From an uncultured Clostridia bacterium (lineage in GTDB: Bacteria; Bacillota; Clostridia; UBA1381): a stretch of DNA of 64,000 bases. The position numbers were made by a program, and so were the translations under genes. Location of the stretch: positions 1-64,000 of the forward strand of contig CALXWJ010000097.1 in the NCBI GenBank assembly GCA_944392335.1, written 5' to 3'. Of the stretch, positions 1 through 64,000 are shown in pieces (positions within the stretch are counted from its first letter, which is position 1; each line of letters opens with the position of its first letter). Under the pieces are notes generated by a model that saw nothing but the letters and a program-made list of their open reading frames with translations, was not told the origin of the DNA and did not search any database.

Positions 1-137
1 ACCTCGGCGTTGACCTGCCCGTGTATTTTGGAAAAATAGCGGATATATCCGGCGTAGTGGGACAGAACGGCGTTTATTGCGTCCGGGTCGCCCTCATGCG
101 CCTTGACGATTGTTTCATAGGGGAGAAATTTACTCAT
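1..137 (-). CDS. Conjugative-transposon HTH protein, orf8-like (partial)
   Basis: Only the first 45 codons are inside the window; the gene runs off its left edge. The start MSKFLPYETIVKAHEGD followed by DAINAVLSHYAGYI matches the N-terminus of Tn916 Orf8-type proteins (HTH_16 family), small helix-turn-helix proteins found with the Orf7 sigma factor in conjugative elements. The ATG at 137-135 has a GGAG about 10 bases upstream. The fragment is GC-rich compared with the rest of the window. Its upstream neighbour on the same strand is the sigma-factor remnant, the usual order in these elements. Confidence 0.75.
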   Translation of the reverse strand, partial: MSKFLPYETIVKAHEGDPDAINAVLSHYAGYIRYFSKIHGQVNAE

Positions 138-144
138 AGCGTTT

Positions 145-252
145 TTACTCCATGAGCCGTCGTAGCCGCTGCAAGGCAAGCTGGATATGCCGCCCCTCTG
201 TGCTGCGTGTCCGACCAATATGTACGCCGATTACTCGCTGCGGCTGGCTTTG
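145..252 (-). pseudogene. 3' fragment of conjugative-element sigma factor (orf7-like)
   Basis: Reading the minus strand, an open frame ends with TAA at 147-145 and spells IGVHIGRTRST, then GRHIQLALQRLRRLME and stop. This resembles the end of a sigma-70 region 4 helix-turn-helix in the Orf7-type sigma factors that precede orf8-like genes. The frame is blocked by an in-frame TAG at 255-253, and nothing upstream continues the protein, so about 35 codons of an expected 140 or so remain. It ends 7 bases before the orf8-like start, as in intact elements. Confidence 0.6.
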
Positions 253-257
253 CTATT

Positions 258-620
258 TCAATCCTTTTCTGTACCTTTGAACCCTCGTGTTGCTGCTAAA
301 ATGCAAATGACAATGACATACGCACAGATACACAGCGCAACAATAGTTATTTCTGTACCATAATCTGAAATAGTATTATTCCGTATTGCTGGAATGGCTC
401 TAAAGTGGATATACGAAGTCAAGACCAGTAGTCCAATAGCAACAAGAACCATGAATAAACCGGCTCGTCGGCTTACCTTTTTCTTGTCATATTTTGCTCG
501 TTCTTCGGGACTTTTCGTATTAAATCCAGAAACCAACATACTTCCTTTGCCTGTCAACAAGATAACTGTTGCAATGATAGCGAGTGTTAAAATCGCCCAC
601 ATAAACCAAATAAACCACAT
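258..620 (-). CDS. DUF3784 family small membrane protein
   Basis: The 120-residue product has three predicted membrane segments (about residues 3-23, 52-72 and 90-110). After the first comes the signature LLTGKGSMLVSGFNT, then SPEERAKYDKK, which is characteristic of DUF3784. The function is unknown; such proteins are common as cargo near Firmicute mobile elements. The ATG at 620-618 is chosen because AAAGGAG lies 8 bases upstream; an in-frame TTG six bases earlier sits too close to that site. It lies between two truncated genes, so it may be cargo of the decayed element. Confidence 0.75.
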   Translation of the reverse strand: MWFIWFMWAILTLAIIATVILLTGKGSMLVSGFNTKSPEERAKYDKKKVSRRAGLFMVLVAIGLLVLTSYIHFRAIPAIRNNTISDYGTEITIVALCICAYVIVICILAATRGFKGTEKD

Positions 621-645
621 AATCAAAACTCCTTTCAGCTCTTGA

Positions 646-888
646 TTAAATTTTGTAATTTATGATTAGATACCATAGTTCTGTAATCATCATTACTACC
701 CATTGAAAGCAAATTAGTGCAAAAATGGTTTCTGCAAAATACACCGGTGCAAATATAAGTACAATCAACGAAAGAGGGAACAATATCGCCGTAAAAAGCC
801 CGTTAAACAGGAAAACCTTCTCCAGCAAAACGATTTGATATTTGTCATATCGTTTTCTTGTAAAAACAGTAATATTTCTATTTTTTCT
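646..888 (-). pseudogene. Truncated small membrane protein gene
   Basis: An open frame on the minus strand starts right after a TAA at 891-889 and ends at 646. It reads RKRYDKYQIVLLEKVFLFNG and continues into two hydrophobic segments, ending WYLIINYKI. There is no ATG or GTG in the first half and no ribosome site before the TTG at 828. The frame overlaps the end of the EamA gene by 11 bases. The likeliest reading is a C-terminal fragment whose 5' part was lost at a recombination joint; a short TTG-started protein of 60 residues cannot be excluded. The family is not recognised. Confidence 0.4.
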
Positions 889-1768
889 TTATATTTAAAA
901 TGAATACCGTCGACAAAATCAATATAAAACCCACAATATCAATGGGAAGAAATTCCGTTTTAAACCAAAGGAATGAAAAAACGGCGGCAGATACCGGTTC
1001 TACACAGGCTATCATGGAGGTTTTTACTTCTTTGATATCATTTACACCCTGAAGATACATGGTATATGCAAAAACTGTACCGATCAAGATCATACCGCAC
1101 AGTGCGGCGATGGAATAGATATCCAGATCAATAGTGATCGTCCACGGGCGTACCAAAAAGAAAAGTACGATACCGCCGATAAGCATGCCGTAACCCGATA
1201 CGGTAACGGCGCCCCATTCGCTTATCAGTTTTTTCGGGATGATACTGTAAAGCATAAGCCCAACGGCGGATAAAAATCCCCAAAAAAGACATTCCTTTGA
1301 CAGCTGCAGGGCAGTAAAATCCCCGTGGGTCGCCAGCACGGTGACGCCTGAGAACGCAAGTATTATCGCGATAAACTCATAAATTGTGGGTAAACGTTTT
1401 GAGGTCACACATACAAAAATCATGATGAGCACAGGCCCGAGATACTGCAATACCGTAGCGGTACCGGCGTTTGAATAGGATATAGCCTTTAAATATGTAA
1501 ATTGGTTTGTTATAAGCCCGAATACTGCAAATAAAAACAAATACAAAATATTTTTTTTACTTTTTAATATATCAAATGCTGCTTTTTTGTTTTTTGCAAT
1601 ATTAATAAGCACCAGTATGATCCCGGCAAAAAACATCCTGATAAGCGTTATCTGCAGGGACGGGATATTTGAACGCTGGAGCAGATACTGCCCGCACGCT
1701 CCCGAAAAACCCCAGCCTATACCCCCGAGCAATGTACAGACCGTTCCTCTTAAGGTGTGATTTTCCAT
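878..1768 (-). CDS. EamA/DMT family permease
   Basis: The 296-residue protein has about ten hydrophobic segments arranged as two EamA repeats (about residues 8-140 and 150-290), the fold of drug/metabolite transporter superfamily exporters. The motifs GGIGWGFSG near the start, NQFTYLKAISYSNAGTATVL at the end of repeat one and IACVEPVSAAVFS in repeat two are typical. The substrate cannot be told; relatives export amino acids or metabolites. A GAGG lies about 12 bases before the ATG. It is the first clearly chromosomal gene after the mobile-element scrap. Confidence 0.9.
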   Translation of the reverse strand: MENHTLRGTVCTLLGGIGWGFSGACGQYLLQRSNIPSLQITLIRMFFAGIILVLINIAKNKKAAFDILKSKKNILYLFLFAVFGLITNQFTYLKAISYSNAGTATVLQYLGPVLIMIFVCVTSKRLPTIYEFIAIILAFSGVTVLATHGDFTALQLSKECLFWGFLSAVGLMLYSIIPKKLISEWGAVTVSGYGMLIGGIVLFFLVRPWTITIDLDIYSIAALCGMILIGTVFAYTMYLQGVNDIKEVKTSMIACVEPVSAAVFSFLWFKTEFLPIDIVGFILILSTVFILNIKKK

Positions 1769-1862
1769 AATAAAATAAGACCTCGTTTCAGATTTTAATT
1801 CAATAAATTTGTCAGGTTAAAATCGGTGAATGATTCTAAAAGGATATATGCCGCAGAGCAAT

Positions 1863-3023
1863 TTATCTTTTGGAAGGAAGGGTATTATTGATTTTGGGAG
1901 GACGTTTTGCAAAATACTGATAGATATTGCATTTTATCATTCCGTTGTACAGCTTGCGTTTTTTGTCCGCCTTTTTTTTGAAACAGCTTTCAAAATCCTC
2001 GTTTGAGGTAAGAATGTAGTAAGACCATTTATCCAATTTTTTAAATGACGCTCCCATTTGGGCGTATAATTCCCGTACAATTTTTTCATCTCCGAGACGT
2101 TCGCCGTAAGGAGGATTGCAAATGATCGTTCCGTATTCCAAATCGGAGGAAAAATCCTTTACGTCACATACTTTGGGTATCACGGCGTTGCCTACCCCGG
2201 CTATCACGGCATTTTGTTTTGCGATCTCAATGGTGTTTGCATCGATATCAGAGGCAATAATTTCAAGCGGGACGTCCCTTTTCAGATCCTCTGCTTCCTG
2301 ACGGCATCTTTTCCAGATGGGTGTGCCGCAATACTGCAAAAAATCCTCACTCATAAATTTTCGCGTCGATCCGGGCGCTATATTTCTTTTTATCATGGCG
2401 GCTTCAATAGGTATTGTGCCTGAGCCGCACATGGGGTCTGCAAGAGGGTATTCGTATTTCCAATGGCTTAAAAAGACCATAGACGCCGCAATGGTTTCCT
2501 TTAAAGGCGCGGCGTTTGATATTGCACGGTAACCCCTCTTATGAAGCCCTTCACCGCTTGTGTCGATCATAAGGGTAACACGGTCTTTCATTATTGAAAA
2601 ACGGATCTGATAAACCGGGCCTGTTTCCTCAAAATATGCTATTGAATATTTTAAAGACAGAGAATCTACTATGGCTTTTTTTATTATTGCTTGACAGTCC
2701 CTCATGCTTGCAAGCTGCGATTTTAAACAAAAACCGGTTACAGGAAAGGCACATTTTTCGCCCAGCCAGTCTGACCAGTTTACCGCTTTCGTTTTTTCAA
2801 ATAGCTCATCAAAGGTGAGAGCTTCAAATTCCGCTGTTTTTATAAGCACTCTTTCTCCGCATCGTATCCATATATTGGCACGTGTCACCGCTTCAAGATC
2901 ACCCAAAAAGGTAACCCGCCCGTCCTCTACATGGGTGATCTCATAGCCTAAATTTCTGATTTCCCTTGAAACAAAGGCTTCAAGACCGAAAATCGTAGGG
3001 ACTATTATTTCAAATTTATCCAT
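1863..3023 (-). CDS. THUMP-domain class I rRNA methyltransferase (RlmL N-half/YpsC type)
   Basis: The 386-residue protein has an N-terminal THUMP-containing RNA-binding region (about 1-155) and a C-terminal SAM-dependent methyltransferase domain. The motif DPMCGSGTIPIEAA is the SAM-binding motif and CNPPYGERLG is the N-P-P-Y catalytic motif of N2-guanine methyltransferases. By family it should methylate guanine in 23S rRNA. The start at 3023 is preferred over an upstream frame extension of 53 residues, because MDKFEIIVP matches family N-termini and a GGAAG precedes it. The start overlaps the end of the RNase R gene by 8 bases, so the two are probably translationally coupled. Confidence 0.88.
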   Translation of the reverse strand: MDKFEIIVPTIFGLEAFVSREIRNLGYEITHVEDGRVTFLGDLEAVTRANIWIRCGERVLIKTAEFEALTFDELFEKTKAVNWSDWLGEKCAFPVTGFCLKSQLASMRDCQAIIKKAIVDSLSLKYSIAYFEETGPVYQIRFSIMKDRVTLMIDTSGEGLHKRGYRAISNAAPLKETIAASMVFLSHWKYEYPLADPMCGSGTIPIEAAMIKRNIAPGSTRKFMSEDFLQYCGTPIWKRCRQEAEDLKRDVPLEIIASDIDANTIEIAKQNAVIAGVGNAVIPKVCDVKDFSSDLEYGTIICNPPYGERLGDEKIVRELYAQMGASFKKLDKWSYYILTSNEDFESCFKKKADKKRKLYNGMIKCNIYQYFAKRPPKINNTLPSKR

Positions 3024-5283
3024 TTCTTTTCTTCCTTTTCTTTGGCTTATGCTTTTTTGTTTTTGCAAAGGATCGTGCTTTGCCGCGTTTTTTGTGTTTA
3101 TGCTTCTTATCTCTGCCTTTTTTTGGGGTATTGGTGTAATTAGAGTAATTTTCAAAAATTGAATAATCCTCTTTGCGGACAAAATCGATCTGTCTTGTTA
3201 AAAGATCGCAGCGAACAAGAACGACCTCTAAGACAGTACCCACAGAATATACCTTTGATTTGCGTTTTCCCGTTACGGTTTTTCTCACCTCGTCAAATTC
3301 ATAGTAATCATCCTTCATGCTTTCAAGACGGATAAGCCCCTCCACAGTATTGTCAAGCTGAACGAATATTCCGAAGCCTGTAACGGAGGATACCCATGCC
3401 TCGAAGGTCTCGCCTATTTTTGACGACATAAACGCTGTTTTCATCAGATCGTCAACATCACGTTCGCAATCATCCGCTTCACGCTCGGTCTTTGAAGAAT
3501 TTACCGCGGCTTGCGATACCACAGCGTTATATTTATCCAAGGTTTTTGAATCGAGATAATCCTTTATGATTCTGTGAATAATAAGGTCCGGGTAACGGCG
3601 TATGGGGGAGGTGAAATGACAGTAGTATTTTGCGCAGAGCCCGAAATGCCCGAGATTTTCCGGTTTATATTCCGCTTTCATCAGTGATCTTAACATATAT
3701 GTTGATATCATTATCTCTTCGTCACTGCCTGAAATTTTATCAAGTATCTGTGCAAATGCCTTTGGATGGACAGGATTATCCTTGTCGATCTTACCCTTTA
3801 GACCGTAACCGAAATGAAGAAGAAAACGGTTAAAATCTTCTGTTTTTTCAGGTGTCGGCGCTTCGTGCACCCGGTATACAAAAGGAAGCTCCGCCCAGAA
3901 AGCAAATTCAGCCACCGTTTCGTTTGCCGCAAGCATGAATTCTTCTATTATTTTGTGGGATATTTTACGTTCTGTTTTGATTATGCCGATGGGTTCGCCC
4001 ATGTCATTCACAGATACTTTTGATTCGGGAAAATCAAAGTTTATGCTTCCTCTTTTTTCCCTTCTGTTATGGAGTATTGCCGCAAGGTCTTTCATATCAT
4101 TTAGCATGGGCATCAGGTATTCATATTTTTTCAGCAGTTTTTTTGTGGGAGCTTCAAGAAGCTGCGCAACGTCGTTATAAGTCATTCTCTCACAGGAACG
4201 AATGACGGTTTTTGCGATCTTATCGAGCTTGATATTGCCTTTTTTGTCCACAGTCATAAACACGGACAGGGTTAGTCTGTTCACATGAGGGTTTAGACTG
4301 CATATACCGTTTGAAAGCAGAGCGGGGAGCATAGGGATAACCCTGTCTGAAAGATACACGCTTGTCCCTCTCATAAAGGCTTCATAGTCAAGAGCTGAAC
4401 CTTGTTTAACATAGTTTGAAACATCGGCAATATGAACGCCTAAGCTGTAAGTGCCGTCATTATTTTTTTTAACCGAAACGGCGTCGTCAAAGTCCCTTGC
4501 ATCATCCCCGTCTATTGTTATGATTATATCATCTCTTAAGTCTATCCTTTTTGATATTTCCTTTTGAGAAACCCTTTTTGGGGTGTTATTTGCCTCTTCA
4601 AGCGTTTGTTTGTCAAATTCCTGCTTTATACCATGCTCGCATATAATGGCTTCGGTATAGCTTTTGAGCTCATCTGAACAGCCCAAATTTTTTAATACGG
4701 CCGCCTCTATTATGCCTTGCTTGGGATAGCCTGTTATCTTTGCGGATACTCTGTCGCCCACCGAACATCCCAAAGCGTCTGAAACCTTTATCCTGACCGA
4801 TGCATAAATTTTTTTATTGTCGGGAACTATGCAAAAAACTTCATCTTTTATATCTTCAATGACGCCGGTGATACGTTCATTTCCGCGTTTTAATATTTTC
4901 ACGATATGCCCTTCGCTTTTACCGCTTTTTGGGTTTTTAAAATCTACTGCAGCCAAAACAAGATCATTGTTATAGGCGTCAGCAAGATTATCCGCGTGAA
5001 TATAAATATCGTCTGAATTTTCATCCTCTGTATTTACAAAGGCAAATTGCCCGTATGCACTGCATGAAAGAGTGCCGCGGATAAGATTTGAATTTTTGAG
5101 CGGTATATATCTATTCTTTTTTGTTTTTACTATTTTGCCTTCAAGCTCAAGGGCATCCAGCACATCCTGAAATTTACCGTAATCCTCAGGCGGAACCGCC
5201 AATACATGGCGCATTTCCTCAGCTTTTAAAGGAATATATTCACGGCTTATTATGAAATTATAAACTTTTTCTTTTTTATCCAT
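3016..5283 (-). CDS. rnr: Ribonuclease R
   Basis: The 755-residue 3'-5' exoribonuclease has an N-terminal winged-helix/cold-shock region (about 1-225), an RNB catalytic domain with the metal-binding signature DGDDARDFDDAVSV, an S1 domain near the C-terminus (WVSSVTGFGIFVQL) and a long Lys/Arg-rich tail. This is the canonical RNase R order, and the enzyme degrades structured RNA. The ATG at 5283-5281 has GGGAG 7 bases upstream; an extension of 18 residues upstream is not needed. It is co-transcribed with the rRNA methyltransferase, giving a small RNA-maturation operon. The unusual feature is the extreme basic tail (about 35 residues), normal for Firmicute RNase R. Confidence 0.95.
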   Translation of the reverse strand: MDKKEKVYNFIISREYIPLKAEEMRHVLAVPPEDYGKFQDVLDALELEGKIVKTKKNRYIPLKNSNLIRGTLSCSAYGQFAFVNTEDENSDDIYIHADNLADAYNNDLVLAAVDFKNPKSGKSEGHIVKILKRGNERITGVIEDIKDEVFCIVPDNKKIYASVRIKVSDALGCSVGDRVSAKITGYPKQGIIEAAVLKNLGCSDELKSYTEAIICEHGIKQEFDKQTLEEANNTPKRVSQKEISKRIDLRDDIIITIDGDDARDFDDAVSVKKNNDGTYSLGVHIADVSNYVKQGSALDYEAFMRGTSVYLSDRVIPMLPALLSNGICSLNPHVNRLTLSVFMTVDKKGNIKLDKIAKTVIRSCERMTYNDVAQLLEAPTKKLLKKYEYLMPMLNDMKDLAAILHNRREKRGSINFDFPESKVSVNDMGEPIGIIKTERKISHKIIEEFMLAANETVAEFAFWAELPFVYRVHEAPTPEKTEDFNRFLLHFGYGLKGKIDKDNPVHPKAFAQILDKISGSDEEIMISTYMLRSLMKAEYKPENLGHFGLCAKYYCHFTSPIRRYPDLIIHRIIKDYLDSKTLDKYNAVVSQAAVNSSKTEREADDCERDVDDLMKTAFMSSKIGETFEAWVSSVTGFGIFVQLDNTVEGLIRLESMKDDYYEFDEVRKTVTGKRKSKVYSVGTVLEVVLVRCDLLTRQIDFVRKEDYSIFENYSNYTNTPKKGRDKKHKHKKRGKARSFAKTKKHKPKKRKKRNG

Positions 5284-5622
5284 ATATTCTCCCTGTTTGT
5301 GATATGATCGTATTTTGACATCTATATAATATATCATTTCCTTAAATTAGGCAAGCTAAAACAAGAAAAAATAAAAAGTTTATATAATAATGTCAAAAAA
5401 AACATCTATGAGGTTACTTTTTTGAATAAATATTTTAACATAAGATATTTTTATTTAGTTATTTTGTGAATTTTTTGTTAATAGTAAAAAAATACTTTGA
5501 CAATTTGTGAAATTTATAGTATGGTATAAAATAATGCTTCTTATATAGATGTGTTTTATGTGATAAAGCTTAAAATTTAAATTGGTTTCATATGCTGATA
5601 CGAAAGGACTTAAGGTCGAACA
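5284..5622. other. Divergent intergenic region, rnr / dprA
   Basis: This 339-base AT-rich stretch separates two divergent genes. It holds a plausible plus-strand promoter at 5497-5525 and presumably the minus-strand rnr promoter. No ORF with a ribosome site, repeat or clear hairpin was seen. Confidence 0.6.
5497..5525 (+). promoter_or_regulatory. Candidate sigma-A promoter for dprA
   Basis: TTGACA at 5497-5502 is followed after 17 bases by TATGGT at 5520-5525, about 100 bases before the dprA start. The -10 is one or two bases off consensus; an overlapping TATAAA lies 4 bases further on. Confidence 0.5.
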
Positions 5623-6849
5623 ATGAATGATAATACTTTAGAATGGATATGGCTGACTGCACTGAAAGGTATGAATCCCGCAAAGATAACATCATTGCTA
5701 AACAAATTTAACGGTGTGAATGAAATTTACTCTGCTGATGCCGCGGAATTTAAAAATATAGATCTTATCAAAGCAAATGATATAAAAATGCTGGAAAACA
5801 AAAGCCTTTCCGGGGCAGAGCATATTTTAAAACAGCTTGATAAAATAGGAGCGTATGCTATTGATTTTGACAGTGGGAGATATCCCGAACGCTTAAAGCG
5901 TCTGGCGGATCCTCCGTATGTATTGTATGTGCGGGGTAAGCTGCCGGATTTTAACGGTAAATGCGTTTCGATAGGTGTTGTAGGAACAAGACGATACAGT
6001 GAATACGGCGCGCAGGTCACAAAGAAAATGTGCTTTGAGCTGGCACGAAACGGGTTTACCGTTATATCGGGTATGGCAAGAGGCATAGATACCTTTGCAT
6101 CGATGTCCGCCCTGAGGGCAGGCGCGGATACCGCGGTGGTATTGGGCTGCGGTGTGGACGTGGTATATCCTCCGGAGAATGTTGAGCTGATGAACGCGAT
6201 AATTGAAAACGGCGCTGTAATTTCAGAATATCCGCCGATGACACAGCCCTACGGATACCATTTCCCGGAAAGAAACAGGATCATTGCCGCGCTGTCTGAT
6301 TGCCTGCTGGTGACCGAAGCGCCCAAAGGCAGCGGCGCATTGATCACCGCAAGACGCGCATATGAAATGAATGTTAATATTTTCGCCGTACCGGGAAGTG
6401 TGTTCTCGGCAAACAGCGTGGGTACGAACAATATGATAAAGGCGGGAGTAAAACCCGCCACCTCTCCAAAGGACATAATCGATGAATACTCATATGAAAT
6501 TTCAAACCTCGGCGAAAACAAAAACAACGAACCTGTTTTTGTAAACGAACCGAATATAAAAAAACAATATAAAATGAAGAATATGCAGCTGCCGGTTAAA
6601 GAGAAAACGGCTGATACGCCAGCCGATGACAAACATAAAAATAAAAAGGACATTCCGGGGCTGTCAGAACAAGAGCAGACGATAGTAAATATCATAAACG
6701 AAAACGGAAAGATAAGCTGTGATGAAATAATACGAAAAAGTGACCTTGAGGCATTAGAGGTAAATCAAATATTGCCTTTAATGGAGATTATGGGAATAAT
6801 AAAAAAATTACCGGGTAATTATTATATAATGATTGATGAAGATTTATAA
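5623..6849 (+). CDS. dprA: DNA-processing protein DprA
   Basis: The 408-residue protein has an N-terminal SAM-like helical part, a central Rossmann-fold DprA domain (GVVGTRRYSEYG, SGMARGIDTFA, PERNRIIAALSD) and a C-terminal winged helix (about 345-405, EQEQTIVNIINENGKISCDEI). DprA binds single-stranded DNA and loads RecA during uptake of transforming DNA. The ATG follows AAGG by about 10 bases. The linker (about 290-345) is Lys-rich and low in complexity. The stop codon touches the first bases of repeat copy A. It is followed by topA, the usual Firmicute order dprA-topA-trmFO. Confidence 0.95.
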   Translation: MNDNTLEWIWLTALKGMNPAKITSLLNKFNGVNEIYSADAAEFKNIDLIKANDIKMLENKSLSGAEHILKQLDKIGAYAIDFDSGRYPERLKRLADPPYVLYVRGKLPDFNGKCVSIGVVGTRRYSEYGAQVTKKMCFELARNGFTVISGMARGIDTFASMSALRAGADTAVVLGCGVDVVYPPENVELMNAIIENGAVISEYPPMTQPYGYHFPERNRIIAALSDCLLVTEAPKGSGALITARRAYEMNVNIFAVPGSVFSANSVGTNNMIKAGVKPATSPKDIIDEYSYEISNLGENKNNEPVFVNEPNIKKQYKMKNMQLPVKEKTADTPADDKHKNKKDIPGLSEQEQTIVNIINENGKISCDEIIRKSDLEALEVNQILPLMEIMGIIKKLPGNYYIMIDEDL

Positions 6850-6992
6850 CCCAAGTGCAGATGTCCTCCGCCGTTATCGGCGTCGGGCTTCATATTTTGT
6901 AATCAGTGAGAGTATGATTTCCCGCTGATTACAGTGCAAGCCATGTCTGCATTCTTGTCCTTATTGAATGACAGGACAAACCCTTATTGAAA
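6846..6992 (+). repeat. Dispersed structured repeat, copy A (about 147 nt)
   Basis: This copy fills most of the dprA-topA gap and begins on the dprA stop codon. It has the same three-part layout as the copies at 21881 and 36120. Hairpin 1 is GC-rich around a TTATCGG loop. Hairpin 2 has a perfect 9-bp stem TGTAATCAG (6898-6906) with CTGATTACA (6925-6933). Hairpin 3 is TTGTCC with GGACAA, enclosing TTGAAT. It ends in CCCTTATTGAA. Pairing and order were found by direct comparison of the three copies. The function is unknown; see findings. Confidence 0.85.
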
Positions 6993-7030
6993 TATACACA
7001 TTAACTTGAAATACAAACGGGGGGAAATAG

Positions 7031-9139
7031 ATGGCTAAAAAGAAATTATTGATAGTAGAATCACCGTCGAAGGCGGACACAATAAAAAAATATGTCGGAA
7101 AGGATTATAAGGTCATGGCGTCGGTAGGCCATATCATAGATCTGCCGAAAAGTCAGCTTGGCGTGGATGTTGAGCATGATTTTGAGCCTAAGTATATAAC
7201 CATCAGAGGTAAGGGAGAGCTTTTGGCCCAGCTTAAAAAAGAGGCAAAGTCATCGGACAGGGTTTTTCTTGCAACCGACCCGGACCGTGAGGGTGAGGCA
7301 ATAAGCTGGCATTTGGCAAATGCGTTAAAAATCGATACTGCATCCGATTGCAGAGTCACCTTTAATGAGATCACAAAAAATGCGGTAAAAGCGGCAATAA
7401 AAGAGCCGAGAAGCATTGATATGGATCTGGTGGACGCACAGCAGGCAAGACGTATTTTAGACAGGATCGTGGGCTATAAAATAAGCCCAATATTGTGGGA
7501 AAAGGTAAAAAAAGGCCTCAGTGCCGGAAGAGTCCAATCGGTTGCGACAAAAATGATATGCGACCGTGAAGAAGAGATCGTGAATTTTGTCCCGAGGGAA
7601 TATTGGACGGTTGAGGCAGAGCTGAAAAAGGAAAAGGAGAAGAAGAGCTTTTGCGCAAAATATTACGGAAAAGACGATAAAAAGGAAATAGAGTTTAACG
7701 ACCAAGAGAGTGCTTTAAAGATCATAAATGAAGTTAAAAACAAAGAAATAAAGGTTGAGAAAATAAAAAAGGGTGAGCTCACGAAAAATCCGCCTCCGCC
7801 TTTTACCACCAGTACATTGCAGCAGGATGCGTCACGTAAGATCAATTTCAGAACCTTAAAGACAATGCAGACAGCGCAGGGCTTGTATGAGGGCGTGAAT
7901 ATCGGAGGCAAGTACGGTACAATAGGCCTTATAACCTATATGAGGACCGATTCGCTGAGAATTTCAAAAGAGGCACAGCAGGAAGCGGTCAAATATATCA
8001 CATCAGCTTACGGAAACGAATATTTGACGCCAAGGCAGTATAAGTCAAAGAAAAATGCGCAGGACGCGCATGAGGCTATACGTCCGACAGATGTAACAAT
8101 TACGCCCGATATGATAAAAAGCAAGTTATCCGCCGACCAGTATAAGCTATATAAACTGATATGGGAACGTTTTGTGGCGTCACAGATGTCAGGAGCCGTT
8201 TATAATACAACATCGGTCACCATTGACGCGGGGGGACATAAATTCAGAGCCAACGGTTCGGGTGTAAAGTTTAAAGGGTTCATGGCAGTATATACCGAGG
8301 GAAGCGATGAAACAAAGGAAAAGAACAAGATATTGCCGAACATATCAGAGGGAGATATCTTAGATATCGATTCGATAGAAGGAAAACAGCATTTTACCCA
8401 GCCGCCCGCAAGATTTACCGAAGCGTCGCTGGTACACGAGCTTGAAGAAAATGGAATAGGAAGGCCGTCTACTTATGCGCCGACCATTACGACCATAGTA
8501 TCAAGAGGATATATAGTAAGAAACAAAAAGCAGCTTGTCCCGACGGAATTGGGGTTTGTTACCACCGATATTATGAAAAATTATTTTTCGGATATTGTGG
8601 ATATTGAATTTACCGCCGGGATGGAAAGTGAGCTTGATGACGTTGAAGCGGGCAAGCTGGATTGGGTTGAAGTGTTAAGAAGATTTTATCCCGATTTTGA
8701 AAAAAATCTTGAACAGGCTAAAAAGGATATCGAAAAAATAAAGGTCAAGGATGAAGAGTCGGATATCATATGTGATAAATGCGGACGGAAAATGGTATAC
8801 AAAATAAGCAAATTCGGTAAATTCCTTGCCTGCCCGGGGTATCCGGAGTGTAAAAACACAATGACGATACGTGAAGGGACTGGTGTTGAGTGCCCGAAGT
8901 GCGGCGGGGAGATACTTGTGAAAAAATCGAGAAAAGGTAAAATCTATTATGCCTGCGAACATGCCCCGAAATGTGATTTTATTCTGTGGAACAGACCATA
9001 TAAAGACAAGAAATGCCCGAAATGCGGAAGTATCCTTGTTGAAACAAAGGGTAAAAATCCTAAGCTCATATGCACAAACGAAGGCTGCGGCTACAGTGAA
9101 AAAAAGACAGGGCAAAGCGTGAACGATAATGAGAGTTAA
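7031..9139 (+). CDS. topA: DNA topoisomerase I
   Basis: The 702-residue type IA topoisomerase relaxes negative supercoils. The N-terminal Toprim domain shows [13 protein letters not shown] and [12 protein letters not shown]. The catalytic tyrosine lies in [14 protein letters not shown]. The C-terminus carries three four-Cys zinc ribbons ([24 protein letters not shown] with their partner Cys pairs), all complete. The start has GGGGGG-rich sequence 7 bases upstream. The end overlaps trmFO by 11 bases, suggesting coupling. Confidence 0.97.
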
Positions 9140-10433
9140 GATTATAGGAGCAGGGCTGGCGGGCTGTGAGGCAGCATGGCAGCTGGCAAAAAAAGGCATT
9201 GAATCGGAATTGTATGAGATGAAGCCGAAAAAGTTTTCACCGGCACATAAAAAAGAGTATTTTGCGGAGCTTGTGTGTTCAAATTCGTTAAAAGCAGAAA
9301 GAATTGAAAATGCCTGTGGACTATTGAAAGAGGAAATGCGTCTGTTTGACTCGCTGATAATGCAGGCGGCGGATGTATCAAAGGTTCCGGCAGGCGGTGC
9401 GCTTGCGGTTGACAGGGATGTTTTCTCGGTATTTATTACCGGAAAAATAAAAAATGAGCCTTTAATAACCGTGATCAATGAAGAGGTCGAAAATATAGAC
9501 ACCGATGCGTTTACGATAATAGCCACCGGGCCTCTTACATCGGATAAGCTGTCGGAAAATATTTTAAAATTGACCGGGGAGAAAAACATGTATTTCTATG
9601 ACGCCGCCGCTCCTGTCATAACAAAGGAAAGCATAGATTTTGAAAAGGTTTTTTATGCCGCAAGATATAACAGAGGAACGGCGGATTATATCAACTGCCC
9701 CATGAATCAAGAAGAATATACGGAATTTTATAATGCACTTATTAATGCACAAACAGCAGAATTGAAAAAATTTGAAGACCAGAAGGTTTTTGAAGGCTGT
9801 ATGCCGGTTGAGGTAATGGCAAAACGAGGTTTTGAAACACTTCTTTTCGGCCCGTTAAAACCGGTAGGTCTTGTAAATCCGAAAACAGGCAAAGATGACG
9901 CCTATGCCGTTGTACAGTTAAGACAGGACAATCAAGAAGCAACATTGTATAACATGGTGGGATTTCAGACAAACTTAAAATGGCCGGAACAAAAAAGAGT
10001 ATTTTCAATGATACCCGGATTGGAACATGCGGAATTTGTCAGATATGGGGTCATGCATAGGAATACCTATATACAGGCGCCGAAGGTATTGGATAGATTT
10101 TATCGAATGAAGGAATATGAAAAGGTTTTCTTTGCAGGGCAGATCACAGGTGTTGAAGGTTATGTTGAGTCGGCGTCGTCGGGCATTATGGCAGGCTTTA
10201 ATATGGCAAGAATGATAAATGGTGAAAAAATGCTCGAACCTTCATCAAAAACTTGTATCGGGGCATTACCCTTATATATTACAAATGAGAGCTTGGGAAG
10301 GCTGCAGCCCATGAATGCAAATTTCGGTATCATCGATTCATGGTCCGAAAGGGTAAAGGGAAAAGCTGAACGATACAGGCTTATTGCACAGAGGTCATTG
10401 GATTATTTAAAAGAAGAACTTTCAAAACAATAG
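9129..10433 (+). CDS. trmFO: Folate/FAD-dependent tRNA(m5U54) methyltransferase TrmFO
   Basis: The 434-residue flavoprotein makes 5-methyluridine at position 54 of tRNA using methylene-tetrahydrofolate and FAD. The N-terminal FAD-binding motif is [14 protein letters not shown], followed by [13 protein letters not shown] and the C-terminal [16 protein letters not shown] that are diagnostic of TrmFO. Length is normal. It overlaps the topA end by 11 bases and has no strong ribosome site of its own, consistent with coupling. It belongs to the dprA-topA-trmFO group conserved in Firmicutes. Confidence 0.96.
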
Positions 10434-10443
10434 GAGGATTCAT

Positions 10444-10941
10444 ATGAGAAAATTATTAATCGGAATTATCGCCGTTCTGATCGTTGCCGTCGGCGGAGTA
10501 ATCATTTATTCGCTTGTGTCTGACAAAGAGGTTACCGAATCGGAATATGTACAGGAGGTGCAAGGCACTGCACAAAATAACCAAGCTGCAGAGAATGAAG
10601 AAGAGGGGACAGAAAATACAGATCAACCTTCAGATGATGCAAACGGCAGCGAGTCGTCGAAGGTCTATACCCCTACCTTTATGTATTTCATATCCAACTC
10701 TGACGAAAATTTTGATGAAACCAACGAGATCATAAATGAGTTGAAAAAGGAATATGACGGAAAAGTAAACTTTGATATTGTAAATATTGACGAAAATCCC
10801 GAAGCTAAGGATAATTTCCCCGTAGAAGGGCAAACTCCGGCATTGATAATGTTAAATACCTCAAATGATATATCGGCGTTTAATTTTAAATGCGATGATA
10901 AAGAAACACTTAAAAATGCAATTGAGGCGGCAATGAAATGA
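10444..10941 (+). CDS. Membrane-tethered thioredoxin-like protein lacking CxxC
   Basis: The 165-residue protein has one N-terminal membrane segment (about 4-26), an acidic Asn/Glu/Asp-rich linker (about 30-70) and a C-terminal domain that reads like thioredoxin. The domain shows PTFMYFISNSDEN where the active site should be, then VNFDIVNIDENPEAKDNFPV and QTPALIMLN with the conserved cis-proline region. No Cys pair is present where CGPC would lie, so it should not be an oxidoreductase; a binding or chaperone role is possible but unknown. An AGGAGG precedes the ATG. It lies 10 bases after trmFO in the same operon. Confidence 0.7.
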   Translation: MRKLLIGIIAVLIVAVGGVIIYSLVSDKEVTESEYVQEVQGTAQNNQAAENEEEGTENTDQPSDDANGSESSKVYTPTFMYFISNSDENFDETNEIINELKKEYDGKVNFDIVNIDENPEAKDNFPVEGQTPALIMLNTSNDISAFNFKCDDKETLKNAIEAAMK

Positions 10942-10968
10942 TAATATATTTAAGAAAAGGTGAAAGAA

Positions 10969-11805
10969 ATGAAAATACAATATTTGGGAACAGGCGCGGC
11001 AGAGGGTATACCCGCAGTATTTTGTGATTGCGCAAGATGCAAGCGTTCCAAAGAGTTGGGCGGGAGAAATATAAGAACAAGAAGCCAGGCCTTGGTTGAT
11101 GATACCATTCTTGTTGATTTTCCGCCGGATACATACTTACATTATTTAAGATTTAATTTCCCGATCACAAAGATAAAAACGTGCATTGTGACCCATTCTC
11201 ATGCGGATCATTTATATCCTGCTGATATCGAAATGAGAAATAAAAATTATTGCGCGAACATTGGCAAATTAGACCCTCTATCTTTTTACGGTGACAAAAG
11301 TGTGTATGATAAGATAAATGATGTGATAAAACATTCGGGGCTTGAAAAAAATGAGGTGCAAAATAATCTGATAAAGGTAAATACGCCTTTTACTGCCGAC
11401 GGATATACCATCATCCCTTTGAGAGCCGCCCACGGTCCGGAGTCAACTCCGGTAGTTTATATAATAGAAAAGGACGGAAAAAGCCTGTTCTATTCAAACG
11501 ATACAAGTGATTATCCGGAAGAAAGCTGGGAATATCTGAGAAAATACAATAAACCCATCGATTTGATCTCTCTGGACTGTACTGCCGCTTTGAGCCATAT
11601 TGAATATATAGGCCATATGAGTCTGGAAAGAAATATTGCAATCAGAGAAAAACTTTTCGATGCCGGCGCTGCCGATGAACATACCGTTTTTGTTTTGAAT
11701 CATTTTTCACACAATGGAGAAGGCGTGGTATATGACGATTTTGTCAATGCTGCGGAAAAAGAAGGTTTTGTTGTTGCGTATGACGGAATGGTTATAGAAT
11801 TTTAA
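10969..11805 (+). CDS. PhnP-like metallo-beta-lactamase-fold hydrolase
   Basis: The 278-residue protein carries the metal-binding motif THSHADHLYP and further ligands in the regions LDCTA and LNHFSHNG. The N-terminal CDCARCKRSKELGG is the structural zinc site seen in PhnP-type phosphodiesterases. The substrate is unknown; cyclic phosphate or nucleotide diesters are likely by family. The ATG at 10969 has AAAGG 6 bases upstream; an in-frame GTG at 10960 lies inside that site. It is the last gene of the dprA group and is followed by a terminator. Confidence 0.85.
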   Translation: MKIQYLGTGAAEGIPAVFCDCARCKRSKELGGRNIRTRSQALVDDTILVDFPPDTYLHYLRFNFPITKIKTCIVTHSHADHLYPADIEMRNKNYCANIGKLDPLSFYGDKSVYDKINDVIKHSGLEKNEVQNNLIKVNTPFTADGYTIIPLRAAHGPESTPVVYIIEKDGKSLFYSNDTSDYPEESWEYLRKYNKPIDLISLDCTAALSHIEYIGHMSLERNIAIREKLFDAGAADEHTVFVLNHFSHNGEGVVYDDFVNAAEKEGFVVAYDGMVIEF

Positions 11806-11823
11806 TGAAAATAATGTTATGTA

Positions 11824-11901
11824 AAATGCCGTATTTATAGAAAATATGAAAATAAATAGGCTTTTTTATGGATAAATAATCTTTAATCCGGCATTTTTTT
11901 G
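11824..11901 (+). terminator. Long intrinsic terminator after PhnP-like gene
   Basis: AAATGCCG (11824-11831) pairs with CGGCATTT (from 11889), closing an AT-rich inner region and followed by a run of seven T. It separates the dprA-topA operon from the esterase gene. Confidence 0.65.
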
Positions 11902-11922
11902 TATATTTGATATAAAAAAATG

Positions 11923-11951
11923 TTGCAAAATAAAATATTTTGTGATATACT
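11923..11951 (+). promoter_or_regulatory. Promoter of the secreted esterase gene
   Basis: TTGCAA at 11923-11928 is followed after 17 bases by TATACT at 11946-11951, placing the transcription start near 11958. Confidence 0.6.
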
Positions 11952-11964
11952 AAAAAACAGCTAT

Positions 11965-11984
11965 GACAATATAGCAATATTGTC
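11965..11984 (+). promoter_or_regulatory. Hairpin/palindrome in esterase 5' leader
   Basis: GACAATAT and ATATTGTC form a perfect 8-bp inverted repeat around AGCA. It starts a few bases after the predicted transcription start and ends about 24 bases before the ATG. It could be a repressor operator or an mRNA-stabilising 5' hairpin; the sequence does not decide. Confidence 0.45.
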
Positions 11985-12008
11985 CGGTAAATAAAAGGAG
12001 GAAAATAT

Positions 12009-13475
12009 ATGAAAAAAATTATTGTTTTGGCACTTGCAGCCGCACTTCTTGTTTCAGGAAATGTGTTTGCCGCAGAAGAGGACGCAACAACTTCCGAAGA
12101 AACAGCAGTGACATCTGTTGAAGAAGAAACAACTACTGCAGAAGAAACAACTACTGACGAAGAGGAAGCAACAACTGAAGAAGAAACAGCTACTGACGAA
12201 GAGGAAGCAACAACCGAAGAAGAAACTACAGATGAAGAGACTGCAACAACTGAAGGAGAAGAAGCTTCAGAAGAAGAGACAGCTACTTCTGATGAAGAAG
12301 AGGGAGCAGCTTCTGCAGAGGAAGATGCTGTTGCTGATGAAGAAAAAACAGTTGTAGTAAATATTGATGGTATTGCATTGGAAATTGCAGATCAGCAGCC
12401 TATCATTGAAGGCGACAGAGTTTTGGTTCCGTTAAGGGCAATTTTTGAAGCACTTGACGCTTCTGTTGAATGGGATCAGGAAACAAAAACAGTAACCGCT
12501 GAAAAAGGTGAAAATACAATAGAGCTTACAATCGGAGAAACAGCTTATACAGTTAACGGTGAAGAAAAAGAAATGGATGTTGCCGCACAATTGGTAAATG
12601 ACAGGACTCTTGTTCCAATCCGTGTTGTTTCGGAAAGCCTTGCTTGCGAAGTTGAATGGGACAGCGAAGGCTACATAGTTGATGTCTCTACACCGGAACA
12701 CTTGGCTGTTGTTGCTGAAGCAGACAGAATAAGAGCAATTGAACCTGACATAGACGAAGCGTATAAAACAGTTGACGATGTACGTCTACCGATAAAGATG
12801 TATTTATCAGACGATGAAGTTAACGGAAAAACAGCTATTCTTGCAATTCACGGCGGAAGCTGGTATGCGGTTAAAGAAGATTCAGATACTTGGAACGGAG
12901 GCTGGATGAATTACCAGGCTCAGTATTATGCCGATAAAGGTTATACAACGGCTGCCATTTCATACAGATCTATTGATTTCAATGAAGATACAACAGTATT
13001 TGACCTGATCCAGGATTGTAAGGACGCTGTTGCATATATGAGAGAAAAGGCTGATTTTGATAAGCTTGTTGTTATGGGAGATTCCTCCGGCGGACATCTG
13101 GCAGTTGAATTGGGCTTGGATGATGAAGTGGGAGTAGACATTGTTGTTGCGGCAAATCCTGTTTTGGATCTTACCGAAGAAGCATGGGCGCACACTGCAA
13201 AAACAGAAGAAGATTACATAAAAGCTTCTCCTGCATTAAATATTAAGCAAACCGATACAAAGTTCCTTGTTATGCACGGGAATGCAGACACGGTCGTAAA
13301 TTATGAAATTTCAAAGAAATTCTGTGAAGATATGACTGCAGAGGGAACACAGGCGGACTTTATCGAATTGGACGGAGTAGACCATGCATTCCTTCTTTCA
13401 AGATATAAGTCAACCGATGAACAAATTAATGAATATATGGCAATGATAGATGAATATCTTGCTGAAAATCTATAA
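12009..13475 (+). CDS. Secreted alpha/beta-hydrolase (esterase) with acidic stalk and Cu-amine-oxidase-N-like domain
   Basis: The 488-residue precursor has a signal peptide (1-21, ending NVFAA). A stalk of about 95 residues follows, almost only Thr, Glu, Asp, Ala and Ser in TTEEET-like repeats. Next is a copper-amine-oxidase N-terminal-like domain (about 118-235, with VLVPLRAIFEALDA and RTLVPIRVVSESL), then an alpha/beta hydrolase. The hydrolase has the oxyanion motif HGGSW, the nucleophile GDSSGGH, the acid in HGNADTVV and the His in GVDHAF, so the triad is complete. This resembles acetyl- or feruloyl-type esterases. It lies beside the sugar-acid operon, which fits deacylation of plant polysaccharide. 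RBS AGGAGG precedes the ATG by 7 bases. Confidence 0.85.
   Translation: MKKIIVLALAAALLVSGNVFAAEEDATTSEETAVTSVEEETTTAEETTTDEEEATTEEETATDEEEATTEEETTDEETATTEGEEASEEETATSDEEEGAASAEEDAVADEEKTVVVNIDGIALEIADQQPIIEGDRVLVPLRAIFEALDASVEWDQETKTVTAEKGENTIELTIGETAYTVNGEEKEMDVAAQLVNDRTLVPIRVVSESLACEVEWDSEGYIVDVSTPEHLAVVAEADRIRAIEPDIDEAYKTVDDVRLPIKMYLSDDEVNGKTAILAIHGGSWYAVKEDSDTWNGGWMNYQAQYYADKGYTTAAISYRSIDFNEDTTVFDLIQDCKDAVAYMREKADFDKLVVMGDSSGGHLAVELGLDDEVGVDIVVAANPVLDLTEEAWAHTAKTEEDYIKASPALNIKQTDTKFLVMHGNADTVVNYEISKKFCEDMTAEGTQADFIELDGVDHAFLLSRYKSTDEQINEYMAMIDEYLAENL
12070..12350 (+). repeat. Low-complexity Thr/Glu-coding repeat
   Basis: The segment is built from imperfect repeats of ACTGAAGAAGAAACA- and GACGAAGAGGAAGCA-like units that encode the acidic stalk. 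Such a tract can expand or contract by slippage. A spurious Lys/Gln-rich frame runs through it on the same strand. Confidence 0.8.
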
Positions 13476-13488
13476 TATTTAAATTTAA

Positions 13489-13530
13489 TAAGGGCTTGTA
13501 CCGTTATTCAACGAGGACAAGCCCTTTTTG
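13489..13530. terminator. Solo repeat module (hairpin 3, inverted) acting as terminator
   Basis: AAGGGCTTGT and ACAAGCCCTT form a 10-bp stem followed by TTTTT on the plus strand, ending transcription of the esterase gene. Read on the minus strand the sequence CTTGTCCTCGTTGAATA and the following CAAGCCCTTATT match the third hairpin of repeat copy C almost base for base. It is therefore a lone, inverted module of that repeat lying between convergent genes. Confidence 0.75.
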
Positions 13531-13536
13531 AATAAG

Positions 13537-14403
13537 TTAAATTCGATGTCTATATTCGCTTGGCGAACAACCCATTTTCGATCTGAATAACCTTGAAAAA
13601 TATCGTTGATCGTGTATTCCGACACAATTTGCAATTTCAGCAATTGAAAGGGTTGTACTTTTAAGCAGGCTGCAAGCTTTTTTTATTCTGTATTTTATGA
13701 TCATGTTCTGAGGTGTGATACCGGTCTCCGATTTAAAAAGACGTGAAAAATATTCGGTGGAAATGTTTAGTGAATTTGCAAGAGCATATATGCTGATGTC
13801 GCGGTCATAATGAAAGCGAATATAGTTTTCCGCTTCTCTTATATAAACATTATCGGATAGATATGTAATTTCATGTGTGTCGGTATTATGAATATCATAA
13901 GCCGGGACAATGCTTGAAAACGGCGCTGCCGCTCTATCGAACAAAGATGAAAAAAAATCATATAGCATGGATATGGTTTTGATTTTACCGTAAGAATTAT
14001 TGATATCGGCCGACAGAATAATTTCATTGATGATTTTTTCGGTTTCATCAGGATTCGGACATGTATATATAGGATATTCGCGTGTTATTCCAAGGCTTGT
14101 TATATAAAAGTTTATTTTTGTACCGTATACACCGACCCAAAGATTGCTCCAAAAGCTCCCTTCTTCAGCGGTATAATATATTTTTTCATTAGGAAACATA
14201 CAAAGAAGCTGACCGGAAGAAAGAGCGTAATGTTTATTGTGGGCGAAAAGAACGGCGTCACCCTCTTTGATGTAAACCAAAAGAAAGTGATCTCGGACCT
14301 GCGGACCGTATTTGTGATTTTTTGTTTTGATTCTTTTTCCACAGTAATATAAATTAAGATCTGTCGGTACGGTATAACAAAAACGTTTTTCCGTATAACT
14401 CAT
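13537..14403 (-). CDS. AraC family transcriptional regulator
   Basis: The 288-residue protein has an N-terminal cupin sugar-sensing domain (about 15-150) and a C-terminal double helix-turn-helix (about 190-288) with ISIYALANSLNISTEYFSRL and the family signature GIHDQRYFSRLFRSKMG. It is transcribed divergently from the sugar-acid operon and is the obvious candidate regulator of it. The start at 14403 is chosen because AAGGGGG lies about 10 bases upstream and the promoter at 14437-14465 leaves room for a leader; an ATG 18 bases upstream has no ribosome site. Confidence 0.9.
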   Translation of the reverse strand: MSYTEKRFCYTVPTDLNLYYCGKRIKTKNHKYGPQVRDHFLLVYIKEGDAVLFAHNKHYALSSGQLLCMFPNEKIYYTAEEGSFWSNLWVGVYGTKINFYITSLGITREYPIYTCPNPDETEKIINEIILSADINNSYGKIKTISMLYDFFSSLFDRAAAPFSSIVPAYDIHNTDTHEITYLSDNVYIREAENYIRFHYDRDISIYALANSLNISTEYFSRLFKSETGITPQNMIIKYRIKKACSLLKSTTLSIAEIANCVGIHDQRYFSRLFRSKMGCSPSEYRHRI

Positions 14404-14436
14404 CGGTTGCGCCCCCTTCATTTTGGATATATTGAT

Positions 14437-14465
14437 ATATTATTATGAAATGTCAAATTTGTCAA
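14437..14465 (-). promoter_or_regulatory. Promoter of the AraC gene
   Basis: On the minus strand TTGACA (14465-14460) and TAATAT (14442-14437) are 17 bases apart. Two more TTGACA copies on the same strand lie at 14456-14451 and 14477-14472, so the region may also hold regulator sites. Confidence 0.55.
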
Positions 14466-14486
14466 CAATAATGTCAAAAAAATCTA

Positions 14487-14515
14487 TTGATATTAATATT
14501 TTTTTATTCTATAAT
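14487..14515 (+). promoter_or_regulatory. Promoter of the sugar-acid operon
   Basis: TTGATA at 14487-14492 and TATAAT at 14510-14515 are separated by 17 bases and lie about 33 bases before the dehydratase start. Confidence 0.65.
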
Positions 14516-14547
14516 TAAATAAAAAATACAAAAAGTGTGGAGTTTTT

Positions 14548-16242
14548 ATGAAAAATAATTATTCGGTCTGTTGGAAAAAACGGGGTGACAGGACAGGGCT
14601 TATCCGAAATGCACTTTTAAAGTCTATGGGATATACCGATGAAGATATTGAAAAGCCGATAATCGGAATAATCAACACATGGGCGGAAACAAATCCCGGG
14701 CATATTCATTTCAGACAGTTGTCGGAAGCGGTAAAGAGAGGCGTATGGGCGTCGGGAGGGTTTCCCCTTGAGGTAAATACCATGTCGATATGCGAGGTGT
14801 TTTTCGATATTTCAAGTCTTATTTACAGAAATCTTTTGTCAATCACAACGGAGGAGCTTATAGAGCGGCATCCTTTTGATGGAGTAGTGTTAATAGGCGG
14901 CTGTGACAAGAATGTACCGGCGCAGCTTATGGCAGCTGTTTCGGCAAATAAGCCTACGATCTATCTTCCGGGAGGGGCGATGCTTCCGGGCAGTTATAAA
15001 GGAAAGACCCTTGCCTGCGGAACGGATAGCTTTTATCTTTATAACGATTATACCTCCGGTAAGATCACATTAGAGGAAATGACAAAACATGAGGGATGTC
15101 TTTATGGAAGTGCCGGCGCATGCCCGATTATGGGGACTGCAAATACATGTCAGACTGTGGCAGAGGCTCTCGGAATAGCATTACCCAATTCGGCGTCATG
15201 TCTCGGTGTTTCGGCAGAAAAGCTGCGTATAAGTGAAGAAACGGGACGCAGAGCCGTTGAGCTTGTAAAGAACGATATAAAATGCCTTGATATTATCAAC
15301 AGAAAATCAATGGAAAATGCCATCCGCGTTCTTATGGCAACGGGCGGCTCGACCAATTTGATCATACATTTGATCGCGATTGCAAGGCGTGCAAATATAG
15401 ATCTGAAGCTTGATGATTTTGAAAGAATAAGCAAGGAAACGCCGGTTCTGGTTAATGTTAAGCCTCACGGAACGGAAAATGTCGGTATGGGCTTTCATAA
15501 TGCCGGAGGAGTTGCTTCACTGATGAAGGAAATGGAGGATATGCTTCATGGAAGCTGTCTGACAGTGACGGGAAAAACGGTTGGAGAAAATCTTTTGGAT
15601 ATCGATATGCCTTACGACACAAATATAATAAGACCGCTTGATAATCCAATAGAACAAAAGGGTGGAATAGCTGTTTTGTACGGAAATCTCGCGCCCAACG
15701 GCGCGGTCATAAAACGGAGCGCTGCAAGCCCTCACTTGTTAAATCATAGAGGAAAGGCTAAGGTTTTTGAAGATTTGACTGAATGTCAGAAATATTTGCT
15801 TGATGATAATTCTGACGTGACGCCTGATACTGTGATCGTTTTAAGAGGCTATGGTCCGAAGGGTGCTCCCGGTATGCCGGAAAACGGTAATTTTATGCCG
15901 CTGCCGCCTAAATTTAACAAAATGGGAGTAAATGACTTTGTACGCATAACCGATGCAAGAATGTCGGGCGGTTGTTTTGGGACTCAGGTGCTGCACATTG
16001 CACCCGAAAGCGCGGTTGGCGGACCTCTTGCAGCAGTACATGACGGTGATATAATTCACCTTGATGTGGATAACAATCTTATTGAACTTGAGGTTTCACA
16101 AGAGGAGATCAAAGAAAGACTAAAAAAATTCAAACCAAAACAGCATAAAGATATAAAAAGAGGTTTTGTGCGCGATTTTATAGATAATGTCACGCAGGCT
16201 GATGAGGGCTGTGATCTTACATATATGCAGTACAAAGATTGA
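14548..16242 (+). CDS. IlvD/Edd family sugar-acid dehydratase
   Basis: The 564-residue enzyme belongs to the Fe-S dependent IlvD/Edd family, which removes water from aldonates to give 2-keto-3-deoxy acids. Visible family motifs are GGCDKNVPAQ and GSAGACPIMGTANTCQ, each with an Fe-S ligand Cys, and GPKGAPGMPE near the C-terminus. The position of the first cluster Cys in pentonate dehydratases reads NPGHIHF here, with Gly, as in many clostridial and archaeal IlvD proteins. Context (two sugar-acid aldolases, a DgoK kinase) argues for aldonate dehydration, not branched-chain amino acid synthesis; galactonate, arabinonate or a related acid is possible. The ATG follows GTGGAG by 7 bases. Confidence 0.85.
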   Translation: MKNNYSVCWKKRGDRTGLIRNALLKSMGYTDEDIEKPIIGIINTWAETNPGHIHFRQLSEAVKRGVWASGGFPLEVNTMSICEVFFDISSLIYRNLLSITTEELIERHPFDGVVLIGGCDKNVPAQLMAAVSANKPTIYLPGGAMLPGSYKGKTLACGTDSFYLYNDYTSGKITLEEMTKHEGCLYGSAGACPIMGTANTCQTVAEALGIALPNSASCLGVSAEKLRISEETGRRAVELVKNDIKCLDIINRKSMENAIRVLMATGGSTNLIIHLIAIARRANIDLKLDDFERISKETPVLVNVKPHGTENVGMGFHNAGGVASLMKEMEDMLHGSCLTVTGKTVGENLLDIDMPYDTNIIRPLDNPIEQKGGIAVLYGNLAPNGAVIKRSAASPHLLNHRGKAKVFEDLTECQKYLLDDNSDVTPDTVIVLRGYGPKGAPGMPENGNFMPLPPKFNKMGVNDFVRITDARMSGGCFGTQVLHIAPESAVGGPLAAVHDGDIIHLDVDNNLIELEVSQEEIKERLKKFKPKQHKDIKRGFVRDFIDNVTQADEGCDLTYMQYKD

Positions 16243-16284
16243 TTTTGTTTAATATTACAGTAAAACAGAAAGGAAAAATCATAA

Positions 16285-17199
16285 ATGAGTAATTTAACAG
16301 AGATAAAGGGCATTTGTCCGATAATTGCAACACCTTTTACAGAAAGCGCCGAGATAGATTACGGCAGCCTTGACAGGCTGGTGAAGGAGTTGATAAAGGG
16401 CGGCTGCTATGCGGTGACGCTTTTTGGAATTGCGGGAGAATATTATAAGCTGAATGATGAAGAGCGTGAAATGATGGCGCAGATAACGGTTAAGGCGGCT
16501 GATACGGCAGGAGGAAAAACCATAATTTCGGTGACCGATCATTCAACAGAGGTCGCCGTAAAGCGCGCAAGGTATTTTGAAGAATTGGGTGCGGACTGTC
16601 TTATGCTTTTGCCGCCGTTTTTCTTAAAACCGGGTGTAAAATATTTGTACGAGCATATGAAGAGAGTTGCAAACGCCGTAGAAATCCCGATCATGATACA
16701 GTATGCTCCGGAGCAGACAGGTGTTGCAATACAGCCGGAGATATTCTGTAAGCTGCAGAAGGAATGCCCCAATATAATATATTATAAAATCGAATGTAAG
16801 CCGGCAGGACCTTATGTAACAAATTTATTGAGACTGACGGACGGTAAAATGAAAATATTTGTGGGCAATGCGGGCTTTCAGCTTATTGAGTGCATGGACA
16901 GGGGAGCAATAGGCGCAATGCCGGGTTGTTCAATGTACGACGTTTATCTCGATATATACAATAATTATGTGAACGGAAACAGAAAAAAAGCTTTGCAGCT
17001 GCACAACAGGCTGCTTCCGATGCTTAATCATATAAGGCAAAACGTAGAGCAGATAATTTTGTTTGAAAAGAGAATTTTAAAGTACAGGGGAATAATTGCA
17101 TACGATTATTGCAGAAAGCCGTCTTATGATACGGATGAATATTTTGACAGGCTTTTTGATGAATTTTACAAGGAAATGGCGGAGAATTATGGATGGTAA
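16285..17199 (+). CDS. Dihydrodipicolinate synthase-family aldolase/dehydratase
   Basis: The 304-residue TIM-barrel protein has the DHDPS-family GIAGEYYKL loop (normally GTTGE), the Tyr in IMIQYAPEQTG and the Schiff-base Lys in IIYYKIECKP. The family includes KDG aldolase and 2-keto-3-deoxy-acid dehydratases as well as lysine-pathway DapA; a separate, orthodox dapA exists at 48615, so this one serves the sugar-acid operon. The exact reaction is uncertain. AGAAAGGA precedes the ATG by 11 bases. It overlaps the SDR gene by 11 bases. Confidence 0.85.
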   Translation: MSNLTEIKGICPIIATPFTESAEIDYGSLDRLVKELIKGGCYAVTLFGIAGEYYKLNDEEREMMAQITVKAADTAGGKTIISVTDHSTEVAVKRARYFEELGADCLMLLPPFFLKPGVKYLYEHMKRVANAVEIPIMIQYAPEQTGVAIQPEIFCKLQKECPNIIYYKIECKPAGPYVTNLLRLTDGKMKIFVGNAGFQLIECMDRGAIGAMPGCSMYDVYLDIYNNYVNGNRKKALQLHNRLLPMLNHIRQNVEQIILFEKRILKYRGIIAYDYCRKPSYDTDEYFDRLFDEFYKEMAENYGW

Positions 17200-17959
17200 G
17201 GTAAAAAAGACCGCATTTGTAACAGGAGGCGGAACAGGAATAGGCAGCGGTATTGTAAAAGAGCTTGCAAAAGCAGGGTATGATGTTGCTTTTTCATATT
17301 GTACAAGCGAGCAAGGAGCAGAGAAAACCGCTGCCGAGTCAAAAAAGTACGGCGGCAGGGTTTTTGCGGTTCGTGCGGATGTGAGCAAAATCGAGGATAT
17401 TCAAAGGATGTTTGATGAAGTTGAAGCAAAATTTTCAAAGCTTGATTTATTTGTAAACAATGCCGGAATAACGGAAAAGTCGGATTTTTTGCATACTGCC
17501 CCGGAGCTTTTCGATAGAATTTGCGGTGTGGATTATAAGGGCGCGTTCTTTTGCATACAACGTGCCGGACAGATAATGGCGGATAAGGGTATAAAGGGAA
17601 GTATTGTTCTGGTTTCTTCAAATAATGCCGTAGCCCATTTTGCAGATGTTGCCGTTTACGCTTCCGCAAAGGCAGCTGCCGGAAAAATGGCGGAGCATGC
17701 AGCAATAGAGCTTGCAAAATACGGAATACGGGTCAACATTATTGCGCCGGGCTGGACAGATACCGGAGCATCAAGGCTTGATGAGAAGGAAGAAACCTAT
17801 TATAAGATCCCATTAAAGAAATGGACGACCGTTGAGGAAATAGGAAAGGCAATTGTCTTTTTGGCATCCGACGCCGCAGCGTCAATTACCGGCACAACCA
17901 TGCTGATAGATAACGGAGCTTGTCTTGTTTCGGATAAGCGCGAGCGATATGGTTATTAG
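17189..17959 (+). CDS. Short-chain dehydrogenase/reductase
   Basis: The 256-residue SDR has the cofactor motif TGGGTGIGSG, NNAG (VNNAGITEK), catalytic Ser in VLVSSNNA and the Tyr-Lys pair in YASAKAA. The start at 17189 follows GGAG by 4 bases and overlaps the upstream gene. In this operon it may oxidise a sugar, or act like KduD on a diketo-deoxy acid from pectin breakdown; the sequence alone does not decide. The upstream frame extension of 31 residues covers the end of the previous gene and is not used. Confidence 0.88.
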   Translation: MDGKVKKTAFVTGGGTGIGSGIVKELAKAGYDVAFSYCTSEQGAEKTAAESKKYGGRVFAVRADVSKIEDIQRMFDEVEAKFSKLDLFVNNAGITEKSDFLHTAPELFDRICGVDYKGAFFCIQRAGQIMADKGIKGSIVLVSSNNAVAHFADVAVYASAKAAAGKMAEHAAIELAKYGIRVNIIAPGWTDTGASRLDEKEETYYKIPLKKWTTVEEIGKAIVFLASDAAASITGTTMLIDNGACLVSDKRERYGY

Positions 17960-17972
17960 GAGGAATATTAAA

Positions 17973-18626
17973 ATGCGGGACGATATTATAAATGCTGTTT
18001 TAAAACATAAAATAATTGTTATTGTACGAGGGGTCGAACAGGATAAGCTTATCCCCCTTGCCGAGGCAATGCAAAAGGGCGGTATCAGACTGCTTGAGAT
18101 CACATTCAGCCAAGATAAAAGGGTAAGTGATGAGCAGACCGCGGCAAATATAAGGGCATTAAAACAGCATTTCGGCGGGGATATGTATATAGGAGCAGGA
18201 ACCGTGCTTACGGAAAAACAGGTTGAAATGACAAAGCAGTCCGGCGGAGAGTTTATTATTTCACCGGATACCGCGCCTGAGGTAATTAAGAGAACCAAGG
18301 CTCTTGAAATGGTGTCGATGCCCGGAGCATATACTCCGAGTGAAATAAGGCTTGCCCAAAAATCCGGTGCGGATTTTGTGAAGATCTTCCCGGCGGTAAA
18401 TCTTGGTGCGGAATATATAAAGGCGGTAGTGGCGCCGTTATCCGATATAAAATTACTGGCTGTCGGCGGAATAAACGATAAAAACATGAAGGAGTATCTT
18501 GGTGCGGGAGTATGCGGCTTTGGTATCGGCAGCAGCATCGTTGATAAAAAATTGATCGAAAATAAAAATTTTAAAGCAATAACAGAGCTTGCAAAACAAT
18601 ATACATCATTAATATTAGAGGGTTGA
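17973..18626 (+). CDS. KDPG/KDPGal-type bifunctional aldolase
   Basis: The 217-residue class I aldolase has IVIVRGVE at the start, the catalytic Glu in LLEITFS and the Schiff-base Lys in DFVKIFPA. It cleaves 2-keto-3-deoxy-6-phospho-gluconate or -galactonate to pyruvate and glyceraldehyde 3-phosphate. The start is set by TTAGGAGG 9 bases upstream of 17973. The next gene, a DgoK-type kinase, would supply its substrate, so KDPGal cleavage (DgoA role) is favoured. Confidence 0.9.
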   Translation: MRDDIINAVLKHKIIVIVRGVEQDKLIPLAEAMQKGGIRLLEITFSQDKRVSDEQTAANIRALKQHFGGDMYIGAGTVLTEKQVEMTKQSGGEFIISPDTAPEVIKRTKALEMVSMPGAYTPSEIRLAQKSGADFVKIFPAVNLGAEYIKAVVAPLSDIKLLAVGGINDKNMKEYLGAGVCGFGIGSSIVDKKLIENKNFKAITELAKQYTSLILEG

Positions 18627-18627
18627 T

Positions 18628-19563
18628 ATGAAAAGTTATATTACAATAGACGGCGGTACAACAAATACGAGAATTAATCTGGTGAGAGATGGTAAAATAG
18701 AAAAAACGATTAAAAAATCCATAGGAGCAAGGGTTGGAATAGAAAATAAAGAAATCCTCAAAAGTGAAATAAAAAAGGCGGTCAATGAAATTACAAAAGA
18801 TCAAGCAGACAGGATCGACAGGATTCTTGCCTCCGGCATGATAACCTCAGAATTCGGATTGTATGATCTTCCTCATATTTTGGCGCCGGCGGGAATAGAA
18901 CATCTGCACAACGGGATGAAGGAAACTGTTTTGCCGGAAATAACAAATATTCCTTTTGCGTTTATTCCGGGGGTAAAAATCTCAGATGGGAGTCTTGAAA
19001 ATACCGACATAATGAGAGGCGAGGAAACAGAGATCATCGGACTGACCGAAAATCTTCAAAGCGGCTGCATGTATATATTGCCCGGATCGCATTCCAAGCT
19101 TATCGAAACAGACGACCGCGGACGGATAATAAGCTTTGTCACGGCGCTTACCGGTGAAATGATCTTTACACTTTCTCAGAACACCATTTTAAAGGACGCC
19201 GTTGATCTTTCGCAAACGGAAATTGATGAGGAATATCTGATAAAGGGATATGAATACTGTGAAGAAAAAGAGATAAATTTTGCTCTGTTCAAAACAAGGA
19301 TATTAAAAAATATCTTTTTGTGCACCGATAGAGAGATATACAGTTTCTTTCTGGGAGTTGTTCTGCGCGGTGAAATAAAGGAAATCATTAAGTCGAAGGC
19401 ACAGAAAATTGTTATAGGCGGCAAAGCACAGATAAAAAATGCAACTGCAATACTTTTGCGCAGCTTATGCGGCAAAGAGACGGTTTGTGTCTGCGATGAA
19501 AGGGTGAATACAGCACCGTCGCTGGGAGCAATCAAAATATATGAATACACCGACGGCAGATAA
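18628..19563 (+). CDS. dgoK: 2-dehydro-3-deoxygalactonokinase
   Basis: The 311-residue protein belongs to the DgoK family of the ASKHA fold. It has the N-terminal phosphate motif DGGTTNTRINLV and the family segments ILASGMITSEFGLYD, MRGEETEIIG and LPGSHSKLIETD. It phosphorylates 2-keto-3-deoxygalactonate for the aldolase encoded just upstream. It starts one base after the stop of the aldolase gene, so the two are tightly coupled. Confidence 0.9.
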   Translation: MKSYITIDGGTTNTRINLVRDGKIEKTIKKSIGARVGIENKEILKSEIKKAVNEITKDQADRIDRILASGMITSEFGLYDLPHILAPAGIEHLHNGMKETVLPEITNIPFAFIPGVKISDGSLENTDIMRGEETEIIGLTENLQSGCMYILPGSHSKLIETDDRGRIISFVTALTGEMIFTLSQNTILKDAVDLSQTEIDEEYLIKGYEYCEEKEINFALFKTRILKNIFLCTDREIYSFFLGVVLRGEIKEIIKSKAQKIVIGGKAQIKNATAILLRSLCGKETVCVCDERVNTAPSLGAIKIYEYTDGR

Positions 19564-19598
19564 AAGTCTTATAATTGATGGATCGGAGGATGGGTATC

Positions 19599-21836
19599 AT
19601 GACAGAAAAGGAAACAAATTATACAGTCTTTTTAAACGGCAGGAAACAGAGAATTGAAACGGCATTGATAAAACCTGTCCCGTATAATTGTGAAAAAGTT
19701 CAGGAATTTGTTATATGTAAATATACAAAGGATTCACTTCTTGAAATAAAGAGCAAAAAAAATATCGGCAAGGTAACAATACGTCCGCTGTCGGCGAATA
19801 TAAAGTATTCGTTTGATGAGCATACAATAAAAATACAATTGCCGAGGCCTCTTAATTTTTCCGTGGAGATAAACGGTACTGCACAGGATAATATTTTGAT
19901 ATTTGCCTCAGAGGAGAAAGAATATGACTTTGACGGATTAAATGTTATTCATTTGACTGAAAACTGCAAAAAAGACAGGATTTTGATCGACAGAGATAAT
20001 ACCGCATTATTTATTGATGATGATGTGTGCGTAAACTCAAAAATAGAGGTCAATGCCTGCAGGAATATAAAAATATGCGGAAATGGAATTATTACTCAGT
20101 CAGGTGTTACAAACAATAAATATCGTATATGCGTGGATGTATTAGGGTGTGAAAACGTATCGATTGAGGATATAACTATAACGGAAAGTTTGTTTTGGTG
20201 TCTTAGAGTATTCGGATGTGACAACGTACATATCAAAAATGTAAAAATCATAGGATACAGAGGAAATAACGACGGTATTGATGTATGCGGATCAAGAAAT
20301 GTTGAAGTTGACGGCGCATTCATAAGGACATGGGATGACAGTTTTGTCGTAAAGGCTGTTGATGAGAGAGACAAAAAAAGTATTCATTATGTTGTCGAAG
20401 GTTCAAAAACAGATATGACAAAAGCATTCGAGCGTGTCGGTGATGTGTATAACATTCTTTTTAAAAACAGCACGTTATGGAATGATTTTGCAAGACCCAT
20501 AGAAATCGGAGTTTCATTAAGAGCGGATAGGGTGTATAATATACGCTATGAAAATATTGATATTATACACAGTACCACAGGTTATCCGCTTATGGGAGCG
20601 CATCACGGAGACCGTGCCGAGGTGTATGACGTTACATTTGAGGATATTCGTGTTGAGGATGCACCCGGAGCGCAGTTGTTTGATTTCAGAATAACTGATT
20701 CAGAGTGGAGTACCGATGATAAAAAGGGAAGTATGCATGATTTCTTTTTTAAGAATATAAAGCTGATAGGCAGACCGGGTATCGATATTCTGCCGGAGGC
20801 GTCCCGTCTTGAGGGATATTCCGAAGAACACGGAATAAGAAACTTTTGTTTTGAGGATATAGAGCTTCTGGGGGAAACGGCTCAAAACGCACAGCAGCTA
20901 AATTTAAATATAATGGATCACGTGCATGATATCACTTTTAAGGGCGGCCGGAACAAAAAATGTATATCGGTCGTAACAACGGCGATCAGACAAACGGATG
21001 AGCCTGTATTAAAAGAGGATGGGAATTTTGAGATCGGCATATTGATGGAGCTTGAAAACAAATCAAGCAAAAAAACCGAGGGAGAGGTATATATAAAGGC
21101 GTCGCCCAGGAATTCAGGTGAAATAAAAAGTCGGACAGTGTTTGAGCTTATGCCGGGAGAAAGAAAAGAATATACCTTTAAAGGTGTATTCCCGCCGGGA
21201 AAACACTGCCTTTGTGCGGAGTCTGAGAATATCGGAGTGAGATCCTCAAAACTTCTCATCGATCTGCCATGGTATATGACCGGGAGTATAGACTCTGCAT
21301 ATCCGCTTTATTTTACAAATTATTATAATGACACAAGACCTCCTGTTTACATGTCGGTTAAAGATGGTATTCTTACATTGAAATCAGATATCATAAAAAA
21401 CGGAAAGCTTATACTTTACACCGCCAATCCGGTACCTGTAAGAATGAACGAGGTACTTTTCACCGTTGAGGAAACGGATTTCGGGGAAGCCCCGGCTCTG
21501 GTCATGGAAAAGGACGGACCCGTGAGTGCTCCTCAGCTTAGATGCCCTGCGGAAATAACCTATGTATTTCATAATGAGCCTAAGGTAGAAAAAATAAATA
21601 AAATCGATATACCGGCAAACGCGGACGGTATTTACTCCGCCGCTTTGTCAGACATTGGTATAGATGGTGCAGGAAATGAATTTCTCGCGGAAATCCGGGT
21701 AAAGGATAAGGAAAGTGAAAAATACAGGTATGCGTATACGCTGGGACATTCTGTCTGGCCGGAGCAGTTAAGTCACATGTTTATAAAGGTGATAAAGAAT
21801 AAAGATATATCTGGTGAAAAAGCAAGAAGAAAATAA
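19599..21836 (+). CDS. GH28-like right-handed beta-helix glycoside hydrolase
   Basis: The 745-residue protein has a central parallel beta-helix (about 110-440) with short repeats of the type CENVSIEDITITES. The GH28 catalytic region is visible as NNDGIDVCGS and RTWDDSFVVKA, supplying the Asp and Asp-Asp residues. An N-terminal beta domain (1-110) and a C-terminal region of about 250 residues flank it. No signal peptide is present, so it probably acts on imported oligosaccharides in the cytoplasm. GGAGG lies 10 bases before the ATG at 19599. It closes the sugar-acid operon, suggesting release of the acid or neutral sugar that the operon catabolises. Polygalacturonase or rhamnogalacturonase activity is a family-level guess. 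Confidence 0.8.
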   Translation: MTEKETNYTVFLNGRKQRIETALIKPVPYNCEKVQEFVICKYTKDSLLEIKSKKNIGKVTIRPLSANIKYSFDEHTIKIQLPRPLNFSVEINGTAQDNILIFASEEKEYDFDGLNVIHLTENCKKDRILIDRDNTALFIDDDVCVNSKIEVNACRNIKICGNGIITQSGVTNNKYRICVDVLGCENVSIEDITITESLFWCLRVFGCDNVHIKNVKIIGYRGNNDGIDVCGSRNVEVDGAFIRTWDDSFVVKAVDERDKKSIHYVVEGSKTDMTKAFERVGDVYNILFKNSTLWNDFARPIEIGVSLRADRVYNIRYENIDIIHSTTGYPLMGAHHGDRAEVYDVTFEDIRVEDAPGAQLFDFRITDSEWSTDDKKGSMHDFFFKNIKLIGRPGIDILPEASRLEGYSEEHGIRNFCFEDIELLGETAQNAQQLNLNIMDHVHDITFKGGRNKKCISVVTTAIRQTDEPVLKEDGNFEIGILMELENKSSKKTEGEVYIKASPRNSGEIKSRTVFELMPGERKEYTFKGVFPPGKHCLCAESENIGVRSSKLLIDLPWYMTGSIDSAYPLYFTNYYNDTRPPVYMSVKDGILTLKSDIIKNGKLILYTANPVPVRMNEVLFTVEETDFGEAPALVMEKDGPVSAPQLRCPAEITYVFHNEPKVEKINKIDIPANADGIYSAALSDIGIDGAGNEFLAEIRVKDKESEKYRYAYTLGHSVWPEQLSHMFIKVIKNKDISGEKARRK

Positions 21837-21880
21837 TTTTTCTTAAAATTCAGCGGTTAAATATGTATTTTCGTTGAGGT

Positions 21881-22024
21881 ATAACCTAAGCAAAGATGCC
21901 CCCGCCGTAATCGGCGGCGGGTTTCATATTTGTAATCGGTTAGAGTATATTCTCCCGCTGATTACAGCACAGTTATGCTGAGCTTTTGTCATAGTTTGAA
22001 TGACGGGACAAGCCTTTATTGAAT
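21881..22024 (+). repeat. Dispersed structured repeat, copy B (about 144 nt)
   Basis: This copy lies between the convergent ends of the GH28-like and amidohydrolase genes. Hairpin 1 is a perfect 7-bp stem CCCGCCG (21901-21907) with CGGCGGG (21915-21921) around loop TAATCGG. Hairpin 2 pairs TGTAATCGG (21931-21939) with CTGATTACA (21958-21966), one position being G.U on the plus strand. Hairpin 3 pairs TTGTC with GACAA around TTTGAAT. It ends with CCTTTATTGAAT, like the other copies. Confidence 0.85.
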
Positions 22025-22029
22025 TTATT

Positions 22030-22848
22030 TCAGTGAGTATCGGAGTTTTTAAAAAGATCAGAATACTGCCCGTAAAAAGACACAAAATTATTGTACAAAA
22101 CATTTTCTGTGACATTATCGGGTAATTTCAAATCCATTATATTTTTGAGTTCACTCTCATGATCCCACATAGGGAAATCGGTTGCAAAGAAAATGTGACT
22201 GTTATCAAAAGTATCAAATCCTTTTTTTGCTTGTTCAAGCCCCTGAAATCCCATTGTGCTGCTTGTATCAAAGTACATATTGGGAAGGTTTAATACATCT
22301 CTTGCAATGTCCCACTGGCTCCAGCCTCCGAAATGAGCTCCGATGATATTTAATTTGGGAAATTTTTTTGCGATATCTGCAATTTTTTCCGGGTGAGAAT
22401 AACCGTAGCGGTAATCGCCTGCATGTGTCAAAACAAACATATTTAATTGTATTAAGGTGTCGTAAACGGGGAACAGTTCTTTATCATTAAAATCAAATTT
22501 CTGAAAATCAGGGTGTAATTTGATCCCGTGAATACCTGATTTTTTTAATCTTTCAAGCTCGTCTCCATAGTGTTCATAGCCTTTAAACATGGTTCCGAGA
22601 CCTATAAATTCTTTATGTAAATTTACCTGTTCCATAATAAAACTATTTATGCTCTCAACCTGCTGCGGTTTTGTGGCGGTGGAAAACACCAAATATTTTA
22701 AAACCCCTATTTTTTTGCCCGAATCTATTAATACATCGGCAGAACCTTTATTACATATAGGTGTACTGTAAAAATCAGATATCGATTGAACGGCTTTGTC
22801 GGCAATTTTGTCGGGAAATATGTGAGCGTGCGTATCTATAATTTTCAT
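22030..22848 (-). CDS. Amidohydrolase-family (PF04909-like) metal-dependent hydrolase
   Basis: The 272-residue protein starts MKIIDTHAHIFPDKI with the HxH metal motif, has GIKLHPDFQKF, VLTHAGDY, NIIGAHFGGWSQWD and ATDFPMWDHE for the remaining metal and catalytic residues of the TIM-barrel amidohydrolase fold. Relatives hydrolyse or decarboxylate small aromatic or lactone substrates; the actual substrate is unknown. AAAGG precedes the ATG by 8 bases. It follows the acyl-CoA synthetase fusion gene on the same strand and may share its mRNA. Confidence 0.85.
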   Translation of the reverse strand: MKIIDTHAHIFPDKIADKAVQSISDFYSTPICNKGSADVLIDSGKKIGVLKYLVFSTATKPQQVESINSFIMEQVNLHKEFIGLGTMFKGYEHYGDELERLKKSGIHGIKLHPDFQKFDFNDKELFPVYDTLIQLNMFVLTHAGDYRYGYSHPEKIADIAKKFPKLNIIGAHFGGWSQWDIARDVLNLPNMYFDTSSTMGFQGLEQAKKGFDTFDNSHIFFATDFPMWDHESELKNIMDLKLPDNVTENVLYNNFVSFYGQYSDLFKNSDTH

Positions 22849-22916
22849 AATAATGCCTTTCTTAGTATTTATATTTTACTGAATAAATAAAAAATCCATA
22901 ATTAGGTGAGATACCG

Positions 22917-22962
22917 CGGGACTGCAGTCAAAAGATATTTTATCTTTAAAGCAACAGTCCCG
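22917..22962 (-). terminator. Hairpin after the acyl-CoA synthetase gene
   Basis: CGGGACTG and CAGTCCCG form an 8-bp stem just after the stop codon at 22970. There is no T run directly after it on the minus strand, so it may be an attenuator or mRNA end stabiliser and not a full terminator. Confidence 0.35.
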
Positions 22963-22969
22963 TTTCGGA

Positions 22970-25276
22970 TTATTTATTGTTATCTTTTTCTCTTATTTCA
23001 ACACGTCTTATTTTACCGCTTATTGTCTTTGGTAATTCTTCAACAAATTCCACAATTCTCGGATATTTATAAGGAGCGGTGTGTTCTTTTACATAATTTT
23101 GGATTTCCTTTTTCAATGCATCGGAATGTTCCGTTCCTTTTGTAAGAACGATGGTAGCTTTAACTACCTGTCCGCGGATAGGGTCGGGAGCAGGAGTGAT
23201 AGCACATTCCAATACATAGGGCAATTCCATAATAACACTTTCAATTTCAAAAGGTCCGATTCTGTAACCAGAAGATTTGATGACATCATCAATTCTTCCT
23301 ACATACCAAAAATATCCGTCCTCATCTCTCCAAGCCGTGTCGCCCGTATGATATATGTTATTATCATAAACTTCTTTTGTTTTTTCTTCATCGCGATAGT
23401 AGCCAGTAAACAATCCGCATGGAACACCTTTATCAGTTCGGATAACTATTTCCCCTGTTTCTCCGACTCCGGCACTGGTGTTGTCGCCAAGGATTATATC
23501 AACGTCATATAATGGACTGGGCTTACCCATTGAACCGGGCTTAGGTACAGTACCCCTTAAGTTTGCAACGGTAAGTGTTGTCTCGGTTTGCCCGAATCCT
23601 TCCATAAGCTTTAAGCCTGTAGCTTTTTTCCATTGATCATATACCTCGGGATTTAAGGCTTCTCCCGCAACAGTGGCATATTCAATTGATGACAGATCAT
23701 ATTTTGATAAATCTTCTTTAATAAAGAATCTGTACATTGTCGGAGGCGCACAGAAGGTTGTTATATTGTATTTCTTAAACATTGGAAGAATATCATGTGC
23801 ACTAAATTTATCAAAGTCATATGTGAATATAGCAGCCTCACAAAGCCATTGACCGTATAATTTACCCCAGAGCGCTTTACCCCAGCCCGTATCGGATATG
23901 GTGAAGTGAAGACCGTCGGGATTGACATTATGCCAGTATTTTGCCGTAATAAAGTGTCCGAGAGGATATTTATAGTTGTGAGATGCGATTTTTGGATATC
24001 CAGTTGTGCCGGATGTGAAAAACATAAGCATCAGATCGTTGCCGCATGCACTGTCGGAAGTCCTTTCAAACACATCGGAGCAATTGAGCATTTCATCGTT
24101 AAAGTCATGCCAGCCGTCACGTTTTCCGCCTACAATGATTTTTGTTAAAGGTTCACCGTAATTTTTTTCACTCAAATCGACCTGATGTGCAACATCGCCA
24201 TCCGATGTACAAACAATTGCAGAAACACCTGCTGCTTTAAATCTGTAATCAAAGTCGTGTTCAACCAAGAGGTTTGTTGCCGGAATTACAATTGCACCCA
24301 GCTTATGAAGAGCCAATATAGAGAACCAGAATTGATAGTGGCGTTTCAAGACAAGCATAACTCTGTCTCCTTTTTTGATACCAAGAGACTTAAAGTAATT
24401 TGCTGTCATTGATGAATATTTGCTCATGTCGCCGAAGGTAAATCTTCTTTCTTCATGAGTGTTGGAAACATGAAGCATTGCAAGTTTATCCGGACATTTT
24501 TTCGCGAGTTCGTCTACTACGTCAAACGCGAAATTAAAACTGTCTTCATTTACAAATTTAATATCAGTCAATCTGCCGTCTGTATCCTTTGCCGTTTTAA
24601 TAAATTTTTTGTATACGGCGGTCATCGGCTGATCGCTGCGTTTTGCTTCTCTTGTATTTTCGTCCTGTTCGGAAACGGGCTCCGGCAAGGATCCGTCTTC
24701 GTTTAGAACAATCGCATATATCTCAACGTCTTCGCCGTCCAAAGCAACAAGTCCGTGAGGCGTACGGCTGTTATAATAGATGGAATCTCCAGGATTAAGT
24801 ATTTCCGTATTATTGCCCACAACAGCCTTGAGCTTGCCGCTTATAACAATATCAAATTCCTGACCTGCATGGCTTGTGCATTTTGCTGGCAGCTGTTCAT
24901 CTTCTTTTGAATAAGGGATTTTTACTCTGAAAGGCTCAGCAAGCTTATTCTTAAATAACGGAGCAAGATTTTTGTAAGTAAAACCTGCGCCTCTTGTAAT
25001 AGGGAGGCCGCCGCCGCTTCTTGTTACTTCGTAGCTTGACAGTGTAGGACTGGAACCTTGAAGAAGGTCTGTCGGGTCTACATTAAAGCATTTGGCACAT
25101 TTATAAATAAACGTAAAACTGAAATCCTTTGTGCCTGATTCGTATTCACGATAGTCTGCTACAGATACTTCAACGTTTTTCGCCATTGACTCTTCCGAAA
25201 TACCTAATATTTCACGCATATTTTTAATTCTTTGTGCAACTTCCCAAAGCTGTTGTTTCAGTGTTTCACCTTGCAT
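22970..25276 (-). CDS. XRE-cupin-AMP-forming acyl-CoA synthetase fusion
   Basis: The 768-residue protein joins three parts: an XRE-type helix-turn-helix (about 8-66), a cupin (about 105-185, with HAGQEFDIVISG and YYNSRTPHGL) and a full acyl-CoA synthetase (about 235-765). The enzyme motifs are FFTSGTTGYPK, GFGQTETT, YHTGDTAWRDEDGYFWYVGR and the C-terminal Lys in PKTISGKIRR, so it should be catalytically active. It should activate a carboxylic acid to its CoA ester through an adenylate. The HTH-cupin pair normally forms a regulator, so the fusion may sense its own acid. AGGAGG-like GGAGGTAATT lies before the ATG. A T-box leader precedes it, which is unusual for this family. Confidence 0.85.
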   Translation of the reverse strand: MQGETLKQQLWEVAQRIKNMREILGISEESMAKNVEVSVADYREYESGTKDFSFTFIYKCAKCFNVDPTDLLQGSSPTLSSYEVTRSGGGLPITRGAGFTYKNLAPLFKNKLAEPFRVKIPYSKEDEQLPAKCTSHAGQEFDIVISGKLKAVVGNNTEILNPGDSIYYNSRTPHGLVALDGEDVEIYAIVLNEDGSLPEPVSEQDENTREAKRSDQPMTAVYKKFIKTAKDTDGRLTDIKFVNEDSFNFAFDVVDELAKKCPDKLAMLHVSNTHEERRFTFGDMSKYSSMTANYFKSLGIKKGDRVMLVLKRHYQFWFSILALHKLGAIVIPATNLLVEHDFDYRFKAAGVSAIVCTSDGDVAHQVDLSEKNYGEPLTKIIVGGKRDGWHDFNDEMLNCSDVFERTSDSACGNDLMLMFFTSGTTGYPKIASHNYKYPLGHFITAKYWHNVNPDGLHFTISDTGWGKALWGKLYGQWLCEAAIFTYDFDKFSAHDILPMFKKYNITTFCAPPTMYRFFIKEDLSKYDLSSIEYATVAGEALNPEVYDQWKKATGLKLMEGFGQTETTLTVANLRGTVPKPGSMGKPSPLYDVDIILGDNTSAGVGETGEIVIRTDKGVPCGLFTGYYRDEEKTKEVYDNNIYHTGDTAWRDEDGYFWYVGRIDDVIKSSGYRIGPFEIESVIMELPYVLECAITPAPDPIRGQVVKATIVLTKGTEHSDALKKEIQNYVKEHTAPYKYPRIVEFVEELPKTISGKIRRVEIREKDNNK

Positions 25277-25334
25277 TTTAAATTACCTCCATAAATTAAA
25301 AATTTACAAGCTGTTTTCAGATCAAGCTAAATAA

Positions 25335-25614
25335 TAAAAAAACCGTCTCAAGAAAAACATCTTGAGACGGAATATAATATCCCGCGGTACCACTCAAATT
25401 GCGTATTACTACGCCACTCATAGACTCTAACAAGTCCCTTGCCTTAACGTTGCAAACTCACGGAAGGAATCTACTGACCATATGGCTTTCGGACCTTCAG
25501 CTCGGAAGTGATAGGTTTTTGAATAACCGTACCATTGGCTCGCAGCAACCGCCAACTCTCTCAAGGCGTAATTATTCAACCGTCTTCGTCACAGCTTTTA
25601 TTTATTCAATTATT
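25335..25614 (-). ncRNA. T-box riboswitch leader
   Basis: On the minus strand the leader starts near 25614 and ends in an intrinsic terminator (CCGTCTCAAG with CTTGAGACGG, 25371-25343, then seven T). Before it stands the T-box GAGTGGTACCGCGG (about 25397-25384), whose TGGT would pair with the tRNA end ACCA. Further upstream are the stem I landmarks GACGAAGACGG, TTGAGAGAGTTGG and GGTTGCTGCGAGCC and the stem II/III segment CAGTAGATTCCTTCCGTGAG. The specifier is not certain: TTC (Phe) fits the loop best, AAA (Lys) is the alternative. It controls the acyl-CoA synthetase fusion gene at 25276. Confidence 0.9.
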
Positions 25615-25620
25615 ATTGTA

Positions 25621-25649
25621 ATAATAACACATTAATTTTTAAATGTCAA
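25621..25649 (-). promoter_or_regulatory. Promoter of the T-box transcript
   Basis: On the minus strand a perfect TTGACA (25649-25644) and TATTAT (25626-25621) are 17 bases apart, just upstream of the leader. Confidence 0.75.
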
Positions 25650-25745
25650 TGGGATTTATAAAAAATAATATTATTTTGGTAATGATGTTGTCATTATTTA
25701 GGAATAAATAAATTTAAATGTAAATTTTGAATAAAAGTGTCAATA

Positions 25746-25779
25746 TAAAAATACTGCCGCACAGAATATGCAGCAGTAT
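25746..25779 (-). terminator. Terminator of fba
   Basis: On the minus strand ATACTGCTGC and GCGGCAGTAT pair (one G.U) and are followed by TTTTT. It lies 16 bases after the fba stop. Confidence 0.8.
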
Positions 25780-25794
25780 CTATACACATTTATT

Positions 25795-26658
25795 TTAAGC
25801 CTTGTTTATCGAACCGAAAAGCTCCATTTTTTCTTTAACAATCTCTTTGATTGCTTCAAATCCGGGAGCTAACAGTTTTCTCGGATCAAATCCCTTACCT
25901 TGCAGGTCTTTACCCTCTTCAATATATTTTCTGGTAGCTGCCTGGAAGTATAATTGACATTCAGTGTTTACATTGATCTTGGCAACTCCCAATGAAATAG
26001 CTTTTTTGATCATATCGGCAGGGATCCCCGTGCCTCCGTGAAGAACTAACGGTAAATCACCGATAAGCGTCTTTATTGCAGCAAGCGCGTCAAAATCAAG
26101 ACCCTTCCAGTTTTCGGGATATTTTCCGTGGATATTTCCTATGCCGGCAGCCAAAAAATCAACACCGAGGTCTGCAATGGTTTTACATTCATTAGGATCT
26201 GCAATTTCACCGCTGCCTATAACACCGTCTTCTTCGCCGCCAATGGCGCCGACTTCAGCTTCGATGGAAATACCTTTACTGTGGCATATATTTACCAATT
26301 CAGTTGTTTTGGCTTTGTTTTCTTCAATGGGGAAGTGTGAGCCGTCAAACATTACCGATGAGAAACCTGCCTCAATGCATTTCATACATCCGTCATATGT
26401 TCCGTGATCTAAGTGAAGAGCTACAGGAACCGTTATATTTAATTCCTCTATCATAGCTTTCACCATTGCAGAAACCGTTTTAAAACCGCACATATACTTT
26501 CCTGCACCTTCGGAAACACCGAGAATAACGGGCGAATTGTTTTCCTGAGCAGTTTGTAAGATAGCTTTTGTCCATTCAAGATTGTTGATATTAAACTGTC
26601 CCACGGCATATTTGCCCGCGACAGCTTTTTTCAACATTTCAGTAGCTGATACTAACAT
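25795..26658 (-). CDS. fba: Class II fructose-1,6-bisphosphate aldolase
   Basis: The 287-residue zinc-dependent aldolase shows the metal and phosphate motifs VALHLDHGTYDGC, VMFDGSHFP, GIGNIHGKYP and LVLHGGTGIP. It interconverts fructose bisphosphate with dihydroxyacetone phosphate and glyceraldehyde 3-phosphate. The strong GGAGGAAAAAAT ribosome site precedes the ATG. It has its own terminator and is probably a single-gene unit or the end of the transcript from 27338. Tagatose bisphosphate aldolases are close relatives and cannot be fully excluded. Confidence 0.92.
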   Translation of the reverse strand: MLVSATEMLKKAVAGKYAVGQFNINNLEWTKAILQTAQENNSPVILGVSEGAGKYMCGFKTVSAMVKAMIEELNITVPVALHLDHGTYDGCMKCIEAGFSSVMFDGSHFPIEENKAKTTELVNICHSKGISIEAEVGAIGGEEDGVIGSGEIADPNECKTIADLGVDFLAAGIGNIHGKYPENWKGLDFDALAAIKTLIGDLPLVLHGGTGIPADMIKKAISLGVAKINVNTECQLYFQAATRKYIEEGKDLQGKGFDPRKLLAPGFEAIKEIVKEKMELFGSINKA

Positions 26659-26726
26659 ATTTTTTCCTCCTTAAATTTGTGTCAATATTAATTTAATAAT
26701 CTATCAGAAATTGCAATGCAATTATC

Positions 26727-27338
26727 TTACCTGTTGATTGTGAAATTGTCGGATGCCAGGAGTACGTCCAAAAAATGCTCGCATATTTCAAAACTTTCAC
26801 TCAAACGGCAGCTGCGGCACGTAAGTGTAACATTGTTAAAATTAATGTTTATTGAAATATCACTTTTTCCGCAGGAACATTTAATTGCTTTGTTCTGTAC
26901 AAGCTCGTTTATTCTTTCAATTATATCAAATAATAAATCAAACTCGTCAGGATCGGAAAATTCTTCTCCGGATATCAAACCGGCAATCAGTTCATTCTGA
27001 GCCTTATACTCCTGTTTTAATCTCTCCGGATCTTTACCGATAAATACTATTCCGAGACCGGAACTCGGGCATCTTAAAATCAGGAAATCCTTGTTCCAGA
27101 CAGTTTTGTTTGAAAGCGTAAAGGAATGTGTTTCATCACATAATGCACAGTCTGCCGTTATTTTATATTTATCATTTGATGATTTTATTGTTATGAGCGA
27201 TTTTTGACAGTCTTTATCTGAGCAGTGTATTATTTTGGGTGTTTTTTTGGTTATATCAAATACAGTAATTTTACACAATGATACACATGTGCACTGGGGA
27301 CACATATATAAAATTGAACGATTCAAATCTGAAATCAT
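26727..27338 (-). CDS. Hypothetical Cys-rich (zinc-ribbon-like) protein
   Basis: The 203-residue protein is not recognised. It has five CxxC-like knots: CPQC near residue 12, HCSDKDC near 38, CALC near 65, CSC near 154 and CRSC near 173. An acidic helical stretch (about 115-150) lies between the third and fourth. The spacing suggests two or more zinc-binding beta folds. There is no signal peptide. A GGAG lies 7 bases before the ATG. A role in nucleic-acid or protein binding is only a guess. Confidence 0.6.
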   Translation of the reverse strand: MISDLNRSILYMCPQCTCVSLCKITVFDITKKTPKIIHCSDKDCQKSLITIKSSNDKYKITADCALCDETHSFTLSNKTVWNKDFLILRCPSSGLGIVFIGKDPERLKQEYKAQNELIAGLISGEEFSDPDEFDLLFDIIERINELVQNKAIKCSCGKSDISININFNNVTLTCRSCRLSESFEICEHFLDVLLASDNFTINR

Positions 27339-27379
27339 ATCTTACTCCGTTTCAAACAATAAAATGCTTATCTTTTTTA

Positions 27380-28246
27380 TTATAACCCGATTTTGTTTTC
27401 TCTTGCATAGAAAAATAAATATTGCTGTGCATATCCTCCGAGATCGCCGAATTTTTTTGAAGAAAAACGCCGGATCTCTTCTATACTTTGCGGAGCATCA
27501 AAATAACAGTATTCGACGATCCTTTTTATCCATACATCTATCGGAAAACTGTTTCTTTTGGAAAGCCCGAAAAGTAATATGCAATCCGCGACCTTGTTTC
27601 CGACGCCTTTTATTTTCATAAGCTCTTTTTTTGCGTCGGAATATGAAAGCTCTTTTAAAGTGTCAATACAAAGCCCATTGTGAAACGCTTGTGCTGCAGA
27701 CAATATATATTTGTCGCGAAAACCCGCTTTTATCGGAGCTAAGTCTTCTAAACTCAGGGAATATATTTTTTCATAGGACGGAAAAGTATAATATGTATTC
27801 GCAAGATAATTTATTTTTTCCCCGTAGAGTAAACATAATTCGTTTATGATCTTTTTTATTCTTGGAATGTTATTGCTCGCGGATATTATAAAGGAAACTG
27901 TACATTCCCATAGATCCTGATTCAAGATTCGTATTCCTTCACCGTACCCGATCGCTTTTTTTAAAATTTCGTCAGCGGAAAGGTCGGATTTTATAATACC
28001 GTAATCATTATCCAAATCAAAATAATGGTACCATATATTTTCAAAATCTTCTTTTGATGTATCATATAATGTAACAGAAGAAGCGGTTTGTGAGATTTTC
28101 AAAGCCCTGCCGCAAGCAACGCCGATATAACTTCCGTCAGACTCCTTATTCCAGCGAAAGCACTGCCCGCATTCAAATATATGATCCAAATTAAAATCCC
28201 TGATATCGGTGATAATAAGATTATTATTTTGTGCTTGTATATTCAT
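27380..28246 (-). CDS. OGG1/AlkA-type DNA glycosylase
   Basis: The 288-residue protein begins with an OGG N-terminal domain (about 1-95, with ECGQCFRW) and has a helix-hairpin-helix glycosylase domain. The hairpin is KIKGVGNKVADCILLFGL, the catalytic Asp lies in FPIDVW and the lyase Lys in AGFRDKYI, as in 8-oxoguanine glycosylases. It removes oxidised or alkylated purines in base excision repair. The ATG at 28246 matches family N-termini; an in-frame ATG 21 bases upstream also lacks a clear ribosome site, so the start is uncertain. Confidence 0.88.
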   Translation of the reverse strand: MNIQAQNNNLIITDIRDFNLDHIFECGQCFRWNKESDGSYIGVACGRALKISQTASSVTLYDTSKEDFENIWYHYFDLDNDYGIIKSDLSADEILKKAIGYGEGIRILNQDLWECTVSFIISASNNIPRIKKIINELCLLYGEKINYLANTYYTFPSYEKIYSLSLEDLAPIKAGFRDKYILSAAQAFHNGLCIDTLKELSYSDAKKELMKIKGVGNKVADCILLFGLSKRNSFPIDVWIKRIVEYCYFDAPQSIEEIRRFSSKKFGDLGGYAQQYLFFYARENKIGL

Positions 28247-28290
28247 AATAAAATAATTATAGCACATACATGTTTATAATTCAATATATA

Positions 28291-28351
28291 TTGACAAGTT
28301 TTGTATAAATTTGTATAAAATTATAGACAAAAAAAAATATTGTGGTATAAT
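28291..28351 (+). promoter_or_regulatory. Tandem promoters of the M18 aminopeptidase gene
   Basis: P1 is TTGACA (28291-28296) with TATAAA (28314-28319), 17 bases apart. P2 is TAGACA (28324-28329) with an extended -10 TGGTATAAT (TATAAT 28346-28351), 16 bases apart. P2 has the better -10. Confidence 0.6.
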
Positions 28352-28444
28352 ATATATATTAAAATCCGTGATATAATAATACAGGGTAAATAACGGCAAA
28401 CAACTGTTATTCAATATAAAGTAATCAGAGAAAGGGTGTTTTAA

Positions 28445-29851
28445 ATGACAGATAAGCAGCTTTATGAAAAATTAAAATACAGTTCAAAAAACGCTTATGA
28501 GGAGATGAGCTCCGAGGAATACAAAATCATGCTTGATTTAGCGGAGGATTATAAAAAATTTCTTGATGCGGGAAAAACCGAGAGAGAATGTGTCGCAATA
28601 GCCGAAAAAATGGCAATTGAACAAGGTTTTGAAAGACTTGAGAATAAAGAAAAACTCAAACCCGGGGATAAGGTTTATTCAATAAACAGAGACAAAAATA
28701 TCATACTTGCGGTAATCGGAGAGGAAGCTCCCGAAAATGGATTTAATATTGTGGGAGCTCATATCGATTCGCCGCGTCTTGATTTAAAACAGAATCCACT
28801 GTATGAAAGCAATGAAATGGCGCTTTTTAAGACTCATTATTACGGAGGAATAAAGAAATATCAATGGACCGCCATACCCCTTGCCCTACATGGAGTGGTA
28901 TATACAAGGAACAATGAAAAGGTTGAGGTATGTATCGGCGAAAAGGACAGCGATCCCGTATTTTGTGTCACCGATTTGCTTCCTCATCTTGCCAAGGATC
29001 AGATGGCAAAAAAGTTGTCTGACGGTATTGAGGGAGAAGCATTAAATATTCTAATAGGCGGTATCGGTGTAAAATCAGAGGATGTTCAGGAAAAGGTCAA
29101 ATTCAAAATCTTATCGATTTTAAACACCATGTACGGTATAAAAGAAGAAGATTTCTTTTCGGCAGAGCTTGAAGCCGTACCTGCATTTAAAGCAAGAAAC
29201 GTAGGACTTGACGAAAGTTTTGTCGGTGCATACGGACAGGATGACAGGGTTTGCGCGTATACCTCGCTAAAAAGTATTTTTGATATTGATAAACCTAAAA
29301 AAACTGCGGTTTGCCTGCTTGTTGACAAGGAAGAAATAGGATCAACGGGGAACACAGGTATGCTTTCCAGGTATTTTGAAATGATACTTACCGAATTGAC
29401 ATGCAAGATCACCGGAGAATATAATGTGCTGAAAATAAATAAGGCTGTTTCCAATTCGGCGTGTTTGTCAAGCGATGTGGGAGCAGCAGTAGATCCGAAT
29501 TATGAGAATGTATACGAAAAGAATAATTCGGCATACGCGGGACATGGTATGATTTTAATGAAATATACGGGCTCACGGGGAAAATCCGGTGCAAGTGACG
29601 CGTCAGCTGAATTTGTTCATGAAATGATTTCGATTTTTGATAATAATAATGTAGTATGGCAGGCAGGAGAACTGGGAAAGGTTGACCAGGGCGGAGGCGG
29701 AACAATAGCCATGTATATAGGAAATCTCAATATGAATGTCATAGATTGCGGAGTGCCTGTTTTATCAATGCATTCCCCCTTTGAAATTACGGCAAAAAGC
29801 GATATATACATGGCATACAAGTCATATGTGGCATTTTATAACGACAGATAG
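28445..29851 (+). CDS. M18 family aminopeptidase
   Basis: The 468-residue cytoplasmic zinc peptidase shows the M18 metal-binding regions GAHIDSPRLD, VDKEEIGSTGNTG, SSDVGAAVDPNY and the C-terminal MHSPFEITAKSDIYMAYKS. It removes N-terminal, often acidic or hydrophobic residues from peptides. Length and motif order match the clostridial aminopeptidase 1 group. AGAAAGGG precedes the ATG by about 8 bases, after a leader of roughly 85 bases. Confidence 0.93.
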   Translation: MTDKQLYEKLKYSSKNAYEEMSSEEYKIMLDLAEDYKKFLDAGKTERECVAIAEKMAIEQGFERLENKEKLKPGDKVYSINRDKNIILAVIGEEAPENGFNIVGAHIDSPRLDLKQNPLYESNEMALFKTHYYGGIKKYQWTAIPLALHGVVYTRNNEKVEVCIGEKDSDPVFCVTDLLPHLAKDQMAKKLSDGIEGEALNILIGGIGVKSEDVQEKVKFKILSILNTMYGIKEEDFFSAELEAVPAFKARNVGLDESFVGAYGQDDRVCAYTSLKSIFDIDKPKKTAVCLLVDKEEIGSTGNTGMLSRYFEMILTELTCKITGEYNVLKINKAVSNSACLSSDVGAAVDPNYENVYEKNNSAYAGHGMILMKYTGSRGKSGASDASAEFVHEMISIFDNNNVVWQAGELGKVDQGGGGTIAMYIGNLNMNVIDCGVPVLSMHSPFEITAKSDIYMAYKSYVAFYNDR

Positions 29852-29858
29852 GCATATA

Positions 29859-29894
29859 AAAAGCGTTCATTGAATAAAGCCTTTGGACGCTTTT
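29859..29894 (+). terminator. Terminator of the aminopeptidase gene
   Basis: AAAAGCGTTC (29859-29868) pairs with GGACGCTTTT (29885-29894), one pair being U.G. The stem overlaps a spurious upstream TTG start of the following frame. Confidence 0.75.
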
Positions 29895-29927
29895 AACCAT
29901 TTAAACAATAATGAAAACGGGGAGCTT

Positions 29928-30197
29928 ATGTTTTTATATTTGATCGTAATATGGAATATTATTGTATTTTTTATATATGCTTATGATAAACGGCAGGCAA
30001 AAAAGAGCTGCCAGAGAGTGAGCGAAAGATTTTTATTATTATCGGCGCTTTTCATGGGTGGTGCGGGTGCATTGCTGGGAATGAGAATTTTTAGGCATAA
30101 AACAAAGCATTTGAAATTTGTGATTATTGTTCCCATAGGGTGTTTATTGACCTTATCCTTGATCATTTACATAATTTACAATACAATTGATTTATAA
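29928..30197 (+). CDS. DUF1294 family membrane protein
   Basis: The 89-residue protein has two or three membrane segments and the DUF1294 core YAYDKRQAKK, RVSERFLLLSALFMGGAGALLGM and RHKTKHLKF. Its function is unknown. The ATG at 29928 has GGGGAG 5 bases upstream; a longer frame from a TTG at 29883 runs through the preceding terminator and is rejected. It ends 19 bases before the addB start. Confidence 0.85.
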   Translation: MFLYLIVIWNIIVFFIYAYDKRQAKKSCQRVSERFLLLSALFMGGAGALLGMRIFRHKTKHLKFVIIVPIGCLLTLSLIIYIIYNTIDL

Positions 30198-30216
30198 TAC
30201 GAAACGGAGATTTTTT

Positions 30217-33200
30217 ATGAAATTAACACTGGTTTGCGGAGAAAAAGGCTCCGGAAAGACAAGTTATTGCCTTTATGAAATCGAAAAATTAAAAAAACGT
30301 GACAATGATGCCAAAGCTGTAATTATTGTGCCCGATCAATTTTCTTATGTTTTTGAAAAAACCGTCACCGAAAAATTCGGAGGAACGGGACTTAACGGAA
30401 TTGAAGTTCTTACCATGGCTCAAATGTCAAACCGTTTTTTAAACAGAGCAAGAAAAAATTATTTAAAACCGTCAGGAAAAGCAATGCTTGTTCAGAATGC
30501 TGTTTTTAAAGCTGCAAAAAATGATAACGTATATGCCGGATGCACCGATAAGCCCGGATTTGCAAATACGATCACAAATACTGTCACACAGCTGAAGAGA
30601 AATATGATTACTCCTGAAATCCTCTGCAATACCGCAAAAAATACAAAAAATAAAATGCTTTCTCAAAAACTTTCATCCATCGCGGAAATATACAGGATAT
30701 ATGAGGAAGAAAACGGCGGCAGATTTTATGACAGTGACGAGGATTTTATGTCCCTATCCGATATGATTGTAAAGAATTCGATTTTTAAGGATACTTATGT
30801 TTTTATCGATGAATTTTCCGATTTTATACCTCAGCACTATAAAGTTTTGGAAGCAATTTTAAAAGCTTCAAAAAATTTATCGGTCACTCTTCCCGCAAGA
30901 AGTGACAGTACAGATGAAATATTGAATATACCAAAAGAAACAATAAGACGGTTGATCGGTATCGCGAAGAAAAACAACTGTCCTTATGATTGTATAAATC
31001 TTAAAGGTGCGGACAATCCGTTTCAATCAGATGAAATAAATTTCTTTTACAGGAATTATTCAAATCTGGCATATGAAAAATATATACCGTCCAGTGAAAA
31101 AACAAAAGATATAGAGTTATTTTCCGCAAAGAATTTATATACTGAGATCGAGCATATCGCAAAAAAAATAAAATACATGTGTGAGTATGAAAATATGCGT
31201 TACAGAGATTTTGCGGTTGTATGCGGTGATATAAACAAATATTCTCATATTATTGATGCAGTATTCAGAGATCATGAGATACCGTATTTTTCGGATAGTA
31301 AGCTTACCGTAATTGACCACCCAATAATAATGACCGTTCTCGGGGTTTTTGATATATTTAATTCAAATTGGAGCTTTGATTCGGTTTTCAAATATTTAAA
31401 ATGCGGATATATATACGTAAAAGATGAAAATGGTATCAGTCCGTTATCAAGAGATGAAATTGATTTTTTGGAAACATATGTTCAAAAGAAAGGCATAAGA
31501 GGGAAGAAAAAATGGCTGACAGACGAAGACTGGATTTATACCGATACAAATATCGGCAATTCGGTTGAAGAAAGAAAAGGCAGCGGAATAAATGAGGAAT
31601 TGACAATACGCATTAACAATATAAGACGGCTTATAACAAAACCTATACAAAATCTTGACAGGAGTCTTGCCGGACGGAATACGGCAGAACATTTTGCACG
31701 CTGCTTGGTAAGGTTTCTTGAGGAAATTTATTTATATGAGGGATTGCTCTTTGAAACGGAACTGCTTAATAATGAGGGACATAGAAATGAAGCGGAACAA
31801 AACAGTCAGGTTTGGGATATTTTACTTGAGACAATAGACCAAAGTGTTGTAACATTGGGAAAAGAAAAATGTTCAAGAAAAGAATATAAAGATTTCATAA
31901 GGGCCGGTCTGTCATCGGAGGAAATATCAATAATTCCTTCGTCACTTGACAGTGTGACGGTAGGTTCGGCAGAAATGCTTCGACAAAAAGATATGACGGT
32001 TTTATTTGTTGCCGGAGCTGTCAGAGGAGATATACCAAGCGAATCGACCGCTGATTCCATTTTTTCGGATAAAGAAAAAAAAGAAATTAACAGCATTCTT
32101 GAAGCTGCTGATTTGGAGTTTGGACAAGATATGGCGGCATTTGCACAACAGGCCGAATATAAATTATACAGAGTATTGTTTACGGCTCAAAAAAAATTAT
32201 TTGTAAGCTATCCCGTAAATGATTTTGAGGGTGAGGCGCAGATTCCCTCCGGATTGATTTTTAATTTAAAAAAATTGTTCCCATACATAAAATATTATGA
32301 TGATGTTATACAATCATCTGTTGAAAAACAATTTCGATTTTCACCGAAGGAGGCATTTGATTATCTGCTTGAGAATAGGAATAACAAAAATGATGAGATA
32401 CTTCCCGATATATATGATTGGATGGAAAAAAATAATAATTGGAGTGAAAAATTAAACAAAATAGATCTGGCTGAAAAATATAAAATTGAAGCCTTGAAAA
32501 TAACCCCTGCAAATGCAGAAAAAATATATAAAAATTATTCAAGTTACAGTGTAAGCCGTTTAAATGAATACGGAAAATGTCCTTTCGCGTATTTTCTGAA
32601 ATACGGTTTGAAAGCAAAGCCTCCGGAGGTTTGGAAGATACAAAGGTTTGAATTGGGCTCGGTAATGCATTATGTCATCTGCAGATATTGTGAAATAATA
32701 GCCGACAATGCATCTGATTTTGAACAATTGAAAAATAATTGGAATAAAATCACAAAGGAAAAAAGCGAAGAAATAATAGACAGTATTATGAAGGACATGG
32801 AACCGAAAATAATATCGGTACTCGACCGTGATGAAGCGAAGGTCAGGTATCTGCTGAAAAGGATGGCAAAAACGATCAAAAGATCGGCTGAAACCGTAAG
32901 GATAAGCTTGATCAACGGTAAATATGCTGCGGCAGAACTTGAAAAACATTTTGAAATCAGATTAGATCCCGAATATGATATTGCAATAAACGGTACAATT
33001 GATAGAATTGATGTTGCAATGTCTGATGACGGAGAAAAAGGCGGAATAAGGATAATCGATTATAAATCGGGAAATAAGGATTTTTCGGTTGTTTCAATTT
33101 GCAATATGCAGGATATTCAGCTCATCGTTTATGCAATTTGCGCTATGGAGTTATATAAAGAGAAGAATATCAAATATCTTGAAAAAACAAAAGAAGCCAA

Positions 33201-33702
33201 GATAACAGGTATAATGTATAATAATTTGAAAGATGATATGACAGAACTGAAAAACCCGGAAGAAAATACCCAACCAAAAATAATGGCGTTAAACGGTCCG
33301 GTTATTCTTGACGAGGACACAGACAAAGGTGAAAACATAAATATCGATAATGCATTGTCCATGGATAAAGACTTGGAAAATAAATATTACAGCGATTTTT
33401 TGGAGTTTAAATTAAATAAGGACGGATCCATATACAAATATGCAAAATATTTTTCAAAAAGTCAATTTGACAAAATAATACAGTACGTTAAAAACAATAT
33501 AGCAAAAACAGACACAAAAATCAAGAACGGTGACATAGAAATTCTGCCTTATCTTGAGGGAGAAGAATTATCGTGTAAATTTTGTGATATGGCGGAAATA
33601 TGTTTATTTGACAGAAATGTTAACAATACAAGAAAGGTTTGCACCAAAGAAAACGAGGCATGGGAAATTATAGATAAAGAAACAGAAAAGGAAGATAAAT
33701 AA
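30217..33702 (+). CDS. addB: AddB, subunit B of the helicase-nuclease AddAB
   Basis: The 1161-residue protein starts with an AddB-type Walker A motif (LVCGEKGSGKTS), has an inactivated UvrD-like helicase body and a C-terminal RecB-like nuclease. The nuclease shows GTIDRIDVA and IRIIDYKSGNKDFS with catalytic Asp and Lys. Iron-sulfur Cys are visible in GKCPFAYFLKYG and in LSCKFCDMAEICLF, the usual AddB arrangement. The complex processes double-strand ends for recombination. The ATG at 30217 follows CGGAGA by 6 bases. The expected addA partner does not follow; an oxidoreductase gene does. Confidence 0.9.
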   Translation: MKLTLVCGEKGSGKTSYCLYEIEKLKKRDNDAKAVIIVPDQFSYVFEKTVTEKFGGTGLNGIEVLTMAQMSNRFLNRARKNYLKPSGKAMLVQNAVFKAAKNDNVYAGCTDKPGFANTITNTVTQLKRNMITPEILCNTAKNTKNKMLSQKLSSIAEIYRIYEEENGGRFYDSDEDFMSLSDMIVKNSIFKDTYVFIDEFSDFIPQHYKVLEAILKASKNLSVTLPARSDSTDEILNIPKETIRRLIGIAKKNNCPYDCINLKGADNPFQSDEINFFYRNYSNLAYEKYIPSSEKTKDIELFSAKNLYTEIEHIAKKIKYMCEYENMRYRDFAVVCGDINKYSHIIDAVFRDHEIPYFSDSKLTVIDHPIIMTVLGVFDIFNSNWSFDSVFKYLKCGYIYVKDENGISPLSRDEIDFLETYVQKKGIRGKKKWLTDEDWIYTDTNIGNSVEERKGSGINEELTIRINNIRRLITKPIQNLDRSLAGRNTAEHFARCLVRFLEEIYLYEGLLFETELLNNEGHRNEAEQNSQVWDILLETIDQSVVTLGKEKCSRKEYKDFIRAGLSSEEISIIPSSLDSVTVGSAEMLRQKDMTVLFVAGAVRGDIPSESTADSIFSDKEKKEINSILEAADLEFGQDMAAFAQQAEYKLYRVLFTAQKKLFVSYPVNDFEGEAQIPSGLIFNLKKLFPYIKYYDDVIQSSVEKQFRFSPKEAFDYLLENRNNKNDEILPDIYDWMEKNNNWSEKLNKIDLAEKYKIEALKITPANAEKIYKNYSSYSVSRLNEYGKCPFAYFLKYGLKAKPPEVWKIQRFELGSVMHYVICRYCEIIADNASDFEQLKNNWNKITKEKSEEIIDSIMKDMEPKIISVLDRDEAKVRYLLKRMAKTIKRSAETVRISLINGKYAAAELEKHFEIRLDPEYDIAINGTIDRIDVAMSDDGEKGGIRIIDYKSGNKDFSVVSICNMQDIQLIVYAICAMELYKEKNIKYLEKTKEAKITGIMYNNLKDDMTELKNPEENTQPKIMALNGPVILDEDTDKGENINIDNALSMDKDLENKYYSDFLEFKLNKDGSIYKYAKYFSKSQFDKIIQYVKNNIAKTDTKIKNGDIEILPYLEGEELSCKFCDMAEICLFDRNVNNTRKVCTKENEAWEIIDKETEKEDK

Positions 33703-33718
33703 CAAAAGGAGGAAAGCT

Positions 33719-34981
33719 ATGGAAAAATTTGATTTAATTGTTGTCGGAGGAGGGTTTACCGGAGTATCTGCGGCAGTATGTGCCGCAAGAAAAGGAATGA
33801 AGGTACTGATTACTGATGAAAACAACTGTTTTGGAGGAGCCGCTGCCAATTGTCTTGTAAATCCGTTTATGCCAACAAGTACAACTAATCCCGAAACAAA
33901 CGAAAAAATTGAACTCAGCAGAGGATTCTTTGCAGAAATTCTTGATGAATTAAAAAAATATGATGCAGTTGATGAACAGGGATGCAGATTTAATGAAGAA
34001 TATCTAAAATTAATATTGAACAGAAAACTTATTGATGCGGGAGTGAAAATATTATTCCATGTGCGATTGATTGATGTTAACAGAACAAAGGAAAAGATAG
34101 ACTCACTTATTTTTTCTCATGAATCGGGGAAAATAGAACTTTTTGCCGATTATTACGTTGATGCAACCGGAGATGCAAATTTATCATATCTTGCAGGATG
34201 TTCTGTTCAGCTCGGACGAAAAGAGGATAATTTATGTCAGCCGATGACACTGTGTTTTAGAGTTGCCGGAGTTGATGAGAAAGCACTGAGTAAAGAGTTT
34301 AAAGACATGAATGATTACTATAAGAAATTACATAGTGAAGGAAAATTAAAGAATCCACGTGAGGATATTCTTTTGTTTCATACAATGCACAATGGTATAT
34401 TACATTTTAATTCAACAAGGATAGTTAAGAAAAATCCAACAGATGTTTTTGATGTTACCGAAGCGGAAATTTTGTCACGCGAACAGGTTTTTGAACTTTT
34501 TAATTTATTAAAAGAAAATTTTTCTGCCTTTAAAAATTCTCAAATTATTTCAACCGCGATGCATATTGGAGTAAGAGAAAGCAGGATGATTGAAGGAGAA
34601 TATATTTTGACACAGGAAGATTTGCTGGAATGTAAAAAGTTTGATGATGCAATTGCATGCACAAATTATGATATAGATATACATAATCCGGAAGGAAGCG
34701 GAACATCACATCACTTCTTTAAACCGGGTGAGTATTATACGATTCCCTACAGATGTCTTATACCAAAAGGGGTAAAAAATATGCTTGTAGGAGGAAGATG
34801 CATATCATCAACACATGAAGCTCAGGCATCTTACAGAATTATGCCTGTATGTTCAAATCTGGGAGAAGCCTGTGGTCTTGCTCTTAGTCAATTAAAAGGT
34901 AAAGATGAGGATGTGCGAAATGTAGATATTAAGCAGCTTCAAAGTATGTTAATTTCTGATGGCGCATTTATTGGACTGTAA
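33719..34981 (+). CDS. FAD-dependent oxidoreductase (FAD_oxidored family)
   Basis: The 420-residue protein begins with the dinucleotide-binding motif LIVVGGGFTGVSAAVCAARKG, split here by the usual glycines, and continues with NCFGGAAANCLVNPF, DATGDANLSYLAG and the C-terminal GGRCISSTHEAQASYRIMP. These are typical of the FAD_oxidored (PF12831) proteins found in carbohydrate and surface-polysaccharide loci. The substrate is not known. AAAGGAGG lies 7 bases before the ATG. It follows addB by 16 bases, probably in one transcript, without obvious functional link. Confidence 0.85.
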   Translation: MEKFDLIVVGGGFTGVSAAVCAARKGMKVLITDENNCFGGAAANCLVNPFMPTSTTNPETNEKIELSRGFFAEILDELKKYDAVDEQGCRFNEEYLKLILNRKLIDAGVKILFHVRLIDVNRTKEKIDSLIFSHESGKIELFADYYVDATGDANLSYLAGCSVQLGRKEDNLCQPMTLCFRVAGVDEKALSKEFKDMNDYYKKLHSEGKLKNPREDILLFHTMHNGILHFNSTRIVKKNPTDVFDVTEAEILSREQVFELFNLLKENFSAFKNSQIISTAMHIGVRESRMIEGEYILTQEDLLECKKFDDAIACTNYDIDIHNPEGSGTSHHFFKPGEYYTIPYRCLIPKGVKNMLVGGRCISSTHEAQASYRIMPVCSNLGEACGLALSQLKGKDEDVRNVDIKQLQSMLISDGAFIGL

Positions 34982-35345
34982 AAATCAGAATATAAATTAA
35001 TTAAAATTATAATACAAAAGCTCTGGAATATCGTAATTAGTTTTTAATATTTTAAAATGGCATACAATATCAACAAATTACACCACAAAATACGTGATAA
35101 CCGAACCGGGACGCAGCTTCACGGTAAACTTTCCGCTTAAAGGTAATAAAACTGAATAAAAATTTTTTACAAGGGGCTTGACCTCTATTTGTCATGCGCA
35201 TTTTTGAATAAAATGCCGTTTTTTATCCAAAATACAACAAATCATGTGAATGCATGCAGAGAAAAAGAGCCATGAGCAAAATGATTTAAAAAATCATTTT
35301 GTCACAGCTTCTTTGCATATTTTTCGGAAAGTATAAAATATATGA
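34982..35345. other. 364-base gap with possible gene remnant
   Basis: No intact gene is seen. A plus-strand open frame (35037-35159) ends TEPGRSFTVNFPLKGNKTE and weakly recalls the last residues of a histidine kinase ATPase domain; it has no start and could be chance. AAAATGATT and AATCATTTT (about 35279-35302) form a perfect AT-rich hairpin before the end of the minus-strand membrane protein gene. Confidence 0.35.
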
Positions 35346-36086
35346 TCAATACATAACATCAGACCAGAATGTTTTTGATGAAGATGCCAAATACATTGCA
35401 ATAATTATAAAAATGGCTTCAAATATCAGTAAAATATTTCTTACACTCCAATCATACGGAAAACCGAAATCCATTTTAATAGCAAAGGTGTATATTAAGG
35501 GAAGAATTAATGATAAAGTTGTTATTAATATAAACTTTTTTATGACATATTTTTTATGGTTAAGATAATTAAGTCCAAGCTGTATATACAATATACCTTG
35601 TATTGTACTGAACAATACAGCAAATAAATCATATGAATTCCATATTAAGTAATTAAAAACATATGCATCGTTATATTGAAATAAATAACATTGATTTGTA
35701 GCCTCAGCGATTTGGGCTTTGAGAGCGTCATTGGCAAAGATATTTGGGATCGATGCGGTCAGTAAAGTTGAAAAAGAATTTTCCGCAAGGAAGAAGAAAA
35801 TCCAAGTATTGCCCAATAAATAACAAATACCGATAATAATAAAAGCAATTTTTAAAATTAATGCTTTGGGTATTTTAGAATTATATGAAAGCATAATTAA
35901 GGGTATTAGTATATAAACACATCGCTGAATACAATATGCCAAGGATGAAATATTAACCTTATCATTAAAATGAAACAACGATATCAAAAAATCAATAAAA
36001 CTTATTTTAAGAAATAATATCGCCAATAATAATGCACAAACAAAACAAATGTCAATCAAAATACGTTTTAAATACGGTGAAAACAT
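35346..36086 (-). CDS. Hypothetical polytopic membrane protein
   Basis: The 246-residue protein has six or seven hydrophobic segments and is not recognised. It begins MFSPYLKRILIDICFVC and ends SSSKTFWSDVMY. The start at 36086 is clear because TTTGGAGG lies 8 bases upstream. The open frame continues 55 codons further, but that part is repeat copy C read backwards and is not protein. AT-rich codon use and an orphan position between a gene gap and the repeat leave open a recent acquisition. Confidence 0.65.
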   Translation of the reverse strand: MFSPYLKRILIDICFVCALLLAILFLKISFIDFLISLFHFNDKVNISSLAYCIQRCVYILIPLIMLSYNSKIPKALILKIAFIIIGICYLLGNTWIFFFLAENSFSTLLTASIPNIFANDALKAQIAEATNQCYLFQYNDAYVFNYLIWNSYDLFAVLFSTIQGILYIQLGLNYLNHKKYVIKKFILITTLSLILPLIYTFAIKMDFGFPYDWSVRNILLIFEAIFIIIAMYLASSSKTFWSDVMY

Positions 36087-36119
36087 ATAATACCTCCAAA
36101 AATTATTGATTCTTAAATG

Positions 36120-36264
36120 ATAACTGCAGCCAAGATGTCTCCCGTTTTTATCGGCGGTGGGTTCCATATCTGTAATCAGTGTGAGAATGAATCTCCCACT
36201 GATTACAGCGCTGTATAGCTGTGCTCTTGTCCTCGTTGAATAGGTGGACAAGCCCTTATTGAAT
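36120..36264 (+). repeat. Dispersed structured repeat, copy C (about 145 nt)
   Basis: This copy lies between the minus-strand membrane protein and DRTGG genes. Hairpin 1 pairs CCCGTTT (36141-36147) with CGGTGGG (36155-36161) using three G.U pairs and one mismatch. Hairpin 2 is an 11-bp perfect stem TGTAATCAGTG (36171-36181) with CACTGATTACA (36197-36207), with an inner GAGA/TCTC. Hairpin 3 pairs CTTGTCC (36226-36232) with GGACAAG (36246-36252) around GTTGAATA. It ends CCCTTATTGAATA. The orientation is opposite to both neighbouring genes. Confidence 0.85.
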
Positions 36265-36316
36265 AAAGCTTATATAAAATAAATATACACTCTATTGTTT
36301 ATATGTAAAATTATAA

Positions 36317-36643
36317 TCAAAATCCATTACAAACTAATATTTTTGATATTTCAAAAGCGGATAGCTGTGATTGTAGGATAGAGATATTTTCATCCTTTGC
36401 ACGGGAAACAACACCATCGTCCGGATCAAAGCCTTCGCATATGATAATACACCCTGCTTCTGTTAATGATGCAACGGCAACGATGTTTATATTGCTTTGA
36501 ATTGTTATCCAAATATTATCTTTTTGTACTTTACTCATTGCAAGACTCAGAAGGTCACCTATGTAGCAACCGTTTATTTCTTTATTTTCATCACCTGATA
36601 AAAGTTTTGAATCGGTTAATTTAATTATATCTTTTAACAGCAT
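36317..36643 (-). CDS. DRTGG-domain protein
   Basis: The 108-residue protein has the DRTGG-like fold seen next to hydrogenase-like sensors: an N-terminal LKDIIKLTDSKLLSG, a central NIVAVASLTEAGCIIICEG and a C-terminal ISILQSQLSAFEISKIL. The domain's ligand is unknown; it resembles CBS-associated regulatory domains. Its start lies 2 bases after the stop of the hydrogenase-like gene, and a related protein opens the same operon at 38854. Confidence 0.8.
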   Translation of the reverse strand: MLLKDIIKLTDSKLLSGDENKEINGCYIGDLLSLAMSKVQKDNIWITIQSNINIVAVASLTEAGCIIICEGFDPDDGVVSRAKDENISILQSQLSAFEISKILVCNGF

Positions 36644-36645
36644 TG

Positions 36646-37977
36646 TTATTTACTCCCATTATCATTATTGTTTTTATCTGAACTATAATCTTCTGTTTTA
36701 GGTTTGTCGATCTGAACCATTTCATTTACAAACGAACTCAGACGTTCACGAAGCTTAAATATGCAATCGGTTTCCTTAGCGTAGCCCCTTACAATATCTT
36801 CAGCAAGTGAACGGCAGGTAGGAGAACCGCATGAACCGCAGTCAAGCTTTGGCAGTCTGTCATATATTTCTTCAAGCTTTATCATTTTCTCCATTGCGAT
36901 ATTGATGTCCTTGTCAAGATTCATAATAGGCCTGTAGATCAAGGGTTTGTCCCATTGAGCAACGATATCGTCATTTAAGCCTAATTTTTCATCAGCTAAA
37001 GGTTTACATATCCGTTTTAACCGTGAACAGGCAACGAAACTGTTTTCGGCAGTTAAAGGACCGCCGACACAGCCGCCGATACAGGCAAGAGCCTCAACAT
37101 ATTCTATATCATTAAGCTTTCCGTCTTCAATATCTTCAAATACCTGAATAACATTTTGAATGCCGTCAACGGCAATTTGACGTTCAACATGCGAAGCAAC
37201 GGCTTCGCCGCCGGGAACTGCCCATAATATTCCTTCTTTGCCCGAAAATGAAAGGTTTTCAATTTCATTTTCATCTATTTTATTTATTGTCTGTGCGAGC
37301 TTTAAGTATATATCTTTCATTGATAATACGGCGTCCACTTCTGAATTTTTAACATTTGACGGACTCCGTATTTCAGTGACTTTTGCGGCACAGGGTGATA
37401 TGAATATAATGCCTATTTCATCAGGAGAAAGACCTGACTTTTCTACCGCTTCTTTTCTTGCCTGAATTGCCGCAAGCTCCATGGGGGCTCTCAGCGGAAT
37501 AATATTTCCGATAAGATTTGGAAATCGGATAGCAATTAATCTGACAACCGCCGGACAGGCAGATGATATGGTGGGGGAGAGAAGCTCTCCCGAAGACATT
37601 AGTTTTCTTGTTTCCTCACTTGCTTTTTGCGCGCCTCGTGCAACCTCAAATACATCATCAAATCCGAGCTTTTTCAATGCTGTCAGCATCAAATTTATAT
37701 TTTCGGTTTTTGAAAATTGAGCACAAAAAGCAGGGGCTGCAAGTGCAACGTTATATTTGTAATTTTTAAGTATATCAAAACTGTCTGTTACAGCTTTTTT
37801 TGCATGATAAGGGCACACCCTGATACATTCTCCGCAGTCAATGCAGCGTTCTTTTAAGATTTTAGCTTTCCTGTTTTGTATACGAATTGCTTGCGTAGGA
37901 CAGTGTTTAAGACAGTTTGTACATCCTTTGCAAGCATCTTTATCGAGTGTGACTGAATGCCAGTAAGTTTCTGCCAT
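36646..37977 (-). CDS. Putative sensory [FeFe]-hydrogenase-like protein (HydS, group D type)
   Basis: The 443-residue protein has two N-terminal [4Fe-4S] ferredoxin motifs (CKGCTNCLKHC and CIDCGECIRVC), a hydrogenase H-cluster domain (about 75-345) and a C-terminal four-Cys Fe-S domain (DCGSCGSPTC). The three H-cluster motifs are recognisable in altered form: SSACPAVVRL, ISPCAAKVTE and ALACIGGCVGGPL, with their key Cys kept. These variations and the C-terminal CxxC domain are known for putative sensory [FeFe] hydrogenases. The neighbours (ATPase, two DRTGG proteins) also fit redox or H2 sensing, not bulk H2 production. Confidence 0.85.
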   Translation of the reverse strand: MAETYWHSVTLDKDACKGCTNCLKHCPTQAIRIQNRKAKILKERCIDCGECIRVCPYHAKKAVTDSFDILKNYKYNVALAAPAFCAQFSKTENINLMLTALKKLGFDDVFEVARGAQKASEETRKLMSSGELLSPTISSACPAVVRLIAIRFPNLIGNIIPLRAPMELAAIQARKEAVEKSGLSPDEIGIIFISPCAAKVTEIRSPSNVKNSEVDAVLSMKDIYLKLAQTINKIDENEIENLSFSGKEGILWAVPGGEAVASHVERQIAVDGIQNVIQVFEDIEDGKLNDIEYVEALACIGGCVGGPLTAENSFVACSRLKRICKPLADEKLGLNDDIVAQWDKPLIYRPIMNLDKDINIAMEKMIKLEEIYDRLPKLDCGSCGSPTCRSLAEDIVRGYAKETDCIFKLRERLSSFVNEMVQIDKPKTEDYSSDKNNNDNGSK

Positions 37978-38009
37978 ATGTGATGCACTCCTTTTTATGT
38001 AACTCTGCG

Positions 38010-38444
38010 CTAATTGTTTGTTTTATTTGTATAAAAGGTCAATGTTACAATTGTACCTTCTCCTATTTTGGTTGATATATTCATTTCATCTGAATATTTT
38101 TTCATGTTCGGAAGCCCCATACCTGCACCGAAACCCAACTCCCTGACTTTGTTTGAAGCTGTGGAAAATCCTTCTTGCATAGCCTTATTTATATCTGCTA
38201 TACCGGGACCGTGGTCATTTAAAACAGCAACTATTTTGTCAGGTTCGATGCTTACATCAATAAACCCGCCGTTTGCATGAATAACCATATTTATTTCACC
38301 TTCATACATGGCAATTGCAACTTTTCGTATGGTTGCGGGGTCGAAACCTAATTGTGTAAGTGATTTTTTTACTTTGCTTGAACAGTCTCCGGCAAGAGTA
38401 AAATCATTTCCGTCAACGGTATAATGCATTGTTAAAGCAGCCAT
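38010..38444 (-). CDS. Anti-sigma-factor-like ATP-binding protein (HATPase_c)
   Basis: The 144-residue protein is a lone GHKL ATPase of the RsbW/SpoIIAB type. N-box VAIAMYEGEINMVIHAN, G1-box VLNDHGPGIADI and G2-box LGFGAGMGLPNMKKYSDEM are visible. Such proteins act as serine kinases or anti-sigma factors. It sits between the first DRTGG gene and the hydrogenase-like gene, so it is a candidate output partner of the sensor. GGAT-like weak ribosome site precedes the start. Confidence 0.85.
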   Translation of the reverse strand: MAALTMHYTVDGNDFTLAGDCSSKVKKSLTQLGFDPATIRKVAIAMYEGEINMVIHANGGFIDVSIEPDKIVAVLNDHGPGIADINKAMQEGFSTASNKVRELGFGAGMGLPNMKKYSDEMNISTKIGEGTIVTLTFYTNKTNN

Positions 38445-38509
38445 ATAATTATCCTTTCTTTTTATGGATTAAGATAAAGTTAATGTTTTGTCGTATTATG
38501 AATGGATGA

Positions 38510-38854
38510 TTATTTAATATTACCCAGACCTTTTGAATAAAGCAGTCCGCATGCAATAAACAATGGGTAGTCGGTTGACATTAAAGTTATATTTTTCATT
38601 TTTGCCATACCTACAATAGCGTCTTCAGGCTGTTTACCCCTTACAAAAATAATTGTTTCAATATCCATCATTTCTGCTGTTCTGATAACTTGGGGATTGA
38701 TAAGACCGGTAAGCAGAAGTGCTTTATCTTTAACAAATGCGAGAACATCGCTCATAAGGTCACTTCCGCAGGCGGTATTTACTTCATTGTTTAAAAATTC
38801 GTTGCCGGTTAAAACCGTGGCATTTAAAATATTTTGCACTTCCGATAGTTTCAT
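38510..38854 (-). CDS. DRTGG-domain protein, first gene of the sensory operon
   Basis: The 114-residue protein resembles the product of the last gene in the operon in length and layout: LSEVQNILNATVLTG at the start, ACGSDLMSDVLAF, AEMMDIETIIFVRGK and a C-terminal ITLMSTDYPLFIACGLLY. AGGAGG lies about 7 bases upstream of the start. Two DRTGG proteins around an ATPase and an H-cluster protein is an arrangement seen in several clostridia. Confidence 0.8.
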   Translation of the reverse strand: MKLSEVQNILNATVLTGNEFLNNEVNTACGSDLMSDVLAFVKDKALLLTGLINPQVIRTAEMMDIETIIFVRGKQPEDAIVGMAKMKNITLMSTDYPLFIACGLLYSKGLGNIK

Positions 38855-38887
38855 AATATTATCCTCCTGTATTTTTAAATTGTTAAG

Positions 38888-39922
38888 TTATACGTATATT
38901 ACTTTATTTCCTGCAGATTTGTATAATCTGTTTTTAACTGTCAGAGAATAATCGTCTTCAATTATAAATTCCGCAAAAACAATATCTATATTATTTTCGT
39001 CAAATTCTCTTAGAGATTTAAAAAGATTTTTTGCATATTCCTTGTTATTATTACCTGCATTAATAACCAGACCGGCTTTATATGACGCTTGTCCAAGCGT
39101 TAATATTCCGCATTTTTTATTACTGTTTTCAGATAGGAGCTCATTTATTTTTTTTCTCACATTATGCATTTCGCCTTCAACTACCGTAACATCGGCATCG
39201 GGTGCATAGTGTCTGTATTTCATACCGGGACACTTTGGTTTTTCGTCCTTTGAAGATCCGGAAAGAATATGTTCATCAATTACTGCATTAGGTAATATCT
39301 TTTTAATTTGTGAGAAAGTAATGCCGCCCGGTCGAAGGATAACAGGAAATTTCCCGCTCATATCCACAATTGTAGATTCGACCCCGACCGAACAGTCATG
39401 TGCATCAATTATTGCATCAATTCTTCCGTTCATATCTGCAATTACATGACGGGAAGTGGTGGGACTTGGTTTTCCTGAAAGATTTGCGCTCGGCGCGGCA
39501 ATCGGGACTCCTGATGCTTTTATTAATTCACGGGCAACTATATCAGACGGTATTCTGACAGCAACGGTGTCAAGCCCTGCAGTAACTGTATTGCTTATTT
39601 TATCGGTTTTTTTTAAAATAACTGTAAGAGGCCCCGGAGAAAAACAATGAAAAAGCTTTTTTGCATCTTCGCTGATACTCCAAACTGTTTCTTCGACAGA
39701 TTCTATATCGGCAAAATGAACTATCAAAGGATTGTCTGACGGTCTGCCTTTTGCAATATATATATTTTTACATGCTTGATCATCAAATGCATTGGCGCCC
39801 AGACCGTAAACAGTTTCGGTGGGGAAAGCTACCAAACCTCCGTTTGCAATTATTTTTCCGAGTTTTTTCATTTCGTCATGATCGATATTATTTTTATCTA
39901 TTTTAATTACTTGTGTATTCAA
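38888..39922 (-). CDS. L-threonylcarbamoyladenylate synthase, Sua5 type
   Basis: The 344-residue protein makes threonylcarbamoyl-AMP for the t6A modification of tRNA. The N-terminal YrdC domain (about 1-205) shows GGLVAFPTETVYGLGANAFD, KGRPSDNPLIVHF and VPIAAPSANLSGKPSPT. The C-terminal Sua5 domain (about 215-340) has CPGMKYRHYAPDADV. Both domains are present, so it is the two-domain Sua5 form and not the short TsaC. The spacing to pncB (16 bases) indicates one operon. Confidence 0.92.
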   Translation of the reverse strand: MNTQVIKIDKNNIDHDEMKKLGKIIANGGLVAFPTETVYGLGANAFDDQACKNIYIAKGRPSDNPLIVHFADIESVEETVWSISEDAKKLFHCFSPGPLTVILKKTDKISNTVTAGLDTVAVRIPSDIVARELIKASGVPIAAPSANLSGKPSPTTSRHVIADMNGRIDAIIDAHDCSVGVESTIVDMSGKFPVILRPGGITFSQIKKILPNAVIDEHILSGSSKDEKPKCPGMKYRHYAPDADVTVVEGEMHNVRKKINELLSENSNKKCGILTLGQASYKAGLVINAGNNNKEYAKNLFKSLREFDENNIDIVFAEFIIEDDYSLTVKNRLYKSAGNKVIYV

Positions 39923-39938
39923 GATAATTCACCTTTAA

Positions 39939-41375
39939 TCAATATTTGCATTTTTCAAGTAAATTGTATTTTAAATCCCACAATTTCTGCGACATATCCA
40001 CATAATATGTGTGAGGGTTTTCAAAACGTTTTACCTCATCCCAGAGACCGTTGACTTCCATACTGCAGTATTCTCTTAAAACAGATAATTCCGGGACTTT
40101 GTAAACCTGTTTGCCGTTTTTAAAAATCTGCTTTAACAGAGGGCGGGAATAGAAATTAGTTACCGTTTTTCTTTTCCAAGTATGTTCCGGATCAAATAAT
40201 TCATAGCTGTCCGAATCAATTACCTCATCATTCAATGTAATAACATCCGCAATTGCCTTTGACGTCTCACTTGAATATAATCTGTATACCTGCTTAAATC
40301 CCGGTGTGGTGATTTTTGTAACATTTTCGCTTATTTTTATTTTCGGAATTATTTTTCCGTCTTTATCTTCAACAGCGGCAAGCTTATAAACACCTCCGAA
40401 AACGGGAGAGGATTTTGAAGTTATGAGTCTTTCTCCGACGCCGAAGGAATCAATTTGTGCCCCTTGTAAAAGGGTGTCTCTGATGATATATTCATCCAGC
40501 GAGTTGGAGGCAACAATACCGCAATCATGAAAACCTGCTTCATCAAGGATTTTACGGCATTTTTTTGAAAGATATGTTATATCTCCGCTGTCTATCCTTA
40601 CACCTTTAGGTCTGTATCCATTGGGTACAAGGTAATCTTTAAATACTTTTATTGCATTTGGTAAACCTGATTTTAATACATTGTATGTGTCGATTAACAA
40701 TGTACAGTTGTCAGGATAATTTTTTGCATATGCCAAAAAGGCGTCATATTCGCTGTCAAACATTTGAACCCAGCTGTGTGCCATCGTTCCCAGGGCGGGA
40801 ACTTTATACAGTACATCTGTTGCAGCACAGGCAGTACCTATGCAGCCGCCTATATATGCGGCTCTTGCGCCCAAAATCGCTGCTTCGGCGCCTTGAGCTC
40901 TTCTTGAACCGAACTCCATAACAGGACGGCCATCTGCCGCTCTTACTATTCTGTTTGCTTTCGTAGCGATAAGGCTTTGATGGTTAATTATTAACAAAAG
41001 CATCGTTTCGATCATTTGCGCCTGTATTACGGGACCTCTCACCGTTACAAGCGGTTCGCCGGGGAAAATTGGCGTACCTTCGGGAATTGCCCATACATCA
41101 CAGGTGAATTTAAAATCTCTGAGATAATTTAAAAATTCCTTTGAAAAAATCCTTTTTTTATCTAAAAAATCAATATCGTCATTCGTAAAATGAAGATTGT
41201 TAAGATAACTGATTATCTGTTCGACACCCGCCATAATGGAAAATCCGCCGTTGTCGGGATTTTCGCGAAAGAATACGTCAAAGTATGCGATTTTATCCTT
41301 CATACCCTCTTGAAAAAAACCGTTTGACATGGTAAATTCATAAAAATCAGTAAGCATTGTTAAGTTAATGTCCAT
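39939..41375 (-). CDS. pncB: Nicotinate phosphoribosyltransferase
   Basis: The 478-residue enzyme joins nicotinate with PRPP in NAD salvage. It starts LTMLTDFYEFTMSNGFF and has EFGSRRAQGAEAAILGARAAYIGG, MAHSWVQMF (the phosphorylated His), GVRIDSGDITYLSKK and FGVGERLITSKSSPVFGGVYK split among the family blocks. Length is normal for the bacterial type. The start follows AAGGGAAAAGTAAAA-type sequence. Confidence 0.95.
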   Translation of the reverse strand: MDINLTMLTDFYEFTMSNGFFQEGMKDKIAYFDVFFRENPDNGGFSIMAGVEQIISYLNNLHFTNDDIDFLDKKRIFSKEFLNYLRDFKFTCDVWAIPEGTPIFPGEPLVTVRGPVIQAQMIETMLLLIINHQSLIATKANRIVRAADGRPVMEFGSRRAQGAEAAILGARAAYIGGCIGTACAATDVLYKVPALGTMAHSWVQMFDSEYDAFLAYAKNYPDNCTLLIDTYNVLKSGLPNAIKVFKDYLVPNGYRPKGVRIDSGDITYLSKKCRKILDEAGFHDCGIVASNSLDEYIIRDTLLQGAQIDSFGVGERLITSKSSPVFGGVYKLAAVEDKDGKIIPKIKISENVTKITTPGFKQVYRLYSSETSKAIADVITLNDEVIDSDSYELFDPEHTWKRKTVTNFYSRPLLKQIFKNGKQVYKVPELSVLREYCSMEVNGLWDEVKRFENPHTYYVDMSQKLWDLKYNLLEKCKY

Positions 41376-41418
41376 TTTTACTTTTCCCTTCGTAATTTAT
41401 ATTTGTATAAATATGTTT

Positions 41419-41464
41419 AAAGTGTAGAATCATTAAGAAAGCCCTTAAAGTATTCTACACTTTT
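41419..41464. terminator. Bidirectional hairpin between yabR and pncB
   Basis: AAAGTGTAGAAT (41419-41430) pairs perfectly with ATTCTACACTTT (about 41452-41463), a 12-bp stem. It lies after the yab operon end and before the pncB start on the minus strand. Confidence 0.65.
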
Positions 41465-41553
41465 ATTATTTTTATTAATTTGAATTTAAATAAATACTTT
41501 CCGAACAAATGTTATTTGCAATTTATATATAACAAAATTCATATCAATTAAAA

Positions 41554-42003
41554 TTAATATGAATTACCGCCTCTGCGGTAACCTCCTGAACGCTTTGAAT
41601 CATTGCTGCGTTTTAACGCGAGCATTTTTTCATCACTGTCCTGCTTAAACTTATTAAGCTTATCTTCAAAAGACAGATCGGAATAGTTGTTTGCTCCCCA
41701 ATCTATTTCAGCAGGTCTTATAAGAGCGGGTTGTTTTGACTGCGGTTCGGTCTTTACATGTTTTTTCTGCTCAGCGGTTTTTTTGATCGATAAACTGATT
41801 TTTCCGTCATCATCAATTTTTATGACCTTGACCTTTACAACGTCTCCGATTTTCAGATGTTCATTTATATCGGTTATATATGAGGATGACACCTCGGAAA
41901 TGTGAATTAAACCAACCTTATTTTCGGGAAGAGATACAAAAGCACCGAAATTCATAATACCCGAAATTTTACCTTCTACTATATTTCCAACTTTGATAGC
42001 CAT
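41554..42003 (-). CDS. yabR: S1 RNA-binding domain protein (YabR-like)
   Basis: The 149-residue protein has one N-terminal S1 domain (about 4-73, IVEGKISGIMNFGAFVSLPE, GLIHISEVSSSYI, VKVKVIKIDDDGKISLSIKK). The tail is Lys/Arg/Gly-rich (KRSGGYRRGGNSY). YabR-type proteins sit after divIC in sporulating Firmicutes, as here. AGGAGG precedes the start. The RNA target is unknown. Confidence 0.88.
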   Translation of the reverse strand: MAIKVGNIVEGKISGIMNFGAFVSLPENKVGLIHISEVSSSYITDINEHLKIGDVVKVKVIKIDDDGKISLSIKKTAEQKKHVKTEPQSKQPALIRPAEIDWGANNYSDLSFEDKLNKFKQDSDEKMLALKRSNDSKRSGGYRRGGNSY

Positions 42004-42032
42004 AAATAAAATACTTCCTCCTAAAGGTCACT

Positions 42033-42347
42033 TTATTCTTCACTTGTAACGTCAATAAATACTATCTCATCTTTTCTTATCATACCGAGCTTTTCCCTTG
42101 CCATTTTTTCTATGTATTCATCTGAATTAACCTTTTGTCTTAAATTGTCAACTTCATCAGCTTTTTGCTGTTCATAATTGATCTGGGACTGAAGATCGGA
42201 TATTTTATCGATATTTTCGCTTATCTGAGGCTGAAGCATTACACCTTTAACGATCATAAAAGCAGCGATTATCATAACAATTATAACCGGAAGTTTAGAT
42301 TTTTTCTTGCTGTACCTTTTTTTTTGAATTTCTGTTTTTTCTTTCAT
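42033..42347 (-). CDS. divIC: Septum formation initiator DivIC/FtsB family
   Basis: The 104-residue protein has a basic N-terminus, one membrane segment (about 19-38) and a coiled coil (about 42-80) ending with MAREKLGMIRKDEIVFIDV, typical of DivIC. It belongs to the divisome. The start has CAGGAG 7 bases upstream. Its first 53 bases overlap the end of yabQ in another frame. Confidence 0.88.
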   Translation of the reverse strand: MKEKTEIQKKRYSKKKSKLPVIIVMIIAAFMIVKGVMLQPQISENIDKISDLQSQINYEQQKADEVDNLRQKVNSDEYIEKMAREKLGMIRKDEIVFIDVTSEE

Positions 42348-42822
42348 TTGAATTACTCCTGTTTATTTTAATTAAATTAATTTTATGCTTTATTAATTTA
42401 ACTTTATTTATAATAAAATTGTCAATAGGCATAAAAAAATATACTAATAGAATTTTATACAAAAAACGCGCCGGTGTCAAGAGTATTTTGAAAATTAAAT
42501 AAAATATTTTGTAAATTATTTTAAAAATACCTTTCAATATATGTTCAAAATACTTGCTAAGCAATGAAAAATACAAAATAACACCCGTAAATAATCCTAT
42601 AAACATATACCATCTCAGTTGAAAGGAATTAAATATATAAAAAGCCGAAACAATAACAAAGCAGGAAATTATAATAAAAAGAACATCAAAAACGGATATA
42701 ACGGATCTTTTTTTTGAAAGAATACCTATTGTGTGCAGTATATCATATAATATTCCTGAAACTAATCCTGCCGTAATGGCTGCAAAAAAAGCAATTGTTT
42801 CCGCGGAAAGATCAACGCCCAT
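42295..42822 (-). CDS. yabQ: Spore cortex protein YabQ
   Basis: The 175-residue protein has four or five membrane segments and the YabQ core TAGLVSGILYDILHTIG and WYMFIGLFTGVILYFSLLS. YabQ is needed for spore cortex formation in Bacillus. It has a basic tail that overlaps the divIC start by 53 bases. It lies in the conserved order yabP-yabQ-divIC. Confidence 0.85.
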   Translation of the reverse strand: MGVDLSAETIAFFAAITAGLVSGILYDILHTIGILSKKRSVISVFDVLFIIISCFVIVSAFYIFNSFQLRWYMFIGLFTGVILYFSLLSKYFEHILKGIFKIIYKIFYLIFKILLTPARFLYKILLVYFFMPIDNFIINKVKLIKHKINLIKINRSNSNERKNRNSKKKVQQEKI

Positions 42823-42891
42823 TTTAAACCTCCGTAATAATGTGTAAGTTTTAAATCAAAATGTAAAAATTCATGATAGACCGATACACTT

Positions 42892-43185
42892 TCATTTAAA
42901 CAAACGTTCAATAAAGCTGCCTTTTTTTGAAGACATTTTTGAATAGACAAAGGAGGTTACCCGACCGTCCATCGAGAAGTCTCCGGTGTCAACATTCAGC
43001 TTATTAATATGAAGATTTTCTCCTTTAATTGTAAGCTTGCCGAGGTTTGTGTGCAGAATGATCTCATTATCGGTGAAATTGTCAATATTTTCAACTCCGG
43101 TAACAGATAAATGCTCTCTGTTATCAAGTATCAGTTTTTGTGTCGGAATACTCTGGGTTTGGTAGGTTGTTTTTTCAATAGCCAT
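42892..43185 (-). CDS. yabP: Sporulation protein YabP
   Basis: The 97-residue protein belongs to the YabP/YqfC family: KLILDNREHLSVTGVENID, FTDNEIILHTNLGKLTIKGENLHI and LNVDTGDFSMDGRVTS, split as in the family. The start at 43185 follows AAGGAG by 9 bases; the frame upstream of it is an extension without a ribosome site. It is part of the yabO-yabP-yabQ group and implies endospore formation. Confidence 0.9.
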   Translation of the reverse strand: MAIEKTTYQTQSIPTQKLILDNREHLSVTGVENIDNFTDNEIILHTNLGKLTIKGENLHINKLNVDTGDFSMDGRVTSFVYSKMSSKKGSFIERLFK

Positions 43186-43252
43186 TTTTTTATACTCCTT
43201 ATCATATATATAATATTTATATACCATATATATGATGGGAATATCCGGTTTA

Positions 43253-43492
43253 TTACAGTACTTTGTACATGGAAGAGGCATCATCTTTTAACGCGTGTTC
43301 AAGTATTTGAAGCACTTCTACTTTAATTACCTTTTCACCCATTTTTATTTCGATTATATCCCCTTGCTTAACGTCGTAGGAGGCTTTGACAATATTTGAA
43401 TTTACGCTTACTCTTCCCGCATCGCAAGCCTCGTTGGCTATGGTCCTTCTTTTGATCAGTCTTGATATTTTTAAAAATTTGTCAATTCTCAT
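43253..43492 (-). CDS. S4-domain RNA-binding protein (YabO/RqcP/Hsp15 type)
   Basis: The 79-residue protein is almost entirely an S4 domain: MRIDKFLKISRLIKRRTIA, EACDAGRVSVNSNIVKAS and GDIIEIKMGEKVIKVEVL. In Bacillus the homologue RqcP (YabO) works in alanine tailing of stalled peptides. It opens the yab block; AACGGAG precedes it. Its start lies 12 bases after the stop of the heparinase gene. Confidence 0.88.
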   Translation of the reverse strand: MRIDKFLKISRLIKRRTIANEACDAGRVSVNSNIVKASYDVKQGDIIEIKMGEKVIKVEVLQILEHALKDDASSMYKVL

Positions 43493-43504
43493 TTTTTTCT
43501 CCGT

Positions 43505-45322
43505 TTAAATTTCTATTTTTATTTTATGATCGATATTTGATATGTTTTTGTATTTTACGGTAAGTTTATACATGTTTTGTGAATCCCAATTGCTCTTTAC
43601 GGTATCGTCCGGGATTTCAAATTCTTCAACAGCAATGTCCCCGACAGTTTCCACAGATATTTTAACACCGTTTTGCAGGGTCAATACATTATCTTTTAAA
43701 GAGGGTTTTTGAACCAAAAAGTAGTTAAAGACAACAGAGTTACTTTTTGATTTTACATTTTCGTGTATGACAACGCTGTCATCATTTACCTTAATGGAGC
43801 GAAGGCATTTTGAGATTTTTGCTTCTTTCGGATATGCACTTTGATATTCGACATATACATCATTTTCGCCGAAGGTCATGCTGTCTGCTTTAAACTCCTT
43901 GCCTTCCCTCTGACCGATCCCGTCAAATTCCGGTACATTATGCCAAAAAGAAGGTATAGGGAAGATGGTATATCTTCTGTCGCTGAATACGTATTTTGTA
44001 TACGTTGGAGCACCCATATCTATGAATATCGGATATTCGCCCAAATATACAATGAAGTTCCCTATATCATTGTGATTATGACTTTCATCGTTGTTTCCGC
44101 CTTTAATCAATGTAATGAGATTTTTATCATTAATTAATTTCATTATTTGTAAATCGGGAAGGACTGTTGCTTTTTCGGGAACATAATCAATTTTTTTATT
44201 TAAGTCAAGATTTGCGGTAAAACATATATCTTTAATATTACGGTATATTGAATATAAGTCCCCTAAAGGATAGTACTTATTTGAAAGAGTATATGCAAAG
44301 TTATAAAGCAAAGTATTGTTTGTTCTCAATCCCATACGCATTACAAAAGTGAGCCCTTCTTTGTATGGTCTCGGACTGCAGTCCGCAAAACTTGCGTATG
44401 TAAAACCTTGTATATGTGCTTTGCGGATATAATCCATAATATTTCTCACAAGCGGAATTTCAAAATAGTCTGTTTTTTCACCTATCATATCGCTTATAAC
44501 TTCAAGGGCATCAAAGAATGAAGCGCCTGCCCTGCTCCAATATCCGGGTCCCTCGTCGCATCCTCCGTCCGGCTTATAGCCGTCAATGAAACGGTCAAGA
44601 CATTCCATGGATTTGTTCAGGATACGCTGACGTATCTGAGTATTTGATTCCGTTAAAGCCGCGGCAGTAAGTACATTTGAGATAATCCACGGATTCCAGT
44701 TGTTTACTTTTGGTGTTTCATATCCCATCCACCACATATTGTTAAACCGTAAAAACGGTATCAATATTCGCTGTTGGATGGTATATAGTATTTTATCGTT
44801 GATTATTTCGGGAACGGACTGTTCAAATTTATCCCGCAAAAAATAATAAACAGCTGCAAGTATCGCTCCTGTTTCGGCAGAAAATAGATCAATGTAGTGA
44901 AATTGATTGTCAAAACATTCGGGAAGCTGTGCATTTTCATAATCGGTAAAACCGAGTCTTTTTTTGTTGTGCGCGGGGATGACCCATGTGCTTTCTTCCA
45001 TTATAAGCCAAACGATATCGATGATTTTATCCATGTATTTGCCGCTGTTTTGAATGATTTCGCCGACAAACAGACGCTTGAGCATCATGCGCCTTTTAAA
45101 ATATCCTGATTCATATTCTGAACGGTTGCCGTCAGTTATAAAACGTTTATATTGACTTGCGTAGATTTGAGGAATCTCCTCATCCATGGCCTTATCCGCA
45201 TCCGCTATTAATATTTTTCCATAATCGCTTTCGGGTGTCGGAAGCTTACAGTCAAGATCACAAAATAATTTGAATTGTTCAAGGCTCAATACTTTGTGTT
45301 CCGCATTTTCAAAAATTTTCAT
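43505..45322 (-). CDS. Heparinase II/III family protein
   Basis: The 605-residue protein has an N-terminal alpha/alpha toroid (about 80-370, MWWMGYETPKVNNWNPWI, GGCDEGPGYWSRAGASFFD) and a C-terminal beta-sandwich. The start of the latter has SHNHNDIGNFIVY, the motif with the catalytic His of heparinase II/III and alginate lyases. No signal peptide is seen, so a cytoplasmic oligo-uronide lyase is likely. It overlaps the DUF4364 gene by 4 bases (coupled start). The substrate is unknown; uronates of plant or mucosal origin are likely by family. Confidence 0.85.
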   Translation of the reverse strand: MKIFENAEHKVLSLEQFKLFCDLDCKLPTPESDYGKILIADADKAMDEEIPQIYASQYKRFITDGNRSEYESGYFKRRMMLKRLFVGEIIQNSGKYMDKIIDIVWLIMEESTWVIPAHNKKRLGFTDYENAQLPECFDNQFHYIDLFSAETGAILAAVYYFLRDKFEQSVPEIINDKILYTIQQRILIPFLRFNNMWWMGYETPKVNNWNPWIISNVLTAAALTESNTQIRQRILNKSMECLDRFIDGYKPDGGCDEGPGYWSRAGASFFDALEVISDMIGEKTDYFEIPLVRNIMDYIRKAHIQGFTYASFADCSPRPYKEGLTFVMRMGLRTNNTLLYNFAYTLSNKYYPLGDLYSIYRNIKDICFTANLDLNKKIDYVPEKATVLPDLQIMKLINDKNLITLIKGGNNDESHNHNDIGNFIVYLGEYPIFIDMGAPTYTKYVFSDRRYTIFPIPSFWHNVPEFDGIGQREGKEFKADSMTFGENDVYVEYQSAYPKEAKISKCLRSIKVNDDSVVIHENVKSKSNSVVFNYFLVQKPSLKDNVLTLQNGVKISVETVGDIAVEEFEIPDDTVKSNWDSQNMYKLTVKYKNISNIDHKIKIEI

Positions 45323-45909
45323 TTTGTTTCCTCCTGTGTTTTAAAATCGGTTTTATTTTCTGTTTCATCATTATCATTATTACCAATCATATTTATAATT
45401 GTTTCATAAACTTTTTGAGGGTCTTTTTTAAATTCCTCAATCATGCTGCTGGCATATTTTCTTGTGCCGGCATATACCGAAAGCTTCATTAAAGGGGTGC
45501 TGCCGTCATATATGGCGAAGTCCGCCATGTATTCCGTTTCGCTTAAAGGGAGCAATTCGGCGGTAACACTTCTTTTAATTGCGTCCTCTTTAAAAAAGGG
45601 TGAAATGTAATTTTTGATGGGTTCTCTTATGTAAACCGGTATCTGATGTTCAAAAAATGTGTTGGCTTCACGTCCCCGCGAAAGAAGCTCACAGTATGTT
45701 TCTTTACCCGGAGGCTGAAAAATACGAATGTGCCCCGTTTTTTCAAGGTTGTCAAGAGCAATTCTAAAATCAGTGAATTTAATGTTACAATTGTCAAGTA
45801 CAAGGGAAGTAAGCTGATTATGGGTAACGATCCTGTCTGCTTTTGCCATTGTAAACAGTATGATGTATTGTATCATAACTTGATCTGTTATTTCTTTTTT
45901 ATACAGCAT
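45319..45909 (-). CDS. DUF4364 family winged-helix protein
   Basis: The 196-residue protein has an N-terminal winged-helix part (ITDQVMIQYIILFTMAKAD, TDFRIALDNLEKTGHIRIF) followed by a beta-rich domain and an acidic, Asn/Asp-rich tail. This is DUF4364, a clostridial family of unknown function that looks like a transcription regulator. Its stop overlaps the heparinase start (4 bases). A minus-strand TATAAT lies about 35 bases upstream of the start. Confidence 0.8.
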   Translation of the reverse strand: MLYKKEITDQVMIQYIILFTMAKADRIVTHNQLTSLVLDNCNIKFTDFRIALDNLEKTGHIRIFQPPGKETYCELLSRGREANTFFEHQIPVYIREPIKNYISPFFKEDAIKRSVTAELLPLSETEYMADFAIYDGSTPLMKLSVYAGTRKYASSMIEEFKKDPQKVYETIINMIGNNDNDETENKTDFKTQEETK

Positions 45910-46026
45910 TTTAATCTCCGAAAAAAATAATTTTTTTTAAAATTATTATAGCACATTATAAAAAAAAATGCTATAATTTTATTATAAAAACTTAAAAAAA
46001 TTTTTTGTAGTAATAGGAGAACGAAA

Positions 46027-46671
46027 ATGAGAAAAATAAATTATGAGGAAGAGCGCCTTAGATTAAAGAAAATGAGTGAAATTGAAAGACAAAAAAGGGA
46101 AGAAGGGTATTTATGTATTGCCGGGGTGGATGAGGCGGGAAGAGGGCCGTTGGCAGGAGCTGTATTTGCTGCCTGTGTTATACTGCCCGAGGGATGTGAG
46201 ATATTAGGGTTAAATGACTCAAAAAAACTTTCTGGGAAAAAAAGAGAAGCGCTGTTTGACGAAATCATTCAAAAGGCGGAGGATTACGGGGTCGCTTCGG
46301 TTGACGAAAAGATTATAGATGAGATAAACATATTGAACGCTACATATGTGGCTATGAATAAGGCGGTTTTTAATATGAAGAAGAAACCGGACTTTGTGCT
46401 GATAGACGGGAACAGTATAAAAGATATGGAAATACCGCATGAAACAGTGGTAAAAGGGGACGCAAAGAGTATAAGTATTGCCGCGGCGTCAATTTTGGCA
46501 AAGGTTTCGAGAGACCGCTATATTTGTGAAATTGCGCGCGAGTATCCCGAATATGGTTTTGAAAAACATAAGGGCTACGGGACAAAGGCACATATTGACG
46601 CCATTTTAAAATATGGGCCTTGTCCGATCCATAGGAAGACTTTTTTAAAGAAATTGCTGAATGATCATTAA
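46027..46671 (+). CDS. rnhB: Ribonuclease HII
   Basis: The 214-residue enzyme removes RNA from RNA-DNA hybrids. Its motifs are GVDEAGRGPLAGAV, LNDSKKLSGKKRE, VLIDGNSIKD, KGDAKSISIAAASILAKVSRD (acidic catalytic set complete) and the C-terminal HKGYGTKAHIDAILKYGPC, each normal. AATAGGAG precedes the ATG by 8 bases. It is followed by the YraN gene, a common pair. Confidence 0.95.
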   Translation: MRKINYEEERLRLKKMSEIERQKREEGYLCIAGVDEAGRGPLAGAVFAACVILPEGCEILGLNDSKKLSGKKREALFDEIIQKAEDYGVASVDEKIIDEINILNATYVAMNKAVFNMKKKPDFVLIDGNSIKDMEIPHETVVKGDAKSISIAAASILAKVSRDRYICEIAREYPEYGFEKHKGYGTKAHIDAILKYGPCPIHRKTFLKKLLNDH

Positions 46672-46719
46672 TATAAAATATTGATAAAAAACTATACAAT
46701 TGATCTTGGGAGACTGGCT

Positions 46720-47091
46720 ATGAGTACAAAAAATATCGGGGATTTCGGAGAGATCTCAGTGTGTGAATATTTAATAAAAAAAGGTTATACGATCATTGAA
46801 AGAAATTTTCATACTGCATATGGGGAAATAGATATAATCGCGGAAAAAAACAATTGCATTTGCTTTGTTGAGGTGAAAACCAGAAAGAATAACCGTTACG
46901 GAAATGCAAGTGAGTATGTGGACAAAGCCAAACAGAAAAAAATTATAGCTTCGGCGCTGCTTTATCTGGGAGAAAATACCGATGCACAGACTAGATTCGA
47001 TGTCGCTGAGGTATATTATTATAAAACAGAAGCTATTTTAACGGTGAAAAGAATAAATTACATAGAAAATGCTTTTATTTATGAAGAATAA
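46720..47091 (+). CDS. YraN/UPF0102 family endonuclease-like protein
   Basis: The 123-residue protein has the UPF0102 core GDFGEISVCEYLIKKGYTII, NFHTAYGEIDIIAEKN and CFVEVKTRKNNRYG, with the D-ExK catalytic residues of the restriction-endonuclease fold. The exact role is unclear. The ATG at 46720 has GGGAG 8 bases upstream; the frame extends 13 codons to a TTG without a better ribosome site. Confidence 0.88.
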   Translation: MSTKNIGDFGEISVCEYLIKKGYTIIERNFHTAYGEIDIIAEKNNCICFVEVKTRKNNRYGNASEYVDKAKQKKIIASALLYLGENTDAQTRFDVAEVYYYKTEAILTVKRINYIENAFIYEE

Positions 47092-47163
47092 GGAATCGGC
47101 CCGGAAATACTATCGCAGATCATGATAGGGTATCCCTGAGCCATGCTTTTTAGATAATAAAAA

Positions 47164-47198
47164 CGCGGCGGAATTTTTAAATCCCGCCGCGAAAAAAA
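47164..47198. terminator. Bidirectional terminator, GC-rich stem
   Basis: CGCGGCGG and CCGCCGCG form an 8-bp stem that may extend by GA/TC, with A runs on the right and T on the left of the plus strand. It serves the convergent yraN and SLOG genes. Confidence 0.8.
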
Positions 47199-47200
47199 TT

Positions 47201-47722
47201 TTAAAATGGTTCTGCAAGCACACAAATGTTATCAACCGGTTTATTTGCTTTTAAAGCCATGGAAACGGTTTGGCTTGTTCCGCTTCTCAGATGGGAAAGA
47301 CATGCGATACCGCAGCTTGAATATTGTACAAGTGCGGTATTTCTGATTTTCATGCAGTCTTTTGTGTATGTTTCTCCGGTATAAAAAACAAATGCGGCAT
47401 TTTTTATAAGATTTTTTAAAACATCACGGTCTTGTTTTTTCCATTTGCAGGTATAATCCTTGCTGGGAAGAAACAATATCAAATTTATATCGGGAAATGA
47501 ATTTTTTTGAAGCTGTAAAACATAATTTGCGGCAACTGTATCAAACCCCAAGGCGCCACCTGAAATAAAGTTCCTGATACCCTCTTTGTATTTGGTTGAA
47601 ATGGTATCGTTAAGCTGCAGATCGAGGATATTGAGGATCTTTTTCGGTATCTTCCTGTGTCCCGTAAAGAAACAGGTTTTATTAATGTCTATATCTTCAA
47701 TACTGTGGATTTTATTTTTCAT
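47201..47722 (-). CDS. DUF1273/YpsA-like SLOG family protein
   Basis: The 173-residue protein begins TCFFTGHRKIP and has FISGGALGFDTVAANYVLQL, LILFLPSKDYTCKW and AFVFYTGETYTKDCM, the Rossmann-like SLOG core of the YpsA/DUF1273 group. These proteins are thought to bind nucleotide-derived ligands; the function here is unknown. It stands alone between convergent yraN and the dap genes. A weak AAAGG lies upstream. Confidence 0.8.
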   Translation of the reverse strand: MKNKIHSIEDIDINKTCFFTGHRKIPKKILNILDLQLNDTISTKYKEGIRNFISGGALGFDTVAANYVLQLQKNSFPDINLILFLPSKDYTCKWKKQDRDVLKNLIKNAAFVFYTGETYTKDCMKIRNTALVQYSSCGIACLSHLRSGTSQTVSMALKANKPVDNICVLAEPF

Positions 47723-47766
47723 TTAAAAGCCTTTCGTGAATTTTAAATAATAAAATTAAATATCTG

Positions 47767-48528
47767 TCAGTTTATGGAATTTACCAGATCAGTCATTGAA
47801 TAATAACCGCTTGGTTTATCTTTTAAAAATTTTGCGGCTCTTATGGCGCCTGCGGCAAATACTTCTTTGCTTTGTGCCGAATGTGACAATGAAATAACTT
47901 CATTATGCCCGGCAAAGAGAACCTCATGTTCCCCAACTATTGTACCGCCGCGCACGGCATGCAGTCCGATTTCATTTTTTGCGCGCTTTGTCCGCCTGTT
48001 ATGTCTGTCATAAACATATTGAGGCGGATTATCAAGAACGGATGAAATTTCATCGGCTATTGAAAGCGCCGTACCGGAGGGGGCATCGATTTTTTGATTA
48101 TGATGTTTTTCAATGATTTCAATATCAAAATCATTCCCAAGGAGCATTGCCGCTTTTTTTGCCAAATTAATAAGAAGGTTAATGCCCAAGCTCATATTTG
48201 CTGACATAAATACCGGTATTTGCTTCGACGCTTCAACAATCATTTCTTTTTGCTCTTCACTAAGCCCTGTGGTTGCGGCAATAATTGCTGTTTTTGTTTC
48301 CAAAGCATATTTCAGCAAGCCGTCAAGCGCACTTGGATGAGAAAAATCTATTATTACATCTGCTTTTAGTGTACATTTTGAAATATCCGTGTATACAGGG
48401 TAATCCTGCTTTATAAAATCATTAATATCAAAGCCGGCAACGATCTTACAGTCATTGTCATGAGAAACCAATTCCGTGATGACGCTCCCCATTTTACCGT
48501 TGCAGCCGTTTAAAATAATGTTTGTCAT
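47767..48528 (-). CDS. dapB: 4-hydroxy-tetrahydrodipicolinate reductase
   Basis: The 253-residue enzyme reduces the DapA product in lysine and diaminopimelate synthesis. Motifs are NGCNGKMGSVI for the cofactor, EIIEKHHNQKIDAPSGTAL for the active site, and GGTIVGEHEVLF. The start at 48528 follows GGAG by 10 bases; the frame extends 12 codons upstream without need. It is the last gene of the riboswitch-controlled asd-dapA-dapB operon. Confidence 0.95.
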   Translation of the reverse strand: MTNIILNGCNGKMGSVITELVSHDNDCKIVAGFDINDFIKQDYPVYTDISKCTLKADVIIDFSHPSALDGLLKYALETKTAIIAATTGLSEEQKEMIVEASKQIPVFMSANMSLGINLLINLAKKAAMLLGNDFDIEIIEKHHNQKIDAPSGTALSIADEISSVLDNPPQYVYDRHNRRTKRAKNEIGLHAVRGGTIVGEHEVLFAGHNEVISLSHSAQSKEVFAAGAIRAAKFLKDKPSGYYSMTDLVNSIN

Positions 48529-48614
48529 TTGAAAATTCTCCATTCCGCCGCCAAAGTGCGGCATGTATAATTATATATAAATAATTATGTATTTTAAGAA
48601 AATATGTAAATATT

Positions 48615-49508
48615 TTAATATAATTTTTTTACTCCGAAAGCTTCGAGTGATTCCATCAGTATTTTTAAATTGTTTTCATCCAACGGTCCTAACGGCAGTC
48701 TTACATCTCCTACCTTGTAACCCAATTCTTTCATGGCATACTTAACCGGAACAGGATTTACTTCAATAAAAAGTTTATTTATCAAATCAAGCATTTGAAG
48801 CTGTAATTTTCTTGAACCTTCAATATCTCCGTTTAAGAACATTTCGCATATATCATGAGTTTCATCGGGAAGTATGTTTGCAACAACAGAAATAACACCT
48901 TTACCGCCCAGTGACATCATGGGTACAATCATATCGTCATTGCCGGAATACAGATAAAGCTCAGGAACTTCTGCCGCGACTTTGGCTGTATAGCTTATAT
49001 TTCCGCTTGCTTCTTTTAAACCGACAATGTTATCGATTTTTGCGAGTTCTTTTAAAACATCTATTGAAAAATTCATACCTGTTCTTGAAGGTACATTATA
49101 AAGAATAATAGGAATGTCAACTGCTTTGGCAATAGCTTTAAAATGTGCGATTACACCGCTCTTATTCGCTTTGTTGTAGTAGGGCGTAACGGAGAGAAGT
49201 CCGTCTGCCCCAAGTTGTTCTGCTCTTTTTGAAAGATTGATTGCGTGATTTGTATCATTGCTTCCTGTACCTGCAATTATCGGTATTCTGTGATTTGCCT
49301 GCTTTACCGTGTATTCAATGGCAGCTAAATGCTCCTCATCGGGCATAGCAGATGCCTCTCCTGTAGTACCGCATATAATAATTGCATCTGTTTTTCGTTC
49401 TATATGCATTTCGATCAATTCGCCGAGTGAGTTATAGTTTATTTCATGGTTATCGGTAAACGGCGTTACAATTGCAACGCCCGATCCGGTAAATGGTAAT
49501 TGCTTCAT
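48615..49508 (-). CDS. dapA: 4-hydroxy-tetrahydrodipicolinate synthase
   Basis: The 297-residue enzyme condenses pyruvate with aspartate semialdehyde. It has IICGTTGEASAMPDEE, the Tyr in IILYNVPSRTG and the Schiff-base Lys in IVGLKEASGN. GAAAGGAT precedes the ATG. Position between asd and dapB under a lysine riboswitch fixes its role, unlike the DHDPS-family protein at 16285. Confidence 0.96.
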   Translation of the reverse strand: MKQLPFTGSGVAIVTPFTDNHEINYNSLGELIEMHIERKTDAIIICGTTGEASAMPDEEHLAAIEYTVKQANHRIPIIAGTGSNDTNHAINLSKRAEQLGADGLLSVTPYYNKANKSGVIAHFKAIAKAVDIPIILYNVPSRTGMNFSIDVLKELAKIDNIVGLKEASGNISYTAKVAAEVPELYLYSGNDDMIVPMMSLGGKGVISVVANILPDETHDICEMFLNGDIEGSRKLQLQMLDLINKLFIEVNPVPVKYAMKELGYKVGDVRLPLGPLDENNLKILMESLEAFGVKKLY

Positions 49509-49573
49509 AATAAAAATCCTTTCTTTTTATAATAAATAATTTTGAAATATCATATTTGCGTCGGTTTTAACGA

Positions 49574-50656
49574 TCAGTCCATATAGCCTTGAGCGGTCAA
49601 GAGCTCTGCCATCAGAACACCGCCGCCTGCTGCCCCTCTTAACGTATTGTGGGACAAGCATACAAATTTATAATCATATTGTGTATCGGGACGGAGTCTG
49701 CCGATGGAAATTGCCATTCCGCCTTCAAGATCTCTGTCAAGCTTTGCCTGTGGTCTGTCATTCTCTTCAAAATAATTCAAAAATTGCTTTGGCGCGTGAG
49801 GCAATTTGAGCTGCTGGGGAATCCCTGAAAATTCTTTCCATGCTTTTTTGATCTCATCAATGGCCGGTTTCTTTTCAAAGCTTACAAATACGGCCGCGAA
49901 ATGACCGTTTGATACCGGGACCCTTAAGCATTGAGTTGTGATTGACGGTGTGTCTGCATCAACAATTTTATCCCCTTCTATCTTGCCCCATATTTTAAGA
50001 GGTTCGATCTCGCTTTTTTCTTCTTCTCCGCCAATATACGGAATAAGATTATCCATCATTTCCGGCCATGTTTCAAAAGTTTTTCCGGCGCCGGAAATTG
50101 CCTGATACGTTGTTACGAGACATTTTGTTACCCCGTATTCCTTAAGCGGGTGCAGAGCCGGAACGTAGCTTTGTATTGAGCAGTTTGACTTAACGGCGAT
50201 AAATCCTTTTTTTGTTCCCAGTCTTTTCTTTTGCGCGTTGATTATCTCCGCGTGTTCCGGATTCAATTCGGGAATGATCATCGGAACATCAGGCGTATGC
50301 CTGTGTGCGGAATTATTTGAGATAACCGGGCATTCTGCTTTTGCGTATGCTTCCTCAAGCGCTTTTATTTCATCCTTTTTCATGTCTACCGCGCAAAAAA
50401 CAAAGTCTACCATGGATGCAATTTTTTCAATATCCGCCGCAGCGTCCATAACCGTCATGCTTGCAACAGATGATGGGATTTCAATATCCATTGCCCATTT
50501 TGAAGAAACGGCGTCGGAGTATTTTTTTCCGGCGCTTCTGGGAGATGCTGCCAGTACCTCTATGGTATACCAGGGATGATCATATAATAAAGTAATAAAT
50601 CTTTGACCGACCATACCTGTTGCCCCTATAATACCTACCTTATAATTTTCTTTCAT
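49574..50656 (-). CDS. asd: Aspartate-semialdehyde dehydrogenase
   Basis: The 360-residue enzyme reduces aspartyl phosphate. The NADP motif is GIIGATGMVGQRF, and the active-site Cys lies in VKSNCSIQSYVPAL; the His region is RVPVSNGHFAAVFV. The length of about 360 residues and these motifs fit the longer archaeal/fungal-like subgroup, also found in clostridia. GGAAG precedes the start. It is the first gene after the lysine riboswitch. Confidence 0.93.
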   Translation of the reverse strand: MKENYKVGIIGATGMVGQRFITLLYDHPWYTIEVLAASPRSAGKKYSDAVSSKWAMDIEIPSSVASMTVMDAAADIEKIASMVDFVFCAVDMKKDEIKALEEAYAKAECPVISNNSAHRHTPDVPMIIPELNPEHAEIINAQKKRLGTKKGFIAVKSNCSIQSYVPALHPLKEYGVTKCLVTTYQAISGAGKTFETWPEMMDNLIPYIGGEEEKSEIEPLKIWGKIEGDKIVDADTPSITTQCLRVPVSNGHFAAVFVSFEKKPAIDEIKKAWKEFSGIPQQLKLPHAPKQFLNYFEENDRPQAKLDRDLEGGMAISIGRLRPDTQYDYKFVCLSHNTLRGAAGGGVLMAELLTAQGYMD

Positions 50657-50782
50657 GCTGTATACTTCCTTTCTGTTTTTTTAAAATAATCGCGAAACAT
50701 AATCACGGTATCAATATACCAAGCATAGAGCTGCACAGTATAAAAAAATTTCATTTTGCGTTTTTGTATATATTTTTAACTA

Positions 50783-51010
50783 TTAAAAAAACAATAGCTG
50801 CAGGGAGCTATTGCTGAAACGGCATAAAAATGCTTTTTGCAGTAGCTCTCCATCATTTGTGTAATGATGACAGCCGCAATGCTATTAACATTACGTCCAG
50901 CAACAGATCATACGGATTGACCGTCACTTCGGCATTGTTTCCTTTCACAACAAACAAATTCTCCGCAAAACATCTCGTTGTTACTTATAAAAAATGCGCC
51001 TCTACCTCTA
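50783..51010 (-). ncRNA. Lysine riboswitch (L-box) with terminator
   Basis: On the minus strand the leader opens with AGAGGTAGAGGCGC and contains AAGTAAC, ATGCCGAAGTGACGG, GTTGCTGGACG, GCGGCTGTCATCATT and ATGATGGAGAGCTACTGC in the order of the lysine aptamer; the first and last segments form P1. It is followed by the terminator stem CAATAGCTCCC..., pairing with CTATTG before a seven-T run (about 50812-50783). It controls the asd-dapA-dapB genes; lysine should stop transcription. Confidence 0.93.
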
Positions 51011-51018
51011 TGTTTAAT

Positions 51019-51047
51019 ATATTATCATTAATTTATCAAGATGTCAA
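51019..51047 (-). promoter_or_regulatory. Promoter of the lysine-riboswitch operon
   Basis: On the minus strand TTGACA (51047-51042) and TAATAT (51024-51019) are 17 bases apart; transcription would start next to the aptamer. Confidence 0.75.
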
Positions 51048-51105
51048 TATAATTTAAGAAATTTTGCCTGTTAAAAAAAAATTATAAAAAATGTAAATAA
51101 TATAC

Positions 51106-51134
51106 TTGATTTTATATAAAAAGTATGATATAAT
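51106..51134 (+). promoter_or_regulatory. Promoter of rplS
   Basis: TTGATT (51106-51111) and TATAAT (51129-51134) are 17 bases apart. The start of transcription should lie about 65 bases before the rplS start codon. Confidence 0.7.
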
Positions 51135-51154
51135 ATCCAAGTTAAATTATGAAT

Positions 51155-51205
51155 GGTCCTCTGCCTCGGTCGGCACGAACATTTAAGATATGAGAGGAGG
51201 GCATA
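51155..51205 (+). ncRNA. Ribosomal protein L19 leader (candidate)
   Basis: CCTCT (51158-51162) pairs with AGAGG (51193-51197), enclosing an inner hairpin TGCC-TCGGTC-GGCA. The 3' strand of the outer stem overlaps the Shine-Dalgarno AGGAGG (51195-51200), so the fold would hide the ribosome site. Position and two-stem shape agree with the known L19 leader of Firmicutes, but no covariance search was possible. Confidence 0.55.
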
Positions 51206-51559
51206 ATGATGAACTCAAATGAAATCATTAATGCTTTGACAAAAGACCAAATCAGAACTGATTTACCTGAACTTAAGGTGGGTAATAACGTAAAGGTTTA
51301 CCAGAAAATAGTTGAAGGTAACAGAACAAGAACACAGATGTTTGAAGGAACCATAATAAAGGTTCAGGGCGGCGGTATTTCGCAGACATTTACAGCAAGA
51401 CGTTTATCATATGGTGTAGGTGTGGAAAAAACCTGGCCTGTAAATTCGCCGAATATTGAAAGAATTGAAGTTTCAAGACTCGGTAAAGTAAGACGTGCAA
51501 GATTGTTCTATCTTCGTGACAGAGTTGGTAAGTCTGCAAAAGTTAAGGAAAAAATATGA
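51206..51559 (+). CDS. rplS: 50S ribosomal protein L19
   Basis: The 117-residue protein shows the L19 core: [60 protein letters not shown] and [20 protein letters not shown], all normal. Two ATG codons lie side by side; the second (51209) is 8 bases from AGGAGG and may be the one used. L19 lies at the 30S-50S interface. A terminator follows directly. Confidence 0.97.
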
Positions 51560-51577
51560 TTTTCCTGTTGATATGAG

Positions 51578-51606
51578 AAAAAAAGGGACAGGTACTGTCC
51601 CTTTTT
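51578..51606 (+). terminator. Terminator of rplS
   Basis: AAAAAGGGACAG and CTGTCCCTTTTT form a strong stem (51580s-51606) with a GTA-type loop and a T run. Confidence 0.85.
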
Positions 51607-51747
51607 GCTTGTAGACTGAGTTTGAATTTTGTATATTTAGAATTCGGTTAATAATATTTAAATAAATATTTACATATATTATTATAACAGACACGTTTAA
51701 TCTAAAGTGGTTTTGAAGTGATTGTACAGCGGAATGGAGGAATAATA

Positions 51748-52476
51748 ATGAGTGATTTACCGGAAAACAAAAAACAGGACACAACAGATGAAATAAATGC
51801 CGAAGCAAGTGAAATAAATAATGAACCTGAAATGGTGGAAGAAGTAGGAAAAGAAGTGTTCAGCCTGAAGAAAGAGGTTTTTGAATGGGTTTACACCATT
51901 GCAATAGCTTTGGTAATAGCTTTCCTTATAAAAGGCTTTTTATTTGACATAGTACGAGTAGACGGTGAGTCTATGTATCCTACATTGATGAATAATGACA
52001 GACTTGTTGTAACCAAGATAGGTTACAAACCTCAGCAAAAGGATATAGTTATATTGGATTCAACATATCATAAGAGAGATGAATATTATCAGAATCTTGA
52101 AATGAACGGAGAAAAATATAACTGGTTTACAAAGATGATAAATTATTTCAGTCTGCCTGATAGCTTAAAAATACGCTATTATGTAAAAAGAGTAATTGCT
52201 TTGCCGGGACAGACAGTGGATATTCATGACGGAAATGTTTATGTAGACGGAGAACTTCTTGAGGAAGAATATTATGACGGAACAACATCAACATATGATT
52301 CGGAAGTTCAATTCCCGATGGAAATTCAGGATGGTTATGTTTTTGTGATGGGAGATAACAGAGGAAACAGTAAAGACAGCCGTTCTTCGTCTCTTGGTCA
52401 GGTGCCATTTGAGGCAATTGTGGGTAAAGCACAGCTGAGAATATGGCCGTTTGATTCATTTGGATTTGTAGAATAA
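51748..52476 (+). CDS. lepB: Signal peptidase I
   Basis: The 242-residue protein has a cytoplasmic acidic N-terminus (about 1-48), one membrane segment (about 49-66) and the S26 protease domain. The catalytic Ser lies in VDGESMYPTL and the Lys in YYVKRVIALPGQ; VFVMGDNRGNSKDSR is the third box. It cleaves signal peptides, such as those of the large surface proteins downstream. The start at 51748 follows GGAGG by 8 bases. Confidence 0.94.
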   Translation: MSDLPENKKQDTTDEINAEASEINNEPEMVEEVGKEVFSLKKEVFEWVYTIAIALVIAFLIKGFLFDIVRVDGESMYPTLMNNDRLVVTKIGYKPQQKDIVILDSTYHKRDEYYQNLEMNGEKYNWFTKMINYFSLPDSLKIRYYVKRVIALPGQTVDIHDGNVYVDGELLEEEYYDGTTSTYDSEVQFPMEIQDGYVFVMGDNRGNSKDSRSSSLGQVPFEAIVGKAQLRIWPFDSFGFVE

Positions 52477-52536
52477 AAAGGTGAACCGTTGCTTTTTGGC
52501 TGCGGTTCAATTAATATTTGAAAACGGAGATAAATT

Positions 52537-53391
52537 ATGCAGGAACAACAAATACAATGGTTTCCGGGACATATGGCAAAAACCCGGAAAATGATTTCTC
52601 AGAATATTAAAATGATTGACGTTGTGGTTGAAATACTTGACGCAAGAATACCAAAGTCCGGAAGAAACCCAAACTTTGATGATATATTAAAGGGTAAACC
52701 ACGTCTTATTGTCATGAATAAATATGACCTTGCAGACAAGAATGTAACTGATTTGTGGATAAGAGAGTTTGAAAAACAGGGTATAAAGGTTATTCCCATA
52801 AGCTGCAATACAGGATATGGAATCAATAAAATTGCACCTGCTGCCAAAGAACTTGTAAAGGATAGGATAGAAAGGGAAAAGAATAAAGGTATCACAAGAA
52901 CGGTAAAAATAATGATGGTGGGAATACCGAATGTGGGAAAATCAACTTTGATTAACAGATTGGTAAAAAAGACAAAAGCAATAGCGGCAGACAGACCGGG
53001 TGTTACAAAAACACAACAATGGGTAAGAATTCGTGATGATATTGAATTGCTTGATACTCCGGGACTGCTTCCTCCAAAGATTGAATCACAGGAAGCCGCA
53101 AAAAAAATTGCATATACCGGAGCTATAAAAGATGAAATAATGAACATAGAACTTTTATCATATTCTCTTCTTGAATATTTGAGAGATAATTACAGTGAAT
53201 TACTTTGTGAAAGATATAAATTGACAAATAATATTTCGGAAATGAAGGGTTATGAAATACTTGAATATATAGGACGAAAAAGAGGATTTTTCATATCCGG
53301 AGGCGAAATAGATACCGAAAGAGCGGCCAACACGGTTTTGGACGAATTTCGGAGCTTGAAAATAGGAAATATTACGCTGGAAAAACCTTAA
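52537..53391 (+). CDS. rbgA: Ribosome biogenesis GTPase RbgA/YlqF
   Basis: The 284-residue protein is a circularly permuted GTPase: the G4 motif MNKYDL comes before the G1 motif GIPNVGKSTLINRL, followed by G3 DTPGLLPP. It starts IQWFPGHMAKT, the usual YlqF beginning. It helps late 50S assembly. It follows lepB and rplS, the standard Firmicute order rplS-lepB-ylqF-rnhB, although rnhB is located elsewhere in this window (46027). Confidence 0.95.
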   Translation: MQEQQIQWFPGHMAKTRKMISQNIKMIDVVVEILDARIPKSGRNPNFDDILKGKPRLIVMNKYDLADKNVTDLWIREFEKQGIKVIPISCNTGYGINKIAPAAKELVKDRIEREKNKGITRTVKIMMVGIPNVGKSTLINRLVKKTKAIAADRPGVTKTQQWVRIRDDIELLDTPGLLPPKIESQEAAKKIAYTGAIKDEIMNIELLSYSLLEYLRDNYSELLCERYKLTNNISEMKGYEILEYIGRKRGFFISGGEIDTERAANTVLDEFRSLKIGNITLEKP

Positions 53392-53416
53392 TTATTTTTG
53401 ATAAGGAAGGTGCGTT

Positions 53417-54274
53417 ATGGAAGAATCGAGAACAAAAGTAAGCAAAAAAGGAATATGTACAATACTCAGCAACTATTCACCCGATGATAATGATTTATAT
53501 GTAGATGAAATAGGTCATATTATAACCGAGCCGCTGAGAGAACAGCGGTTTGCGCGGGGGAACTACTGCATACATTATTGTATAAGAGGAAAAGCTGTTG
53601 TAAACGGATTTAAAATTTCTGCGGGACAAGGGTATATCATGCCACCTATGAGTAATATCAAATATACGGCTGACAAGGAAGATCCTTATGAATACACATG
53701 GATCATCCTGGGCGGCACAAAAGCAAAATATTTCTTGAGGGGCTGCGGTTTTGACGGCAAATTTCAAATTTTTGATTTTGAAAATGTCCAATATATAGCA
53801 AGGACGATACGCGATGCCTGTTATATAAATTATAATGATAAAAATTTCAATTTGTATTTGATGTCTGTTCTTTTCAAAATAATGTCATATCATAAGAAAC
53901 CGGAAAACGTTCAGGAAATAGGGCATCTTGTTGACGACAGCGCAGTGGGAGCGGAATATGTAAAAGAAGCTTTGATACAAATTCATGCGAATTATGCAGG
54001 GAATATTTCAGTTGAATTTATTGCAAAGCAGGTCAATATATCACAAAACTATTTGTGCAGATTATTTAACAAAATCTTATTCTGTTCGCCTCAGGTATAT
54101 ATCGCAAAATACAGAGTTGAAATCGCAAAAAAGCTTCTTGTTCAAACTCAAAGGAGCATAACCGATATTGCAGAGTCGGTGGGATATTTTGACCCTCAGC
54201 ATTTTTCACAGGTATTTAAAAAATATACAAAAAAAACGCCGAAAGAATACAGAAAAGCATACAAAGAAAAATGA
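53417..54274 (+). CDS. AraC family transcriptional regulator
   Basis: The 285-residue protein has an N-terminal cupin-like sensor (about 35-130, GNYCIHYCIRGKAVVNGF) and a C-terminal double helix-turn-helix (about 185-284) with ISVEFIAKQVNISQNYLCRL and SVGYFDPQHFSQVFKKYTKK. It lies 25 bases after rbgA and may be read through from it. It could control the large surface-protein genes downstream. GGAAGG precedes the ATG. Confidence 0.88.
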   Translation: MEESRTKVSKKGICTILSNYSPDDNDLYVDEIGHIITEPLREQRFARGNYCIHYCIRGKAVVNGFKISAGQGYIMPPMSNIKYTADKEDPYEYTWIILGGTKAKYFLRGCGFDGKFQIFDFENVQYIARTIRDACYINYNDKNFNLYLMSVLFKIMSYHKKPENVQEIGHLVDDSAVGAEYVKEALIQIHANYAGNISVEFIAKQVNISQNYLCRLFNKILFCSPQVYIAKYRVEIAKKLLVQTQRSITDIAESVGYFDPQHFSQVFKKYTKKTPKEYRKAYKEK

Positions 54275-54278
54275 TTAC

Positions 54279-54322
54279 TGTGCATGAAGCATGATTTTTA
54301 AATGTTTCATGCACATTTTATA
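54279..54322 (+). terminator. Terminator after the AraC gene
   Basis: TGTGCATGAAGCAT (54279-54292) pairs with ATGTTTCATGCACA (54302-54315), 14 bp with one G.U, followed by TTTTATATAT. Confidence 0.85.
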
Positions 54323-54757
54323 TATATTCTGATAATATAAGTGTGATATAATTAACTTGTAACATGATATTAAATTATGTAAATGTTTTGAAATATTTGT
54401 ATTATACATCTTTGTTTAATGTGACAGAAAAATGGACTTAATGTCTGAATTATGGTATGATAAACCGTCAGCTGCCGCAAAGAGATGTATGTTGTGGTAA
54501 ACAGCATAATCAAACCTTGTGAAAATCAGATTATAAATTTTAGCATAGATATATAAAGGATTTTATATTGTGTGCAAGGTATACGGTCGTTATGTCCCGG
54601 AAAGACGCAAAGGCGTAAGCCTTTACAATTGATGATATGGACGCAAACACAGCGGATTTAAAAATAGTTCCGATTTTGAATTTTCCGGTAATACGGAAAA
54701 TTTTAAAATATATAATCTAAAACATTATAAAGATTAAAAACGAAAGGAGAAACAAAA
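54323..54757 (+). promoter_or_regulatory. Long structured leader region of the first surface-protein gene
   Basis: No gene is seen in these 435 bases. TATAAT at 54347-54352 may be a -10, with no good -35. Downstream are AAAGGC-GTAA-GCCTTT (54609-54624, a GNRA-capped hairpin), enclosed by GTCC and GGAC, and two GACGCAAA copies (about 54603 and 54641). A 9-bp stem of AATTTTCCG with CGGAAAATT (about 54679-54702) lies just before the ribosome site. The whole suggests a structured 5' UTR, but no riboswitch class could be assigned. Confidence 0.4.
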
Positions 54758-57700
54758 ATGTCTAAGAAACTTGTATCAATAACTCTTGCATTGTTAATGC
54801 TTGCAAATGCCGTACCTGCCGTTACGGCGCAGGAAGAGACTGCTTTGGATCCTACTGAATACCTGGTGGATATCAGCAGTTATTACAATGCAGATACTCT
54901 TATACAAGGAAGAAAGGTAACCAATGTTGATGGAGTCGATACGGTTACTCAGGAGGGGGGATCTGCTCAATGACAGTTGGTACAATACTGGCTATAATAT
55001 GGAATTAAGTTCATCCATTTTAAAGGATTACGGAAATGATGAAACGGTCATTGAGGTCCCAAAAACGGTTATGGAAGAGAATGATGACGGAACGTACAGT
55101 GTAACACCCACAAGCGAAACAATACCATTTAAAATGAATGCGGACAATTTAAGAGGCGACGGAGAATATGAAAACAAAGAAGGTCTTGACGCACTTGTAA
55201 TAAAGCCTACTTCAAGTACCGACGTACAGACATATACAATTGATCTTGTTCAAAAACCGTCGGATAAGCTTTATATGTTATATTGGACGGCAAAAAATGT
55301 CGTACCATTGGGGGTAAAACAGGTAATAGAGTATACCGACGGAACAACGGATTCATTCAAATATTTCCCTCTTGAAATGGGATTGGATACGAAAAAAAAT
55401 ACATGCGAATATTATGAGGGACGATACGGTTGGTGGCTCCAAAGAGTACTTGAAACCTACGAAGATGAAAGCGGCAATCTGAGAGCGGGAACGAACGCAA
55501 CCTGCGGTATGGCGCTTGATATGTATGCATTGCCTTTGAATACCGCAAAAACCCCGAAGTCGATCACCTTTTATTGTTATCCGTCAGAAGATATAGAAAC
55601 AGGTTTGCTGCAGGTATTGTATGGTCTTACTCAAAGCGCCGTATCAAATGAGGAAATGCAGGATTTTATAACAGGCTTATCGGCTGATGAGGTAACTTAT
55701 TCAAATGCTCAGGATATTATAAAGGCAAACAAGTTTGCTGATGAATTGATCTCAAGAAATGCGGCGGCAGAAAGTGATTTTTCCGCGATAAGAGCTTTAT
55801 TGCCGGCTGCCGAATCGGTTAAGGATTATGATCTGGAAACTCTTGACATATCTCAGTATTATACCGCAGATACCATCGGTAAGCTGGGTGAATCGGTAAC
55901 CCTTGACAGCACCTGGAAATTTCACGACAATCAAATCCCGGGCGAATATTTCCAATCATTGCTTACAAGCCTTGACGAATTAAGGGTAGTATCGGATAAC
56001 GAAAGCTATTCCTTCGAGCAAACAGGAACAAAAATTCCGTTTTATGTTGATCCGGATGTAACAAGTACCGGTATAAAGGATACAATATATATCAATAACG
56101 GCGAAAATATTTCAATCGACGCGTCGGCAATAGGAGCTGATAATTTTGCCGACAGCGTTTATATATTGGCGTACGGTAAACCAACCCTGTCGGTTGATGT
56201 AACATACGAAGACGGAACTGTCCAAAACAATACATACAAGCTGACGACTGCACGATTTGCAGGTGAAGAATTGGCAAATACTCCTGCTTTTGCCGGATTA
56301 TGGACATCGGACAGCGGGGTCAATTTATTAGGATCAAGAGTTATCAGCAATAGTGACAGCAGTCTTGAAACGGTGGTATTTAAAGACGGTGTACCGATGG
56401 CAACGGTATTTAAACTGGCATTGGATCCCGGTAAAAAAGTCCAAAATATATATATGTCGGCAACGGGCGCAGATCTGTATATTTATGCCATGACCCAAAA
56501 TGTTATGTCAAATGCAAAAATGGATGTATATACTTCTGAGACAAATTCAATAACCGAAGTTACCGAAGAAAATGTAAATCAGGTAATGACAGCAAATGCG
56601 TATGCCGATGAAATGATTTTAAGAAATGCGGCTTCAGAGGATGATTTTATAAAGCTAAGAGAATTAAAGGAAGATGCCGAGTATATTTTAAGCGCGGAAG
56701 ACCCGGCAGAGCGGTTTGTTCCTTTGGATTACGATGTGGATATGTTTGTTAAAGAAGGGGACAGATTAAATGAAAGCTTTTACTTTACCGGACGTAATGT
56801 AGATGAAAGTAATCTTGTCGATTCACAAAACATATGGAAGATAAATAAAGCACAGGTCATTGACGGAGAGAAGGTCGTATCGGACGAAACCGTTTCCTTC
56901 AAGATGAATACAAACGCTTTCAGAGGGGATGGTGAATTTACCGACGGCTCGGGTAAGGACGGCATACTTGTTGAGAATGGTGAGAAAACGGTCCAATTAA
57001 GCGGTAAAGCTGCTAAAGAATTATACGTAAACATATATTCAGCTGCCGGAAAAACCTCAAATGTAACGATTAATTATAAGGATGGAACAAGTGTCCCGCT
57101 GTCATTTGCTCTTTACGGATGTGACGGAGACACGATCCAAAACATCACAGCGAGTGAATATTATGCCGGAAGCACATCAAACAGATGGCCGAACAGATAT
57201 ACCAATGAGAACGGTATTGCAACATACTGGAGCGCCGTAACAATGTCATATGTAATGTACAGCTTGCCGGTAGATTCAGAAAAGCAGATCGACTCAATAA
57301 CCTTCCAAGCGCTGCCCAACGAGTATTATATTGTTTTTGCATTAACGGAAATACCTGTTTCCAATGCGGAAATGAAAGACTATATAAATAACCTTAATAT
57401 TCAAACGGTAACAGCAGAGAATTTTGAAAGGGTATTGACTGCAAATGCATATGCCGATGAATTGGTTGAAAGACATTCTGCAAGAGAAAGTGAATTTGAG
57501 ACATTAAGAGCTTTAAGGGAAGATGCGGAATTTTATTCTCAAATGGAAAACCCAACCGAATATACCTGGGATATCACAAGCTATTTTAATGTTGATACGA
57601 TAGCTGTTGCGGGAGATGCTTTGGACGATACGTTTGTTGAACTGGGAGACCAAAACAATCTGTGCGGAAACATAGTAGCGTCACAATTGCAAAACGGGGT

Positions 57701-59552
57701 AAAAATCGTTGATGAAATGCGGGTCGTTGAAAATGCGGGTGATGAACAAAATCCATACGTATTTGAAAATACCGGTGTTCAGATCCCATTTGCAATGAGT
57801 ACAGATTCCTTAAACGGTAAGATTTTGGATGCAATTGAAATAGATCAAGGCGATGTATTGGCAATAGATGCTTTGGCGGCACAGGCAGCCGAACGTGTTG
57901 ATACAATGTATATGTTAATATATCCGAACAGTTACGGAACAATAGCAATGAGAGTGAATTATGCTGACGGCACATGGGAAGACAAAAATATTGATGTAAG
58001 AAAATCAAGAATTGCAAGCGAGGTTGCCAACTATCCTGCATATGCCGGTTACTGGTACATAGGAGGATATTTAAAAATCCAGAATAATAACGGTGTTGCC
58101 GAACAAATTCCGGGTGAACCGCATCTGAATTATTATAAGATCGACATTGATCCGTCAAAAAAGATCGACTCGATAAGAATGAGTTACACAGCAAGCTGGG
58201 GATCAACTCAAATGTATCTGTACGCGATAACCACAATGCCTATGTCAAATGAAGAATTATTCAGCGGTATTGAACAGGCAAGGGATTTGGTCGCATTGGA
58301 TGATTACGGTCTTGCCGGATATGTGACGGAGGAAAATGTTAAAATTGCCGAGAATGCGGCTCAGTACGTATATGAGCTTGAAGAAAGAAAAGCCGCGATG
58401 TCAAAGGATTATGCAGATATATTTGAAATAGCGGAGCAGGCAACCGCACAGCTGCCGCAAATGATTGATATATCGGATAAATTTGACAGTGATATTATCG
58501 TTACAGCGGGCGATACACAAAAGGCAACAAAGGATACGGGAATTTACGAGTCCTCAAAGATCCCGGAAACGGGTGTGGTGGAATTGAGTCCTGCAGGAGA
58601 CGGACAGTATGATAACGGAGAAGCCGGAAGAACCTTTATGATCTCGGGAACAAGATCAGGAGAAAATGATTCTGCGGCACTTAACAGGGTCGGCACAACA
58701 TTTGAAATAGGAGATAAAATTTTAAAGAAGATCGCGTTTGCGATCGACTCCGAGGTGGTAAGCACAATAAAGGTTACTGTAAATTATACGGACAATACAA
58801 GCGAGACACTGCTGGCTCCGGTTTATGACAGAGACTTTTGGTCAACTTCACAGATCAATCCGTATTTTGCTGTATCGCAAGCCCAATGGAATACGGAAAC
58901 CGGAGCATATGAGGCGACAACAACAAACAATTTTATTGTTTCGTCGGTTATCGAACCCACGCAAATGAAGAAGATTTCTTCTGTGACCGTTTCAAAGGAA
59001 ATCGACTCTGATGTTTACATGTTAGCCATGACAGTTGTACCATATACAAACGATGAATTGATAGGTATGTGGGATGCAATGGAAATCGAGCTTGCAGAGT
59101 CCCATGAACAAATAACGGAGGATAATGCACAGGCCGTATATCAGGGCGCTGTTGCGGCACTTGAAATGAATGACAGACATTATCCATTGACACAAGGCGA
59201 TATTGAAAGGATCGTATCTTTAAAGAGCAGTGCGGAAGATATAATATTCGGAAGAATGATCGTATTTGATACGCCTGAGATCACAATAGAAGGAGATATT
59301 GTAAGCGCTTCGGTTACAATGAAGAACTCAACGCAGGAAGATCAGGAATATGTTATAGTGATTGCGGCATATGATGAAAACGGTTCATTGCTGAAATTGG
59401 TTAAAGGAGCAGATTCGGTATTGTCTGCCAATACACAAAGTGAAAAAAGTGAAACTGTATCAATGCCGGTCGACCCAAATGCGGTAACATATAAGGTACT
59501 TGTTTGGGATTCGTTGAATACAATAATGCCTTTGGCATATGCGGAAAAATAA
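54758..59552 (+). CDS. Giant secreted modular protein, interrupted by a one-base shift
   Basis: Frame one encodes a signal peptide (MSKKLVSITLALLMLANAVP, cut near TAQ) and the first module start, then stops at 54971-54973. The body continues in the +2 frame to 59552. Removing one G from the G6 run at 54955-54960 joins both into about 1597 residues, reading VTQEGDLLNDSWYNTG as in the sister modules. Five tandem modules (starting near 54840, 55836, 56715, 57560 and 58462) follow an A-B-A-B-C pattern; each is a beta-rich part plus a helical hairpin (SNEEMQDFITGL..). A C-terminal FxLYD-like domain (about 59255-59549) ends with LVWDSLNTIMPLAYAEK. No SLH or sortase signal is present. Function unknown; carbohydrate binding is a guess. 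GAAAGGAG precedes the ATG. Confidence 0.75.
54955..54960 (+). other. G6 homopolymer at the frameshift
   Basis: Six G bases stand at the exact point where the reading frame of the surface protein is lost. With five G the signal peptide and the 1540-residue body form one frame. It can be a slippage-prone switch, a true mutation or a sequencing error. Confidence 0.8.
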
Positions 59553-59580
59553 TTAATTTACAGCTGTAAGCTGTCACGGG

Positions 59581-59619
59581 GGGACGGAATTAAGGGTAAA
59601 TATCCAAAAATTCTGTCCC
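59581..59619 (+). terminator. Hairpin between the two surface-protein genes
   Basis: GGGACGGAATT (59581-59591) pairs with AATTCTGTCCC (59609-59619), 11 bp with one G.U. No T run follows, so it may act as a processing or stabilising hairpin. Confidence 0.5.
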
Positions 59620-59682
59620 TTAACGGGCAGCCGGATTTAACAGAATGCTTATCTTTTGTTTTCAAAAAGAAAGGAATAAACT

Positions 59683-62600
59683 ATGAAAAAGAAAAACAAT
59701 TTATTGATTACGGTTATTTTAATGACATCATTGCTTGTACCGGCATGCCCGGCATGGGCGGAAACTGCCGACATAAACTATAATGAAAGTATATTTAAAA
59801 TCGAACAAGCAACGGCAGTGAGGACAAAGACATATCCGGAGCATATGTATAATGCGGCATCACTTCCCGACAATAAAATAATTACTTTAAATAATATGGA
59901 TTTTATAATGAACGGCAACTATTCCGAAAGTGATGAAAATGACGTTATCAAAATAGGTGCCAATCAAGAAATTGAATTCAGTCTGGATGATGAAGGTATT
60001 TATGTAAAGAATATCGCGTTTATCGGAGCAGGATACGAAAACGATATAACTGCCGATATAAAATTGTATTATTCAAATGAAACTTCTCAGACAATGGAAA
60101 ATATACAAATAGGCGCGATGACTTCTCAGGGAGAGATAAGCTATCCAATGGGGAAAGAGCTTAATGTGGGAGCTCAGGGAAGATTATTCCTTTTCAAGGA
60201 GGGCGCCGAGGACGTATATTTGAATTATGCACAGATCGAGCCTTCACAACAGAAAATAATATCTTTTTCAGTTATACCTGATTCGGATATGTTTATAGCT
60301 GCTGTAGCTTATACCGAATACACCGAGGATGAGCTTCAGGGTGAAATAGATGAAAAACTCGCGTTATTTGACCAATTTAAGGATCTGACGTTTAAGGATA
60401 TCAATGAAAACAATATTGAGGACGCCGAAAAGCTTTTGGATGGATTGATACAGGGAAACAGACTGGGATATGAGATCGCAACGGAAGAAAATATAGAACT
60501 TGTGTCAAATCTTATTGACGGCTACAATTATTATTCTCAAATATCGCAATTGTCGGAAAATATCCAAAATATTGCGGTTAAATATATTGAAAATAACGAG
60601 TTTATTTATACCCCGGAGGAAATTTCCGATGCTGATACCGCCATATCAGAGCTTGATCAACTGGTAGAATATTTGCAGGAGTATTCTGCTAAGGGTGAAA
60701 ATATTGATAAACTAAAGGAAATATATCTTTATTTTGGCTTGGAATATGACCTTGCTCAAATAAATTATGACATTGATGAGATAAATATATATATTGAGAA
60801 CATACAAAGCAATGTTAATAATAATGACGATACCGTTCCCGAGCAAAGAAATATTTCTTTAAATTATGATACCGATCTTTTTTTCGAAAATGGCGGGACA
60901 GGTTCAAATGTTTGGGAACCGTTGAGTACAAGCTTTTACGAATCGGCAAATTTAAACGTAAATATTATTGACTGGCTTACCGACGGCGTAATGAAAATGG
61001 ATATAAAACCTGCTGTGATGACAGAAAACGGCACATATGAAGAAGGGCCGTCACAGGGCAGTGTTACCTTTGATTATACCGAAGAACGTCTGCACAGCGA
61101 CTCAATATATGATAATGACGGCAGAGGTAAAGACAGTGTTAAGGTACTGCCCGGCGGAAATCCGGTAACGGTGGATATGAGCGGAAAAGCGGCAAGTGCA
61201 TTTTATGTTCTTATAGCCGGTGCGGATAAAAGAACAAGCCTGTCAATCGATGAAAATTATGTTGACGGAACGACAGAAAATATAAATTTTGTCCCGCTTG
61301 ACAGAGACAGTGATTGGACTGCAAGATACAATTGCGAATATTATGCGGGCAGAAAATTCGGATGGCCGCCAAGATTGTATGATAACGCTATTTCCAATGT
61401 CGGATTTGAGATAACGATGTATAAAATACCGTTGAATGCTGCAAAGCAAATAAGATCATTGACCTTTAACGGTTCCAGCGGAGCATATTTCGTACTTGCA
61501 ATAAATGAAGTTCCTTTATCAAATGTTGAAATAAAGGAAAACATTTTAAAAACATATTCGGAGCTTGTAATTGACGGAAAAATCGATACGGCCGATCCTG
61601 CAAAAATAAGACAGCTTGTCGGTTATTATAACGAAATGCTGGAACGCGGAATGAATTTGAGTTCGATCGATAAGAATTTGATCGCCGAAATGGAACAGAT
61701 GATTTTGACAATTACACCTTCAATATACAGAAAGGATAAAAATACGATCGGAGCGGATTTTGATTTTAACGTACCTGTAGCCCCATCAACATTAAATGTA
61801 TCCGTCATGATAAATGATATCGAGGTAAGCAATGTTGAAACAGCATTGTTACAGGATGACACAAGGCTTGAGATCGATATTCCGGCCGACAAAGATACAA
61901 GCGGAACGATAACGGTAATAATCGATAAAGCTTTGGCTTTGAAAAAATATCCAAACATCACAATAATATATGATTACACAGCTTCGGCGGATATTAATAA
62001 ATTTATAACAAGCTATTTTAATGAAGAAACAAGTATGCTGAGCCTTACAAATAATTCGGCTGTATCCCAGGAGTGTATTATTAACTCCGGTATATACGGA
62101 AGCGACCGAAAAACAATCCATTTTGCCCAAACGGAAAAACTGACTGTTGAACCGGGCAATAGTGTTGAAAAGCTGATAACATTATATGAAGCATATAAAT
62201 CCATGGTTCAAAGTAATGATATTGTATTTTATTTGTCGGTAACGGATGAAAATTTAAAATCATTATGTGAAATATCAGAATTGAGAAGCGCAGGTAGTTC
62301 CGTTAACGGTGCTGACTATACACAGCCTGTTTTGCAGCTTGACACAAACACACTGAAAATAAATGGTTTCCTGGCAGAAAATGAAATTGTTACAATCAAT
62401 GTAAGCAGTCAGGATGATACGCTGATATATTCCGACAATATGGTGGCAAATGACGACGGATATTTTGAATTTGAAATAATATTGCAAAGCCAAAATATCA
62501 ATGAATCGGGATATTTGAAAATAGAAATAGGCGCTGACAGTCTTGAGGAAAAATATATAAACAATAATATATATTTTTCAACATATGAAGACCGTTATGA

Positions 62601-63960
62601 TATTATAAATACACTCGCAAAATCTGGAACAACTGATGAAATTATGACTATTTTTGACGAATTGGAACAGAAACTTGCACTTAATTTTGCACCGTATATA
62701 ATATTGAGAGAGAATGACACTTATGAAAAAGCATTTGCATCAAGATTGTTAGAAAATATTTCAAAATTTGAAGCAATAAATGATGATGATGCACAGAGTG
62801 TAAAGCTTGAAAAAATAGCAAATGCACAGCTCTTAATAAAACAGCTCTCTGTACTTGAAGCGGTAAAACAAGGGCTTTCGGATTCTGTTACAGGAAGCAA
62901 CGGATTGCTTATATATAATGATATTATGGGATATTCTTCAATAGATTCAGACGGAGTGACATTATATAAGATCTATAACAATGATGTTTCAGATGATGGA
63001 ATTAAAAATATCAATAAGAATATTATGTCAAAAGATTATAAAGATATTGAAGCGTTATTGGATGCTTTGAGAAAAAATATTGTAGTATATGCTGTAAAGA
63101 ATGCTAAAACCAACGGTACGGGACACATTTCATCGGTACTCACAAAAGAAAATGCCAGCAGTGTTGATATTGATATTTCAAATTACCTCAACACCCAAAA
63201 TAAAACCGATATAAATAAAGCAATACTTAATTCATCATTTACTGATGTTAAGAGTTTGGAGGATGTAATTAAGAGCTTTAAACCTTCGTCAGGAGCAGAT
63301 GGTTCCGGTTCCGGAGGCCAAACCGGATCTTCGGGTTCAGGTCCGTCAAATGCATCCGGAAATTCAAAGCCTTTGGTTATGACAGACGCGTCGTCATTAA
63401 TTGACCAAAATGATACAAATAACAATAATACAGAGAATAATGTATTCAGTGATTTGACATCTGCTCATTGGGCTTATAATGAAGTTATGGAGTTATATAA
63501 AAAAGGAATTATTGCCGGAAAAGGAGATAACAAATTTTCACCTGAAGAAACATTGACAAGAGCGGAGCTTGTTAAAATGATTTGTACTGCTAAGAATATA
63601 CAGGCAGAATATTTTGAAATGGGATTTGATGATGTGAACGCCGATGATTGGTTTGCACCCTATGTTGCAGCAGCTTTTAAAAACGGCTGGATAAACGGAA
63701 TAGATGAAAATACATTTGCACCGAATGAAAGGGTTACAAGACAGGATATATGTACAATAATTTACCGCGCCGGAGGCTTTGAAAAGGGCGTTGATTCGAA
63801 TCTTGCGGATTTTGACGAGGTTTCGGAATATGCAAAGGAGCCTGTTGCAGCACTCAATAATGCAGGAATTATCAGCGGATTTGAAGACAACACCTTCAGA
63901 CCATTTGATTTTTGCACAAGGGCACAGGCTGCAGTAATTATTTACAGATATACAAAGTAA
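59683..63960 (+). CDS. Large SLH-anchored surface protein
   Basis: The 1425-residue precursor has a signal peptide (about 1-28, ending PAWA). It then has an N-terminal beta module with a helical segment (about 30-390) and a module like type A of the upstream protein (about 390-640; DTDLFFENGG, GRGKDSVKV, CEYYAGRKFGWPPRL). Beta-sandwich domains (about 685-960) and a helical part follow, then a Gly/Ser-rich linker (about 1200-1228) and three SLH domains (about 1253-1425). The SLH starts are FSDLTSAHWAYNEVMELYKK, FDDVNADDWFAPYVAAAFKN and FDEVSEYAKEPVAALNN; the TRAE, TRQD and TRAQ ends are intact. SLH domains bind pyruvylated wall polymer. AAAGGAAT precedes the ATG. With the upstream gene it likely forms a surface carbohydrate-handling pair. 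Confidence 0.88.
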   Translation: MKKKNNLLITVILMTSLLVPACPAWAETADINYNESIFKIEQATAVRTKTYPEHMYNAASLPDNKIITLNNMDFIMNGNYSESDENDVIKIGANQEIEFSLDDEGIYVKNIAFIGAGYENDITADIKLYYSNETSQTMENIQIGAMTSQGEISYPMGKELNVGAQGRLFLFKEGAEDVYLNYAQIEPSQQKIISFSVIPDSDMFIAAVAYTEYTEDELQGEIDEKLALFDQFKDLTFKDINENNIEDAEKLLDGLIQGNRLGYEIATEENIELVSNLIDGYNYYSQISQLSENIQNIAVKYIENNEFIYTPEEISDADTAISELDQLVEYLQEYSAKGENIDKLKEIYLYFGLEYDLAQINYDIDEINIYIENIQSNVNNNDDTVPEQRNISLNYDTDLFFENGGTGSNVWEPLSTSFYESANLNVNIIDWLTDGVMKMDIKPAVMTENGTYEEGPSQGSVTFDYTEERLHSDSIYDNDGRGKDSVKVLPGGNPVTVDMSGKAASAFYVLIAGADKRTSLSIDENYVDGTTENINFVPLDRDSDWTARYNCEYYAGRKFGWPPRLYDNAISNVGFEITMYKIPLNAAKQIRSLTFNGSSGAYFVLAINEVPLSNVEIKENILKTYSELVIDGKIDTADPAKIRQLVGYYNEMLERGMNLSSIDKNLIAEMEQMILTITPSIYRKDKNTIGADFDFNVPVAPSTLNVSVMINDIEVSNVETALLQDDTRLEIDIPADKDTSGTITVIIDKALALKKYPNITIIYDYTASADINKFITSYFNEETSMLSLTNNSAVSQECIINSGIYGSDRKTIHFAQTEKLTVEPGNSVEKLITLYEAYKSMVQSNDIVFYLSVTDENLKSLCEISELRSAGSSVNGADYTQPVLQLDTNTLKINGFLAENEIVTINVSSQDDTLIYSDNMVANDDGYFEFEIILQSQNINESGYLKIEIGADSLEEKYINNNIYFSTYEDRYDIINTLAKSGTTDEIMTIFDELEQKLALNFAPYIILRENDTYEKAFASRLLENISKFEAINDDDAQSVKLEKIANAQLLIKQLSVLEAVKQGLSDSVTGSNGLLIYNDIMGYSSIDSDGVTLYKIYNNDVSDDGIKNINKNIMSKDYKDIEALLDALRKNIVVYAVKNAKTNGTGHISSVLTKENASSVDIDISNYLNTQNKTDINKAILNSSFTDVKSLEDVIKSFKPSSGADGSGSGGQTGSSGSGPSNASGNSKPLVMTDASSLIDQNDTNNNNTENNVFSDLTSAHWAYNEVMELYKKGIIAGKGDNKFSPEETLTRAELVKMICTAKNIQAEYFEMGFDDVNADDWFAPYVAAAFKNGWINGIDENTFAPNERVTRQDICTIIYRAGGFEKGVDSNLADFDEVSEYAKEPVAALNNAGIISGFEDNTFRPFDFCTRAQAAVIIYRYTK

Positions 63961-63976
63961 TGTCACGGAGGTAAAT

Positions 63977-64000
63977 ATGAAAAAGTTATTATCAATAATT
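63977..64000 (+). CDS. Start of a further secreted protein (partial)
   Basis: ATG at 63977 with GGAGG 7 bases upstream begins MKKLLSII, a typical signal-peptide start, 17 bases after the SLH gene. Only eight codons are in the window. Confidence 0.6.

Follow-up and report, generated by a model that had tools for sequence, protein, structure and literature searches.

The window analysed here, a 64,000-nucleotide stretch of DNA from an uncultured Clostridia bacterium, contains three full-length copies of a repeat, every one on the plus strand, and one right-end fragment on the minus strand (Table 1). Two genes converge on copy B, one of them glycosyl-hydrolase-28-like (19575-21836, +) and the other coding for an amidohydrolase (22030-22848, -). 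The right-end fragment sits between two convergent genes and may now act as a terminator. Elsewhere in the window are a lysine riboswitch (50835-51012, -; Rfam RF00168, 105.7 bits) and a T-box leader (25360-25601, -; RF00230), the latter upstream of a 768-aa protein (22970-25276, -). By eye this protein resembles an acyl-CoA synthetase that carries an XRE-type DNA-binding domain at its N terminus, which would be an unusual T-box target.

A DNA search of the genome with the repeat revealed at least 46 matches. A profile search of 0.97 Mb of fetched sequence, a sample partly chosen because its stretches held copies, yielded 124 copies, of which 93 were full length. Six long contigs taken nearly whole (~735 kb) held 63 copies scoring above 40 bits; extrapolation to the 3.64-Mb genome therefore gives about 300 full or partial copies. 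All copies are intergenic, with none inside a predicted gene. The repeat is a real dispersed element of about 145 nt.

Table 1. Copies of the element in the window, parts of copy B, and composite elements elsewhere in the genome
Feature	Position	Strand	Basis or remark
Copy A, full-length element	6845..6991	+	profile match
Right-end fragment, model positions 107-146	13483..13522	-	profile match; hairpin GGGCTTGT...ACAAGCCC, then TTATT
Copy B, full-length element (144 nt)	21880..22023	+	profile match and sharp ends common to 93 full copies
Copy B, TATAA, putative retained target sequence at left end	21880..21884	+	nested insertion at C12:109634, same genome
Copy B, hairpin 1 (CCCCCGCCG TAAT CGGCGG C GGG)	21899..21921	+	pair states; GATGTCCCCCGCC motif conserved in relatives
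Copy B, hairpin 2, best covarying stem	21930..21967	+	two-sided changes across species in 11/16 pairs
Copy B, hairpin 3, variable	21967..21984	+	replaced by a REP-bearing version in ~12 copies elsewhere
Copy B, last hairpin (TTGTC ... GACAA)	21985..22012	+	pair counts
Copy B, right terminus CCTTTATTGAA	22013..22023	+	CCCTTATTGAA nearly invariant in 71 aligned copies
Copy C, full-length element	36119..36263	+	in the gap named dprA-topA in the preliminary description
Composite elements, type I then right part of type II	L022 2460-2750 (G000:C12:109560-109850); C1:79392; C33:14459 and 17835		

The element begins with TATAAC and terminates with TTATTGAA; in copy B the termini read TATAAC ... TTTATTGAA. 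In 71 aligned copies both ends are sharp and the flanks are AT-rich, otherwise without features; neither terminal inverted repeats nor a flanking target duplication was found in this set. Across all types the length ranges from ~117 to 200 nt, too short for a transposase gene. Both termini have a palindrome close by, hairpin 1 lying some 15-20 nt inside the left end and the right hairpin some 8-11 nt inside the right end. In better preserved copies the 5' arm of the last hairpin doubles as a partner of a helix, P1 (AAC...GTT), that pairs the extreme ends of the element. Copy B is probably not an intact element because its left arm (21880-21898, CCTAAGCAAAG) is of another type than the rest, a type II arm joined to a type I body, and has no P1 partner. 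Copies with the CCTAAGCAAAG left arm may be recombinants. In about 12 copies, 168 nt long, a different repeat, REP GTAGGGGCGATTCACGAATCGCC, is nested inside hairpin 3, and this REP-bearing subfamily has evidently multiplied as one unit.

The element is widespread in gut Clostridia. A structure model detected it in 24 of the 70 genomes of the family and in 10 of its 17 genera, with very uneven copy numbers. Searched as the pattern TATAAC-N(4-14)-GATGTCCCCCGCC, it occurred, among the matches listed, in named Oscillospiraceae, Ruminococcus, Ruminiclostridium, Acetivibrio sp. MSJd-27, Alkaliphilus and Selenomonas. Pattern matches in Capnocytophaga and Syntrophomonas lacked the fold and probably arose by chance, about 20 chance matches being the estimate for the whole collection. 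The plasmid and phage records searched contained no match to the element. The left-end pattern was present in three viral contigs and the full element in at least one; these contigs are likely host or prophage DNA. Rfam gave no credible match for the window, for copy B at a low threshold, or for nine relatives. A description of the repeat was not found in the literature, although subscription papers may contain one.

The preliminary description had taken the three copies in the window as evidence of selection on an RNA fold, and had made this reading dependent on significant covariation in a large alignment. Covariation proved to be strong once several genomes were compared. Within this genome, compensatory changes were only a little more frequent than in shuffled alignments (14 pairs versus 9.0 +/- 2.3), and 15 of 500 shuffles reached as high a value. 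Across species, an alignment of 25 distinct copies that represent this genome, others of the family and Acetivibrio, built without reference to structure, gave 65 compensatory cells versus 23.2 +/- 4.3 in shuffles (0/500 as high), a difference that does not amount to a probability because shuffling leaves the relatedness of the copies in place. In slid controls of the 25-copy alignment, pairing dropped to 33-50%. Several pairs switch repeatedly among C-G, T-A and other standard pairs within the Acetivibrio copies alone. Helix P1 behaves in the same way: its arms differ greatly in sequence between relatives (CCTATGCAAAG/CTTTGCAGG, TTATGCAAAG/CTTTGCAA, CTATTGCGTG/CACGCACAG, AGACGTCG/CGACGTCT), and with their own partners the 73 distinct arms sum to -731 kcal/mol versus -617 +/- 14.5 kcal/mol when partners are permuted (0/5000 as low). 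In the type found in two of the relatives, G009 and G022, the left arm pairs just after hairpin 1 instead. RNAalifold applied to the full 90-copy alignment returned no pairs, owing to gaps. The fold is under selection and is conserved between species. This part of the preliminary description is upheld; its identification of the folded molecule as RNA is not supported.

The argument for RNA had been based on wobble pairs, which were said to be legal only if the plus strand is the RNA. Hairpin 1 of copy B was described as seven perfect GC pairs; all of its pairs are indeed G-C, but six are contiguous and three more follow across a bulged C, rather than an uninterrupted seven. Copy C has exactly the three T.G wobbles reported for its hairpin 1, but not "instead of breaks", since one pair is also broken (T-C). 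The G.T in hairpin 2 of copy B, at a pair that is A-T in copies A and C, was correctly noted. The same copies also contain other departures: an A.C in hairpin 2 of copy C; a broken hairpin-1 pair (C-T) and two A.C in the last hairpin of copy A; and, in copy B, a T-C in hairpin 2 and two A-G in the last hairpin. The three-copy reading was therefore selective, as these A.C pairs and breaks went unreported. At least one A.C or mismatch occurs in the stems of 44 of 46 copies from this genome.

Larger samples do not support the wobble argument either. In the 48 copies that possess hairpins 1, 2 and the last hairpin, private departures one step from the Watson-Crick consensus comprised 96 G.T and 72 A.C, about the same ratio as the 158:124 predicted by the mutation spectrum of unpaired columns. 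Fixed T.G pairs are found at three stem positions in most copies (76 T.G versus 6 C.A cells), but because they are shared by descent they represent about three inherited events. At one position of hairpin 2 (A4 columns 68 and 82) the copies of this genome have a fixed A.C, where those of Acetivibrio have G-C. The plus strand of copy B is predicted to fold with -52.4 kcal/mol (z -4.9), and its minus strand, with -42.7 kcal/mol (z -3.2), also folds beyond chance. With RNA parameters the plus strand is the more stable one in 28 of 57 distinct elements, and with DNA parameters in 20; over these elements the calculated energies reveal no preference for the plus strand. Even an excess of G.T would not indicate RNA because G.T is an equally legal wobble in single-stranded DNA. 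The strand of the fold cannot be read from wobbles, private changes and energies.

Information on the strand comes from the orientation of the copies. With genes called by a simple script and leading and lagging strands assigned from GC skew rather than from a mapped origin, the plus strand of the element is the G-rich (leading) strand in 89 of 102 copies. As many as 77 of the 102 follow a gene in the same direction. Because gene direction is confounded with the leading strand, gaps between convergent or divergent genes are decisive, and there the plus strand is leading in 33 of 40 copies (one-sided p 2e-5). Between tandem genes on the lagging strand, five copies are oriented against the direction of the genes and one with it; a gene-dependent orientation independent of replication was sought in the available data and not found. 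In a second genus (G009), 24 of 34 copies are on the leading strand, and 21 of 27 where the skew is strong. Orientation tracks replication, not the neighbouring genes. A sequence on the leading strand is also that of the template for the lagging strand, and this template is single-stranded at the fork. Since the copies align with replication and not with genes, folding of the element as single-stranded DNA during its movement is more likely than folding as a functional RNA.

How it inserts can be seen at C12:109634, the one insertion resolved to the base. A copy has inserted there into a related repeat, type II, whose hairpin loop contains the TATAA target. Empty relatives read GGGAGTTATAATCTCCC (GGGAGT-TATAA-TCTCCC) and the filled site reads GGGAGT-TATAAC...TTATTGAA-TCTCTC, with no base duplicated or lost. 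At this single nested copy the insertion is precise and 3' of TATAA, although the exact point may fall anywhere in the shared AA. By comparison with this site, the element proper in copy B would begin at 21885, after the TATAA target. Three further type I copies run directly into type II from the same position, and from their sequences these composites seem to have moved with the left end of one type and the right end of the other. Empty orthologous sites were also encountered: the gap of copy C lacks the element at the matching site in two same-genus genomes, as does the C12:112847 site in one, the junctions of both being too diverged for reading at the base level. A TATAA target would often coincide with a TAA stop codon, which would account for the many copies that start no more than a few bases from where the upstream gene ends. 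At one locus in the second genus (L309, G009:C8, 1739-2839) a copy starts at the stop codon of what appears by eye to be an mreB-type gene, as a TATAA target predicts. One locus of a same-genus assembly (L089, G002:C378) is 94.7% identical to G000:C21 over 3.1 kb, whereas other loci are ~80% identical, and judging by these identities it is likely a contaminant contig; its element (98.6%) is about as similar as the near flanks (98.5-99.5%).

An enzyme that could mobilise the element was sought among Y1 transposases. A PF01797 search of this genome identified two proteins. The first is a RAYT of 176 aa (L047, G000:C49, 1447-2292) preceded by copies of REP GTAGGGGCGATTCACGAATCGCC, and it is likely the REP's own enzyme. 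At the same locus this REP translates to VGAIHESP within a spurious ORF. The second protein, of ~275-281 aa (L046, G000:C66, 1048-1893, -), has an orthologue in a same-genus genome (L111, G002). It carries K-V-H in place of the HUH motif, with K for the first His, and by eye F for the usual Tyr. Such K-V-H Y1-like proteins, conserved between species, are perhaps a domesticated, catalytically altered transposase. Both are poor candidates for the mobiliser, one being flanked by a different REP and the other lacking the first His of HUH. Y1_Tnp gave no match in four element-carrying relatives, one of them with many copies, whose genomes are 73-85% complete. TnpB (PF07282) is absent from 10 genomes. 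The Y1 transposase loci of relatives have ends that differ from those of the element, and in G009 neither a long element spanning the left to right ends nor a gene-bearing version was present. As no fitting Y1, TnpB or long version was found, the enzyme may be absent from the assemblies or lie outside these families.

Among known systems the element most calls to mind the PATEs (palindrome-associated transposable elements), defined by palindromes near the ends together with a lack of inverted repeats, target duplication and transposase (PMC3119063). The PATEs of Haloquadratum, which derive from IS200/IS605, likewise occur in many divergent copies with nested insertions (PMC3119063). The element differs from them in its conserved, covarying internal hairpins, its end-joining helix and its bacterial host, and no IS605-type parent with common ends was found among the Y1 loci of relatives or in G009. 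Because such a parent was not found, the element is not classified as a PATE but only as working like one. With IS200/IS605 members such as IS608 and ISDra2 it has three features in common: insertion 3' of a short AT-rich target that is not duplicated, hairpins in a subterminal position, and a replication-linked orientation; but it contains neither tnpA nor tnpB. IS200/IS605 members target the lagging-strand template, and their orientation mirrors the direction of replication (PMC5371812, PMC6006769). REPs and REPINs with their RAYT (TnpA-REP) are likewise intergenic palindromes in high copy number, and a Y1-type enzyme acting in trans is believed to spread them; they are much shorter, however, and the RAYT of this genome has its separate REP, nested in a subfamily of the element. 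The HEARO and OMEGA RNAs of IscB and TnpB are also structured, dispersed and sometimes without an ORF, but here there is no Rfam match and no TnpB gene in the 10 genomes. Short interspersed repeats of Firmicutes such as BOX and RUP are also intergenic and endowed with secondary structure, but differ in sequence, in their ends and in the inverted terminal repeats that the element lacks.

These comparisons, together with the orientation and the ends, somewhat favour the view that the repeat is a non-autonomous (transposase-less) mobile element that moves as single-stranded DNA in the manner of a PATE. In the model the plus strand, exposed as lagging-strand template, would fold into a chain of hairpins, and helix P1 would draw both ends together. 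An enzyme acting in trans would then excise the element and insert it directly 3' of TATAA without duplicating the target, by the chemistry that HUH/Y1 transposases use on IS200/IS605 elements and their transposase-less PATE derivatives. By analogy with these elements, we infer the single-stranded intermediate and the Y1-like chemistry. Most copies in this genome would be decaying, non-functional insertions. Replication-linked orientation is also known from transposons of other kinds, via the beta clamp (PMC5371812). The strong constraint on the internal hairpin 2 is left unexplained because terminal hairpins would suffice for Y1 movement, and this leaves room for an RNA role.

Such a role would be central if the element were a mobile non-coding RNA, a possible but rather unlikely alternative in which a plus-strand transcript folds and is needed for movement as a guide, a protein recruiter or the template of a retro-element, the fold being selected as RNA and the copies scattered as DNA. 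That the covarying fold spans the whole length, beyond the ends, and that T.G is fixed on the plus strand at three stem positions would agree with it, and reverse splicing into the lagging-strand template, as in group II introns, would give a replication-linked orientation too. Arguing against this possibility are the absence of a strand preference in folding energies and in private wobble changes, the absence from 10 genomes of a gene for TnpB, an RNA-guided nuclease, the lack of an Rfam family, and a length far below that of a group II intron, whose ends the element does not have. The literal reading of the preliminary description, a cis-acting RNA of the neighbouring genes (terminator, attenuator or mRNA-stability element) held in place by selection, is improbable: the intergenic location, the frequent position after a gene in the same direction and the stable hairpins able to stop or protect transcripts would suit it, but replication explains the orientation where gene direction is neutral, stem pairs are broken in nearly all copies, substitutions look near neutral, and orthologous sites of same-genus genomes are without copies.

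The conserved fold could also be that of a recombination site, single-stranded DNA acted on by a tyrosine integrase as in the attC sites of integrons, which carry a GTTRRRY box. Pairing of the ends as AAC...GTT and a right arm, GTTGAAT, that agrees with this box speak for it, but the left arm TTATAAC does not fit RYYYAAC and the copies are scattered singly, not in cassette arrays, so that a site of this kind is highly improbable. There is just as little to be said for an orientation bias arising from the removal of opposite copies, with an unrelated double-stranded DNA transposase, or a serine recombinase with a 2-bp (AA) crossover, as the mover. The sequence of the nested insertion would equally allow an AA at each side (GGGAGTTAT-AA...AA-TCTC), but an enzyme that cuts double strands would not by itself explain a fold conserved over the whole element or a bias in two genera. 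Beyond the preferred reading of a PATE-like element, a wider proposal can be made tentatively and with limited confidence: the repeat may belong to a class of mobile elements widespread in Clostridia and Negativicutes, whose whole body is one conserved fold with paired ends, which is moved by an enzyme other than a canonical Y1, and whose fold possibly serves both as DNA substrate and as RNA.

Covariation is the standard proof of a working RNA. Here the covariation is real but the behaviour of the strand points to replication, and selection may act on the fold in its single-stranded DNA form. If this is true, the element would be a test case for separating RNA structure from the structure of mobile single-stranded DNA, it would caution against annotating such repeats as regulatory RNA, and it would point to a further mobilising enzyme in common gut bacteria. 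Among the named carriers, Acetivibrio sp. MSJd-27 has a record without a metagenome-assembly label and should make the element testable.

Follow-up and report, generated by a model that had tools for sequence, protein, structure and literature searches.

Strains of Ruminococcus flavefaciens need branched-chain acids as growth factors. Among rumen precursors, 2-methylbutyrate leads to isoleucine, isobutyrate to valine, and isovalerate to leucine, as PMC7356843 states with reference to Allison et al. (1966), Robinson and Allison (1969), and Allison and Peel (1971); phenylalanine can be made from phenylacetate (PMC7356843). The use of branched-chain volatile fatty acids as sources of amino acids has been reported for many rumen and gut anaerobes. 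The same route was proposed for isoleucine in Methanobrevibacter ruminantium (PMC2812497). In the searchable literature, no dedicated activating genes and no dedicated control have been assigned to these acids. For MacsMa, an acyl-CoA synthetase of Methanosarcina acetivorans, 2-methylbutyrate is the preferred substrate; its Trp259 fills the pocket place of Acs Trp416, and the Acs Trp416 position is a Gly (PMC10455477). In Staphylococcus aureus, MbcS activates 2-methylbutyrate and isobutyrate and feeds fatty acid synthesis with branched-chain acyl-CoA primers (PMC10026030).

The locus described here lies in a stretch of 64,000 nucleotides (hereafter the window) from an uncultured Clostridia bacterium, the genome of which is 3.64 Mb in size and 99.5% complete. 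At this locus, an isoleucine-specific, transcription-terminating T-box very probably controls a branched-chain acyl-CoA ligase that serves the conversion of 2-methylbutyrate to isoleucine by reductive carboxylation.

The T-box leader and its specifier codon

The T-box leader, a tRNA-sensing riboswitch, matches RF00230 at 25601-25360 on the minus strand (Rfam cmscan; 103.0 bits, E 1.3e-21; gathering cut-off 93 bits) and covers model positions 1-219, which is the full length. An earlier note on this DNA had placed a T-box leader with a promoter and a terminator at 25335-25649, and all three elements were recovered at essentially these coordinates. The sigma-70-type promoter (25621-25649, minus strand) has 11 of 12 consensus matches, with TTGACA at 25649-25644, a spacer of 17 nt, TATTAT at 25626-25621, and a TG ahead of the second hexamer. 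The Rfam match and the leader alignment place the T-box sequence with the 5' part of the antiterminator (GAGUGGUACCGCGG) at 25381-25394 (minus strand), and its core UGGUACCGCG is invariant in 39 of 39 aligned Ile-type leaders. The UGGU of this sequence is predicted to pair with the tRNA acceptor end, with A as the discriminator. One intrinsic terminator with a T run was found (25333-25370, minus strand; 11 pairs, 6 of them GC), with the stem CCGTCTCAAGA/TCTTGAGACGG and T7 at 25370-25343. The end of the terminator stem is separated by 67 nt from the ATG of the fusion gene and the ribosome-binding site GGAGGT (25285-25290, minus strand) lies in between, which indicates that the leader serves the fusion gene at 25276-22970.

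The antiterminator/terminator segment has a fold z of -4.06, and none of 200 shuffles was equally stable. The stability of stem I alone is not unusual compared with shuffles (z = -0.97) and was dropped as evidence, such that the evidence for stem I comes from the covariance model and the homologs. In the alignment of the 39 Ile-type leaders, compensatory changes were found in 18 of 29 predicted pairs. Taken together, the leader has a UGGN T-box sequence, an antiterminator that competes with a terminator, and a stem I specifier that matches a tRNA. The window also contains a lysine riboswitch (50835-51012, minus strand; 105.7 bits) before likely asd, dapA, and dapB genes (50656-47767), which is an ordinary arrangement.

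The specifier codon is AUC, for isoleucine (25510-25512, minus strand), as read from the Rfam specifier columns and homologous leaders. A survey of 103 non-redundant fusion genes from the window genome and related genomes found AUC in 67 leaders (66 by script and that of locus L097 by inspection) and GUA (Val) in 17; three leaders are truncated, upstream DNA is missing for three genes, and 13 genes lack a T-box. In the AUC leaders of this survey, both the base before AUC (T, C, G, or A) and the base after it (A, C, G, or T) vary. Across the 39 aligned Ile-type leaders the A-T-C columns are invariant. GUA also occupies the Rfam specifier columns and does not vary among 13 aligned Val-type leaders. 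For the other six T-boxes of the window genome, with the genes behind them named from ORF reading, the same approach yields AAC before asnA, ACC before thrS, UUC before pheS, UGG before a TrpB-like gene, UGG before an ABC binding protein gene, and CUC before an isomerase-ligase gene. The expected codons before the self-evident genes asnA, thrS, and pheS validate the reading there.

The specifier loop of the window lacks the loop-E/S-turn motif (AGUA / GAA) and has ACGGU on its 5' side; the GAA before the specifier is also absent in most homologous leaders. This motif is common in T-boxes and is not definitional, and the Rfam cut-off is passed regardless. Its lack makes the frame less obvious than usual, so the specifier could in principle be another loop triplet (UAU for Tyr, UCA for Ser, CUA for Leu, or UUC/AAA) and the ligase could act on aromatic or other acids. 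Such a frame is scarcely conceivable, given that AUC is the sole constant triplet over the 66 leaders read by script, that AUC and GUA both fall in the Rfam specifier columns, and that the asnA, thrS, and pheS leaders are read as expected. The UAU, UCA, and CUA frames are not constant across homologous leaders, and UUC and AAA lie outside the specifier columns. The earlier note had suggested TTC or AAA, and with them a link to phenylalanine-derived aryl acids or to lysine. Two of the checks that it named, a covariance alignment to RF00230 and a comparison of the leaders of homologous fusions, returned a full-model T-box fold and AUC with variable flanks, so both links fail for the window gene. 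Its general idea, a ligase with a place in the metabolism of the amino acid that is sensed, stands, with isoleucine and probably 2-methylbutyrate in place of Phe or Lys.

The fusion protein, its gene neighborhood, and its counterparts

The gene behind the leader (22970-25276, minus strand) encodes a 768-aa fusion of an XRE HTH, a cupin, and an acyl-CoA synthetase, for which we propose a function as 2-methylbutyrate-CoA ligase. Domain searches located HTH_19/HTH_3 at aa 15-74 (25055-25234), Cupin_2 at aa 135-189 (24710-24874), AMP-binding at aa 256-627 (23396-24511; also by pocket comparison), and AMP-binding_C at aa 677-755 (23012-23248), all on the minus strand. This agrees with the acid-CoA ligase fusion of the earlier note, which is an unusual target for a T-box. 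The protein is an acyl-CoA synthetase of the AMP-binding superfamily and passes both Pfam cut-offs (PF00501, 184.4 bits against 29.9; PF13193, 75.7 bits against 24.5). Its nearest solved structure is 3ETC, which is MacsMa, with 54% identity over 554 aligned residues. The MacsMa pocket features are kept as Trp470 (for Trp259) and Gly562 (for the Gly at the Acs Trp416 position), a correspondence that assumes a chain numbering offset of 23. The best NCBIfam profile is MbcS (NF047394), with 449.1 bits against an equivalog cut-off of 850. MbcS membership was therefore rejected and the fusion is filed as an MbcS relative only. Because the MacsMa and MbcS homologs are both reported to use 2-methylbutyrate, this acid is most likely what the fusion ligase activates. 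Downstream, a gene for an Amidohydro_2 protein (22030-22848, minus strand; domain search) is probably co-transcribed, and a relative of it adjoins the fusion in four other loci (L054, L080, L101, and L109).

Fusion loci were surveyed with 10 kb flanks. In locus L111, an Ile T-box with its ligase gene and a Val T-box with its ligase gene are followed by a P-loop NTPase gene, VorB-VorA-VorC, IlvE, a Leu T-box (CUC), a LeuA-like gene, and an isomerase-ligase gene. In the fusion loci, VorB scores 546 bits (cut-off 399) and the branched-chain aminotransferase IlvE scores 475 bits (cut-off 307; NCBIfam); VorA and VorC also adjoin the fusion ligases, and the cluster is consistent. As an exclusive marker VorB was rejected, since VorB-type genes are common in genomes without the fusion too. 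Some loci have an XRE-cupin gene directly before a separate ligase gene and no T-box (L132:4352-6624, L037:1498-3738, L021, L023, and L025). Genome G055, which has no IlvC, carries such a pair (L132) directly beside VorBAC and IlvE. The split version suggests how the fusion arose. Among the 13 of 103 fusion genes without a recognizable T-box, 11 belong to one Ruminococcus clade (loci include L058, L067, L076, L077, L089, L091, L098, L099, L104, and L106). A gene for an ACT + metallo-beta-lactamase-like protein of about 480 aa (L063, L069, L073, L074, L096, L100, L103, and L115) often lies directly downstream of an Ile-type fusion, and the copy in L096 is preceded by an AUC T-box of its own (15647, minus strand).

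In the gene tree, the GUA-type ligase genes form one clade (SH-aLRT 100) that is a single specifier change away from the AUC genes, and in many loci they stand in tandem behind AUC genes. The simplest reading would be one duplication with a specifier switch from Ile to Val, presumably alongside a substrate switch. Eight alignment columns separate the Ile-type from the Val-type ligases, including a change of G466 to A next to Trp465/Lys467 of the pocket. These differences are in keeping with a smaller pocket to suit isobutyrate; since the Val type arose once, they represent one event and prove little.

For leucine, a CUC T-box lies ahead of the LeuA-like gene in L111, L105, and L069, with an isomerase-ligase gene behind it where the contig is long enough. 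In the window genome, a CUC T-box precedes the gene for an 837-aa isomerase-ligase with AP_endonuc_2 and AMP-binding domains (G000:C21:150625-153864, L003; L121:3468-6365), which is likely the isovalerate/leucine counterpart. This protein joins a xylose-isomerase-like TIM barrel to the AMP-binding part, and an amino acid ABC transporter lies next to it on the downstream side. The idea of a phenylalanine link is realized in related loci, where a UUC (Phe) T-box lies ahead of genes for a PaaK-like phenylacetate-CoA ligase and a small ACT protein (L069:3199-4900, L084:4332-5965, and L097:12627-14280). The two PaaK-like ligases that were scored reach 535 and 530 bits against a cut-off of 646, and these loci possibly make phenylalanine from phenylacetate. 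With Ile, Val, Leu, and Phe T-box ligases in the loci, there are up to four ligase types, each paired with a T-box for the amino acid into which reductive carboxylation and transamination would turn its acid.

De novo synthesis genes and the proposed route

In the window genome, a profile search found neither IlvC nor a true IlvD. The only IlvD-family protein (window 14548-16242) is under the IlvD cut-off. This protein is of the sugar-acid type and lies inside a sugar-acid/pectin-like cluster (14548-21836) of IlvD/Edd-family dehydratase, aldolase-like, kinase-like, and GH28 proteins. The acetolactate synthase (AHAS) genes IlvB and IlvN are kept without IlvC or a true IlvD (G000:C21:27263-29460; L136:7117-9460). 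VorB (556 bits) is found on contig C65 together with VorA, VorC, and a P-loop gene; this is a different contig from that of the fusion, and no T-box was seen there. IlvE scores 419 bits. Thus, a VOR-type oxidoreductase and a branched-chain aminotransferase (BCAT) are present for reductive carboxylation, IlvC and a true IlvD are absent, and AHAS is present. No ligase with a Val T-box was found in this genome, and contig C50 has a second, split XRE-cupin gene and ligase gene, 47% identical and without a T-box.

Within the order of the window, IlvC is over the cut-off in three of the 31 genomes with an intact fusion vs. 47 of the 63 without it, one ambiguous genome being left out (Fisher p 1.6e-9, uncorrected for shared ancestry and with many genomes incomplete). 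In a wider sample, IlvC passes in 17 of 48 fusion carriers (18 when one split gene is counted), and IlvC and the fusion also occur together in G006, G118, and G134. The system therefore also occurs in organisms that have kept IlvC. A strict one-for-one replacement of IlvC largely holds in the order of the window and fails in the 48-genome sample. The carriers include R. flavefaciens MAGs (L113 and L114).

Based on established T-box biology, uncharged tRNA-Ile would turn the fusion gene on. When isoleucine is short, this tRNA would recognize the AUC of stem I and, through its free acceptor end, pair with UGGU and stabilize the antiterminator, such that no terminator would form and the fusion gene would be transcribed. 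The ligase would convert scavenged 2-methylbutyrate to 2-methylbutyryl-CoA, which VorBAC (2-ketoisovalerate:ferredoxin oxidoreductase) would reductively carboxylate to 3-methyl-2-oxopentanoate, and the branched-chain aminotransferase would produce isoleucine, which would be rebuilt from a scavenged gut acid in place of de novo synthesis. The passage of the CoA ester to VOR and BCAT and the reductive direction are what we infer from the neighborhood. In relatives, a GUA T-box would control a paralogous ligase for isobutyrate to valine, and a CUC T-box would control an isomerase-ligase fusion for isovalerate to leucine.

The ligase may instead supply branched acyl-CoA primers for membrane fatty acids, as MbcS does in S. 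aureus, with the T-box merely coordinating this supply with branched-chain amino acid status. We regard this as unlikely, because the fusion has VorBAC and IlvE rather than fatty acid synthesis genes as neighbors, each paralog is under the T-box for the amino acid to which its acid would lead, and the de novo genes IlvC and true IlvD are absent; both roles may coexist. VOR and BCAT are also used in Stickland-type degradation, and the genes could form a catabolic operon that ferments branched-chain amino acids via the aminotransferase and VOR to acyl-CoA, with the ligase-like enzyme at the acid-releasing end. This reading is very improbable: T-box induction upon amino acid starvation is opposite in sign to what degradation would need, the AMP-forming ligases work toward the CoA ester, and carriers are often without the biosynthetic pathway, so that degradation would leave no amino acid source. 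Reductive carboxylation toward isoleucine is the preferred reading; the MbcS score, IlvC in some carriers, the fusions without a T-box, the retained AHAS, the separate position of VorBAC, and the lack of a Val-T-box ligase in the window genome count against it.

Comparison with known systems

More broadly, Clostridia of the gut and rumen may use Ile, Val, Leu, and Phe T-boxes to control, in each case, the CoA ligase for the acid from which reductive carboxylation leads to the same amino acid, and so replace or back up de novo synthesis, with the XRE-cupin half of the Ile/Val ligases as a second, protein-level control; this is a tentative proposal that we consider plausible without favoring it. 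If true, the Ile/Val ligases would be bifunctional enzyme-regulators. Since the amino acid can be read from the RNA specifier, a substrate acid can be predicted for each ligase (2-methylbutyrate, isobutyrate, isovalerate, and phenylacetate), and T-box specifiers can thus suggest substrates in an acyl-CoA ligase superfamily that is hard to annotate. The system would also provide genes and markers for isoacid dependence, which bears on the isoacid feeding of ruminants and on gut cross-feeding. A literature search, thin on subscription papers and hence on the main T-box surveys, found no report of T-box control of an acyl-CoA synthetase, ketoisovalerate oxidoreductase, or phenylacetate-CoA ligase. 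As far as this literature goes, the ligase target class, the matched Ile/Val/Leu/Phe T-box set, and the XRE-cupin-ligase fusion appear to be new.

The window RNA belongs to the known T-box class. It resembles RF00230 in the match to the full model over the gathering cut-off, the k-turn and AG-bulge region, stem III, UGGUACCGCG, and the antiterminator/terminator. It differs in that the specifier loop of the Ile/Val variants is without the usual 5' AGUA / 3' GAA motif, and the target, an acid:CoA ligase, does not belong to the aminoacyl-tRNA synthetases, textbook biosynthesis genes, or transporters. The likeness to MacsMa (level of identity, Trp259 and Gly equivalents) is confined to the ligase half, and the 3ETC alignment offers nothing equivalent to the HTH-cupin part. 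MbcS of S. aureus shares the best curated profile and the reported activation of 2-methylbutyrate and isobutyrate. However, it feeds fatty acid synthesis, the fusion falls well short of its cut-off, and the available part of PMC10026030 mentions neither a T-box nor an HTH-cupin fusion. The rumen carboxylation of branched-chain volatile fatty acids involves the same acids and amino acids, and VorBAC and IlvE are found here. The works of 1966-71 cited in PMC7356843 described the conversions; the present proposal concerns the ligase genes, how they duplicated, and their control by RNAs specific for each amino acid.
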